Source of the DNA: Planctomycetia bacterium | GTDB lineage: Bacteria > Planctomycetota > Planctomycetia > Pirellulales > PNKZ01 | Assembly: GCA_021413845.1 (NCBI GenBank) | Contig: JAIOPP010000005.1 | Location: 1 to 46,299 of the forward strand | DNA length: 46,299 bases | Direction: 5' to 3' | The notes under the pieces: generated by a model | What the model was told of the DNA's origin: nothing | Databases searched by the model: none | What the model saw: the letters and a program-made list of their open reading frames with translations, nothing else | In this document: piece by piece, positions 1 to 46,299 of the stretch | Numbering within the stretch: the stretch's first letter is position 1 | How the letters are laid out: each line of letters starts with the position of its first letter | Position numbers and translations under genes: made by a program

Positions 1-2
1 GC

Positions 3-284
3 GGGGCGAGCGAACCCTCGGCCGTGCCGCTGCCGGATCTCGGCGACACCTATCTCGCTTTGTCGCGCCGCGAGTTCGTCGTACGCCGTCACGGCCTCTC
101 GCACGCGCAATACGAATTGCTGACTTCGCTGGCGGCGGGCCGGTCGCTGGGCGCGGCCTTGGCTGCGCTCGCCGAGTCGAACTTGCTCGAACACGGCCGC
201 GCCGACGGCATCTCCGCCGAACTCGTGGCCCGCTGGTTCACCGATTGGTCGCGGGCCGGATTCTTTCAAGGCTTATCGTCGTAG
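3..284 (+). CDS. C-terminal part of a protein, possibly HvfC/DUF2063-like (5' truncated)
   Basis: The reading frame is open to the left edge of the window, so this is the C-terminal end of a longer gene; the GTG at position 24 is probably internal. The visible residues are helical, with the pattern LSHAQYELL, then an AAGRSLG turn, then a closing WFTDWSRAGFF segment. That resembles the C-terminal half of DUF2063/HvfC-type proteins, which partner DUF692 (MNIO) enzymes in RiPP maturation. This family call comes from recognising the pattern by eye only, and the N-terminal domain that would settle it lies outside the window. The gene ends with TAG, 83 bases before the next gene on the same strand. 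Confidence 0.5.
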   Translation, partial: GASEPSAVPLPDLGDTYLALSRREFVVRRHGLSHAQYELLTSLAAGRSLGAALAALAESNLLEHGRADGISAELVARWFTDWSRAGFFQGLSS

Positions 285-367
285 GCCTGCTGGCAATTCG
301 CGCGGCGCGATGAAATAATGGCAGCCGCTCGTCGCACCACTTTGAGCTCTCTCTTCCGGAACCTGCC

Positions 368-1348
368 ATGACTTCGCCTGCTTCGATTCCGCGTCGCGAT
401 CTACTGCTGCAATCCGCCGGAGCACTCGGCCTAGCCGCTTGGGGAGGAGTTGCCGTGACGGAACCATCGGCCCGCGCCGCGACCGCAGTCGAAAGCAAGC
501 GACCGGCCGATGAGCCGTTCGGCTATTGCCTCAATACGAGCACGATCCGCGAGAAGAAGATCGGCATCGTCGCCGAATTGGAAATCGCCGCCAAGGTCGG
601 CTACCACGCGGTCGAGCCGTGGATGAAGCAGTTGGAAGAATACGTGAGCGGCGGCGGCTCGCTGAAAGACCTCGGCAAGCGGATCGTCGACCTCGGGCTG
701 ACGATCGAAAGCGCGATCGGCTTCGCGCAGTGGATCGTCGACGACGATGCGGCCCGCGCCGCCGGCCTGGAAGCGGCGAAGCGCGATATGGCGATGCTCG
801 TCGAGATCGGCGGCAAGCGTTTGGCCGCGCCGCCGGTCGGTGCGCAGAAGATCGCGAACATGAACTTGTTCGTCGTCGCCGAGCGTTATCGCAAGCTGCT
901 CGAGCTCGGCGCGCAGATGGGAATCGTGCCGGAGCTGGAAGTGTGGGGCCACTCGCAAACGCTCGGCCGGCTCGGCGAAGCGGTGCTCGTAGCCATCGAA
1001 GCCGGGCACCCGCAAGCTTGCCTGCTGCCCGACATCTATCACATCTTCAAAGGCGGCAGCGAATTCACCGGCTTGAAGCTTCTCAGCGGTCAGGCAATCC
1101 ACGTTTTCCACGTCAACGACTATCCCGCCTCTCCCTCGCGCGCCGAACAAACCGACGCCGACCGCGTGTATCCCGGCGACGGCGTGGCGCCGCTCAAGGA
1201 GATCTTCCGCACGCTGCATACGAACGGCTTCCGAGGTTATCTATCGCTGGAGTTGTTCAATCGGGAGTATTGGAAACAAGATCCGGAGCTCGTCGCGAAG
1301 ACGGGCCTGGAAAAGACCCGCGCCGTAGTGCGAAGTGCGTTTGCATGA
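368..1348 (+). CDS. Sugar phosphate isomerase/epimerase family TIM-barrel protein, Tat-exported
   Basis: The 326-residue product starts with a Tat-type leader: RRDLLLQ at residues 9-15, then a hydrophobic Ala/Gly/Leu stretch, so export is predicted. The mature part starts near residue 53 with FGYCLNTSTIRE and has the alternating strand/helix pattern of AP endonuclease 2/xylose-isomerase-like barrels. Acidic and His residues typical of the metal site are present (VEPW near residue 80, ELEVWGH near 195, PDIYH near 220, HVNDYP near 260, SLELFN near 300). Planctomycetes carry many such proteins of unknown substrate, and sugar epimerisation or inositol/keto-sugar catabolism is only inferred. The stop codon overlaps the next start as ATGA, so the two genes are translationally coupled. 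Confidence 0.85.
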   Translation: MTSPASIPRRDLLLQSAGALGLAAWGGVAVTEPSARAATAVESKRPADEPFGYCLNTSTIREKKIGIVAELEIAAKVGYHAVEPWMKQLEEYVSGGGSLKDLGKRIVDLGLTIESAIGFAQWIVDDDAARAAGLEAAKRDMAMLVEIGGKRLAAPPVGAQKIANMNLFVVAERYRKLLELGAQMGIVPELEVWGHSQTLGRLGEAVLVAIEAGHPQACLLPDIYHIFKGGSEFTGLKLLSGQAIHVFHVNDYPASPSRAEQTDADRVYPGDGVAPLKEIFRTLHTNGFRGYLSLELFNREYWKQDPELVAKTGLEKTRAVVRSAFA

Positions 1349-3186
1349 GTTTCGATTTCACTCTGTGGTCGGTCGGAATCCGCGGTTTGTGCGACGCGCT
1401 CGCCGCGCTCCGTCCGCAAGCGGAGGAGCTCGGCGTCGCGTCGCCGGAGCGCGAAGAGTGGCATCAACTCCTGCTGCATAAGCTCCGGCCGCAATCGTTC
1501 GGCACGCCGCCGCTGGTGGTCGCCGTGGTCGGCGGAACGAACATCGGCAAGTCGGCGATCTTCAATCAACTCGCCGGCGAAGACGCCAGTTCGGTGAGCC
1601 CGCTGGCGGCAGGCACGAAACATCCGGTCTGCTTGTGCCCGGCCGGCACTACCGACGACGGACTTCTGCGATCTCTTTTCGAGGAGTTCACGCTCAAGCC
1701 TTGGAGCGCCGCGGCCGATGCCCTAGCCTCGGCCGAAGAACACTTCTTATTCTGGCGTGCGAGCGCCGCGGTGCCGCAGAAACTCTTGTTGCTCGATACG
1801 CCCGATATCGATTCCGACGCGCAAGTGAATTGGCAACGGGCCGACGCCGTACGACAGACGGCCGATGTGCTGATCGCCGTGTTGACTCAGCAGAAATACA
1901 ACGACGCGGCCGTGAAGAAATTCTTCACCCGCGCCGCCGAGGCCGATAAGGCGGTCATCATCGTCTTCAACCAAATCGATCTCGCGCTCGATCGCGACAT
2001 CTGGCCGACCTGGGCCGAAGTCTTCTGCCGCGATACGGGCGTGAAGCCGGTGCGAATTTATGCCGTACCGTACGATCGCCGCGGCTCGCAAACCCGCGGC
2101 CTCACGTTCTACGACATCGGCGACGAAGGCCGCTCGCAGCTGCCCGCGCCGACCGATCTCGGCCGCGAACTCGCCGACCTGCGCTACGACGAGCTCAAAG
2201 CCCGGACGCTGCGCGGGGCTCTGAAGCGCGTGGTCGATCCTCGAATCGGCGTGGAGCGTTATCTCGCCGAAGTGCGCGAGACGAGCCGGCGTTTCGCGGC
2301 GGCGCGCGAGGCGTTGGCCGATGCCCATCGCGTGACGACGGCGTGGCCCGGCCTGCCGGCGAGCGTGCTGGTCGGCGAGATTCAACACTGGTGGGACGCG
2401 CGGCGCGGCGAATGGTCGCGCACCATTCACGGTTTCTATCGCAAGATCGGCAGCGCGGTCACGGCACCGGTGAAGCGGCTCTGGCGCGGGCCGAGCGATG
2501 CCGCTGGCGATCCGCTGGCCGAGTATCGTCGGCGCGAGCAGGCCGTGATTATCGAAGGGGTTTCGCGATTGCTCGACGAATTGGAGCGGTTGGCGAACGT
2601 CGGCAACGAGATTCTTCGTCCGCGGGTGACGAAGCTCCTCGGCGGCACGGCACGCGAAGAATACCTCCGTCGGATCAACGCAGCGTACGCGCAGCTGCCG
2701 GCCGTCGACGATGAGTTTCGCAATTGGGTGGGTCAAGAACTCGAAAAGTTCGAGCGCGATCATCCTCGGGCCGCGTCGTGGCTTCGTTCGTTCGACACGG
2801 CCGCGGCATTCGCGCGACCGGCGATCACGGTCTCGCTCGCCCTCACCGGCGTCTGGCTTCCGGCCGGCGATGTCCTTGGGCAGACGTTCGTACACGTCGC
2901 CGGGCAAACGGCCGGCGAGATTGCGACCACGGTCGTCGTCGCCGGAAGCGGCGAAGCGATGGTCGGCGCCGCCGGTACCGGCTTGAAGCATGCTGCGGGC
3001 CAGCTCTTCCGCCGGCTGCAAAGCGATCATGCCCGACGTCGCGCTCTGGCTCTCACCGCGATCTTCGAGCGCGAGTTGCTCGGCGAGCTCCTCGCGGAGT
3101 TGCAGCGCGGAGCCTCGGTCGGGAATGGAGCGGAGTGGCGAGCCGCGGCGGAAGCGGCGACGACGCTCCGCGCGTTGGCATCGTAG
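1345..3186 (+). CDS. Dynamin-like/HSR1-type GTPase, probably membrane-associated
   Basis: The 613-residue product has a clear GTPase G domain: the P-loop GGTNIGKS at residues 63-70, DTPD (G3) at 151-154 and NQID (G4, a variant of NKxD) at 209-212. A mostly helical region follows, and near the C-terminus a Gly/Ala/Val-rich hydrophobic stretch (about residues 490-545) could insert into membrane. Length and layout fit the 50S-ribosome-binding or dynamin-like GTPases of planctomycetes rather than Era or Der. The frame stays open far upstream (to position 526), but that part is an out-of-frame shadow of the isomerase gene. The ATG at 1345 overlaps the isomerase stop as ATGA and begins MSFDFTLW. 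The coupling to an exported sugar-isomerase-like protein is unexplained. Confidence 0.85.
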   Translation: MSFDFTLWSVGIRGLCDALAALRPQAEELGVASPEREEWHQLLLHKLRPQSFGTPPLVVAVVGGTNIGKSAIFNQLAGEDASSVSPLAAGTKHPVCLCPAGTTDDGLLRSLFEEFTLKPWSAAADALASAEEHFLFWRASAAVPQKLLLLDTPDIDSDAQVNWQRADAVRQTADVLIAVLTQQKYNDAAVKKFFTRAAEADKAVIIVFNQIDLALDRDIWPTWAEVFCRDTGVKPVRIYAVPYDRRGSQTRGLTFYDIGDEGRSQLPAPTDLGRELADLRYDELKARTLRGALKRVVDPRIGVERYLAEVRETSRRFAAAREALADAHRVTTAWPGLPASVLVGEIQHWWDARRGEWSRTIHGFYRKIGSAVTAPVKRLWRGPSDAAGDPLAEYRRREQAVIIEGVSRLLDELERLANVGNEILRPRVTKLLGGTAREEYLRRINAAYAQLPAVDDEFRNWVGQELEKFERDHPRAASWLRSFDTAAAFARPAITVSLALTGVWLPAGDVLGQTFVHVAGQTAGEIATTVVVAGSGEAMVGAAGTGLKHAAGQLFRRLQSDHARRRALALTAIFERELLGELLAELQRGASVGNGAEWRAAAEAATTLRALAS

Positions 3187-3259
3187 CTGCGATCGGATCA
3201 GGGTCCGCGAACCCGCAAGCTATGCCGCGGCACATCGGGCTACGGTCGCGTCGACCTGA

Positions 3260-3562
3260 CTACGAGGTCTTCTCTTTGTGATATACCGCGCCGCTGACGA
3301 AGGTGACCGTCAGCAGTTCGTTGTGGTGGACCCAGGTCATTTGAATGGCCGGCGGGCCGCCCCCTTCGAGACGAAAGCCGGCGCGACGATTCGGCGCGCC
3401 GAGGAGCTTCACGACTTGCTTCTCGCTCATTCCGGTGTTGACTGCGGAGAAGCCGGCCACTTTCGGTTTCTTGCCCCAATTGCCCCAGAAGCTTGCATTG
3501 CATCCGCCGAACGAGGCGATTCCGATAGCACCCAAACAAGCGAGCATTTTGCGACGATTCAT
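3260..3562 (-). CDS. Small SmpA/OmlA (BamE-fold)-like lipoprotein
   Basis: The 100-residue product begins MNRRKMLACLGAIGIASFGGC. The basic n-region, hydrophobic core and FGGC lipobox suggest a lipoprotein with Cys21 acylated. The mature part contains GMSEKQVVKLLGAPN, the hallmark helix-turn of SmpA/OmlA/BamE-like domains, followed by two beta strands (IQMTWVHH and LLTVTFVSGAVYHK). BamE assists outer-membrane protein assembly in Proteobacteria, but many planctomycete proteins with this fold are uncharacterised, so no precise role is claimed. A GGAGAAG ribosome-binding site lies about 7 bases before the ATG. The gene is convergent with the GTPase and divergent from the DUF4332 gene. Confidence 0.75.
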   Translation of the reverse strand: MNRRKMLACLGAIGIASFGGCNASFWGNWGKKPKVAGFSAVNTGMSEKQVVKLLGAPNRRAGFRLEGGGPPAIQMTWVHHNELLTVTFVSGAVYHKEKTS

Positions 3563-3879
3563 CGTGGTCTTCTCCGGAGATAAGCAGATCCGAACTTCTC
3601 GGACGTCTTATGTTTCCAGCGTAATTCGCGCCTCGAAGGTTGCTAGAAGCGAACCGCGCGTGAATCGTCGCACGAATCGCTACGACCGGAACGCCGGAGC
3701 CGTAAAAGTAGAAATACTCCGGGGAAAGCGGCGGGAAATAGGCTTCCTTATTGTGCGTGTTCCATTCCGCCTTCTGCATTTACCCGCTCCGTGGTAGAGT
3801 CTCGACGCGCCGGCTGCGGCGGCTTTCGAGTCGGCCGAGGAAGTGATTTTCCGTCGCACGTTCAAGGAGGAACGGTTCC
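3563..3879. other. Divergent intergenic region (317 bases)
   Basis: This spacer separates the lipoprotein gene (-) from the DUF4332 gene (+) and should hold both promoters. Short open frames here lack coding character. I see no convincing -35/-10 pair. The only clear signal is the AAGGAGG ribosome-binding site of the + strand gene near 3863-3869. Confidence 0.5.
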
Positions 3880-5763
3880 GTGTCGTTGCTGTATCGCGTC
3901 GTATTCGCCGCCGCTTGCAAGAACACGCACCATCGACTCGTGCTCGATGCGCTGCGCCACGTGCGCGATCCGCGCGCCGACGTCTGGCGCGACCTGTTTC
4001 TCTTCTATTACGAAACGCTGCTCAAAGGGGCCAAGGCTCCCGACGACGAATTCAAAGACTTCGTCAACCATGTGCTGCACGTGCGCGACAACTATTGGGG
4101 CGGCGCCGTTAAGTCCGCTCAGCTGTGGTATAAGCTCGCGCTCGATGCCCTGCGCAATCAAGATTGGAAGGAAGCGGTCTACTCGGCCGGTGTGTTGAGC
4201 CACTACTTCACCGATCCGTTTATGCCGCTGCATACGGCCCAAAGCGAAAGCGAAGGGAAAGTGCATCGTCCGGCCGAATGGAGCGTAGCGCAGTCGTATG
4301 TCGAACTGCAAAACATTATCGAGCAAGATCTCGGCGGCTACCCCCACGTCGAAGTCCCCGCGACGACGACCTGGCTCGCCGACCTGATGCGTTACGGCGC
4401 GGAAGAAGCGACGAAGCACTACGAAACGATTCTCGAACACTACAACCTTTCCGCCGGCGTGAAAGACCCGCTCAAAGGGCTCGATCAAGAGCTCAAAGAT
4501 CGGATCGCCGGACAGATCGCACTGGCCGCCGGCAGCTTCGCGAGCGTGCTCGATCGACTCTGGGCCGAAGCGAAAGTCGAGCCGCCGCAGAAGTCGCTCA
4601 CCGTCGAAACCTTCGTCTCGACGGCGATCGTGCCGATCTTTTGGATCACGAAAAAGCTCACCGACGTTAAAGATAAAGCCGCCGTCATGGCGATCTACGA
4701 CGAAGTGCAGCGAACCGGAAAAGTAGTGCAAACGCTGCCGGAAGACGAACGAGTCGTCCGTCGATTGCATGCCGAGCAAGTGCTTAAGAAGCCGATGAAG
4801 GAACTCGATGCCGAGAAGCCGAAGTCGACCGGCACGGAGTACGGCAAGGGAGCCTCACCCCGGACGCGCTCGAATCGAGCCCGCATCGTGAAGCTGCCGT
4901 CGTTGTTCGCGCTGCCGGCGATGCCGCGGATGCGCATGCCGACGGTTCGCGTCCCGTCGTTCGCTGCCATGAAGTCGGCTGCCGGCAAGATGCACATGCC
5001 GAAATTGAGCAAGCCGAGCATCGGTATGCCTTCCATGGCAGGTGCGACCTCCGGCGCGAAAGCGGCCTTGGCGAAGCTCGGCAAGTTGCCGAAATGGCGC
5101 AAAACCAAAACAGCGGAAGCCGAAGCCGGCGTGGCACCGGAAGCCGAAACGGCGAAGGTCAAGAAGCCGGCCGAATCGATCTTACGCAGAACGCCTCCGA
5201 CGACCGATCTCGACGCCCCTCGTACGTCGACCCAAACTCCTTCGGCCACGATTCGCCGGACCGATCCGCCGGGCGAGACGCCGCCGAAGCCGAGCGACGC
5301 GCGCCGCGAAGGTACCGGCACGCAGCGTAAGTTTTATCTAGAGATCGGCTCGCGAATCGAAGACGCTCCGTCGATCGGGCCCAAGCTGGCGCGGCGTTTG
5401 GAAGCGATCGATATCCATACCGTGAGCGATTTGCTGGAATGCGATCCGCGCCAGACGGCCCCGCTCTTGAAGGCGTCGTTCATCGATGCCGCACTCGTCG
5501 CCCGCTGGCAAAAGGAAGCGGAGTTCGTTTGTCGCGTCCCTCGTTTGCGTGGTCACGACGCGCAGATTCTCGTCGGCTCCGGCGTCGACGATGTCGAAGA
5601 CTTGCTCGGACGAAAAGCCGCGCCACTACTGGAAGAGATCGAAGAATTCCTCACCACGCAGGCGGGCGAAAAGATCTTGCGCGGCAACGCGCGACCGGAC
5701 TTGGCCGAAGTCGAACAGTGGCTCGAACAAGCGCACGATGCCCGACCGTTGCTTACGGCGTAG
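3880..5763 (+). CDS. Zinc phospholipase C/S1-P1 nuclease-like domain fused to DUF4332
   Basis: The 627-residue product starts at GTG, chosen because AAGGAGG lies 10 bases upstream. Residues 1-260 are helical with metal-ligand-like signatures: THHRLVLDALRHV (16-28), HVRDNYW (67-73) and SHYFTDPFMPLH (107-118). The last matches the H-x(3)-D-x(4)-H arrangement of the zinc-dependent phospholipase C/S1-P1 nuclease fold. Residues 340-480 are disordered, first rich in Met-Pro repeats (MPRMRMP, MHMPKLSKP) and then in Pro/Thr/Lys. Residues 485-627 form a DUF4332-like helix-hairpin-helix domain (IGPKLARRLEAIDIHTVSDLL), a predicted nucleic-acid-binding type. Substrate is unknown, and no signal peptide is evident, so a cytoplasmic role is likely. 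A nuclease role is inference. Confidence 0.75.
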   Translation: MSLLYRVVFAAACKNTHHRLVLDALRHVRDPRADVWRDLFLFYYETLLKGAKAPDDEFKDFVNHVLHVRDNYWGGAVKSAQLWYKLALDALRNQDWKEAVYSAGVLSHYFTDPFMPLHTAQSESEGKVHRPAEWSVAQSYVELQNIIEQDLGGYPHVEVPATTTWLADLMRYGAEEATKHYETILEHYNLSAGVKDPLKGLDQELKDRIAGQIALAAGSFASVLDRLWAEAKVEPPQKSLTVETFVSTAIVPIFWITKKLTDVKDKAAVMAIYDEVQRTGKVVQTLPEDERVVRRLHAEQVLKKPMKELDAEKPKSTGTEYGKGASPRTRSNRARIVKLPSLFALPAMPRMRMPTVRVPSFAAMKSAAGKMHMPKLSKPSIGMPSMAGATSGAKAALAKLGKLPKWRKTKTAEAEAGVAPEAETAKVKKPAESILRRTPPTTDLDAPRTSTQTPSATIRRTDPPGETPPKPSDARREGTGTQRKFYLEIGSRIEDAPSIGPKLARRLEAIDIHTVSDLLECDPRQTAPLLKASFIDAALVARWQKEAEFVCRVPRLRGHDAQILVGSGVDDVEDLLGRKAAPLLEEIEEFLTTQAGEKILRGNARPDLAEVEQWLEQAHDARPLLTA

Positions 5764-5768
5764 CCCAG

Positions 5769-5792
5769 ACAGTTGTGTAGCGCCGCAACTGT
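5769..5792. terminator. Stem-loop between convergent genes
   Basis: ACAGTTG (5769-5775) and CAACTGT (5786-5792) form a perfect 7-bp stem with a 10-base loop, centred in the 34-base gap between the convergent DUF4332 and lpxI genes. No U-tract follows, so termination is inferred from position only. Confidence 0.35.
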
Positions 5793-5797
5793 TGAAG

Positions 5798-6706
5798 CTA
5801 CGCGGCTTCGCCGGTCGTCAAAGCTTGAGCGGCGGCTTCTAGGGCAATGATGGCGAGCCCGTTGCGATCGGCAAAGCGGCAGACCGCTTCTTGATCGATG
5901 ACGATCGTCTTGCCGGCCTCGATCGCGAGGCAACTCGCCCCGGCACGCACCATTTGCTCGAGCGTGCCGATGCCGATCGTCGGCACGTCGAACCGCATGT
6001 CTTGCTGCGGCTTCGCCACCTTCACGACCGTGAACTTCCCGGCGCTACACAGCTCGCCGGCGCGAAGAATGCAGGCGTCGGTCCCTTCGATCGCTTCGAT
6101 GGCGAGGGCGTTGCGTCCTTTCACGACGACGCTCTGGCCGATGTCGAGCCGGCCCATCTCCTTGGCGAGTTGCCAACCGAATTCGACGTCTTTGCGTTCG
6201 AGAGCCGTCGGCGGACGGCGCGAGAGTTGTCCGAATTTCACGAGTAGCTCCGGAGCGAAGTCGGTGGCGGGTGCGAAGTCGATTCCTACGCCGGCAAATT
6301 CCTTGACGATCGTGCCGAGCAGCGTGTCGTCGCGGCGATCGACCTGCGTGCGGATGAAGTTGTTATAAAACATCCGTATCGTGCGGAGGTCGGGCACGTA
6401 ATGCAGCCACACCAACGGGCGATAAAGCCTTGTCTTGTGGATCTTGCCGGCCATCGTGGCTTGCACGATGCCGTGTTTTTGGAAATAGCGGATTGCTGCG
6501 CCGAAGCGCGCCACGCCGTTCCATTGGAAATGTTTGCAGAAGGGCCGGAGCGCTGCGGCATCGGCATGTTCCTTCACACCGAGACAGTAGACCTCGTAGC
6601 CTTGCGCGACGAGCGCCTCGGCCACGACGACCGGATAGCGCCCCCAGCCGGCGAAGAGGCCGATCCGTTTGCTTGGCATTATCGAAGAAGCGGAAGCGTG
6701 CGTCAT
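5798..6706 (-). CDS. lpxI: UDP-2,3-diacylglucosamine pyrophosphatase LpxI (DUF1009)
   Basis: The 302-residue protein has the two-domain layout of LpxI, which hydrolyses UDP-2,3-diacylglucosamine to lipid X and UMP in lipid A synthesis, replacing LpxH. Visible family features are the N-terminal IGLFAGWGRYPVVVA, the TMAGKIHKTRL segment, the RRDDTLLGTIVKEF helix, and the C-terminal domain with MRFDVPTIGIGTLE and AIEAGKTIVID. Length is slightly above the usual 270-290 residues owing to about 10 extra N-terminal residues; MPSKRIGLF at Met10 is an alternative start. It follows lpxD with a 2-base gap, so co-transcription and translational coupling are very likely. Confidence 0.9.
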   Translation of the reverse strand: MTHASASSIMPSKRIGLFAGWGRYPVVVAEALVAQGYEVYCLGVKEHADAAALRPFCKHFQWNGVARFGAAIRYFQKHGIVQATMAGKIHKTRLYRPLVWLHYVPDLRTIRMFYNNFIRTQVDRRDDTLLGTIVKEFAGVGIDFAPATDFAPELLVKFGQLSRRPPTALERKDVEFGWQLAKEMGRLDIGQSVVVKGRNALAIEAIEGTDACILRAGELCSAGKFTVVKVAKPQQDMRFDVPTIGIGTLEQMVRAGASCLAIEAGKTIVIDQEAVCRFADRNGLAIIALEAAAQALTTGEAA

Positions 6707-6708
6707 GC

Positions 6709-7791
6709 TCAGGCCGCGGCTTGGTCGTCGGTACGCGGAGCCTGCACGGCCTGCGAGGCTAGTAACTGGGCGAGCGATTTTTCCAGCGCCTTGATCTGCT
6801 TGCGCATCTCGGGCAACTTTTGCACCGTCGCGAGGATGAGCATCTGATCGCGCTCGGGCGTCGCCGGAATTCCCAACATCACGGCTCCCGCGGCGACGTC
6901 GTTCATCACGCCCGACATCGCTCCGAGCACGGCCTTGTCGCCGATGTGGATATGATCGCGCAGGCCTGCTTGCCCGGCCATGACGACGTAATCGCCGGTC
7001 GACGTGCTGCCGGCGATGCCGACTTGCGAGCAGATCAGGTTATGCTTGCCGATCACGCAGTTGTGGCCGATCATCACTTGGTCGTCGAGCTTGGTCCCTT
7101 CGCCGATCCGCGTCGGGCCGTAGGTGCCCCGGTCGATCGTCATGTTCGCGCCGACTTCGACGTCGGACCCGAGCTCGACATGGCCGAGCTGCGAAGTAAG
7201 TTGATGCTTGCCGGCGACGAGCTTGTAGCCGAAGCCGTAAGCGCCGAGCACCGCGCCGGCGTGGATGATCGAGCGCGGGCCGACGATCGTGTTTTCATAC
7301 AGCACGGCGTTCGGGAAGACGACCGTCCCTTCGCCGATCTTCGAGCCGGCCATGATCTGAGCGCCGCTATGAATCACGGCACCGGTTTCGATTTCCACCT
7401 CGGCACCGATGACCGCGCCGGGATGAATGTCGACGCCGGCCGCGACCCGCGCCGAAGGGCTGATCACGGCTTGCGGGCTGATGCCCACGGACGATGAGGC
7501 CCGTTGCGGACGAAACGCCGCAATAATTTTTGCGAACGCGCCATGCGCATCGGCGACTTCGATCGCGGCGACCGGCAGCGACGTGCCGCACGCTTCGATG
7601 ACGGCCGGCGGCGCGAGGACGGCCGCGGCGCGCGAACCGGCCAGCTTCTTCAAGCGTTCGGGCTTATCGATCAGCGTGAGTTCCCCGGCCGCGGCGGTCA
7701 TGATCGGCGAGGCGCCGGTGATCGGTTGATGCGGATCGCCGTGCACGATCCCGTCGACGAGGCGTGCGAGTTCTCCCAACGTATGGGCCAT
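6709..7791 (-). CDS. lpxD: UDP-3-O-acylglucosamine N-acyltransferase LpxD
   Basis: The 360-residue protein has an N-terminal uridine-binding domain (residues 1-100), a left-handed beta-helix of hexapeptide repeats (about 105-310), and a C-terminal helix. LpxD adds the N-linked hydroxyacyl chain to UDP-3-O-acylglucosamine. The catalytic His is His243 in IGHN, matching the family's His, and GAYGFGY near residue 183 and NMTIDRGTYGPT near 216 are characteristic. The frame is open to 8103, but the ATG at 7791 (MAHTLGELARLVDG) matches the family N-terminus and follows a GGAAAGGA ribosome-binding site. The first gene of the lpxD-lpxI pair, it implies a lipid-A-bearing outer membrane. Confidence 0.93.
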   Translation of the reverse strand: MAHTLGELARLVDGIVHGDPHQPITGASPIMTAAAGELTLIDKPERLKKLAGSRAAAVLAPPAVIEACGTSLPVAAIEVADAHGAFAKIIAAFRPQRASSSVGISPQAVISPSARVAAGVDIHPGAVIGAEVEIETGAVIHSGAQIMAGSKIGEGTVVFPNAVLYENTIVGPRSIIHAGAVLGAYGFGYKLVAGKHQLTSQLGHVELGSDVEVGANMTIDRGTYGPTRIGEGTKLDDQVMIGHNCVIGKHNLICSQVGIAGSTSTGDYVVMAGQAGLRDHIHIGDKAVLGAMSGVMNDVAAGAVMLGIPATPERDQMLILATVQKLPEMRKQIKALEKSLAQLLASQAVQAPRTDDQAAA

Positions 7792-7936
7792 GGTGGAATC
7801 CTTTCCATCCCGGGGGCGGCGATAGTATGAGCGATGCGCGACCGAAAATGCGGGCGGACGGTGCGCAACATCGCAGGGGACGAAATCTATCCCTTCGGCG
7901 AAGTTGCGGCAAGATGAATGAACGCGCCAGAAATCC

Positions 7937-8069
7937 TTCGCCCGGCGAGAGAAGGTGGCCGAAGGCCGGATGAGGGGCGACCTGTCGAGCAGTCGCGACC
8001 TCGAATCAGCAGCGAAGCAGCCCCTCATCTGTCGGCTACTGCCGACATCTTCTCCCGCGGGGAGAAGGG
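7937..8069. repeat. Imperfect palindromic intergenic repeat
   Basis: The left arm at 7937-7978 (cttcgcccggcgagagaagg, continuing to gatgagggg) is an imperfect inverted repeat of the right arm at 8021-8069 (cccctcatct, continuing to cgcggggagaaggg), with about 42 bases between. Inner hairpins are also present (GGCCGAAGGCC in the left arm, GTCGGCTACTGCCGAC in the right). It sits in the 312-base gap between the phosphatase and lpxD and occupies most of it. Similar CCCTCATC...GGGAGAAGGG palindromes are, from memory, dispersed in planctomycete intergenic DNA, so this is probably one REP-like copy. No gene is seen here. Confidence 0.7.
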
Positions 8070-8103
8070 TTTTAAGACATGCCGGCAGTGCTGAACTACG
8101 CAA

Positions 8104-8820
8104 TCAATACCCCTCCGCTTCCTCGCGCGCTTCCGCGTCCGAATCGAGGTCGCCGGTGCGGATATTGCCTGCTTGATCCGCTTGCCAGTAGTTTCCTGTT
8201 TCTACATCGAGGCACGTTAGCCGGCCGTCGGGGAGGTAGATGCCGGTGTCGATGCAGATGGCGAAGCCGAGGTCGAGCGGCAGGCCCGAGGCTTGCACCG
8301 TGTGTCCGCAGACCATCGTCTTGCCGGAGAAGTGGGGCTGCGAACGGGGCGTGAGTTTCTGCCAGCGCAGCACTTCGGCCGGCTGCTGCGAAAGGCCGAG
8401 CGTCGGAATCACGCCCGCATGCACGAAGAAGAACTCGCCGGCTTCGAACCAATCGACGCAGGTGTGGTCGAGGAAGTTCCAATGCGCGCGGGGAACGTCG
8501 AGCAAGTCTCCTTCGCGATCCGGCTTCGTGCGATACGAGGCGAGCGTTTGCGTGCCGCCGTTGAGGAGCCAGTTGGGCAGCAGGCCGGGAGCGGCGCGCG
8601 AGTCCATCATCATCTGCTCGTGGTTGCCGCGCAGCGTGATGGCGCGGCGCGTCTTTTCGAGCTCCATCACGCGATCGATCGCGCCGCGCGAGTCGGGCCC
8701 GCGATCGACGTAGTCGCCGAGGAACACGAGCGAGTCTTCGGGCTTCGGAGCGACGGCCGCGAGCAGCGCATCGAGGGCCGTCACGTATCCGTGAATATCG
8801 CCGAAGGCCAAGATCCGCAT
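8104..8820 (-). CDS. PPP-family metallophosphoesterase (serine/threonine phosphatase-like)
   Basis: The 238-residue protein carries the three PPP motifs: GDIHG at residues 7-11, GDYVDRG at 35-41 and GNHE at 65-68, followed by CGHTVQ near residue 180. All the expected metal ligands for a two-metal phosphoesterase are present. The family includes PrpA-type protein phosphatases and symmetrical Ap4A hydrolase-like enzymes, and the substrate cannot be told from sequence. The frame has a GTG at 8850, but the ATG at 8820 gives the usual MRILAFGDIHG start. It lies 81 bases after sdhB on the same strand and may be read through from the sdh operon. Confidence 0.88.
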   Translation of the reverse strand: MRILAFGDIHGYVTALDALLAAVAPKPEDSLVFLGDYVDRGPDSRGAIDRVMELEKTRRAITLRGNHEQMMMDSRAAPGLLPNWLLNGGTQTLASYRTKPDREGDLLDVPRAHWNFLDHTCVDWFEAGEFFFVHAGVIPTLGLSQQPAEVLRWQKLTPRSQPHFSGKTMVCGHTVQASGLPLDLGFAICIDTGIYLPDGRLTCLDVETGNYWQADQAGNIRTGDLDSDAEAREEAEGY

Positions 8821-8901
8821 TCCGCCAACCACCTTCAGAATGAAGCCCACACGCTCAACGAAACATCGCGACGCGCACCGATTCTCCCACCGGCCGCGGC
8901 G

Positions 8902-9792
8902 TTAGCGATCGAAGAACTTCTTGATCGTATGCACGGTCGCGGCGCGGCCGGCACGGCCGATCGAAGTCGTGAGCGGAATCAATTTCGGACAGACGGCGAC
9001 GCAGTTCTGAGCGTTGCCGCAGACCTGAACCCCCCCTTCGTCGGTCAGGGCGTCGAGCCGTTCGCCGGCGTTCATCGCACCGGTCGGGTGGCCGTTGAAG
9101 AGCATCACTTGGCTGATGGCGTGCGCGCCGACGAAGTTCTTGTCGAACTCGGCCTTTTCGCGGGCGCGGAAGGCTTCCGTCGTTTCTCCTTCGCGCTGCT
9201 TCACTTCCACCTTCACGTATTGCGGACACGCTTCCAAGCAACAGCCGCAACTCATGCACTGGCTGAGCGGGTAGGCCTGCTCTTGGCCGGCGGGTGAGAC
9301 GCGCGGCCCGGAGCCCATGTCGTAGTAGCCGTCGACCGGAATCCAAGCCTTTACTTTTTCCAAAGCGCGAAACAGCCGGCCGCGCGTCACGCAGAGATCG
9401 CGCAACACGGGAAACTTGCTCATCGGACGCAGCTCGATCTCTTCCGGATTGTCGACCAGCAGCTTATCGACCAACGCCGAACAGGCTTGCCGGGTCTGCC
9501 CGTTGACGAGCATCGTGCAAGCGCCGCAAACTTCTTCGAGGCAGTTGCAGTCCCAGGCGACGGGAGTCGTCTTCTCGCCGTCCGAGGTTTGCGCCTGCGC
9601 GGCGATGCGCTGCAGCACGCTGATGACGTTCATGTCGTTTTCGCGCACGACCGTGTGCCGCTCCCAATAGCTCGGCGCGTCGGGGGTGTCTTGGCGCAGA
9701 ACCCGAACGGTGAACTTCGTCGGCGCGGCGTGGCCGTGATCGTGGTCCGAATGAGCGCTGGACGAATTATTCGACGCTGCGGCTTGAGTCAT
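8902..9792 (-). CDS. sdhB: Succinate dehydrogenase iron-sulfur subunit
   Basis: The protein (296 residues from this start) has a His-rich N-terminus (HSDHDHGH), a plant-type ferredoxin domain with CNCLEEVCGAC and a later Cys for the 2Fe-2S cluster, then CMSCGCCLEACP (4Fe-4S) and CGNAQNCVAVCP (3Fe-4S). It passes electrons from the flavoprotein to the membrane quinone site. The frame also allows an ATG at 9855, which would add 21 basic residues and shorten the gap after sdhA to 54 bases, so the start is uncertain. The gap contains a 10-base direct repeat, CGAGTTTCCG, at 9877-9886 and 9890-9899. Confidence 0.95.
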   Translation of the reverse strand: MTQAAASNNSSSAHSDHDHGHAAPTKFTVRVLRQDTPDAPSYWERHTVVRENDMNVISVLQRIAAQAQTSDGEKTTPVAWDCNCLEEVCGACTMLVNGQTRQACSALVDKLLVDNPEEIELRPMSKFPVLRDLCVTRGRLFRALEKVKAWIPVDGYYDMGSGPRVSPAGQEQAYPLSQCMSCGCCLEACPQYVKVEVKQREGETTEAFRAREKAEFDKNFVGAHAISQVMLFNGHPTGAMNAGERLDALTDEGGVQVCGNAQNCVAVCPKLIPLTTSIGRAGRAATVHTIKKFFDR

Positions 9793-9909
9793 CGTGGGGC
9801 ACTTTCCGTTAGTTTCGTCGCGAGGAGTCGTCTTCGCACGTACATGGTTCGGCATGGCAGGGGCCGACGCCGAAATCGAGTTTCCGGTTCGAGTTTCCGA
9901 TTCGGGATG

Positions 9910-11928
9910 TTAGTGAGCGGCCTGGGGGGTCGCGGATCCGACGCCGCTTGAGCCGTTGGCGGTCGGGCCCGCGGCCTTCGCCGCTTCCTGTCGTTCCTTC
10001 CAGACTTGCTCGATCACTTCGGCGCCGACCAAGCCGTAGAGGCGCGGCTTCGGCTTGATGAGCGTCGTGTCGACCGCTTCGTAGGTAATCTTCGGCTCGC
10101 CGTCGGGTTGGAGTTCGGCGACCGTACTCTTGAGCCACTTCTCGGTGTTGAGATCAAACCGATCGATCCACTCGCCGGCCAACCGGCGGCGTTCGGCAGG
10201 CGAGGCCGTCGCGTCGATGCCCGGCGTCTCGAACTCCGGCTTGTAGTGCGCGCCGCGGCATTCGTCGCGCTGCAGCGCTCCCTTGAGGATCGTGCGGGCG
10301 ATCGGAAACATGTCGACCAAGGCCTTCGTGAAGACGACGTTTTGGTTCGTCCAATTGCCGGAGTCGGAAAGAGAGCAACGAGCGGCCCGCTTCTGTAGTT
10401 CGCACACCGTCGAGTAGGCGGCGCGGAGTTCGGAATTGACTCGCACGACCGTCGCGGCCTTCGTCATCACGTTGCCGAGCTCTTGATGAATGAGGTACGG
10501 GTTCTCACCGCCGCTCGGTCGCTTCAGGAGTTTGTTGTGTGCTTCTTGGTGGCGTTTGCGTTCGCTCTCGTAGAGCGACGAAAGCTGATCTGCGGAAGAG
10601 CCCCCTTTGAGCGACTTCATCCACGATTGAATGCCCGGCGCCGTGATCAAGCCGCTGAAGATGCAACTTAAGAGGGAGTTGGCACCGAGACGATTCGCGC
10701 CGTGATACTGATAGTCGCACTCGCCGATCGCGTACAGGCCCGGGATGTTGGTGACTTGGTTCTTCGGCGAGCCGAGCTGCAAGCCGCCGGCCGCGGTGCG
10801 AGCATAGTCGACCCAGAGCCCGCCCATCGAGTAGTGGACGGCCGGGAAGATCTTCATCGGCACTTCGCGCGGGTCGACCCCTTGAAACTTTTCGTAGATC
10901 TCGAGGATGCCGCCGAGCTTATTGAGCGACGCCTTCGGCAAGTGCGTGAGGTCGAGATAAACGCAAAGCCGATCGGGCTCGACGCTCAAGCCGTCTTGCG
11001 TGCAGATGCTGAAAATCTCGCGCGTCGCGATGTCGCGCGGCACGAGGTTGCCGTACTTCGGATAGCGCTCTTCGAGGAAGTAGTAGCGCTCCGCTTCGGG
11101 AATCTGTTTCGGATTGCGCGGGTCTTGCGGCTTCCGCGGAACCCACACACGGCCCCCTTCTCCGCGGGCGCTTTCGCTCATGAGGCGAAGCTTATCGGCG
11201 CCGGGGATGGCCGTCGGGTGGACTTGGATGAACTCGCCGTTGCCGTACTTCGCGCCGGCGCCGAAACAGCGCGACACCGCACTGCCCGTACAGGCCATCG
11301 ACATCGTCGAGCGACCGAAGATCAGGCCGCAACCACCGGTAGCCACGACGACCGCATCGGCCGGGAAAGACCGGATCTCCATCGAAACCATGTCTTGCGC
11401 GACGGCCCCGCGACAGGTGCCGTTTTCGTCGAGAATCGGGCCGAGGAAGTCCCAGAACTCATACTTCTTCACCGACCCGGCGACTTCCCAACGGCGCACT
11501 TGCTCGTCGAGCGCGTAGTGGAGTTGTTGCCCGGTCGTGGCGCCGGCGAACGACGTTCGTTTGAAAAGCGTGCCGCCGAAGCGACGATGATCGCGGTAAC
11601 CTTCGGGCGTCCGGTTGAACGGCACGCCGAGCCGATCCATGAGGTTGATGATCTTCGGCCCCCAGTCGGTCATCTCTTTGACCGGGGGTTGATGTTGCAG
11701 GAAGTCGCCGCCGTAGACGGTGTCGAGCAAGTGCTCGTATTCGTTGTCCCCTTGCTGGCGCGTGAGATCGTTGACGCTGTTGATCCCGCCTTGCGCGCAG
11801 ACGCTATGCGAGCGCTTCACCGGCGTGAGGCTCATCAGATCGACGCCGACCCCCTGCTCCGCCAATTGCATCGCCGCGGCCAATCCGGCCAGCCCACCAC
11901 CGACGATCAAGACACGCTGCTCTGCCAT
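9910..11928 (-). CDS. sdhA: Succinate dehydrogenase flavoprotein subunit
   Basis: The 672-residue protein has the FAD dinucleotide-binding motif GGGLAG (residues 10-15) and the segment HSVCAQGGINS (from residue 41), where family members attach FAD to His. It also has the substrate-binding and capping regions typical of SdhA/FrdA (HPTAIPG, ARGEGGRVW, VHYSMGGLWVD, YAIGECDYQYHGANRLGANSLL). It oxidises succinate to fumarate. Length and the single cytochrome-b partner fit the Bacillus/epsilon-proteobacterial subtype. It is the second gene of sdhCAB, 70 bases after sdhC. Confidence 0.96.
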   Translation of the reverse strand: MAEQRVLIVGGGLAGLAAAMQLAEQGVGVDLMSLTPVKRSHSVCAQGGINSVNDLTRQQGDNEYEHLLDTVYGGDFLQHQPPVKEMTDWGPKIINLMDRLGVPFNRTPEGYRDHRRFGGTLFKRTSFAGATTGQQLHYALDEQVRRWEVAGSVKKYEFWDFLGPILDENGTCRGAVAQDMVSMEIRSFPADAVVVATGGCGLIFGRSTMSMACTGSAVSRCFGAGAKYGNGEFIQVHPTAIPGADKLRLMSESARGEGGRVWVPRKPQDPRNPKQIPEAERYYFLEERYPKYGNLVPRDIATREIFSICTQDGLSVEPDRLCVYLDLTHLPKASLNKLGGILEIYEKFQGVDPREVPMKIFPAVHYSMGGLWVDYARTAAGGLQLGSPKNQVTNIPGLYAIGECDYQYHGANRLGANSLLSCIFSGLITAPGIQSWMKSLKGGSSADQLSSLYESERKRHQEAHNKLLKRPSGGENPYLIHQELGNVMTKAATVVRVNSELRAAYSTVCELQKRAARCSLSDSGNWTNQNVVFTKALVDMFPIARTILKGALQRDECRGAHYKPEFETPGIDATASPAERRRLAGEWIDRFDLNTEKWLKSTVAELQPDGEPKITYEAVDTTLIKPKPRLYGLVGAEVIEQVWKERQEAAKAAGPTANGSSGVGSATPQAAH

Positions 11929-11998
11929 AGCTGAAAGACCTTACGATTACGAACGAAACTGCGAACTGCGAATGGCGGACGGAACCGGAGCGGAATTC

Positions 11999-12826
11999 TT
12001 AGTGAGCGGGGAGCGCGGGCTTCTTCGCCCCATCGGCCGGCGGGCTCGACAACTCTTGGCGAACACGGAGCACTTCCGCCGCCCGCTGCTCGGCTTGCAC
12101 CTTCTCGAAGGCCTGAGCCTTTTTGATGTCCGTCGTGGTGACGCCGACCAACGCCGACAGGCCGACGACGGTCATCACGACCCCCAGCGCGCCGCAAAGC
12201 CAATTCGCGCGATGTTGAGCTCGCGCCGAGGTCCACACACCCCACGTGATCCCCATCGTCCACAAGCCGTTGGCGAAGTGGAACACGCAAGAGACGACGC
12301 CGATGCCGTAGGCCAGCTTCTTCACCATCGTGCCGATCGCCAACGCCGCGGTCGACGAAGCGGCGTGGGGATCGAACTGGTGGCCGCCGAGCTTATCGGC
12401 AACGTGGTCGAGCCAATACTTATTGTGGAACCAGCCGTGCATGTGGAAGACGTGCCACATGATGAAGGCGAGCGCCAGCCAAGCCGTGACCCGTTGCAAC
12501 CAGTAGCGAAGATTGCCGACGTAGTGGTAGCTGCTGAGGTTCGGGTCGCCGCTGCGAATGATGACGACGCCGACGATCGCATGGAACAACAGCGGCAAGA
12601 AGATGAACGTCCACTCGACGAGCGGCAGCGCCGGCCCGAGCGAGTGGATGAGATCGACGTTCTTTTGAAACATCTCCGGGCCGCCGAGCGTGCTGGCATT
12701 CGTCAGCAGATGGATGCACATATATGCGCCGACCGGCAGGAGCCCGGTGAGCGAGTGGAGTCGGCGGATCAGAAACTCATTTCGTCCGAAGATCGAACCG
12801 GCAGGGGCAACGGCGTTGGCTTCCAC
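11999..12826 (-). CDS. sdhC: Succinate dehydrogenase cytochrome b558 subunit
   Basis: The 275-residue protein has five predicted membrane helices: about residues 20-45 (with CIHLLTNAS), 70-93 (PLLFHAIVGVVII), 107-132 (IMWHVFHMHGW), 160-190 (GVVSCVFHFANGLW) and 205-228. His residues in the helices (HSLTG, IHLL, LFHA, WHVFH, FHFANG) supply ligands expected for two b hemes, as in Bacillus-type di-heme enzymes that use menaquinone. The C-terminal tail is soluble and charged. It is the first gene of the sdhCAB operon, and the leader and promoter upstream are described separately. Confidence 0.93.
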   Translation of the reverse strand: MEANAVAPAGSIFGRNEFLIRRLHSLTGLLPVGAYMCIHLLTNASTLGGPEMFQKNVDLIHSLGPALPLVEWTFIFLPLLFHAIVGVVIIRSGDPNLSSYHYVGNLRYWLQRVTAWLALAFIMWHVFHMHGWFHNKYWLDHVADKLGGHQFDPHAASSTAALAIGTMVKKLAYGIGVVSCVFHFANGLWTMGITWGVWTSARAQHRANWLCGALGVVMTVVGLSALVGVTTTDIKKAQAFEKVQAEQRAAEVLRVRQELSSPPADGAKKPALPAH

Positions 12827-12841
12827 AGAGTTGATTCCTTC

Positions 12842-12890
12842 GACCCCCCAGAGCGGGGTCGCATTCGGGGCCGCTTCGCATGTCGAAGCG
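12842..12890 (-). promoter_or_regulatory. Hairpin-rich 5' leader of sdhCAB
   Basis: Two stem-loops lie just upstream of the sdhC ATG. GACCCC/GGGGTC at 12842-12860 is a 6-bp stem with a 7-base loop, and CGCTTCG/CGAAGCG at 12872-12890 is a perfect 7-bp stem with a 5-base loop. Both lie in the roughly 115-base leader predicted from the promoter at 12950-12977. They could modulate translation or RNA stability. No known riboswitch class is recognised. Confidence 0.4.
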
Positions 12891-12949
12891 ACCCGGTTCC
12901 AGCAGGAGAATGGGGCGAAGCTTCGGGCAAGAAGTGAAGCTCCTGCCGT

Positions 12950-12977
12950 AGTATAAAGAGCCCCCTGAGCGTGACAA
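12950..12977 (-). promoter_or_regulatory. Probable sigma70-type promoter for sdhCAB
   Basis: Read on the minus strand, TTGTCA (12977-12972) is followed after 16 bases by TATACT (12955-12950), close to the TTGACA/TATAAT consensus. Transcription would begin near 12943, about 115 bases before sdhC. Confidence 0.55.
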
Positions 12978-13401
12978 GCGGCGAAGTCGAAAGCGGTTCG
13001 CGCGATTGTCTTTACGACATATCTTTGTGTTAATAATCGGGAGCTTGGCGCTGGGAATCGGTCTCAAGAGCAGACGCATTTCCTTTCGTGGCGTTCAAGG
13101 CGAATGCCTGCCGTTTCGGCACGTCTTTTCGCAAACGTAGCGAGCGCGGAAAATTCGGACGTCGCGGTTCGTCTTGTTCGCCGCGACCTAGAATGTTACA
13201 AGATGCCGCCTGTTAATAGGTTGCGAACGGGCCGGCAGCGCAGGCCGCCAGCGAGCGAGCAGGCGAAGCGGATTGCGGCACGAGCATTGCTATTGTTGAT
13301 GGATGCCCGACCGCCGGCCGCCGTTTTGTCAAAACATTCCGGTTTTGCGGTTCGGGTCGCTTCTCTGGTGCGTTGAGTTTTTCCGTCTTTCGAGGTGAGC
13401 C
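12978..13401. other. Intergenic region upstream of sdhC and the response regulator
   Basis: This is the remainder of the divergent spacer between the sdh promoter (-) and the response regulator (+). No credible gene is seen; small open frames lack ribosome-binding sites and family resemblance. The only assignable signal is GAGGTGA near 13391-13397, the ribosome-binding site of the next gene. Confidence 0.5.
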
Positions 13402-13812
13402 GTGGTAGCCGATCTTCCGTCGCTGCTCATCACCGACGACGATTCCAACTTCCGCCAAACGCTGCAAGGCCTGTTCGAGCATCGAGGCTTCCGAACCTAT
13501 ACCGCCGGCGATGGCGAAGAGGCTTTGGAGATCGTACGCCACGAGACGGTGCATCTCGCTCTGTTCGACATGCACATGCCTCGGCTCACCGGCCTGGAAA
13601 CGATCCGCCGGCTCAAAGAATTTCATATCCACTTCCCGTGCATCCTTCTGTCGGCCGAGGCCGACGACGAGCTCATCGCCGAGGCTCGCGAAGCGCAAGC
13701 CTTCGACGTACTCCGCAAACCGGTCTCGCGCGACCGTGTGCTGAACGTCGTGCAAATGGCAATGGAAGCCAGCTACGGCCGCGGCCTCTGGCCGCATGGG
13801 TTCGGATCGTAG
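13402..13812 (+). CDS. Single-domain response regulator (CheY-like receiver)
   Basis: The 136-residue product is a lone receiver domain: acidic DDD at residues 12-14, phospho-acceptor Asp56 in LFDMHMP, Ser84 in LLSAEA and Lys106 in LRKPVS. There is no output domain, only a short tail (GRGLWPHGFGS). It probably works through protein contact or in a phosphorelay. No histidine kinase is adjacent; the nearest one in the window is about 26 kb away. It starts at GTG, supported by GAGGTGA about 5 bases upstream. Confidence 0.9.
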   Translation: MVADLPSLLITDDDSNFRQTLQGLFEHRGFRTYTAGDGEEALEIVRHETVHLALFDMHMPRLTGLETIRRLKEFHIHFPCILLSAEADDELIAEAREAQAFDVLRKPVSRDRVLNVVQMAMEASYGRGLWPHGFGS

Positions 13813-13855
13813 TAGGCAGTGGTCGGTGGTCAGTGGCCGGTGGTCAGTTGAAAAA
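13813..13855 (+). repeat. GTGGTC-type short tandem repeat directly after a stop codon
   Basis: Right after the response regulator stop come repeats of the unit GTGGTCA/GTGGTCG (ggcagtggtcggtggtcagt, then ggccggtggtcagttgaaaaa). About 100 bases later is a degenerate CATTCGTCATT (near 13960). The same two-part arrangement recurs at 19032-19105. The rest of the gap up to 14166 holds no gene that I can see. Confidence 0.7.
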
Positions 13856-14023
13856 GCCCGACGCGTAACCGTCGCTCTAAAGCACCCTCGGGCCGTTCCC
13901 CCGCTTGCGATTTCGCGAACCCACAACACCGCGAACGCTCTCCAGCCGTCAAGCTTCATCATTCGTCATTGCACTGCCGGCACACTCGCTCACCGTCGCC
14001 GTCAACCGAGCTAGGCTAAAAAC

Positions 14024-14046
14024 GCCGGTTTCACTAAACTACCGGC
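14024..14046. terminator. GC-rich stem-loop in intergenic DNA
   Basis: GCCGGT (14024-14029) and ACCGGC (14041-14046) form a 6-bp stem with an 11-base loop. Preceding A-rich sequence (ctaaaaac) would give a T-run on the minus strand. It could be a terminator or part of a dispersed repeat. Function is inferred from structure alone. Confidence 0.25.
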
Positions 14047-14166
14047 ATCGTACCTAAAGTCGATGCTCGGCTCTTGCGGCTGCTAACGGATGGCACCGCG
14101 CCGAACGATCGAGGAATCGCGCGCATTTTCGAATGCGGCGCGCACGCTGGTTCGCAAGGAGGCGCT

Positions 14167-15408
14167 ATGTCGCAACGGCCGTTCAAATTCGTTCACGCCG
14201 GCGACTTTCATTTAGAGTTGCCGGGCGAAGGTTCCGCCGACGTACCCGAGACGCTCGCAGACTTGCTGATCGAGTCCCCTTTTCGAGCGGCCGAGCAAGT
14301 CTTCGACACGGTCATCGCGGAAGAAGCCGACCTGCTGATCCTCTCGGGCAACTTGCTCGACGTCGATCTCACCGGTCCGCGCGGCATGTTGTTTCTGATT
14401 CAACAGTTCGAGCGGTTGCGCGAGCGCCGCATCAGCGTCTATTGGGCCGCCGGCGAAGTCGATGCGGCCGAACGACGAAGCACTTCGTTTCGCTTGCCGG
14501 AAAACGTGCGCATCTTTTCCAGTCTCAGACCGGAAGAGATCGCCGTCACACGCGACGGACTCAAGCTCGTACAACTCACCGGTTGGAGCCGACCGCAAGG
14601 AGAACGGATTCGCACGGGCGACTTCCGACCCGACCCCGGCGGCTTGTTCTCGATCGCGGTCGTCGCCGGCGACGTGCCGACCGATGAGCCGGTCGGTCGC
14701 GGCATTCACTATTGGGCGCTCGGCGGCGAAATGCAACGCCGCACCATCTCGCTCTTCGGCGCTACGGCCCATTGGCCCGGCAGCCCGCAGGGGCGCGGCT
14801 TCAACACCATCGGCCCGCACGGCTGCACGGTCGTGCAAGTCGACACGTTCGGCACGGCCCGCGATCGGTTCGTGCCGTGCGATGCGGTGCGGTGGCACAA
14901 TCAAACCTTGCCGATCGACTCGTCGACGTCGCTCGAACAAGTCCGCACGATGCTCGATGAAGCGATTCGCACGGCGAGCGTCACCAACGGCGGCGTCGAA
15001 GTGCTGACCCGTTGGCGAGCCGCCACGGCCGGTCGCGTTTCCCCTTCGCTTCGGCGAGCGGGCGTGATCTCCGACTTGCTGCGGAGTTGTCGACACGCGT
15101 ATCGCCCCAACATGAAAGTGTGGACCGAGCAAGTCGCAGTCGAGACGGAACACTCGATCGACCTGCCGGACCCGAGCCGCGAAAGCGTGCTCGCCGATTA
15201 TTTGCGCATCGCCGAGCGGTTCGACAGCGCCCCGACCAGCGATGAGGCGGAGAAGATGTTCGATTTCCATGCCGCTTCCGCTCTGCTCGGCGAGGCGGGC
15301 CGATGGTCCGACGTGCTCGACCTCGTCGAGGTTCACGAGCGACGAAGTTTGCTGCGCGAGGCGGCCGTCTTGGCCCATGATCTGCTGGCGGAGGAGACGG
15401 AATTATGA
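14167..15408 (+). CDS. SbcD/YhaO-like calcineurin-type phosphoesterase with degenerate metal site
   Basis: The 413-residue protein starts at ATG 14167, set by AAGGAGG at 14156-14162; the frame is open further upstream without support. The fold and neighbour match SbcD/Mre11/YhaO, which cut DNA with two metals. Motif I is intact (GDFH, Asp13 and His15), but motif II, normally GDIFD, reads GNLLD (61-65), the GNHD motif reads GEVD (96-99), and the ALGHxH motif reads ALGGEMQ (184-190). The Asp, Asn and His ligands are therefore missing, and nuclease activity is unlikely. Residues 270-413 form a helical capping or partner-binding region. The stop overlaps the start of the ATPase gene as ATTATGA, consistent with a stoichiometric complex. 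Confidence 0.8.
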   Translation: MSQRPFKFVHAGDFHLELPGEGSADVPETLADLLIESPFRAAEQVFDTVIAEEADLLILSGNLLDVDLTGPRGMLFLIQQFERLRERRISVYWAAGEVDAAERRSTSFRLPENVRIFSSLRPEEIAVTRDGLKLVQLTGWSRPQGERIRTGDFRPDPGGLFSIAVVAGDVPTDEPVGRGIHYWALGGEMQRRTISLFGATAHWPGSPQGRGFNTIGPHGCTVVQVDTFGTARDRFVPCDAVRWHNQTLPIDSSTSLEQVRTMLDEAIRTASVTNGGVEVLTRWRAATAGRVSPSLRRAGVISDLLRSCRHAYRPNMKVWTEQVAVETEHSIDLPDPSRESVLADYLRIAERFDSAPTSDEAEKMFDFHAASALLGEAGRWSDVLDLVEVHERRSLLREAAVLAHDLLAEETEL

Positions 15409-18400
15409 TCATCAAAGATCTACGCATCGAAGGCTTCGGAGTTTGGAGCGACCTCGAGCTCAACGATCTCGACGGCGGGCTCACGCTCCTCTACGGCGAG
15501 AACGAGACCGGCAAGACCACCTTGCTCGAGTTCATGCGCTCGGTCCTCTACGGCTACAACGACGAGCGCCGCGCGAAGTATTTGCCTCCGGTCCACGGCG
15601 GCATCGGCGGCGGCATGCTCAGCTTGGAAGCGCATGCCGGGAAGTTCAAAGTGCGCCGGCGCGCGGAAGGGGATCCGCACGTCGGACGCCTCGACCTCAC
15701 GAACCTGCAAGGGACCGCACAAGACTCGCGGCTCTTGAAGAAAATCCTCGCCGACTTGGACGAGCCGACGTTTAAGAACGTCTTTGCGCTCGGCCTCGGC
15801 GAAATCCAAGAACTCAGCTCGCTCAGCGGTTCCGGCGCGGCCGAGTATCTCTACGATCTCGCCGTCGGCTCCGGCGGCGTATCCCTCACGGAAGTCCACA
15901 AGGAACTCGAAAACTCGCGCAACCGGCTCTTCTCGAGCGAGCGCAATTCGATGGTCGGCCAACTGCTCGACCGGCGCTCGGGCTTGAAGTCGGACATCGA
16001 ACAACTCCGCCAACACGGCCGCGGCTACGCCCTGCTCGCCGATGAGCGCGAACGCTTGGCCGGCGACGTCGAACGGTGCGAAGTCGAGGCCGACGAACTG
16101 CGCCGCAACGCCGGTTTGCTCGAAGCGGCGATCGCCGTGTACGACCGTTGGCATCGTCGCAACAAGGTCGAGGCCGAACTCACGAAGATCGGCGAGCTCA
16201 AGCCGATCGCAGCCGAAACATGGACGAAACTCGCGCAACTGAAAGACCGCTATCGCGAACAGTTGCCCCTGATCGCGAAGCTGAAAAAAGAACGGGCCGA
16301 CGTCAAGAAGCAAGCCCTCACGATCCGCGTCAACAAGACGATCTGGCAACAGGGCCCGCGCATCGAAGTGCTCGCGGCGCAAGAAGGCTGGATCGAGACG
16401 CTCGAAACCGAAATCAAGAAACTCGAAAGCGAAGCCACGGCCGCGAAGCCGATCGTCGCAACGAGCCTCCACGATTCCGGTCGTCATGGCGCGAGCCATC
16501 ATAGTTCGAGCCACGCTTCGGTGCCGATGGGTGCGAGCGTGCGCCGCGAATCGCTTTCGGCCGAATGGGTGAAGCTCGGCCTCACCCCCTCGACGGCCGA
16601 AAAGCTCGGCGATCGCAAGGTCTTGCGCACGCTGCACCGGGCGTTCCGCGACGTGCAAGCCTCGGACAAGCGCGTGGCCGCGGCGGCGGAAGCCGAAGCG
16701 CGACGACGCGAAGTGATCGCCGCGACGGCCGAAGAAGCGAAGCCCGCGAGCCAGCGCCGCGAGTCCGGTGCGACGCTCGAAGACAAGTCGCAACTCGTCG
16801 GCAATTTGCGCAAGCGCGTTCAACTCGATCAGAAGATCGATCAACTGACGGGCCATCGCGAAGAGGCGCAGCGCCAACTGCGCGAGAAGCTGGCGATGAA
16901 CACCGTGCCGGCCGACGCGATCTTCAACCCCGGCTTGTTCTTCATCGTCGGCGTGTGCGCCTTCCTCTCGGGCGTGCTCTTGCCCAACGCCGTGGTCGGC
17001 GACGGCTTGCTGCACTACTTCCTCGTCTTCGCAGGAGGCCTTACGGCGCTCTTCGCCGGCGCATTTAAGATCATGCGCGACACGACCAACAACGAAGAGC
17101 TCGACACGCTCCGGCGGCAATCGCGCAGCATCGAAACCCAGCTGCACGACCTCACGAGCGAACGAGACCAAATCGACCCGCTGCTCCCTCCCGGCGGCGG
17201 CCCGATGCTCGCCCGCCTCCAAGCGGCCGAGAAGGATCTTTCGACGCACGAAGAAGCGGCCGCCGGCGAAACCCGCCGCACTGCCGGTCGAACGGCCGGG
17301 CGCGAAGAGCTCGAAACCACGCGGGTCGAGCTGCGCGTAGCCGAAGAAGAAGGGGCGAAAGCTCATAAGCGATTGCGCCAAGAGTTCGATCGAATCGGCC
17401 TGCCCGAACGGATGACATGGGAACAGATTCGGGGCGTCGCGCGCGGGCGGACGAAGCACGAAGCGCATCGTCGACGCGAAGAGCGACGTTTGAAATATCT
17501 TAATCAACGCCGTAGCGAACTCGCTTTGATCGCCGATCGCATCTCGCAGCTCTTCACCGAAGCGCAGCTGGAACCCAAGGGAGATCGCCTCGTCGATCAC
17601 CTTCGCCAACTCAACGGCGAGTGGAAGCGCAACGAAGACTTACTCGAACGTCGCAAGGGCTCGCGCGCACAGTACCGTTCGCTCGATCGACGATTGAAGA
17701 CGGCCCGACAAGAAACCGCCACGCTCCGCCGCCGACGCAAAGCGTTCTTCCGCTCGCTCGGCGTGAGCAACGAAAAGCAATTGCAACGCCGCCGCGAGCA
17801 CCTCAAGCGCCGCGACGAGCTCCTCGCCGAACGAGACGGCATCTCGCGTGAAATCGTCGCCGCGCTCGGCCAGCGCGGGAGCGAAGACGATCTGCACGGC
17901 CGACTCGAGCAGTACCAACTGCCGCAACTCGAACAACGTTGGACCGAACTTTGCGATCGCCTCGCCGCGATCGACAAACGGCTCAGGGAACTTTACGAAG
18001 AGCAAGGCCGGCTGCGGCTCAAGCTCGAACAAATCGCGGCCGATAAGTCGCTGCCGCGAAAGATCTACGAGCTCAATAACGTCGAACGCCAAATCGGTCA
18101 AACGCTCGAAGAATGGCAAGAGCTCACCGTCGCTCAACGGCTGCTCGAAGCGGTGCGCAAGAAATACGAAGCCGAACGGCAACCGGAAACGCTGCGTGAA
18201 GCCTCGCGCTATTTCGAGCGGCTTACCGAAGGAAAATACAAGCGCGTCTGGACGCCGCTCGAAGCGGGCGTCCTCTTCGTCGACACCGCCGGCGGCGAAA
18301 AGCTGTCCGTCGAAGTCCTCAGCCGAGGCACACGCGAACAGTTGTTCCTCGCGCTCCGGCTGGCGCTCGTCGACCTTTATGCACGCCGCGGCAAAGTGAT

Positions 18401-19031
18401 GCCGCTCGTGCTCGACGACGTGCTCGTCAACTTCGATACCCGCCGCACGCGCATCGCCGCGGAACTGCTGCGCGATTTCGCCGGCGATCGACGCCAAGTG
18501 CTGCTGTTCACCTGCCACGAACATATCTATCGGATGTTCAAAACTCTCCGAACCGAAGTCCGCCTGCTGCCGGGACAATCGATCATGGAAGAAGACGAAG
18601 GTCCGGTTCGCTATGTCGATCGAGTGGTCGAGAAAGTCGTGGAAAAGGTCGTGAAGGTGAAGGAGCCGGTCTACTTGCAATCGCCCGCTCCGGAACCGCC
18701 GCCTTCGCTGCCGCTGCCCCGGTTCGATGGAACCGGCGTGTTCCATCTCGCACCCCGCCCTGCTCCGATCGTCGTCCGCGAAGCGCCGAAGCCGGCACCG
18801 GTGAAGCCGGTCGTCGTCGAGACTCCGCCGCCGAAGGAGCCCGAGTACGAAGACATCGTCGAAGAGACGCTCGTCGAAGCCCCGGCACGCACGATCTTGC
18901 ATACGAAGCGCGTCGGCTACCCGATCGTGCCGATGTGGAGCCCAACGACTCCGTTCGCCGAGGCCACATGGCAAGACTCGATCGAAGACGATGAGACCGA
19001 GCACGCGGCGACGAACGGGAAGCGGAAGTAG
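15405..19031 (+). CDS. YhaN/SbcC-like SMC-type ATPase with central membrane hairpin
   Basis: The 1208-residue protein has the YhaN AAA-domain N-terminus (MIIKDLRIEGFGVWSDLEL), Walker A GENETGKTT (31-39), long coiled coils (about 170-500 and 570-900), the ABC signature LSRGTREQLFLALRL (972-986) and Walker B LVLDDVLVNFD (1001-1011). Two hydrophobic segments at about 507-527 and 535-557 interrupt the coils, as in YhaN relatives, so the coiled-coil tip is probably membrane-anchored. A His/Ser-rich linker (HGASHHSSSHAS) occurs near residues 365-376. Past the ATPase core, about 150 residues form a Pro/Val/Glu-rich tail (VEKVVEKVVKVKEP, then PAPEPPPSLPLP). It overlaps the phosphoesterase gene by 4 bases. 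DNA repair or membrane-linked DNA handling is inferred from the family. Confidence 0.85.
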   Translation: MIIKDLRIEGFGVWSDLELNDLDGGLTLLYGENETGKTTLLEFMRSVLYGYNDERRAKYLPPVHGGIGGGMLSLEAHAGKFKVRRRAEGDPHVGRLDLTNLQGTAQDSRLLKKILADLDEPTFKNVFALGLGEIQELSSLSGSGAAEYLYDLAVGSGGVSLTEVHKELENSRNRLFSSERNSMVGQLLDRRSGLKSDIEQLRQHGRGYALLADERERLAGDVERCEVEADELRRNAGLLEAAIAVYDRWHRRNKVEAELTKIGELKPIAAETWTKLAQLKDRYREQLPLIAKLKKERADVKKQALTIRVNKTIWQQGPRIEVLAAQEGWIETLETEIKKLESEATAAKPIVATSLHDSGRHGASHHSSSHASVPMGASVRRESLSAEWVKLGLTPSTAEKLGDRKVLRTLHRAFRDVQASDKRVAAAAEAEARRREVIAATAEEAKPASQRRESGATLEDKSQLVGNLRKRVQLDQKIDQLTGHREEAQRQLREKLAMNTVPADAIFNPGLFFIVGVCAFLSGVLLPNAVVGDGLLHYFLVFAGGLTALFAGAFKIMRDTTNNEELDTLRRQSRSIETQLHDLTSERDQIDPLLPPGGGPMLARLQAAEKDLSTHEEAAAGETRRTAGRTAGREELETTRVELRVAEEEGAKAHKRLRQEFDRIGLPERMTWEQIRGVARGRTKHEAHRRREERRLKYLNQRRSELALIADRISQLFTEAQLEPKGDRLVDHLRQLNGEWKRNEDLLERRKGSRAQYRSLDRRLKTARQETATLRRRRKAFFRSLGVSNEKQLQRRREHLKRRDELLAERDGISREIVAALGQRGSEDDLHGRLEQYQLPQLEQRWTELCDRLAAIDKRLRELYEEQGRLRLKLEQIAADKSLPRKIYELNNVERQIGQTLEEWQELTVAQRLLEAVRKKYEAERQPETLREASRYFERLTEGKYKRVWTPLEAGVLFVDTAGGEKLSVEVLSRGTREQLFLALRLALVDLYARRGKVMPLVLDDVLVNFDTRRTRIAAELLRDFAGDRRQVLLFTCHEHIYRMFKTLRTEVRLLPGQSIMEEDEGPVRYVDRVVEKVVEKVVKVKEPVYLQSPAPEPPPSLPLPRFDGTGVFHLAPRPAPIVVREAPKPAPVKPVVVETPPPKEPEYEDIVEETLVEAPARTILHTKRVGYPIVPMWSPTTPFAEATWQDSIEDDETEHAATNGKRK

Positions 19032-19105
19032 TGGTCAGTGGTCGGTGGTCGGTGATCAGCTAAAAGACTTCGAGTGCCCTTATCATTAGTCATTAGTCAT
19101 TAGTC
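19032..19105 (+). repeat. GTGGTC-type and ATTAGTC tandem repeats after a stop codon
   Basis: Immediately after the YhaN-like gene's stop, GTGGTCA/GTGGTCG units run to about 19064 (tggtcagtggtcggtggtcg). They are followed at 19085-19105 by three perfect ATTAGTC heptamers. The same composite, in the same order and orientation, lies at 13813-13970. It ends 8 bases before the next gene, so that gene's leader is made of repeat. Confidence 0.8.
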
Positions 19106-19113
19106 CTTCCCCC

Positions 19114-19602
19114 ATGCGTCTCTACATCATTCGTCATGCTTGGGCGGAAGAACCGGGCGATGCGCGCTGGCCGAACGACGCCGATCGGCCGTTGACGGAG
19201 TCGGGCAAGAAACGCTTTAAGAAGGTCGTCGAGATCCTCGCGACGCGCGGCTTCGCGCCGGAACTGATCGTCACGAGCCCGTATGTGCGCACTCGGCAGA
19301 CGACCGAAATCTTGCACGACCATCTGAGCAAGAAGCCGGCCCTCGTCGAATCGGCCGCACTCGCGCCGGGCTCGCGTTTGGCCGACTTGGTCGAATGGAC
19401 GAACGAACGAAAAGAGTCCGAAATCGCCTGGGTCGGACACATGCCCGACGTCGCTCTGATGACCGCGGCACTGATCGGCGACAGACATACCCTGATCGAC
19501 TTCGGCAAGGGTGCCGTCGCCGCGATCGACTTCGACGCCGCGCCGGCTGCCGGAAACGGCACGTTGCGTTGGTTCGTCAGTCCGAAGCTCCTGGGCTGCT
19601 AA
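19114..19602 (+). CDS. sixA: SixA-like phosphohistidine phosphatase (histidine phosphatase superfamily)
   Basis: The 162-residue protein has the catalytic RHA motif with His8, Arg60/Arg61 in SPYVRTRQT, and the second catalytic His109 in VGHMPD. Length and the LYIIRHAWAEE start match SixA, which in E. coli dephosphorylates phosphohistidine on phosphotransfer proteins. The planctomycete target is unknown; a receiver protein and a hybrid kinase occur elsewhere in the window, but no link is shown. There is no evident ribosome-binding site, since the ATTAGTC repeat runs almost up to the ATG. Confidence 0.9.
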   Translation: MRLYIIRHAWAEEPGDARWPNDADRPLTESGKKRFKKVVEILATRGFAPELIVTSPYVRTRQTTEILHDHLSKKPALVESAALAPGSRLADLVEWTNERKESEIAWVGHMPDVALMTAALIGDRHTLIDFGKGAVAAIDFDAAPAAGNGTLRWFVSPKLLGC

Positions 19603-19766
19603 GCACGCGCGTTTTTCGCGCACTGTCCGGCGCGGATCGCGACGTGAATCGCCCGTTTCCACCGGTGCATCTCACCCGCGGTGGGTTGTCCGCGCACCCT
19701 CGCCCCCCTAAAATCGGCAATAAGCATTCCCTTCGGCATATTGCCTTTCGCGATTAGTTTTTCCTC

Positions 19767-20195
19767 ATGCCTTTCGATCGACCCGACGAAGACGAACTCT
19801 ACCAAGAGCACATCCTCGACCACTACGAAGATCCGTATCATCGCGGCCATTGCGCGCATACGACTCACACGCACGAAGACGACAATCCGCTCTGCGGCGA
19901 CGTCGTGCGGATCGAGCTCGACGTCGACCCGGCCGGCGACAAGGTGCGCGAAGCGTTCTTCAACGGCGACGGCTGCTGCATCAGCCAAGCCTCGGCGTCG
20001 ATGCTCGTCGAGCAACTCGAAGGAAAAACCATCGACGAGATCAAGCGATTCACTGCCGACGACATGCTCAAACTGTTCGGCGCGAAGCTGACGCCGAACC
20101 GTCAGAAGTGCTGCTTGTTGTCCTGGCGCGTCGTGCAACAAGCGATTTATTCTCCCACGACGGAGTCGAATGCGACCGACGGAAAGTCCTCTTAG
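19767..20195 (+). CDS. sufU: Fe-S assembly sulfur-transfer/scaffold protein, SufU-like
   Basis: The 142-residue protein belongs to the IscU/SufU fold. Metal or cluster ligands are Cys43 and Asp45 in NPLCGD, Cys70 in GDGCC, and Cys115 in RQKCCLLSW. SufU accepts persulfide from SufS using a zinc site made from these residues. Cys70 to Cys115 spans only 45 residues, close to IscU spacing and shorter than in Bacillus SufU, which carries an extra insertion between these Cys. The C-terminal KCxxLSW pattern is SufU-like. It precedes sufS with a 2-base gap, a standard sufU-sufS arrangement. No ribosome-binding site is obvious. Confidence 0.88.
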   Translation: MPFDRPDEDELYQEHILDHYEDPYHRGHCAHTTHTHEDDNPLCGDVVRIELDVDPAGDKVREAFFNGDGCCISQASASMLVEQLEGKTIDEIKRFTADDMLKLFGAKLTPNRQKCCLLSWRVVQQAIYSPTTESNATDGKSS

Positions 20196-20197
20196 CC

Positions 20198-21481
20198 ATG
20201 ACCACGGCGGCCCCCATTCAACCTAAATTCGATCCGGAAACCTTCCGCGCCGACTTTCCGATCCTGCACACGCGCATCCACGCCGACCTCGCGGCATCGC
20301 CGCCGAAGATCGGCGTGCCGCTCGTCTATCTCGACAACGCGGCCACGACGCAACGTCCGCGGCAAGTGATCCAGTCGATCGTCGACGTTTACGAGAAGCA
20401 ATACGCCAACGTCCATCGCGGCATTCACTGGTTGAGCGATCAAAGCACGGATCTCTACGAAGAGTCGCGCGAAACCGTACGGGCCTTCATCAACGCGCCG
20501 ACGAAGGAAGAAGTCATCTTCACCTACGGCACCACCGAAGGCATCAACCTCGTCGCCCGCAGTTGGGGAGATGCGAACGTCCGAGCCGGCGACGAGATCC
20601 TCCTCACCGAGATGGAACACCATGCCAACTTGGTTCCTTGGCAACAACTCGCCGCGCGAACGGGCTGCAAACTCAAGCACATCCCGATCACCGACGACGG
20701 CTTGTTGCGGATGGATCTACTGCCGTCGTTGCTCTCGGAGCGCGTGAAGCTCGTCGGGGTCGCGGCGGTGTCGAACGTCCTCGGCACGATCAACCCCGTC
20801 GCCGAGATCGTCCGCCAAGCGCACGCCGTCGGCGCGCTCGTGCTCGTCGATGCCGCTCAGAGCGCGCCGCACATGACGACCGACGTTCAAGCCCTCGATT
20901 GCGACTTTCTCGTCTTCAGCGGCCATAAGATGCTCGGCCCTTCGGGCGTCGGCATTCTCTACGGCAAGCGCGCGCTGCTCGAAGCGATGCCTCCGTTTCT
21001 CGGCGGCGGCAGTATGATTCGCCGCGTGAAGCTCGACAGCTTCGAGCCTGCCGACTTGCCCGCGAAGTTCGAGGCCGGCACTCCGCCGATCGTGCCCGCG
21101 ATCGGCCTCGGCGCGGCGATTCGCTACTTGTCCGACGTCGGACTCGAAGCCGTACACGATCACGAACGGCTCCTCGCCGCCCGAGCGCATGAAGTGCTCG
21201 AAGCGATCGGCGGCGTCCGCTTTCTCGGACCTGCGCCGGCGCAAAAGGCCGGCATCGTCAGCTTCACGATGGCGGCGATGCATGCCCATGATATCGCGCA
21301 GCTGCTCGATCGGGCCGGAGTCGCCGTTCGTGCGGGGCACCACTGCACGATGCCTCTGCATAAGCGGCTCGGCATCGCGGCCAGCGCACGCGCGAGCTTC
21401 TACTTCTACAACACGCTCGCCGAGGTCGAAACCTTCGGCCGCGCACTGGCCGACGCGCTGCGCATCTTCAAACGAAAATAA
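20198..21481 (+). CDS. sufS: Cysteine desulfurase SufS
   Basis: The 427-residue PLP enzyme removes sulfur from cysteine for Fe-S cluster assembly. Visible features are YLDNAATTQRP near residue 44, TEMEHHANLVPW, the PLP Lys244 in SGHKMLGPSG, and the catalytic Cys383 in RAGHHCTMPL, typical of group II desulfurases. A roughly 14-residue insertion (HADLAASPPKIG) sits before the YLDNAATT strand compared with E. coli SufS. The ATG at 20198 was chosen because the family N-terminus (FDPETFRADFPIL) begins there; the longer upstream frame overlaps sufU out of frame. It is 2 bases after sufU; the sufBCD genes are not in the window. Confidence 0.94.
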   Translation: MTTAAPIQPKFDPETFRADFPILHTRIHADLAASPPKIGVPLVYLDNAATTQRPRQVIQSIVDVYEKQYANVHRGIHWLSDQSTDLYEESRETVRAFINAPTKEEVIFTYGTTEGINLVARSWGDANVRAGDEILLTEMEHHANLVPWQQLAARTGCKLKHIPITDDGLLRMDLLPSLLSERVKLVGVAAVSNVLGTINPVAEIVRQAHAVGALVLVDAAQSAPHMTTDVQALDCDFLVFSGHKMLGPSGVGILYGKRALLEAMPPFLGGGSMIRRVKLDSFEPADLPAKFEAGTPPIVPAIGLGAAIRYLSDVGLEAVHDHERLLAARAHEVLEAIGGVRFLGPAPAQKAGIVSFTMAAMHAHDIAQLLDRAGVAVRAGHHCTMPLHKRLGIAASARASFYFYNTLAEVETFGRALADALRIFKRK

Positions 21482-21493
21482 AGGGGAGCCGCT

Positions 21494-23677
21494 ATGCTCC
21501 AAGTGCGAAGCGAAACCTCACGACGATTGCTTCGCCGTCTCGTCGCCGCTCTCGCCTTGCTCGTTTGCCTGCTCCGTTCGTCGTCGCCGGCGCTGGCCGG
21601 AGGTGGCCCGGAAAACGTGCTGCTCGTCGTCAACGAGCGCAGCTGGTCGTCGCTCACGATCGCGAACCACTACATTCGGAATCGCAAGATCCCGCCGCAA
21701 AACGTCTTCTATCTGAATTGGACGGACGACAACGAGCGGATCGACGCCGCCACGATGCGCGCGAAACTACTCGGGCCGATCCTCGCCGAGATCGAGCGCC
21801 GCCGCCTTACCGACCACATCGACTACGTCGTCTACTCCAGCGACTTCCCGACCCTCATCGATTGCTCCGCCGATGTCGCGCCGGGCACGAAGGTTCCGCC
21901 GGTGCTTACGCCGCAAGCCTCGCTCACGGGCGTGACGTTTCTGCATCAGAAGTTCATGGCGCAAAAGCCGGAGTATTTGCTGTTCACGTCGAACGGATAT
22001 TTTCGCCCGGCGACTGCGACCGACGCCCCCGCCACGCACGGCTTCCGTTCGTGGTACGGCTGGGACGCCGGACACCGACTGCTCGAAGCCGGTGGCGAGC
22101 ACTACTTACTTGCGGCGATGCTCGGCGTTACCGCCGGTCGCGGCAATTCGACGGACGAAGTGGTACAGATGCTCGCCCGCAGCGCCGAGGCCGACTATTC
22201 GCGACCGACCGGCACGATCTACTTCGCCGAGAATTCCGATATCCGCTCGAAGACGCGGCTCCCGCTGTTTGCGAAAGCCGGCGCGGAGATTCGTCGCGAA
22301 GGGGTCGCAGCGGAAATCTTTTCAGGCATCGCGCCGACGAACAAAGCCGACGTAGCCGGCGCGATGCTCGGCAGCCCCGACTTTTCCTTGCGCGAGACAC
22401 GGAGCAAACTCCTACCCGGCGCGATCGGCGAACACCTCACTAGTCACGGCGGCATGCTGAACGAAGGAGCGGGACAGACGCCGATCTCCGAATGGGTCCG
22501 CGCCGGCTCGGCTCTCACTTCCGGCGCGGTATGGGAACCGTATGCCGTGCCGCAGAAATTCCCTTCGGCATACATGCATCTGCACTACGTGCGCGGCTGC
22601 TCGGCCGGCGAGGCCTATTATCAATCGATCTCCGGCCCTTACCAAATGCTCGTCCTCGGCGATCCGCTTTGTCGACCTTGGGCGCGCCGCGCAACGATCG
22701 AAGTCGCGGGCCTGGATTCGACCAAGCCGGCGAGCGGACAGGTCACGCTCGTACCGACAGCGAAGTTCGACGATGGGGACGAAGCCTCGGCATTCGAGCT
22801 TTACATCGACGGCATGCTGTTCGGTGCGACTCGGCCGGGAGGAACCTTCACGTTCGACTCGCGCACGCTCGCCGATGGTCGGCATGAGCTGCGGATCATG
22901 GCGATCGGCTCCGAGACGATCGAAACGCGGAGCGGCATCGTCGTGCCGCTGGACGTCGTCAACCACGACGGCAAGCTCGCGTTGAAGCGTGTCGGCATCG
23001 GCACGGTTCGGTGGGGAGAACGACTCGAAATCGAAATCGAAAACAGCGGATTCGTCGCTCCCGCGAGCATCGTCGTCGCGCAAGGAAGCCGGCTGATCGC
23101 GCAATTCATCGACGCGACGTCGCGCAGAATCCGTCTCGATCCGCGGCTGCTCGGCTCAGGGCCCGTCACGTTGCAGGCGTACGCCGTTTCGCAAGCCGGG
23201 CCCATCGCGAGCTTCGTTTCTCCGCCGCTTGAGTTGGAGATCGAAGGCAATGAGCCGTTGCCGAAGTTTCCCTTCTCGGGCGAAGAAAAGCTGGAGTCGG
23301 GAGCGGCGCTCACGCGCGGCGAGAAGCCCGCGACCGTGATCACGTCGGCGACGTTCGACGATTGCTTGCGCGAAGCGGGAGTCGATCCGGGAGAGAAATT
23401 CACGATCGATGGGTTCTTCGAGGTCGAAGAAGACGGAACTTATCAATTCCACGTTCGCCACGGCATGCGCCTCAGCCTGGCGGTCGACGATCGCCCGCTG
23501 TACGGAACGGACGCCAAGCACGCGACGCTCGACAATGTTCCGGTCGCGCTTAAAGCGGGCCGACACAAGCTGCAACTGCGCGGCACCGCCGGCGGCGACT
23601 TACGGTTGGATATCCGCTTCGGGCTGCGCGGCGTGCAGCGCATGCAGCCGAGCGCGCTGAAACACGCCGCTTCTTAG
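21494..23677 (+). CDS. Secreted TIGR03790-family protein with C-terminal PA14-like domain
   Basis: The 727-residue protein has a signal peptide (basic RRLLRRL, then hydrophobic core, cleavage predicted after ALA at residue 35). Residues 38-400 match the TIGR03790 pattern (ENVLLVVNE, SLTIANHYIRNRKIPPQNV, GWDAGHRLLE, YQMLVLGDPLCRPW), a family of unknown function. Residues 410-600 look like beta-sandwich modules, and residues 615-715 resemble PA14 (FFEVEEDGTYQFHVRHG, LKAGRHKLQLRG), a carbohydrate-binding type fold. AGGGGAG lies before the ATG, 12 bases after sufS, so it may share the suf transcript, although a functional link is unclear. Its TAG stop overlaps the convergent DUF1501 stop. Confidence 0.8.
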   Translation: MLQVRSETSRRLLRRLVAALALLVCLLRSSSPALAGGGPENVLLVVNERSWSSLTIANHYIRNRKIPPQNVFYLNWTDDNERIDAATMRAKLLGPILAEIERRRLTDHIDYVVYSSDFPTLIDCSADVAPGTKVPPVLTPQASLTGVTFLHQKFMAQKPEYLLFTSNGYFRPATATDAPATHGFRSWYGWDAGHRLLEAGGEHYLLAAMLGVTAGRGNSTDEVVQMLARSAEADYSRPTGTIYFAENSDIRSKTRLPLFAKAGAEIRREGVAAEIFSGIAPTNKADVAGAMLGSPDFSLRETRSKLLPGAIGEHLTSHGGMLNEGAGQTPISEWVRAGSALTSGAVWEPYAVPQKFPSAYMHLHYVRGCSAGEAYYQSISGPYQMLVLGDPLCRPWARRATIEVAGLDSTKPASGQVTLVPTAKFDDGDEASAFELYIDGMLFGATRPGGTFTFDSRTLADGRHELRIMAIGSETIETRSGIVVPLDVVNHDGKLALKRVGIGTVRWGERLEIEIENSGFVAPASIVVAQGSRLIAQFIDATSRRIRLDPRLLGSGPVTLQAYAVSQAGPIASFVSPPLELEIEGNEPLPKFPFSGEEKLESGAALTRGEKPATVITSATFDDCLREAGVDPGEKFTIDGFFEVEEDGTYQFHVRHGMRLSLAVDDRPLYGTDAKHATLDNVPVALKAGRHKLQLRGTAGGDLRLDIRFGLRGVQRMQPSALKHAAS

Positions 23678-25266
23678 GCGATCCATTCAGGAATCACATG
23701 GCCGCCGACTCCGGTGAGCCGCGCGTCGAGCCCTTGGTTGCGAACCGTGAGCTTGAGATGATCCATGCCGAACAGCGCCAGGAGCGTGGCATGGAAATCG
23801 TTGACGTGCACCGGCTTCTCCGTGATCGACCAACCGAGCTCGTCGGTCGCTCCGTAGGTCAGCCCCCCCTTCACGCCTCCGCCGGCCATCCACAAGCTAT
23901 AGGCCGACGGATGATGATCGCGCCCGGTGATGCCACCCGAGGCGACGCGATTCTCGCCGAGCGGAGTTCGCCCGAACTCGCCGGCGAAGACGACGAGCGT
24001 GTCGTCGAGGAGCCCTCGCTGCTTCAAGTCTTTCAACAGCGCGGCGACCGGTTGATCGGCCATGCCGCAGTTGTGGCCGAGCTCGGCATCGAGGTTCGAG
24101 TGGTGGTCCCAAGAGGCGTGGAACAAGCTGACGAAGCGGACGCCCCGCTCGATCAAGCGCCGCGCGAGCAAACAGTTGGTGGAGAATTGCTTGTACTGAC
24201 CGGGCCCTCCGCCGCGGCTGGCTTTCAGTTCCGGCTCGTTGCGATCGATGCCGTAGGCGTCGAGCGTGGCTTGCGTCTCGTCGGAAAGATCGATCAATTC
24301 CGGCGCCGCAGATTGCATCCGGAATGCGAGCTCGTAGCTGGCGATGCGGCTCGCGATTTCCGGATCGTGGATCTCGCGAAACCGCTCGGCGTTGAGGTCG
24401 CGCATCACGTCGAGCCCTTGCCGCTGCAATGCAGGGGGCAAGCCGGCGGGATTCGTCAGGTTTAAGACCGGCTCCCCTTGATTGCGGAACAGCACGCCCG
24501 CATACATCGAGGGAAGAAACCCGCTGGCCCAGAGCGAGGCGCCGCCGCTCGTGCCGCGACCGGCCGAGAGGACGACGTAGCCGGGAAGATTCTGCGACTC
24601 GCTACCGAGACCGTAAGTCATCCACGAGCCGATCGTCGGCAAACCGAAAAACGGCCGGCCGGCCAACAGCGACAACTGCGCCGGATGATGGTTGAACTGA
24701 TCGGTGTGCATCGAGCGGACCATCAGAATGTCGTCGGCGCAGGTGGCGATGTGCGGCATGAAGTCGCTGAACTCCATGCCCGACGCACCATGCTTGGTAA
24801 ACTTCCGATTCGACCCGAGCAGCACGGCCGATTCTTTTTTGATGAACGCGAAGCGGACGTTCTTCGTCAACGACTCGGGCAACGCCTTGCCGTTGAGCTC
24901 GTTGAGCTTCGGCTTCGGATCGTAAAGATCGATCTGGCTCGGAGCCCCTTCGAGAAAGATGAAGATGCACTGCTTCGCCTTCGCGGGAAAATGCGACGTC
25001 TTCGGCGCAAGCGGGTCGGGCGGAGCGCCGGCGTTTCCTTTTTCCGGCGATTTCGCGAGGCTCTTGCCCGCGGTGAAACCGTCGCCTGCCATCAGGCCGG
25101 CGAGCGCCGCCATGCCCAGGCCGTAGCCGGACTGACCGAGAAACCGCCGCCGCGATTCCCCTTGCACGTGGGCGCGCAGCAGGTCGCCGTCGAGCGATCG
25201 ATCTGCGCGCGGCGCACCCGCGCGCAAACGCGCAAAGAACTCACGGTCTTCCGGGCACTCATGCAT
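23674..25266 (-). CDS. DUF1501 (sulfatase-like fold) Tat-exported protein
   Basis: The 530-residue protein starts with about 35 residues before a Tat motif (SRRRFLGQ) and hydrophobic stretch. Then come the DUF1501 hallmarks: KAKQCIFIFLEGAPSQIDLYDPKP, MEFSDFMPHIATCADDILMVRSMHTDQFNHHPAQ, GERGVRF-type LIERGVRFVSLFHASWDHH, VVFAGEFGRTP and GRDHHPSAYSLWMAGGGVKGG. The family resembles alkaline phosphatase/sulfatase folds, but its reaction is unproven. In planctomycetes it is nearly always paired with PSCyt1/DUF1549/DUF1553 proteins, as here (4-base gap downstream of that gene). Confidence 0.93.
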   Translation of the reverse strand: MHECPEDREFFARLRAGAPRADRSLDGDLLRAHVQGESRRRFLGQSGYGLGMAALAGLMAGDGFTAGKSLAKSPEKGNAGAPPDPLAPKTSHFPAKAKQCIFIFLEGAPSQIDLYDPKPKLNELNGKALPESLTKNVRFAFIKKESAVLLGSNRKFTKHGASGMEFSDFMPHIATCADDILMVRSMHTDQFNHHPAQLSLLAGRPFFGLPTIGSWMTYGLGSESQNLPGYVVLSAGRGTSGGASLWASGFLPSMYAGVLFRNQGEPVLNLTNPAGLPPALQRQGLDVMRDLNAERFREIHDPEIASRIASYELAFRMQSAAPELIDLSDETQATLDAYGIDRNEPELKASRGGGPGQYKQFSTNCLLARRLIERGVRFVSLFHASWDHHSNLDAELGHNCGMADQPVAALLKDLKQRGLLDDTLVVFAGEFGRTPLGENRVASGGITGRDHHPSAYSLWMAGGGVKGGLTYGATDELGWSITEKPVHVNDFHATLLALFGMDHLKLTVRNQGLDARLTGVGGHVIPEWIA

Positions 25267-25270
25267 GGGA

Positions 25271-28200
25271 CTATTCCCGAGTAATGAATTCGTCGAGGTT
25301 CAGGAGCACGCGGACGGTCGCGGTCCAGGCCGCCGCTTCCGTCGCCGAAATCTTCGCATCGGCGAAACGCCCGTTCATCTTCACCGCTTCTTGCGGGGCG
25401 GCTTGATAATACGAGCGGGCATCATCGAGCAGGCCTTGCAAGCGATCGAGCTCGTCGGCTTCGGGGGGGCGCGCCAAGCAGAGCCGCATCGCTTGTGCGA
25501 GTCGCGCACGATCGTCGACCTTAGCCGCAGCCGACTTCCCTTTCGAAGCGTCGGCTGCCGGGCCGGCGTCGTTCGCCAGCAGCCGCTTCGCCATCGCTTG
25601 CGATGCTTCGACGAAGCTATCGTTGTTCAACAGCGCGAGCGCTTGCAGGGGCGTATTCGAGACCGTTCGATTGACGCAGGTCGTGTTCGCGTCCGGGCAG
25701 TCGAAGGTCATCAACGTCGGGTGCGGGACCGTCCGTTTGAAGAACGTATACATGCCGCGGCGATAGCGATCGTCGCCGGTGCTGTCGGTCCAACTGAAAC
25801 TATTGGCGTAACTCAGCTTCGCCAAATCGGCGGGCATCGGCGGAAACACGCTCGGTCCGCCGATCTTCGCGTTCAGCAATCCGCCGGCGCTCAGCGCCAA
25901 ATCGCGCACGATCTCACCTTCGACACGGAGCCGATTTTGTCGCGACAACAGCGTGTTTTGCGGATCGGTGTCGACCAGCTCGGGCCGGTGCGTCGAGGCT
26001 TGCCGGTACGTGGCCGACATGAGAATCACCTTCAAGAAACTCTTCAACGACCACGGCTTCGCGGAACGATTCACCATCCCGGCGCCGCTGCCCGAGCGAA
26101 GCTCCACGGCGAGCCAATCGAGTAGTTCCGGATGCGACGGCACATCGCCCCGCACGCCGAAGTCGTTTACCGTGCGAACGATGCCGACGCCGAACAGCCG
26201 AGCCCAAATCTGATTGGCGACGACGCGCGGCGTGAGATGATTTTCGTTGCTCACCAGCCAGCGGGCGAGATCGAGTCGGGAGTAAGGCTTGCCGTCGGCT
26301 TTCGGCTTCGGCAACACATGCAACAGGTTCGAGCGCACCTCTTCGGTCGGCGAAAGGAAGTCTCCCCGCTCGAAGCGAAACGTCTTGCGATCGTGCAGCG
26401 GGGTCGCGATCGTGCGTACCGGCAGCATCTCCACCTTCGACTCCGTCAGCACCGCTTCGATCTGCGCTTGCAGAGTGCGGACCTTCTCATCTTGATCCGC
26501 ATAGTGATCGAACAGCGTTTCCTTCATCTTCGCGACGCGCTTCTCGGGATACATCTTCAGCGCCGTAGCGACATCGAACGGGATGTGCAGTTCCGCGGCA
26601 TCGCCCGTCAGCGCTTGCAACCGGAAGCGGCCGAGCGTGCGACTTTCGCCGTACGACTGTTCGAGCTCGATCGCGACCCGCTCGCCGGCGGCCAGCGTCA
26701 GGGGAGCCATGAACCGCACCTGGAGGTAGTGCGTGTTTTTGAACTTCGGCCCGAGATGCCAGCCTTTCTTCTTATCCTTGTCCGCTTGCTTAGCCTTGTC
26801 CGTTTTCTTAACGGCAGTCGTGCCGAGTACGTCGGCCGCGAAGAAGCCTGCGTCGATCGCGTCGGCCGTGGCCCGTTGCAGCGTCAGCGGGCGGAGTTTC
26901 TTTCCTGACGCATCAATGATCTCGGCCCGAACGCCGGTGACGACGAAGCCGCCGTCGACCGAGAGGCCGGCTCCCTTGGCCGGCAGTTCCGGGTCGGGAA
27001 TCGCATCCAAGCGCAGGCCGGTAAGCCCCGCGAGTTTCGACTCGAAAGTGAGCGTGTAGCTGTCGGTCGACGGCGCTGCGGTCTTAGGCAACTCGGCGCG
27101 ATACGATCCGTCTTTCTGTTTGGCAAACTTCAAGCCGCTCGTTGCTTTTACGTTCGCGACCTCCAGCGGCTCGACCTTGAGCGGCGTATTCGGCAGCGCC
27201 ATGATAAGCTTGCGTTGCTCGTCTTCCCACTTCAGCTCCGCCGGCGCGATCTCTCGCTTCCGCGCTGCGAGCGATTCTTCCAACGGGATCAACTTTCGCT
27301 CGAGCGCCGCGAGATCGCTGCGTTGCATCGGGAGCTTCGTGAGCGCTTCGTCGGCGCCGTTGAAGAACGCGAACATCTGATAGTATTCGGTTTGCGAGAT
27401 TTCGTCGTACTTGTGGTTATGGCACTTCGCGCAGCCGAGCGTGAGCCCGAGCCAAACGGTGCCCAGCGTGTCGGTTCGATCGAACACGGCGTTAATGCGA
27501 TACTCTTCTTGGTCGACGCCCCCTTCTTCGTTGGTGAGCGTTTGGCGATTGAACGCCGTGGCGATCTTTTGGCTCGTCGTGGCTTTCGGCAGCAAGTCGC
27601 CGGCAAGTTGTTCGATCGTGAACCGGTCGAACGGCACGTCGTCGTTCATCGCGCGAATGACCCAATCGCGATAGACATACGCGTCGGGCCGAGCGCGGTC
27701 TTTCTCGTAGCCGTCGCTATCGGCATAACGGGCCATGTCGAGCCAATGCCTACCCCAACGCTCGCCGAAGTGAGGCGACGCGAGCAGCCGGTCGACGAGC
27801 CCCTCATAAGCCGCCGACGATTTATCCGCCACGAACGCCTCGACCTCTTCCGGCTTCGGCAGGAGTCCTAACAAGTCGAAGTAGAGCCGTTTGATCTGGA
27901 CCGTGCGCTCGGCTTCGGGCGACGGACGGATCCCCTTCGCTGCGAGCTTCGCCGCAACGAACGCATCGAGCGGACTGCGAATCGCCGCCGCTGCGGCGAC
28001 CTGCGGCACGGCCGGCGCAACCAGCGGTCGATAGGCCCAATGCGTTTGATATTCGGCCCCTTCGGCGATCCAGCGCCGGAGCTTGGCGATCTCCGTTGCC
28101 GAAAGCGATTTGCCTTCCGGCGGCATGCGCACGTCTTGGTCGTGGCTGGCGACGCGCCGCAGGAGTTCGCCGGCCTCGGGCTTCCCGGCGACGATGCTTA

Positions 28201-28501
28201 CCGCACCGCTTGCGAGTTTGTCGAGCGCCGATTTACGGTCGGTCAGGTTCAAGCCGGCCTCGGCCTTATCGGGTCCGTGGCAGCGAATGCAATGCTCGGC
28301 CAACAGCGGCTTGATGTCGCGCGAGAACTCGACGGGCGGTTCGCTCGGCTTCGCTTTTTCCTGGGAGCGACTTACGGCTAGCTCGACGGCCGAGGAGCGC
28401 GAGAGCAGCAATGCCGCATCTTGTTCGACGACGAGCGCCACGCTCGCAGCGCAGCCGACCACGATCCATGCGCCGACGACGATACGCAGCCGATAAGGCA
28501 T
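25271..28501 (-). CDS. Planctomycete cytochrome c protein PSCyt1-DUF1549-DUF1553
   Basis: The 1076-residue exported protein has an N-terminal membrane anchor or signal (IVVGAWIVVGCAASVALVV). A PSCyt1 domain follows with heme-binding CIRCH at residues 71-75 and a distal Met in VRMPPEGK. DUF1549 (about 175-390) contains RHWLDMARYADSDGYEKD and a second CxxCH, CAKCH at 357-361. A middle region of carbohydrate-binding-like beta strands comes next, and DUF1553 (about 740-1000) ends the protein (PRVVANQIWARLFGVGIV, CPDANTTCVNRTVSNTPLQAL). The set is thought to act in periplasmic breakdown of complex carbon, but this is not established. TTAGGAG precedes the ATG. It is followed by the DUF1501 gene in one operon. 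Confidence 0.94.
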   Translation of the reverse strand: MPYRLRIVVGAWIVVGCAASVALVVEQDAALLLSRSSAVELAVSRSQEKAKPSEPPVEFSRDIKPLLAEHCIRCHGPDKAEAGLNLTDRKSALDKLASGAVSIVAGKPEAGELLRRVASHDQDVRMPPEGKSLSATEIAKLRRWIAEGAEYQTHWAYRPLVAPAVPQVAAAAAIRSPLDAFVAAKLAAKGIRPSPEAERTVQIKRLYFDLLGLLPKPEEVEAFVADKSSAAYEGLVDRLLASPHFGERWGRHWLDMARYADSDGYEKDRARPDAYVYRDWVIRAMNDDVPFDRFTIEQLAGDLLPKATTSQKIATAFNRQTLTNEEGGVDQEEYRINAVFDRTDTLGTVWLGLTLGCAKCHNHKYDEISQTEYYQMFAFFNGADEALTKLPMQRSDLAALERKLIPLEESLAARKREIAPAELKWEDEQRKLIMALPNTPLKVEPLEVANVKATSGLKFAKQKDGSYRAELPKTAAPSTDSYTLTFESKLAGLTGLRLDAIPDPELPAKGAGLSVDGGFVVTGVRAEIIDASGKKLRPLTLQRATADAIDAGFFAADVLGTTAVKKTDKAKQADKDKKKGWHLGPKFKNTHYLQVRFMAPLTLAAGERVAIELEQSYGESRTLGRFRLQALTGDAAELHIPFDVATALKMYPEKRVAKMKETLFDHYADQDEKVRTLQAQIEAVLTESKVEMLPVRTIATPLHDRKTFRFERGDFLSPTEEVRSNLLHVLPKPKADGKPYSRLDLARWLVSNENHLTPRVVANQIWARLFGVGIVRTVNDFGVRGDVPSHPELLDWLAVELRSGSGAGMVNRSAKPWSLKSFLKVILMSATYRQASTHRPELVDTDPQNTLLSRQNRLRVEGEIVRDLALSAGGLLNAKIGGPSVFPPMPADLAKLSYANSFSWTDSTGDDRYRRGMYTFFKRTVPHPTLMTFDCPDANTTCVNRTVSNTPLQALALLNNDSFVEASQAMAKRLLANDAGPAADASKGKSAAAKVDDRARLAQAMRLCLARPPEADELDRLQGLLDDARSYYQAAPQEAVKMNGRFADAKISATEAAAWTATVRVLLNLDEFITRE

Positions 28502-28745
28502 CTGCGGAACTCCTAAGGAGGCGGGAATACCGGAGGGTCAGCCACCGCCGAAAAGGAAGGCGGGAACGAAGGTCGATCGTGGCGGTGCAGGAGTGCTAGG
28601 CCGGTGAATTCATTTTGCGGTCGACGAGCCCGAACGTCAAGCAGAGATTGCCGTGCCGATTTCCCTCGGCGGCTCACTCCGCTCCGGGAAATTTGTGATA
28701 TAAAGCCCGCTTCGGAGCCGTTTTTCGCGCCCACAGGAATACGCC

Positions 28746-30032
28746 ATGTCCGACTCGCTTCGCACGCGCATTTTCGACGCCCTCGATTCGCTCACGATCG
28801 TCGATCCCCATACGCACATCAATGCCCACTCGCCGGCTTCGACGACGCTCGTCGATATTCTCGGCTACCACTACTACACCGAGCTCGCGCACTCGGCCGG
28901 CATGCCGAAAGCAGCGATCGAAGAGCCGGGCCTCGACCCGAAGGAGAAGACGCGAAGAATCATCGAGAACCTCGCGCCGCTCGACAACACGATTCAATAC
29001 AGTTGGTTCATCGAGATCGCGCAGAAATTCTTCGGGTTCGCCGACGACCGCGTGACGCCGGACAACTGGGAGCAGCTATACGACACGGCCGCCAAGAAGA
29101 TGCAAGCCGGCGATTGGTCGCAACAGGTGCTGAAGCAAAGCAAGCTCGAAGCGGTATTTCTAACGAACGACTTCGACGACCCGCTCGCAGGGTTCGACAC
29201 GCAGACCTATGTGCCGTGCCTGCGAACCGATGATTTGGTATTTCATCTCGGCAAGCCGGAGGTGCGCGCGCGGCTTGAGAAGGCGACCCAAAGTGCGATC
29301 GGCTCGGCGGCGCAGCTTCGTGCGGCGATCGGCTTGTTGTTCCGACATTTCAAAGCGCGCGGCGCGCGGGCCTGCGCGATTTCGCTTCCTCCGGACTTCG
29401 CGCCGACGAAAGTCGCAGCGGCGACCGCCGATCTCGCCTTGCAGGCAGTTCTCAAAGACGGCGTGAATGCCGATGCCGCGCGACGGCGCGACCTGTCGAA
29501 CTTCGTCTTTTGGACGCTGGCCGAATACTGCGTCGAGTTCAAGCTGCCGTTCGATCTGATGATCGGTGTGAATCGGGCCGTGTATCCCGGCGGCGTGTTT
29601 CAGGGGATGGACTTGTACGACAGTCGGGTTTCGCTGATTCAATACAAAGAGCTGTTCAATGCCTTCCCGGCGGTGATGTTTCCGATCTCGGTGTTGGCGA
29701 GCGTCACGAATCAAGAACTGGTCAGCTACGCTTGGATTTTTCCGAACGTCGCGATCAACGGCCACTGGTGGTACTCGAACACGCCGACCTACATCGAGCA
29801 CGACGCCGCGGCGCGGCTCGAAGCGGTGCCGCGCACGAAGAACGTCGGCTACTACAGCGACATGTATAAGCTGGAATTCGCGCTGCCGAAGTTCGCGATG
29901 TATAAGCGGATCTTGGCGAAGATCTTGGCCGAGCGCTACGTGGTCGATCGAAATTGGAGCGAAGAGCGCGCGATCGCGCTCGGCACGGAAGTGCTGCGAG
30001 ACAATACGCGGCGGATCTTTTATCGCGACTAA
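28746..30032 (+). CDS. Glucuronate-isomerase-like amidohydrolase
   Basis: The 428-residue protein resembles uronate isomerase (UxaC) of the amidohydrolase superfamily: VDPHTHI supplies the first metal pair (His22, His24), with SWFIEIAQKFFG, an internal FDTQTYVP segment, and the C-terminal PNVAINGHWWYSNTP and YYSDMYKLEFALPKFAMYKRIL. True UxaC enzymes are about 470 residues and have VDTHCHL, so the substrate may differ. An AGGAA ribosome-binding site lies before the ATG. It is divergent from the PSCyt1 gene across 244 bases and monocistronic, followed by a large non-coding island. Confidence 0.85.
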   Translation: MSDSLRTRIFDALDSLTIVDPHTHINAHSPASTTLVDILGYHYYTELAHSAGMPKAAIEEPGLDPKEKTRRIIENLAPLDNTIQYSWFIEIAQKFFGFADDRVTPDNWEQLYDTAAKKMQAGDWSQQVLKQSKLEAVFLTNDFDDPLAGFDTQTYVPCLRTDDLVFHLGKPEVRARLEKATQSAIGSAAQLRAAIGLLFRHFKARGARACAISLPPDFAPTKVAAATADLALQAVLKDGVNADAARRRDLSNFVFWTLAEYCVEFKLPFDLMIGVNRAVYPGGVFQGMDLYDSRVSLIQYKELFNAFPAVMFPISVLASVTNQELVSYAWIFPNVAINGHWWYSNTPTYIEHDAAARLEAVPRTKNVGYYSDMYKLEFALPKFAMYKRILAKILAERYVVDRNWSEERAIALGTEVLRDNTRRIFYRD

Positions 30033-30061
30033 GTGCGATTCGATTCGCTGCCGCGCGCATT

Positions 30062-30234
30062 AACGTAGCAGGCACGTTCCACGTGCCGTAGCCACATGCG
30101 CCATTCGAGCGCGACGCACGATCGCGACACGTTCAGCTCCGTTCAATAGCCCCGAATGCATATCCGGGGCCGCAGCGTGATGATCGTTCCGTATCGTTCG
30201 TGGCGGACGGCACGTGGAACGTGCCTGCTACGTT
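30062..30234 (+). repeat. MITE-like element, copy 1
   Basis: This 173-base element is bounded by 28-base terminal inverted repeats that differ little: AACGTAGCAGGCACGTTCC at the left (30062-30089) and its complement at the right (30207-30234). Each end contains its own hairpin, GGCACGT/ACGTGCC. An inner CCCCG...CGGGG hairpin sits near the centre. It has no coding capacity, which fits a non-autonomous transposable element or a structured intergenic repeat. Confidence 0.75.
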
Positions 30235-30525
30235 GAAGACTTGGCCCAATTCTTCGCGTTGAATCTCACCGCGTGTCGTGCGATGTTGAGTCGTGTGAGG
30301 AGACGCGACTCCGACCTCCGGTAGGTTTCGACGCGTTGCAATAAAATGCGACGACGAATCGCGATGGGGAATTTTTAGCTTCGGCTGCGCCGCTTGTCGC
30401 CGCCGGGGCTGGAACGAATCGAGCGCTAAACTCGGTCCCTTGCGACGATGGTCGATCGCGCGATTGCCGAAAACGAACGTTCGATGTCTTCTTCCGGCTT
30501 GCGGTGCGTAAGAAATTATGCCTCG

Positions 30526-30582
30526 CGATCCTCGGTCGTCGTGCGTTCAGGCGAGACGCACGACGACAACCAACGAGGATCG
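30526..30582. repeat. Long hairpin in the structured island
   Basis: CGATCCTCG plus GTCGTCGTGCGT (30526-30546) pairs with ACGCACGACGAC (30556-30567) and CGAGGATCG (30574-30582). This gives 21 bp of stem with a 6-base bulge (AACCAA) on the right arm and a 9-base loop. There is no recognised gene around it, although open frames cross it on both strands. The flanking parts of 30235-30816 show nothing else I can name. Confidence 0.6.
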
Positions 30583-30652
30583 AAACTTGCACGATGGTCT
30601 TTGCGAGGTTGCAACATCGCAGAGAACGCTTCGTCGCTATGGGCGTCGTCCG

Positions 30653-30767
30653 GTGCGTCGTCGCCTGAGCCAGTCTTGCTTCAAATGAAGCAAGCCGGTT
30701 CGGGCGGAATGCTCTGCGCAGAGAATCGTTTGACAAGATGCCCCAGCCCGCTCGGGCGACGACGCAC
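30653..30767. repeat. Cloverleaf-like nested hairpin element
   Basis: An outer 18-bp stem with one mismatch joins GTGCGTCGTCGCCTGAGC (30653-30670) to its complement at 30750-30767. Inside are two further hairpins: CTTGCTTCA/TGAAGCAAG (30675-30694) and CTCTGC/GCAGAG (30712-30723). The result would be a multi-branched structure in DNA or RNA. It is not a tRNA, since it lacks a 7-base acceptor stem, T-loop and CCA context. It may be a dispersed repeat or a structured RNA. Confidence 0.6.
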
Positions 30768-30816
30768 GAATGTTTTTCAAGTCGCAAGCCGGCGCGATTA
30801 TGGCTGTGCTTTGTTT

Positions 30817-30988
30817 AAGTAGCAGGCACGTTCCACGTGCCGTCCGCCACAGTTGATACGGAACGATCGTTGCGGTGCGGCCCCGGATATACATCCGGGG
30901 CTATTGAACGGAGACTGCGTGCGTCGCGATGCTGCAATTAGCTTTAGCGATGCACGTGGCTACGGCACGTGGAACGTGCCTGCTACTT
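30817..30988 (-). repeat. MITE-like element, copy 2 (inverted relative to copy 1)
   Basis: This element of about 172 bases has the same terminal inverted repeats (AAGTAGCAGGCACGTTCC at 30817 onward; complement ending at 30988) and, read on the minus strand, the same internal order as copy 1: GTAGCCAC, then CGTTCAATAGCCCCGGATG, then GATCGTTCCGTATC, then GTGGCGGACGG. Interior bases have diverged while the ends and central hairpin (CCCCGGAT/ATCCGGGG) are kept. Its right end abuts the stop codon of the FadL-like gene. Confidence 0.75.
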
Positions 30989-32244
30989 TAGCGAGCTAAG
31001 ACGCCGTTGCGGCCGAAGCGGTAGGTCATGCCGAGGCCGACCCAATAGCTTTGCACTTTCACCGAGGTGTACTGCCCCGTCGAGCCCGACTCGGGGAGCA
31101 TGCCGCCGGCGAAGAGGTCGAGATCGAGGCCCGGCTTCAGGTCGACGATGCCGATGCCGCCCGAGATGCGGTTCTGATTGATCAACGCGAATTGCGATTG
31201 CACATACTCGACCGCCGCGATGCCTTGAGCCAGAGTGCCCGGAGGAACGACGCCGCCGACGGCGGCGCCTGTGATCGGCTTCACGGGATTTTGCGCGTAG
31301 ACGTAGCCGGCTCGGAGCCGCAGCCGGTTGTAACTATACTGCGAGCCGAATTGAAAGACCCATTGATCGCGATAGACCGAGCTGAAGAGGTCGGCCCGTT
31401 CCCAATTTTTGTACAAGATATCCATCGCGAGCAGCAGCCTGCCGTCCAGGAGTCGCGTGTTGGCGATGCCGAAACCGACGTTCGACGGGAGCTCCATTTG
31501 TACGTTGCGCGTAGTCTGGAAAGTGCCGTCGAACGCTTCAAAGCTGATCGCATTGCGAAAGTTGAAATGCTGCTTCGTTTGCCAATACACGCCGAGCGAC
31601 GTGGCATCGGTGAGAGCGTAGTTCGCGCCCAAGCCGCCGCGGATGCCGTAGGCTTGCGCCATCGCGCTGTTGCCGACGAACGGCCCGTCGAAGTAACCGG
31701 TGCCGAGCGAGAAGTTCGTGCCGAGCGAAAGGCGATCGGTCAGCTTCACGCCGAAGGCCGACGTCATTTCCAAGACCAAGATGCTCGAGCTCGCGCGATT
31801 GCTCGCCGGGATGCCACGAAAGTCGACCCCCGCGCCGGCGTTGGAGATGAGCCCGAAACCCATCGTGGCATCGGCGCCGAGCACTTCGAGTTGCCGGCTC
31901 AAGCCGATGTTGGCGACGGCGACGCCGGGCGTTTGCGACTTTCCGGAGAACGGCTCGACGTTCGGAACCCGCAGGCTTCCGGTCTGATAGAGATCGTAGG
32001 TCGCTTCGGCCCAGCCGCCGCCGAACTGGAATTGCGAGCCTTGGAATTGGGTCAGCGTCGCGGGATTGGCATTCAGGCCGGCGAGCAATTCTTGCGGCCG
32101 AGTATTGCCGACGCCTCCCATGCCGCCCGATGCCGGCAGCAGGTTGTTGTGGAGTTCGACGCCGAACGGCTGCGCCTGCGCCGCGCTCGCGACTATGAAG
32201 AGCCCGACGACGGCCAAGACGATGCTTCTGAGAGGGTGACGCAT
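30988..32244 (-). CDS. FadL/OmpP1-type outer membrane transport protein
   Basis: The 418-residue protein has a signal peptide cleaved after AQA (residue 25), then QPFGVELHNNLLPASGGMGGVGNTRPQ, which resembles the N-terminal hatch region of FadL/OmpP1/TodX channels (here NPATLTQFQG follows the NANPA motif). The rest is alternating amphipathic strands ending in an aromatic MTYRFGRNGVLAR, as expected of a beta-barrel. The family imports hydrophobic molecules across the outer membrane. The substrate is unknown. Its TAA stop directly touches the end of MITE-like copy 2. It follows the VWA gene by 250 bases on the same strand. Confidence 0.88.
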   Translation of the reverse strand: MRHPLRSIVLAVVGLFIVASAAQAQPFGVELHNNLLPASGGMGGVGNTRPQELLAGLNANPATLTQFQGSQFQFGGGWAEATYDLYQTGSLRVPNVEPFSGKSQTPGVAVANIGLSRQLEVLGADATMGFGLISNAGAGVDFRGIPASNRASSSILVLEMTSAFGVKLTDRLSLGTNFSLGTGYFDGPFVGNSAMAQAYGIRGGLGANYALTDATSLGVYWQTKQHFNFRNAISFEAFDGTFQTTRNVQMELPSNVGFGIANTRLLDGRLLLAMDILYKNWERADLFSSVYRDQWVFQFGSQYSYNRLRLRAGYVYAQNPVKPITGAAVGGVVPPGTLAQGIAAVEYVQSQFALINQNRISGGIGIVDLKPGLDLDLFAGGMLPESGSTGQYTSVKVQSYWVGLGMTYRFGRNGVLAR

Positions 32245-32494
32245 GGTGCTTCTCGGTTATGCGGTCGAGCGCCGTCGGGCGCGGGCGCGCTGCGGCGGCG
32301 CTGCGACCTGGCCGGCGATACTGCATGCCGCGATCGTGCCGTCGGTACGGTTTTTTCTAGGGACGCCGATTATGAGAATCGACATCGCCGGCCGAAGACG
32401 AAAAAAATACCGCGGCGCGGGAACCTTCGGCAGGACCGGAACAGATTAACACCGGTGAGCCGTGAACGACGAAGGCCTTAAGCTTATGCACTCA

Positions 32495-34747
32495 TCAAAT
32501 CTTCGGCACGGTAAACGGCCGAACCGGCACGCCGCCGCCGGTACTCGGAGGCGGGTTCGGGTTGTAATACGTCGGCACCAGGTCGACGCCGAAGCCCCGT
32601 TTCAATTCGAAGTCGGCCCGAGTCGCCCAGGGAGTTCCCGCGTATTCGACCATGATCGCTTTGAGCATCGCGGTCGATTCCTCGACGAGCGGCTTCGTGG
32701 TCTTGTCCGCTACGGTCTTGCCCCGTTCGTTCATTTGCCAGCCGCCGTGCGCCTTGCTCGGCGTGGCCGGATCGACGGCCTTCGGGTTCGTTCGAAACAG
32801 CGTGAGGTACGCCCCATACTCGAAGACGCGCGCCTTATAGGCGATGAGTTGCGCGAGGATCAAATCGTAGTGGGCTCGCCACCGGGGCGACTTTTCCCGA
32901 TCGCGAAACTTCCGCGCGTCGCGCAGCGCCTTTTCGGCGATATTCAGATACTCGACGTAGCGTTGGGCCTTGGCGAGTTCCACGTCGACTTCTCTGGCGA
33001 ATGCCGCGCGATCGGCGCTGAAGCCTTGCCGGAGGTTGATGTGCTGCGCGATCTCCGGACGATACGGATTCAAGTCGTTGATGACGCGCCAGATGATGGC
33101 GTGGACCGGCGCATACTCGCGATCCTTCGCATAGGCATCGCGGCTGCGGAGGTCGGGCAAGTAAGGGCGCATCTGCTCGAAGTCGAAGACCGTGGTGTCG
33201 CGACGAAACACGGCCGCTTCCGGCGTAGGAAGCATCATGAACATGCCTCCGGTTTCTCGCGCCATGCGCACTTGCTCGTACGGCCCGAAGCCGCTCGGAT
33301 GGGCATCGGTACGTTTGTTGAAACCTTCGGTTTGCAGCATCTCGACGAACGGCGTTTCCGGGCCTCGTTCGACCGGCACGACGAAGTTGCGCGTGATGGA
33401 TCCGCCGCCGACCGCGGGAATGGTGACGGGCCAGTTCATGTGGGCGTAGGGATAACCGAACACCGCTTCGCGTCCGAGCACGTAGACCGAGGCTTTGGCA
33501 TCCTTACAGACCGCGATCGCCGGTTCGAGCGTGCTGATATTGTCGTTTTGGTTTCCGCTTTCGTCGGTCACGAGCACGACCATCATCTGCCGACCACCGC
33601 CGACATTCGCAAACTGACGGAACCCGGCGACGGCCCTGCCGATCGCGGTGCAGGTGAACTCTTCGCCCGATTCATCGACCGGCACGGCATCGATCGCCTT
33701 GCGAATGTCTTCCATCAGGTTCGTCGGGCGTTGGGTATGGACGGCGAAATCCTTCCCGAAACTGACGACGCCGGTCAAGAGCGAGTCCCCTTTTACGGTC
33801 GAAGACAGTCCGAGCTCGGTGTACACCTTCTCCAGGCGTTCGCGGATATCCTTTTGATCGTCTTTCATCGAGAGAGATTGGTCGAAGACCCACACGACGA
33901 GGACCTTGCTGCGCGCCAAGCGATTGAGAATTTCTTGCGTGAGCAGGTCCATCGCTTCGCCGTATCCTTCGACCGTAGTGAGCGCTTCGCCGAGCGTACC
34001 TTGCGGCACCGCGGAGGCGAAGCTCGCACCGGTCGTCGTGAACACGTTCGCGGCTCCGACATCGACCTTCACCGACGTCATCCGATCGACCACCTTGGTA
34101 TTCAACTTCGGCGGCGCGATGGCGGTCGCGAGGGTCACGCCTTGAATACCACCGCCGGCGGTCGCAGGCGAGGAAGCGGCATTAAGTTGGGTCGCCGGCT
34201 TGAGATCGGTTTGCAGACGCTGAACCACTTCCTCGATCGGCCGCTCGTTCACCGTGGCTTCGATGATCTTGATTTCCGGACGATTGATTCCCGGCGTCAT
34301 CATCAGGCCGAGGAAAATGAGCAGGAGCAAGTGAAACACGGTCGACGATGCCGCGGCCGCGAAGCCGTGCAGCAACGTCCGGCTCACTTGTGCTCCCGGC
34401 GCTTCGCGAGCCGCGTCGTCGGCCGGAGCTTGCTCTTGCGCGGCGGCCTCGGCTTGCGCCGGAGCAGCAGGCTGCTGCGCGGGGGCCAGTTGCGGGGCAG
34501 TTTGTTGCGGTGCGGCTTGTTGCGCGGGTGCTTGACGCGCCGCTACATGCGGCGGCATAGGAGGGAGCGGCGGCGGAAGCGGCGCGGACTCTTCGACGAC
34601 GTCGGCCGTGTACAAAGTCGGCGTGTAGATCTCGTCGCTCGGGGAGGACGGAGTTTGGCCGCCGGCGGCAGGCTGAGCCGTGCCGACGATCTCGGCCTTG
34701 AGCGTCGAACCGCTCCAGGTTTCAAGAGGCATCGAATCGCTACTCAC
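32495..34747 (-). CDS. Membrane-anchored VWA-domain protein with proline/alanine-rich N-terminus
   Basis: The product is 750 residues from GTG 34747, chosen because GAGGGA lies 7 bases upstream; an ATG at 34732 or an upstream start are alternatives. Residues 50-120 are Pro/Ala/Gln-rich (PPPLPPMPP, PAQQAAPQQTAPQ), followed by one membrane helix (about 130-150). The VWA domain carries the MIDAS motif DQSLS (289-293), a later Thr in TGVVSFG, and Asp in VTDESG, so metal-dependent ligand binding is intact. The C-terminal 250 residues are mostly helical and end in a Pro-rich tail. Planctomycetes have many such VWA proteins of unknown role. Confidence 0.85.
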   Translation of the reverse strand: MSSDSMPLETWSGSTLKAEIVGTAQPAAGGQTPSSPSDEIYTPTLYTADVVEESAPLPPPLPPMPPHVAARQAPAQQAAPQQTAPQLAPAQQPAAPAQAEAAAQEQAPADDAAREAPGAQVSRTLLHGFAAAASSTVFHLLLLIFLGLMMTPGINRPEIKIIEATVNERPIEEVVQRLQTDLKPATQLNAASSPATAGGGIQGVTLATAIAPPKLNTKVVDRMTSVKVDVGAANVFTTTGASFASAVPQGTLGEALTTVEGYGEAMDLLTQEILNRLARSKVLVVWVFDQSLSMKDDQKDIRERLEKVYTELGLSSTVKGDSLLTGVVSFGKDFAVHTQRPTNLMEDIRKAIDAVPVDESGEEFTCTAIGRAVAGFRQFANVGGGRQMMVVLVTDESGNQNDNISTLEPAIAVCKDAKASVYVLGREAVFGYPYAHMNWPVTIPAVGGGSITRNFVVPVERGPETPFVEMLQTEGFNKRTDAHPSGFGPYEQVRMARETGGMFMMLPTPEAAVFRRDTTVFDFEQMRPYLPDLRSRDAYAKDREYAPVHAIIWRVINDLNPYRPEIAQHINLRQGFSADRAAFAREVDVELAKAQRYVEYLNIAEKALRDARKFRDREKSPRWRAHYDLILAQLIAYKARVFEYGAYLTLFRTNPKAVDPATPSKAHGGWQMNERGKTVADKTTKPLVEESTAMLKAIMVEYAGTPWATRADFELKRGFGVDLVPTYYNPNPPPSTGGGVPVRPFTVPKI

Positions 34748-34834
34748 GATTAGTCCCTCATCGCAGTGCGAACTTGCAGCGCCGTTCGCGATAGATTTCG
34801 ATCGTTTGGTTCCGGTCAAACGACAGCGAATTAC

Positions 34835-34840
34835 TATAAT
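34835..34840 (+). promoter_or_regulatory. Possible -10 element in an intergenic region
   Basis: A perfect TATAAT lies 22 bases before the small reading frame at 34862, without a convincing -35. It is part of an AT-rich imperfect hairpin (TTACTATAAT...ATTAAGAGTAA, 34831-34856). The minus strand reads TATAGT here, which could instead serve the VWA gene 80 bases away. Confidence 0.3.
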
Positions 34841-34861
34841 CGAAAATTAAGAGTAACACCT

Positions 34862-35077
34862 ATGCCGGCGACAAAAAATGCGTTCCGGACCGGAACGCCG
34901 GCGACAGGTAAACGGCCTCGGACGGGCAACGGTCCGGCCGGGCGAGAGGCCCCGATTCGGGCCGAAAATGCGGTGCCTATGGCCGAAACCTCGCTAACTC
35001 TCGGCCTGCCGGGCATGAAAGCCTACGGAAGCGGCCGAGCGTTTACGCGACCGGCCCGAGAGACCTTCGGCGATTAG
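34862..35077 (+). CDS. Possible small protein of 71 residues, doubtful
   Basis: The frame begins MPATKNAFRTGTPATGK just after a TATAAT box, with AAGAG upstream as a weak ribosome-binding site. The product is basic, Pro/Gly/Arg-rich and unlike any family I know. Third codon positions are only moderately GC-rich, and its TAG overlaps the convergent glycosyltransferase stop by 4 bases. It may be a real small gene or chance; the rest of 34748-35073 holds nothing else I recognise. Confidence 0.2.
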   Translation: MPATKNAFRTGTPATGKRPRTGNGPAGREAPIRAENAVPMAETSLTLGLPGMKAYGSGRAFTRPARETFGD

Positions 35078-36840
35078 CGAAAGTCGATCTCGGCAGCATC
35101 GAGCGGGCTCTTTGCTTTCTTCGCGACGACGACTTTCTCCCGGTTCGGCGCTTGCGCGCCCGCCAGGATCGTCTCGCGAATCAGGCGCGGATGCGCATCC
35201 GGAGTCAGCGGCTCGAAGTTCCAGACGTAGTACGTGTGTCGATCGGAACTATACACGCCGACCGTGACGGGATACTGGGTTTCATCGGTGAAGCGATAGT
35301 GTCGCGTCATCGATTCCTTCCAAACTTCCAACGCTTTCTGAGCCAACGGTACGGTATAACTCCCGAAGGCTACCATCCGGAGCGGAGTGCCGGGCCGAAT
35401 CGCGTCCAAGCGATTCTCCACGGCCGATTCTCCGATCGAGGTGTAATCGAACCGCTTATCGTAGATGGCCCGCAAGCAGTCGAAGGTAAAGGTGTGATTG
35501 TCGCCGGCCAGATCGACTCCGAGATCTTCGATGGCGACGAGCGGACCTCCCGCGTTGGCTTCGCTCCAAAACCATTCGGCAAACGAGCGGTGTAAATAGT
35601 CTTCACGAAATTTGAAGGGGTGGACGATGCTGAACACCCCCTGCCCGACTCCCAATACCGCAAGCGCGACCAGCACGCCGGTCGCGTTGCGCATACGATG
35701 CTTCTCGCTCCGAATCGCAGCGATCGAAACCGCGATCCCTTGCCCGAACAACACACACACGAAGGGAGCCCAGTATTGCTGCAACCGTTCGCCGGCGGCA
35801 TAGGGATAACGATGCAAGACTGCGGCGATGAAGCCCAATGCCATGGTCCCCAGAGCGATGCCGACGAAGAGGCGGCCGACTTTCGTTTCGTCGTTGCGGC
35901 GCCAAAGCGAGACGCCGCCGATCGTGCAGAGCACGGCTTGCACGATCGAGCCTCCGTCTTGTCCGCCGAGCGGATAAGCGAGCGCCTCGCCCGTATGCGT
36001 ACGGACGAGCCACACGAAGAATTGCCAAGGTTGCGTCCACGACGGAGGAAAGCCCTCCGCCCAAAAAAACTGCATACTTTCGCCGACTCCGTTTCCCGTC
36101 GCCGACGAGATTCCGATGAACAGGCCGAACGCCGCGAGCAGCGCCACGTTGTATGCGATAAACGCCGTGACGATCTCGCGGTCGCGACGACGCCACACCT
36201 CCGAAACCAAGGCCAAACTGATTCCGCCGGCGACGAACACCGCAGTGAAGGACAGCGCCTGCGCCACGACGACGCACGGAGCCAGGAACCACAACAGGCG
36301 CGCACGTTGCGAATCGTTCCACCAACTCAAGGCGGGATACAACAGCAACGCGGCCGCGAGCAAATCCGAAGCATAAGGCTTCACTTCGGCGGAGTGGCGA
36401 ATCGGAAAGTGAGACACGGCCAACACGGCGACCGCGAAGACCAAAGCCCATCCCTGCACGACGCGGCCGGCAACGTAGCGAAACAAGACGAGGCCGCCGA
36501 TCCCCGCGACGAGCGAAAAGGCTCGCAACGAGTATTCAGAAACCCCGAAGAGTTGGATCGCGGCCCGTTCGATCCAGAGATACGAGAGAGGTGCGACTTG
36601 CGTGAGCCCGAGCGGCCGCATCAAGTCGAGATAGCCGCGCTGAATGAGATTAGACGTTAATAAAGCTTCGTCTCCCCAGAGCGGAAACGGAACTAAGAAC
36701 TTGAGCAAACGAAGCCCGATGCCGAGCGCGAGAAAGCAAAGCAACAGTCGCCGGAGCGTAACCCAGGAGCGAGGTTCGTCATGAACCGGCAACTCGAAAC
36801 TCGCATTGCGAACCAGGCCTTGGTGGGCGATCGAATTCAT
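35074..36840 (-). CDS. ArnT/PMT-type (GT39-like) membrane glycosyltransferase
   Basis: The 588-residue protein has about 10-11 predicted membrane helices. After the first helix comes PLWGDEALL (residues 53-61), the acidic loop typical of GT-C enzymes (ArnT, PMT, PglK-associated families), and later HSAEVKPYASDLLAAALLL and PYAAGERLQQYWAPF. The C-terminal 170 residues form a soluble domain outside the membrane. It would transfer a sugar from a lipid carrier to lipid or protein; substrate is unknown. The start is uncertain: ATG 36840 (MNSIAHQG) was taken, while the frame extends to a GTG at 36912 without ribosome-binding site. Confidence 0.8.
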   Translation of the reverse strand: MNSIAHQGLVRNASFELPVHDEPRSWVTLRRLLLCFLALGIGLRLLKFLVPFPLWGDEALLTSNLIQRGYLDLMRPLGLTQVAPLSYLWIERAAIQLFGVSEYSLRAFSLVAGIGGLVLFRYVAGRVVQGWALVFAVAVLAVSHFPIRHSAEVKPYASDLLAAALLLYPALSWWNDSQRARLLWFLAPCVVVAQALSFTAVFVAGGISLALVSEVWRRRDREIVTAFIAYNVALLAAFGLFIGISSATGNGVGESMQFFWAEGFPPSWTQPWQFFVWLVRTHTGEALAYPLGGQDGGSIVQAVLCTIGGVSLWRRNDETKVGRLFVGIALGTMALGFIAAVLHRYPYAAGERLQQYWAPFVCVLFGQGIAVSIAAIRSEKHRMRNATGVLVALAVLGVGQGVFSIVHPFKFREDYLHRSFAEWFWSEANAGGPLVAIEDLGVDLAGDNHTFTFDCLRAIYDKRFDYTSIGESAVENRLDAIRPGTPLRMVAFGSYTVPLAQKALEVWKESMTRHYRFTDETQYPVTVGVYSSDRHTYYVWNFEPLTPDAHPRLIRETILAGAQAPNREKVVVAKKAKSPLDAAEIDFR

Positions 36841-36973
36841 GGCGCAGCGGTCCGAAGAATCAAGGAAGTTGCTCGTAGCCGGCGAGCACGCAACCTGGGG
36901 GCATGCCGGCACCTTGAGGGCGGCAGACTATATCGCCGAATCGAGGCCGCAAAAAGATCAATCGCAGTCGATC

Positions 36974-37000
36974 TCGAAGCCTCTCGAAGCGGCTCGAAGC
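36974..37000. repeat. Three TCGAAGC direct repeats at 10-base spacing
   Basis: TCGAAGC occurs at 36974-36980, 36984-36990 and 36994-37000, followed by a degenerate TCAACGG at 37004. The spacing equals one turn of DNA, so a protein could bind one face. The repeats lie about 135 bases before the glycosyltransferase start; the rest of the 36841-37148 spacer shows no gene. Confidence 0.45.
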
Positions 37001-37148
37001 CTTTCAACGGCGAAGCGCGCGATGACAGCACGCCCAGCGGCGCGCCATCGAAGAAGCGGAAGCGCATTGCGAGAACAAACCGATTGCCGGCAGCGCAACG
37101 CATCGTGGCCGCACGTGAATCAGCGAGAGCCGAGTTGCCGGCTACGCG

Positions 37149-37469
37149 TTACTTCTTCTTGGCTTTCGTTTTCTTCGCCGGCTTCTCGTCGGCAGCGGGA
37201 GCCGCGTTGGAAACGGGGCCCAACAGCCGAACTTGGGTCTGCGAAGCGCCCCACCAATCTTGCGGCCTTCCCTTCGGAAACTTTTCCAAAAGATAGGAGA
37301 ACCGACATTGGTTGTGCGGGTCGACGAACGCGCTCCGCGCTACCAGCAGCACATCTTGCGGGTGCGGCAAGAAGCAATTATGCGCCCACTCCGAACGAGC
37401 CGTGAGGAACTCGAATCGGTCGCCGTTCTTCAGCGACTCGATCGTCACGACTTGATTCACCATTCGCAT
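37149..37469 (-). CDS. Small uncharacterised protein with lysine-rich tail
   Basis: The product is 106 residues from ATG 37469 (MRMVNQVVTIESLKNGDRFEF), with AAGGA about 8 bases upstream; the frame extends to 37628 without support. It is a compact domain with WAHNCFLPHPQDVLLVARSAFVDPHNQCRFSYLLEKFPKGRPQDWWG-type aromatic and Cys residues (segments noted are consecutive parts of one region, about residues 30-75). The tail KPAKKTKAKKK could bind nucleic acid. No signal peptide is present. I do not recognise a family, but the composition and codon use look genuine. Confidence 0.6.
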   Translation of the reverse strand: MRMVNQVVTIESLKNGDRFEFLTARSEWAHNCFLPHPQDVLLVARSAFVDPHNQCRFSYLLEKFPKGRPQDWWGASQTQVRLLGPVSNAAPAADEKPAKKTKAKKK

Positions 37470-37915
37470 AGCGCATGTCCTTAATCTGCTAAGACCGTTG
37501 AACTCGAACGGAGTGCTGCCCTCAGCACAGCCGCTGGGAAACGGCGCCGCTTCGTCACTGATGGGGAGCAGGAAGCGGTCCTGGCGCAGTCCCTTTCGCC
37601 GGATCGCTTCCCTCCATCTTACACGCACGGAGCACCTTTTACAGCGCTTGCGATTTCACGAATATCGCTACTGCGGTTCTCGAAGCACATCGAAAGAGTA
37701 TTCAAGAAGCATTGCGCTACAGCGAGCGCCGACCATAAACCAACGAGGAAGCACTGCTCAAACTCTATTTAATTGCCAAGCGCAGACCGGTCTGATATCG
37801 ATAATAGCCGATCGGTGTTCCGCCTTGTTGATCGCCTTTCCCGCCTCCGCGTCTCCGCTCGCTCGTTCCTGCCGTAGAAGTCGCAGCCCTTGGTTTCTTA
37901 TTGAGGGACGTTCCC
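37470..37915. other. Divergent spacer with a 12-bp perfect palindrome
   Basis: This 446-base gap lies between the small minus-strand gene and DUF1501 (+). It holds CAGACCGGTCTG at 37783-37794, a perfect 12-base palindrome about 120 bases before the DUF1501 start, followed closely by GATATC; it is a possible operator. GAGGGA near 37903 is the DUF1501 ribosome-binding site. No gene is seen. Confidence 0.4.
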
Positions 37916-39361
37916 ATGACGATGTTGCGCATGCTCGGTAGTCCGCGCCGTTGTTGCGACGGCGTCACACGGCGCGAAACTTTGGCCGCCGGCGCGCTGA
38001 CGTTCTTAGGCGGTTCCTTCAACCTGCCGAGCTTGCTGGCCGCCGAACGATCCGGCGCGCTGCGCGCTCCGAAAGCCAAAAACGTCATCGTGCTCTATCT
38101 GCTCGGCGGGGCCGCCACGCAGGACATGTACGACCTGAAGCTCAACGCACCGTCGGAAGTGAAAAGCGAGTTTCAACCGATCGCCACCGACGTGCCGGGA
38201 ATTCAAATCTGCGAACACCTGCCGCGCACGGCGAAGTGGATGCATCGCACCGCGCTCATCCGGTCGCTCAACCACAACGGCGGTTGCCACAACTGCCTGC
38301 CGAGCTACACGGGCCACGAAGCGACGATGCCCGACCAAAACCCGCGGGCCAGCGATCCGCCGAGCATGGGTTCCGTTTGCGAATTTCTCGACGGCCGCAC
38401 CGACCCCAACGGAGTGCCGTCGTATGTCTACATGCCGAACTGGCTCGGCTGGGGTCAGAACTTTCGCCGCGCCGGCCCTTACGGCGGCTTCCTCGGCAAG
38501 CGCTACGACGCCTTCACGACCGAATGCGAACCGAAGATCGATGCCGGCGAGAGTCCGCTTCCCGGCAAACCTTCGATGGTGCGGGGCGTGCCGATGTTGC
38601 CCAACAGCGCGCTGCCGACCGAAATCACGATCGATCGCTTCAACCTTCGCAAAGACCTGCTGCGCCAAATCGACGAAGAACACCGACGGCTCGAGAAGTC
38701 GGGTGAGGCCGAGCGCTATAGCCAAATACAAAAACAAGCGTTCGGCGTACTCGGAGCGTCGAAGTTGTCCGACGCGTTTAATCTCGCGAAGGAGCCGCCG
38801 ATGCTCGTCGAGCGCTACGGCAACACGCTCTTCGGCAACAGCGCGCTTGTGGCTCGGCGGTTGATCGAGCGCGGCGCACGGTTCGTAAACGTGACGTTCG
38901 ATCTCTACCACACCACGCCCGGTATGCTCGACTACGATGCCTGGGACACACATCGCAAAAACTTCCCGATTCTGAAAGACAACAAGCTGCCGATCTTCGA
39001 TCAAGTCTATTCCGCGCTCTTAGAAGACCTGGAGTCGCGCGGGCTGCTCGACGAAACGCTGATCCTCGTCACCAGCGAGATGGGCCGCACGCCGAAGATC
39101 AACAACTCCGGCGGGCGCGACCATTGGACCCACTGCTACGGCTCGATGTTCGCCGGCGCGGGCATCAAGGGCGGTACGGTCGTCGGAGCCTCGGACGCAA
39201 CGGCGGCGTTCGTCAAAGACCGGCCCGTCAGCACTACCGAAGTTTGCGCGACGGTCTACGAGTTGCTCGGAATCGGGCCCGAGACGCGCGTGCCGGATCG
39301 CTCCGGCCGGCCGCACTTCGTGACGATGGGTGCGAAACCGATTCACGAGCTCATGGAGTGA
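37916..39361 (+). CDS. DUF1501 protein (second copy), Tat-type leader
   Basis: The product is 481 residues from ATG 37916, preceded by GAGGGA. A TRRETLAAGALTFLGG leader indicates Tat export. DUF1501 hallmarks are present: KNVIVLYLLGGAATQDMYDLK, NHNGGCHNCLPSYTGHEATM, RRLIERGARFVNVTFDLYHTTPGMLDYDAWDTH, LVTSEMGRTPKINNSGGRDHWTHCYGSMFAGAGIKGG (each quoted piecewise from one protein; none is a continuous run of the family's whole signature). Unlike the copy at 23674-25266 it has no adjacent PSCyt1 gene in the window. It is followed by a GNAT gene 17 bases downstream. Confidence 0.92.
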   Translation: MTMLRMLGSPRRCCDGVTRRETLAAGALTFLGGSFNLPSLLAAERSGALRAPKAKNVIVLYLLGGAATQDMYDLKLNAPSEVKSEFQPIATDVPGIQICEHLPRTAKWMHRTALIRSLNHNGGCHNCLPSYTGHEATMPDQNPRASDPPSMGSVCEFLDGRTDPNGVPSYVYMPNWLGWGQNFRRAGPYGGFLGKRYDAFTTECEPKIDAGESPLPGKPSMVRGVPMLPNSALPTEITIDRFNLRKDLLRQIDEEHRRLEKSGEAERYSQIQKQAFGVLGASKLSDAFNLAKEPPMLVERYGNTLFGNSALVARRLIERGARFVNVTFDLYHTTPGMLDYDAWDTHRKNFPILKDNKLPIFDQVYSALLEDLESRGLLDETLILVTSEMGRTPKINNSGGRDHWTHCYGSMFAGAGIKGGTVVGASDATAAFVKDRPVSTTEVCATVYELLGIGPETRVPDRSGRPHFVTMGAKPIHELME

Positions 39362-39378
39362 ACCAGGTTCGAGGTACG

Positions 39379-39891
39379 ATGGAACGCATGCGCGAGAACC
39401 TGCGACCACTCACGATCGACGACTTGGACGCCGTCGAACGCATTCAGCGGGAAGCCTATCCTCACTACCATCTGGAAGCGATCGCGGTCTTCGCCGACAA
39501 ACTGGCACGCTATCCCGCAGGCTGCTGGGCCTACGAGACCGAGGGAAGCGTCAGCGGTTATCTATTCTCGCATCCCGCCTTACTCTCGAACCCACCGAAG
39601 CTCGATCGCCTCTTGGAGCCCCAGGTCGAGATACCGGATTGCTACTTCATTCACGACAAAGCGGTGCGGCCGAGCCATCAGGGCCAAGGTGCGGGACGCA
39701 AGCTCATCACGACCGCGTTCGCACATGCGGCATCGCTCGGCCACGCGACTCTTGCGTTGGTAGCCGTTCAAAACTCTCGCCCCTACTGGGAGCGCTACGG
39801 CTTCAGCGCCGTCTCCGACCTCGAACCGGCCGTAAGCGCAGTCCGAGAATCCTACGGCCCGGCGGCTCACTACTTGGTTCGCCGAAGCTAA
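39379..39891 (+). CDS. GNAT-family N-acetyltransferase
   Basis: The 170-residue protein has the GNAT pattern: LRPLTIDDLDAVERIQREAY at the N-terminus, the acetyl-CoA pyrophosphate loop VRPSHQGQGAGRKLI (residues 97-111), and the C-terminal NSRPYWERYGFSA helix-strand. The acceptor is unknown. The start at ATG 39379 follows GAGGT and matches the family N-terminus; the frame is open further upstream inside the DUF1501 gene. It follows DUF1501 by 17 bases and so is probably co-transcribed. Its TAA stop forms the base of a hairpin shared with the next gene. Confidence 0.9.
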   Translation: MERMRENLRPLTIDDLDAVERIQREAYPHYHLEAIAVFADKLARYPAGCWAYETEGSVSGYLFSHPALLSNPPKLDRLLEPQVEIPDCYFIHDKAVRPSHQGQGAGRKLITTAFAHAASLGHATLALVAVQNSRPYWERYGFSAVSDLEPAVSAVRESYGPAAHYLVRRS

Positions 39892-39934
39892 ATAGAATCT
39901 GGCCCGTAGATTTGCTGCGGGCGAGTTCTATTTA
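39889..39934. terminator. Bidirectional terminator built on two stop codons
   Basis: TAAATAGAA (39889-39897) pairs with TTCTATTTA (39926-39934), and GCCCG (39902-39906) pairs with CGGGC (39918-39922), with an 11-base loop. The left arm begins with the GNAT stop TAA and the right arm ends with the histidine kinase stop (TAA on the minus strand). The GC stem flanked by A/T-rich arms suits rho-independent termination in both directions. Confidence 0.65.
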
Positions 39935-41881
39935 GTTCAGATTCTTGTTAACTGAAATCTCAATCGTGTCGAGACGCGGAGAGACGAGAAGCGATTCTAA
40001 GACATGAGGGTCCGGCGGTTTCGTGATGTGGTAGTCGAAGCCTGCTTCTTGCGACTTTTTGCGATCGGACTCCTGGCCGTAGCCGGTCAACGCCGCGATG
40101 ACGATGCCGCTTGAGAGAGGATCGGCCTTAATCGCCCTGGCGACCTCGTAGCCGCTCATGCCCGGCAAACCGATATCGAGGATGATGATTTCGGGTCGAA
40201 AGCTTTTCACGACCTCGAGCGCACTCGGTCCGTTAAATACCGTTTGGACGTCATGATCCCACGCCTTGAGCAACGAACTGATCGTGCCCGCCGCGTCGAC
40301 GTTGTCGTCGACGACTAAGATCTTGCGCTTGGTCGTGCGGGCCTGCTGCAACGAAAGAGACGACTTCGATACCGGGACGGATGTTTGCGAGATCGGCATG
40401 TGAACGATGAATTCGCTTCCTTTCCCGATACCTTCGCTCGTCGCGACGACTCTGCCGCCGTGCATTTCCACGATTCGTTTCACGACGGTGAGACCGATGC
40501 CCAAGCCTCCCTGCGAACGAGCCAAAGAGGTATCCGCTTGCACGAACAGACTGAAGATCCTGGGGAGCACCTCCGGAGCGATTCCCAGTCCGGTATCTTT
40601 GACGCGAATCAAAGCTTCGTCTCCCTGACGCTCGACCGAGAGCCAAACTCGGCTGGGCTTGTCGGTGTATTTCGCGGCATTGACCAGCAGGTTACTCACC
40701 ACCTGCGCGAGACGAACCGCATCGGCATCGACGACGATCGGTCTCGCCGGCAGGGATAACATCAGCTCGTGCCCGCGCGCATCGATGGCCGGCTGCGTCT
40801 CTTCGACGGCCCGCGCGATCACCATCGCCAGCTCCACCGGCTCCTTTTGAAAACTCATCTTTCCGGTCACGATGCGGCTCACGTCCATCAGGTCGTCTAC
40901 GAGTCGCACCAAGTGAGAAAGCTGCCGTTCCATCAAGGCGGTCGTTTGTTGCAGAGCCGCATCGTTGCTTCCCTGCAACTTCAATAGCTGTAGGCCGTTG
41001 CTGATCGGAGCCAACGGGTTTCGCAGTTCGTGAGCCAACATCGCCAAGAATTCGTTCTTTTGACGATCGGCGACTTCCAACGCCGTAACCTTTCGCTTCT
41101 CCGTGAGATCGCGGGTGAGCTTCGCGAAGCCGATATGGCGTTGCCGATCGTCGAAGATCGCGGTAATGACGACATTCGCCCAGAACAACGAGCGATCTTT
41201 TTTTACGCGCCAGCCCTCATCTTCGACGCTGCCGAATTCCAATGCTTCCTTCAATTCGCCGGCGGGCTTGCCCGCCGCGACGTCTTCGGACGAATAGAAG
41301 CACGAGAAATGTCGGCCGATGATCTCGCTCGCCGTGTACCCCTTAATACGATGCGCGCCGGCATTCCAACTCGCGACTTTCCCCTCGCTGTCCAACATGA
41401 AGATCGCATAGTCTTTGACTCCATCGACGAGCAAGCGAAAACGCTCTTCGCTCAGCCGTAATTCCTCCTCGGCTTTCTTGCGCTCGGTGAGGTCGCGCGT
41501 GATTTTCAAGAATCCGCGAACCGTTCCGTCGGGATCGAGCAGCGCGGAAATCACGACATTCGCCCAAAACCGCGTGCCGTCTTTCCGCAAGCGCCAACCT
41601 TCGTCCTCGAAGCGCCCATCGCGAACCGCACGCCTCAGCTCTTCTTCAGGCCAGCGGGTAGCGATCGCCTCGGGCACATAGAACCGAGAAAAATGCGAAC
41701 CGACGATTTCCTTTTCCTCGTAGCCTTTGATTCGAGCCGCACCGGCATTCCAACTCCTGACGATTCCGCCGGGACTGAGAAGGAAAATCGCATAGTCGCG
41801 CACACCTGCTACTAATTGCGCAAAATGCTCTTCCATGTCGCGTAGTTGACCACCGTTCCCGCCTTCGCTTCCGTTCGCCAT
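39932..41881 (-). CDS. Hybrid histidine kinase: PAS-PAS-HisKA-HATPase-receiver
   Basis: The 649-residue cytoplasmic protein (no membrane helix) has two PAS domains (about 15-135 and 145-262) that are near-duplicates: SWNAGAARIKGY at 43 and SWNAGAHRIKGY at 171. Then come HisKA with His284 in LAHELRNPL, the N-box NLLVNAAKYT (Asn401), the G boxes KDTGLGIAPE and GGLGIGLTVV, and a C-terminal receiver with phospho-acceptor Asp569 in IILDIGLPG. The PAS domains probably sense a soluble ligand or redox state. The receiver suggests a phosphorelay or feedback. No output regulator is adjacent. Confidence 0.93.
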   Translation of the reverse strand: MANGSEGGNGGQLRDMEEHFAQLVAGVRDYAIFLLSPGGIVRSWNAGAARIKGYEEKEIVGSHFSRFYVPEAIATRWPEEELRRAVRDGRFEDEGWRLRKDGTRFWANVVISALLDPDGTVRGFLKITRDLTERKKAEEELRLSEERFRLLVDGVKDYAIFMLDSEGKVASWNAGAHRIKGYTASEIIGRHFSCFYSSEDVAAGKPAGELKEALEFGSVEDEGWRVKKDRSLFWANVVITAIFDDRQRHIGFAKLTRDLTEKRKVTALEVADRQKNEFLAMLAHELRNPLAPISNGLQLLKLQGSNDAALQQTTALMERQLSHLVRLVDDLMDVSRIVTGKMSFQKEPVELAMVIARAVEETQPAIDARGHELMLSLPARPIVVDADAVRLAQVVSNLLVNAAKYTDKPSRVWLSVERQGDEALIRVKDTGLGIAPEVLPRIFSLFVQADTSLARSQGGLGIGLTVVKRIVEMHGGRVVATSEGIGKGSEFIVHMPISQTSVPVSKSSLSLQQARTTKRKILVVDDNVDAAGTISSLLKAWDHDVQTVFNGPSALEVVKSFRPEIIILDIGLPGMSGYEVARAIKADPLSSGIVIAALTGYGQESDRKKSQEAGFDYHITKPPDPHVLESLLVSPRLDTIEISVNKNLN

Positions 41882-41956
41882 GGAGTCGCTCCGAGCTGGA
41901 TGTAAGCTCTAAGCGTAGATGCGCAGCGCGACCGCGTCAAAGAACGGCTCTCGCGC

Positions 41957-42169
41957 GTGATCGATGATCGCGCAGCAAGAACGATTATCTCTCAGTTCCA
42001 AGATCTAGATCTCTTCCCCAAGAACAGGAAGCCGCCACGGATCGACCCACACATGGCGAGAGTCGACATCAAGCGCGACAAGATCTACGCCGGCAGATCG
42101 GAAGAAGACCAGGTGATCGCCGACTTCACCGAGGCGATCCTCTCACCTAGTCCGAACGGATCGCGCTAG
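41957..42169 (+). CDS. Possible short gene or gene remnant, doubtful
   Basis: The frame encodes 70 residues from GTG, and its second half (HMARVDIKRDKIYAGRSEED and on to AILSPSPNGSR) uses GC-rich third positions as real genes here do. There is no ribosome-binding site and no recognised family. It sits in the 306-base gap between two minus-strand genes and could be the remnant of a lost gene. The rest of the gap shows nothing. Confidence 0.2.
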   Translation: MIDDRAARTIISQFQDLDLFPKNRKPPRIDPHMARVDIKRDKIYAGRSEEDQVIADFTEAILSPSPNGSR

Positions 42170-42187
42170 AGACTTCGTAAGATCGCT

Positions 42188-45100
42188 CTAAGGTGCCACG
42201 ATCTCGAAGTGGTAGGAGACGGAGTTCGGGCCGGGAGGCATGCTTCCGCCGGAGATGGAGTTGTTTTCGCCGTAGTGGCGGAACTCGAACACGAGACGAT
42301 ACTTTCCCGGAACGAGGCCGGCGATCGTCTGTTGCGAGACCGTGTTAGTGTCGAACTTTCCGGGGGTGATCTGCTGGCGACCGTTGATCTGGTAGCTCGA
42401 AACGCTATAGAGATTGCCGTTTCGCGTTCCGTTCTGCGAAAGGCTGGGGATCGTTTTCGGGCCGTCCAAGCGTTCGATCCACCGGCTGACGAAACCGATG
42501 ATCGGAAAACGGAACGTCGCATTGGGATCGTTATTCGGCGGCACCATAAATGGTTCCGAATTGAAGTTCACGAGCTCGACTTGGAACGGAAAGCCTCGTC
42601 CTTCCGGAATTCTCACCGGCTGATTCGCCGCGGGCTGCACGCCGAGGCACATTTTCATCGCGCTGAAAAGATTGTATCCGGAAACCGTGATCGTCACTTT
42701 TTGCTCTTTGCGATCCTTCCCGCGCGTGAGGATGAAATCGACTTCGTAAGGGCCTGCCGAGGTCCCTTCGGGGGCCATGATCGGCACGAACAATTGTCCG
42801 TTGTCGGCGCGGATGCCGGTCGGCAAGGCGCGAATGGTTTTCGGCAAGGTTCGGATGACGAGTCGCGTGCCGGTCGGCAAGCCGGTCATGGGGACCGTGC
42901 CGATGGAAACGGGCATCGCCAGGCCCGACATGAAAGTGAGTTCCGGATTCAATTGAATCTTCGCCAACGATCCTTCCTCGGAAGGCGGAGCAGGCGAGGC
43001 CGCGCTACTCGCAGAAGACGGCAGCGATTGCGGAGTCGTCATCGCAACCGAGGTGCCGGACGTTGGGCTCGGAAATGTGGAAGGCGACGTCGTCGTGGTC
43101 GGCGTTGTGGTCGGCATGGTACTCGTCGACGTTTGCGCGACGAGATTCGGCGCGACATCGAGCTCGCGAACGGCGCGAAAGCCGAAGCTTGTCGTGCGGA
43201 GAGTGCGGGTCGAGCTGCCGCGCGCGGTGCTGCGACATTGGTAAAGGGGTCCGATGCTCGCGCCCCCTCGCACCACGACCACCGTGCCGGTCGTTGAGGC
43301 GACCGGGTTATTGAGCGAAGCCCTGGCGTAGAAGGTTTCGTCGTAGTTGTCTTGGCACCACTCTTGGACGTTGCCGTGCATATCGTAAAGACCGAACGTG
43401 TTCGGGTGCTTGATGCCGACCGGTTGCGAGCGAAAGCCCGACGTTCTTCCGTTCCAAACGAAATGATCCATCAAGGCATCGTCGTCACCGAACGAATAGA
43501 AGGTCGACGTTCCGGCCCGACAGGCGTATTCCCATTCGGCTTCGGTCGGTAGGCGATAGGTGGTTCGCTCCTGAGTCGAGAGCCAACGGCAATAAGCCAG
43601 GGCATCGTTCCAAGTGACTTGCGTGACCGGATGCTCCTCGGTGATCGGAAAGCCCGGGGTCCGCCAATTCTTGCCACGGTTGTTTTCGATGGCTCGTTCG
43701 GGATTCGTTTGGCCGGAACTGTTGCCGTAGCCGTCTTGTTCGGCTTCGGTCAGGTAGCGGGTCGCGTCGGCGAAGCGGCGGAACTGACCGACCGTAACTT
43801 CGGTGGCTCCCATCGCAATCGGCTTCGCAAATACGACCCGATGCCGAGGCCTTTCCCCCTTCTCGATGCGGGTCAGCGCCGCCGGCGTTGCAGAGGTCAT
43901 GCTGAGTTGCCGCACGATTTCCGCAACTTGCTCGTCGGTGCTTCCCATGATGAACTCGCCGGGAGGGATGAGCACCATCTTCGCGCCGACGGAGTTCGTC
44001 GTCGTAATGCCGACACCAAGGCGCCGCGCCCAGTCTTCTTGCAAGACACGAGCTTGCGACGAGCCGGGGGGCGCGACGTAGGAACTCGGCAACGAACTCC
44101 GATCGTAGGGGAAAGCATTCGACGAGCTCGACACGGAAGGCACCGAGGTCGCGACGCCGCTCGGCGAGTTGCTTCCTCCGTTCATTGCCGATGATGTCGA
44201 ATTAGAGCCGTTCGAAGAGGAAGCAGTCGCGAATTGCGACACTGCGGGCTTCGGTGCGACCACGGCCTTCGTCGTGGGAACGACCGGCACCGCAGCAGGA
44301 ATTACCGGAGCGGCCGATTGCGGCACCACCGGCACGGGCGCGACGCCCGCTTGGGCTCCGCTCGCGTGTACGATCTCGTTGCCCCCCTTGTCGCGAAGCA
44401 GTGCCCACGTTCCGCCGATCAACAAAAGCAGCAAGCCCGCGACTCCGCCGGCGATCAGCGCAAGGGGTTGCTTGCTCACCAGACTTCGGGCGGCCGAAGG
44501 GGCATTGGTTGCGGACGTGCGCCCGCGCGGCGCCATGCCGAGGCGCGGATCGGTCTCGACCTCCGCACGAATTTGGCCGACGGTTGGTTCGCGCCCGTTC
44601 GATGGCGAATCCGACACGATGACCGGAAAGCCGGAATTCGAGCCCACATCCGACGTCGAACGAACCGAGCTTTGGAAATCGTGTGAAGAGTTTTGGCGTG
44701 TCGCCATTCCGGCGACGGCATAGGAGGCCGCGCCTCCGGAACCGCGCAGCGATTCCAACGCGGCGACCAACTCGCCCGCATTTTGAAAGCGATCGGCCGG
44801 CTTCTTCGCGACCATCCGCTCGAAGATGTACTGCAAGTCGGCAGGGACGTCGGGACGACGAGCCGAGAGCGACGGAATCGGCGCGGTCATGTGCGCGAGA
44901 ATCTTCTTCACGACCGAATCGGCGTGATACACATTGTCCTTCGTCAGCAGCCGATAGAGCGAGCAACCGAGACTATAGATGTCGCTCCGGGCATCGGCAT
45001 CGTGCGTGCTGGCGGCTTGTTCCGGGGCCATGTAGTCGACCGTTCCCATTACTTGGCCGGCGTTCGTGAGTTGATGGTCGGCCGCGTCTCCCGAGTCGTC

Positions 45101-45760
45101 GAAGCGAGCCAAGCCCATATCGAGAATCTTGACGATCCCCTTCTTATCCAGCAGCAGATTGGCAGGCTTGATGTCGCGATGTACGACTCCTTCACCATGC
45201 GCATAAGCCAAGCCGCGCGCCGCTTGCAAGATGCAATCGACCGCTTGATTGATCGGCAGCGGCCCATGCTCTTTGACGATCGCCGAAAGATCGCGACCGT
45301 CGACATACTCCATCACCAAATACCAACTGCCTCGCTGCACGCTCGCATCGTGCGATTGAACGATGTTCGGGTGCGCAAGCTTCGCGGCGGCTTTCACCTC
45401 GCGTTGAAAACGCTTGATCGCGTTCTCATCTTTGGTGAGCGCCGCGGGCAAGAGCTTGATCGCGACGAGGCGCTCCATGTGCCGATGCTGGCCCTGGAAG
45501 ACTTGGCCCATGCCTCCGGCGCCGATCTTCGAGAGGAGCACGTAGTCGCCGAGGACGAGCGGCGTGTCGCGACCTGCGAAGATCTCGCCGGCCTGAAACT
45601 CGGTGAGCTTTTTGAGCGCAATGAGGCGCTTCGCAAAAGCTTCGCCGTCGTAAGGGCGATCTTGCGGGGCGAACGTCGCCCACACGGCTTTCACTTCTTC
45701 CGGCGTCATGACGCCGGACGCAACAACCGCTTTGCCGAATTGCTCGACTGTGATGGCCAT
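42188..45760 (-). CDS. Ser/Thr protein kinase fused to FGE-sulfatase-like domain
   Basis: The product has 1190 residues. After a roughly 70-residue N-terminal helical region comes a PknB-like kinase (about 72-340): GAGGMG glycine loop (80-85), Lys102 in VAIK, catalytic HRDIKPAN (194-201), DMG in place of DFG (214-216) and YMAPEQ (243-248). A single membrane helix (433-455) separates it from an outside part: a Ser/Pro linker, an FGE-sulfatase-like domain (about 590-880, [40 protein letters not shown]), a Thr/Ser/Pro linker, and a C-terminal domain (945-1190) of beta-rich character. The two-Cys active site of true formylglycine-generating enzymes is absent, so it likely binds ligand. The N-terminal kinase would act inside the cell. 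Confidence 0.9.
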
Positions 45761-45848
45761 GGGCTGGCTCCTAAAGACTAAGGCAGGAGCCGCAGTGTAA
45801 CCACTCGCAAGAAGGGGTGCCAGTCTTTTTGAAGAGTGGGTGCCTTTT

Positions 45849-45876
45849 GAAATGGCATCCCGGCGGATGGCATTTC
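45849..45876. repeat. Stem-loop in the spacer before the insertion sequence
   Basis: GAAATGGCATCC (45849-45860) and GGATGGCATTTC (45865-45876) form a 12-bp stem with one mismatch and a CGGC loop. Just upstream are two direct copies of GGGTGCC (45817 and 45838 areas) in a stretch that looks like mobile-element remnant. The remaining 45761-46163 spacer has no supported gene. Confidence 0.4.
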
Positions 45877-46216
45877 GCGGCAGATTCGTCCAGCAGCGAT
45901 ACCACGATCAGGCGAACCTACGAGCGCGGTTCAAGAGAATCATTAAGCGAGCTGAATTGCAGCCCTGCTGAGCAAGAAGGCCGGCTATCGCTTAGGAGCA
46001 CCATCTCCGGATCTAAGACGGCGACTATGTCAGAGCCGCGAACGGAGACCGATCGAAAAAACGATACACGAATCGGTACATCGGAATGCCGATGCAAGAC
46101 GCTGCATCAAGCGCCCCGAATCCGCGAGAAACTCGCGGGAATCGTGCAACACTCACGAACCTAGAGCGCATCCCAAATTGCCGTAGCGCGATCGGCGGGA
46201 GTTGAGTAGGCTAGGC

Positions 46217-46234
46217 GATCACCGGAGGTGATCG
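46217..46234 (+). promoter_or_regulatory. Hairpin burying the transposase ribosome-binding site
   Basis: CGATCACC (46216-46223), GGA loop and GGTGATCG (46227-46234) form a perfect 8-bp stem ending one base before the ATG. The loop and right arm contain GGAGGTGATC, an ideal Shine-Dalgarno sequence, so it would be hidden when the hairpin folds. Confidence 0.6.
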
Positions 46235-46299
46235 ATGATTTACTCGAAGGAATTCCGTCGTCAGATTTTGGCGGCGTGCGACTGCGGACAGGGGACGCA
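46235..46299 (+). CDS. IS630-family transposase, N-terminal fragment (3' truncated)
   Basis: The visible 21 residues, MIYSKEFRRQILAACDCGQG, match the start of the helix-turn-helix DNA-binding domain of IS630-type transposases (often YSxEFRxxILAACDxGxGT). The ideal Shine-Dalgarno sequence GGAGGTGATC precedes the ATG. The gene continues past the end of the window, and the DDE catalytic domain is not visible. Confidence 0.7.
   Translation, partial: MIYSKEFRRQILAACDCGQGT

Follow-up and report, generated by a model that had tools for sequence, protein, structure and literature searches.

A degenerate SbcD/YhaO-like subunit and its ATPase partner with a predicted membrane hairpin in Planctomycetia

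Why should a bacterium keep a complete gene for a nuclease subunit after most residues of its cutting site have gone? This question is raised by a 46,299-nucleotide stretch of a Planctomycetia genome (contig JAIOPP010000005.1; hereafter the window), in which a gene for an SbcD/YhaO-like protein overlaps a downstream gene for a Rad50/SMC-type ATPase. The original prediction was that the subunit is a conserved non-nuclease partner rather than a decaying gene. The data presented here argue for the same view, as the substitutions are class-wide and fall into a single clade, dN/dS is low and the ATPase motifs are intact.

The features of the subunit gene, all on the forward strand, are the following.

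14167 to 15408, +: degenerate SbcD/YhaO-like subunit, 413 amino acids plus stop (translation, family alignment and profiles)
14156 to 14162, +: Shine-Dalgarno-like AAGGAGG, 4 nt upstream of the ATG (read directly)
14194 to 14217, +: motif I, HAGDFHLE, with D13 and H15 kept (translation and alignment)
14341 to 14361, +: motif II, LSGNLLD, with Asp replaced by Asn at position 62 (translation and alignment)
14452 to 14463, +: motif III, GEVD for GNHD, positions 97 and 98 lost (family profile and profile-profile alignment)
14665 to 14667, +: motif IV, position 167, Ala here and His in 42 of 42 intact homologues (alignment)
14716 to 14736, +: motif V, ALGGEMQ for ALGHxH, positions 187 and 189 lost (family profile and profile-profile alignment)
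15405 to 15408, +: ATGA, overlap of the subunit stop and the ATPase start (read directly)

The frame is complete, as had been claimed, with 413 residues and then a stop, and the motifs GDFH, GNLLD, GEVD and ALGGEMQ are exact in the translation of 14167-15408, where motif III stands as AAGEVD. A longer alternative frame begins with TTG at 14074; the MSQRP N-terminus is common to the three closest relatives, whose starts were chosen as the ones nearest to that of the query. A sigma-70 scan gave a sole site, on the opposite strand and inside the ATPase gene.

Taken as a single sequence, the subunit has no phosphoesterase Pfam match, no PDB match and no match to the SbcD model TIGR00619, each at E<=1, and the NCBIfam Mre11 models match it far under their cut-offs (E 0.00097 and 0.023). 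Profiles built from the family give more insight. Metallophos is matched by 28 of the 44 members of the family alignment, and the family profile finds 17 distinct Mre11/SbcD chain sequences in the PDB at E<=0.01, the best at 7.5e-6. Profile-profile comparison with the intact paralogue described below reaches a probability of 100 (E 6.8e-55) over 392 columns. Homology to Mre11/SbcD is thus real, though scarcely to be seen in the single sequence, and the family profile points to a phosphoesterase fold related to that of Mre11; this fold call rests on sequence, as an AlphaFold model of the subunit from two sequences was unusable (pLDDT 38.5). GEVD aligns to GNHD and ALGGEMQ to ALGHIH, and therefore both the Asn and the His of motif III and both His of motif V are replaced. 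The final D of GNHD and that of GDxxD, both kept in the subunit, are presumably not metal ligands.

Next, the ligand positions were followed across homologues. A search of the window's order gave a match in 121 of 146 genomes, from which a window-type group without GNHD and GHxH (T1; 52 rows including the window, with L009, L039 and L080 dropped as copies) and a paralogue group with every motif intact (T2; 18 rows) were obtained. A search of the phylum matched 64 of 294 genomes at 1e-6 and added 45 rows (24 and 21), with many weaker matches lying outside the sample. The final alignment holds 115 Planctomycetota rows; L083 was dropped, being the window itself, and L087, L088, L100, L102 and L110 were swapped for longer copies. 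The ligand columns of motifs II, III and V were tied to Mre11 chains; that of motif IV is the least certain, and the row of L121 is poorly aligned. For the eight positions we use Pyrococcus furiosus Mre11 numbering and roles as we take them to be.

The resulting pattern is bimodal: all eight ligands are present in 42 rows and none to five in 73, with six or seven in no row. Among the 73 degenerate rows, D8 is retained in 56, H10 in 47, D49 in 44, H173 in 28 and H208 in 40. Retention is lowest for H85 (3 rows), N84 (1) and H206 (0), which are therefore missing from 70, 72 and 73 of 73 rows; the substitutions first noted in one genome are accordingly found, as a class, across planctomycete homologues. 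The window subunit keeps D8 and H10 only, two of the eight Mre11-type active-site positions, which bears out the claim that most metal ligands are lost and adds position 167 of motif IV to the losses first listed. That shifted residues supply the ligands instead finds no counterpart in the alignment, as there is no new His, Asp or Glu at positions at least 88% conserved in T1. N113 is stricter in T1 (94%), yet it is also the commonest T2 residue (64%).

Regarding the origin of these losses, a quick tree was built without the ligand columns from 107 of the 115 rows, with long branches flagged; its 67 degenerate rows form one clade (SH-aLRT 98). In a more careful tree of 52 chosen rows (32 degenerate), again without the ligand columns and rooted on two outside relatives, the clade is supported at 100/99, and a single change is needed in 100% of 200 bootstrap trees. 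The degenerate clade is limited to the window's class within this sample. As the other sampled classes of the phylum are intact, the nuclease site was most simply lost in a single event within the class.

In the case of the partner ATPase, the following elements were identified.

15405 to 19031, +: ATPase of 1208 amino acids, AAA_27/YhaN-like, Rad50/SMC-type (Pfam AAA_27, E 2.1e-15, 57.3 bits, cut-off 22)
15495 to 15518, +: Walker A, GENETGKT (motif pattern)
16911 to 16967, +: predicted transmembrane segment 1, residues 503-521 (mean Kyte-Doolittle hydropathy 1.83 in a span of 19 residues)
17007 to 17063, +: predicted transmembrane segment 2, residues 535-553 (Kyte-Doolittle mean 1.71)
18318 to 18341, +: ABC signature, LSRGTREQ (motif pattern)
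18405 to 18437, +: Walker B/D-loop, LVLDDVLVNFD (motif pattern)

With Walker A, an LSxGT signature and Walker B all present, the ATPase is apparently intact, as originally described. No zinc-hook CxxC was found in the window ATPase. A long Pro/Val/Glu-rich C-terminal tail extends beyond the ATPase core (18525-19028, +), and the lengths of the homologous frames vary. The pairing itself is conserved. Among 38 T1 loci with long flanks, a downstream ATPase was found in 34 by the first motif pattern, and the remaining 4 also have one, with GxNGxGKT, the signature of L116 (FSRGTQEQ) being read by eye; the patterns missed the signature (L048) or Walker B in some rows. Of 49 other T1 genes counted, 29 have a 4-nt overlap of this kind (ATGA, GTGA or TTGA).

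The two hydrophobic segments form a predicted membrane hairpin in the middle of the protein, and this hairpin is a distinctive feature of the partner that goes beyond the original prediction. Transmembrane prediction was by hydropathy alone, with a 19-residue scan and a threshold of 1.7. One or two segments, starting 435-536 residues past Walker A, are present in 34 of 34 T1 ATPases, with a third hydrophobic segment in the tail of the L074 ATPase. Of four further T1 ATPases one has a segment, the others forming a sub-branch (L113, L116, L121). In total, 35 of the 38 T1 ATPases scanned carry a predicted segment or hairpin mid-protein; the scan covered loci other than the short-flank T1 loci L010-L038. 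These three exceptions combine a dead nuclease with no predicted segment, so that anchoring is not universal, and the hairpin was rejected as the mark of every dead-nuclease pair.

The three, from another order of the same class, also form a second dead-nuclease branch with features of its own. L113 (2837-6214) encodes an ATPase with a C-terminal DUF4332/helix-hairpin-helix region, which the tails of L116 and L121 resemble by eye, and CxC pairs occur mid-protein in the L113 and L121 ATPases.

Among the labelled T2 ATPases, segments were predicted in 3 of 25 (L126 twice and L128, distant relatives); hydropathy in the other 22 peaks at no more than 1.61 between 200 and 850 residues past Walker A. 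Additional T2 ATPases had a segment in 0 of the 9 that reach this region, a tenth (L163) ending before it. L126 (G190) carries two intact-nuclease, TM-bearing SbcEF-like pairs about 10 kb apart within one 17.8-kb stretch. Relatives outside T1 and T2 have a predicted segment in 8 of 8 ATPases. Motif III beside these eight is GNHD in six and GAHD in L167, and the pattern missed L168; L167 thus contradicts the idea of a fully intact site in every TM-bearing relative outside T1, the motif III of L168 being unmatched. Outside the phylum, a Lachnospira pair (Bacillota, L173) has intact motifs and one segment, a Natrinema pair has intact motifs and a transmembrane prediction, and a Microvirga pair, its motifs likewise intact, shows no segment.

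The window hairpin is flanked by arms rich in K/R/E/D/Q (39 and 47%, versus 8%), and we infer from this composition that the arms form a coiled coil. Two membrane passes would leave both arms on the same side, as a clamp would need.

The pair shares several features with SbcEF/YhaNO of Bacillus: a phosphoesterase-fold protein and an SMC-like ATPase are encoded together as a two-gene unit, the adjacent AAA_27/YhaN-like ATPase passes its cut-off, and this ATPase has predicted transmembrane segments mid-protein (two, by hydropathy). We assume here that SbcF is YhaO, and that SbcE has a mid-protein transmembrane segment by which it is defined. The difference lies in the active site, as GEVD and GGEM replace that of the YhaO type, and for this reason the window pair was filed as a nuclease-dead SbcEF/YhaNO branch and not as a YhaO nuclease. 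SbcE is equated with YhaN and yhaONM is called a putative cluster for double-strand break (DSB) repair (PMC3896406), and SbcEF is described as implicated in DSB repair, although its role there is poorly characterised (PMC6452273). The T2 paralogue has the same fold (over the 392 columns), gene order and ATPase family as the window pair, but it keeps the eight ligands in 18 of 18 rows and its ATPase, with the distant L126 and L128 set aside, lacks a predicted segment in 22 of 22 and 9 of 9 cases; it resembles proteins on a Microvirga plasmid whose annotations read 'DNA repair exonuclease' and 'YhaN family protein'.

With Mre11-Rad50/SbcCD the window pair shares the fold, as judged by profile, a Rad50-like ATPase partner and the ABC signature. 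It differs from them in lacking the catalytic motifs III and V and a match to the SbcD model, and in having a hydrophobic hairpin instead of the zinc-hook CxxC, which in Rad50 sits at the tip of the coiled coil. Loss of the motif III His is also found in the Mre11 chain 3dsd (GNSD), which we take to be the H85S mutant, and in SbcD H84Q, but these are engineered single changes, whereas the window-type loss is natural, multiple and spread across many species. Escherichia coli SbcCD H84Q is described as deficient in nuclease activity, its ATPase being reduced by only about 15% (PMC6265447). This indicates that the motor can work without cutting, and provides a precedent for a dead-nuclease complex. 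In Haloferax, Mre11-Rad50 is reported to restrain recombination (PMC2700283). Searches of the open-licence literature listed no report of a nuclease-dead Mre11/SbcD family in planctomycetes.

The history of the ATPases follows that of the subunits. In a rooted ATPase tree, from which rows without a recognised signature were dropped, T1 (36 rows, SH-aLRT 98) and T2 (29 rows, 100) are separate, and the TM-bearing relatives fall outside both. The ATPases split as the subunits do with SH-aLRT 100 when the long rows L126 and L128 are left out; with both kept, two changes are needed and not one. As to the order in which T1, T2 and the intact group with a TM segment (T0: L153, L155, L156) branched, support reaches no more than 80 in the rooted ATPase tree, and the careful subunit tree gives no firm order. 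The simplest account would be an SbcEF/YhaNO-type ancestor with both anchor and nuclease, from which T1 lost the nuclease and T2 the anchor. Tentatively, and with less than balanced confidence, we suggest that the class split this ancestral anchored machine, so that the dead branch became a dedicated DNA-membrane tether and the other kept the nuclease and dropped the anchor.

Altogether, with the cutting site lost and an ATPase partner with a predicted anchor kept, the probable task of the pair is to hold or sense DNA at the membrane instead of cutting it. We favour, with reasonable though not strong confidence, the reading that the protein is a pseudonuclease and serves as a subunit in an ATP-gated DNA clamp tethered to the membrane, within a complex of the SbcEF (YhaNO) type. 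The residue losses, their single origin, the conserved pairing, the intact ATPase motifs and the hydrophobic hairpin are computed results; nuclease inactivity, coiled coil, topology, DNA binding and the role in the cell are our proposals. In such a clamp, ATP binding would close the two ATPase heads on DNA, and a pseudonuclease dimer would brace the heads and add to DNA binding. The hairpin, at the tip of the presumed coiled coil and thus in the place of the Rad50 zinc hook, would hold the complex at the membrane. The complex could then act as a tether, bridge or sensor of DNA, whether of broken ends or of the chromosome against the membrane, with cutting left to other enzymes.

It is also possible, but rather unlikely, that the subunit is purely structural and stabilises an ATPase complex serving membrane remodelling, signalling or defence. 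Metal-free phosphoesterase folds act as scaffolds elsewhere, namely in polymerase B-subunits and Vps29, and in PADLOC the ATPase is matched best by Lamassu LmuB (E 8.3e-11, with 559-1036 as the best stretch). However, the subunit has no PADLOC match at E<=0.1, and membership in a defence system is unsupported by these results. Unlike mobile defence systems, T1 is present in 109 of the 146 genomes of the order at a strict cut-off (E<=1e-30), the group being confirmed by motif only in the fetched genomes. Moreover, the relatives of described role are known to act on DNA, SbcEF being a case (PMC6452273). The sequences searched were genomes of Planctomycetota, plasmids and viral contigs, together with one narrow genome-contig scan. 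One scan of viral contigs gave no relatives; the T1 query returned 203 plasmid records, and the 12 matches listed have 24-31% identity and are mostly called "DNA repair exonuclease".

A second alternative, which we consider improbable, is that a residual site acts as a one-metal or altered phosphodiesterase on another substrate. D8, H10, D49 and H208, which we take to be the ligand set of one metal, are kept together in 34 of the 73 degenerate rows, and some activity is therefore possible in those. When the divergent L044, L048 and L131 are left out, 53 T1 rows of the order remain, and in these the four are kept at 94, 85, 77 and 75%, respectively. This suggests that the common ancestor may have kept one metal, lost later in the close relatives of the window subunit. 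The window subunit and its near relatives lack two of the four, with N62 and with M or P at 189. Across the degenerate rows H10 is missing from 26 and D49 from 29 of 73, which looks relaxed rather than essential, and the motif III His is gone from 70 of 73.

Quite improbable, in our view, is a scaffold recruiting a separately encoded nuclease, with DNA resection in trans. An intact paralogue (T2, at least 200 bits) does occur in 37 of the 109 T1 genomes, and 3 have an SbcD over its cut-off. Against this, 69 have neither, a count that regards over-cut-off SbcD only. The dead version is the sole one of T1 and T2 found in 72 of 109. The window genome, 99.59% complete and in 167 contigs, belongs to these 69: TIGR00619 has no match in it at E<=0.001, the T2 search returned only the window gene itself, and one AAA_27 ATPase is present. 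Its 11 PF00149 matches were considered as a complementary nuclease and all judged to be other phosphoesterases, presumably membrane, secreted, YmdB-, YfcE- and phosphatase-like ones. Nor is any other window gene conserved beside the pair. In a test restricted to relatives of the window's own genes, the pair alone among the window frames recurred in 14 of 14 neighbourhoods (about 19 kb); other window genes match the same-genus locus, with scattered matches in one or two loci, including DUF1501 proteins. In the same order, members of family f8 mostly lack T1 and T2, and G025, G107 and G123 have an over-cut-off SbcD, suggesting replacement.

Regarding selection, the subunit gives NG86 dN/dS values of 0.12/0.88, 0.13/0.75 and 0.19/0.85 against three close relatives (ratio about 0.14-0.22), and the ATPase 0.20/1.03 and 0.32/1.02 in two comparisons, the subunit being lower; the values are rough, as synonymous sites are near saturation. 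The subunit gene is under purifying selection. G187 (in place of a motif V His), W93 and P27 are fixed in 53 of 53 T1 rows and unfixed in T2. Thus, although further ligand losses have occurred in several family lineages, a decaying gene heading for loss is practically dismissed by this low dN/dS, by lineage-specific invariant residues, by order-search matches that, among those listed, have no internal stops, and by presence in 109 of 146 genomes.

Should the pseudonuclease reading hold, it would bear on an open question, usually approached with point mutants, namely for which of its tasks Mre11-Rad50 depends on the nuclease and for which DNA tethering is enough. A natural nuclease-dead and apparently membrane-anchored version across many species isolates the non-nuclease function and, if the proposed split between paralogues is true, the 72 of 109 dead-only genomes would be a natural test of Mre11-Rad50 without cutting. 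It would also suggest that DNA and membrane are linked at the molecular level in planctomycetes, which are described as having unusual condensed nucleoids and membrane invaginations (PMC8567305).

Elsewhere in the window, a search of Pfam at 1e-4 gave nothing for a 727-residue frame (21494-23677, +), whose sole match in 14 related loci is to the same-genus one (54%). On the reverse strand, 42188-45760 encodes a 1190-residue protein with Ser/Thr kinase and FGE-sulfatase domains.
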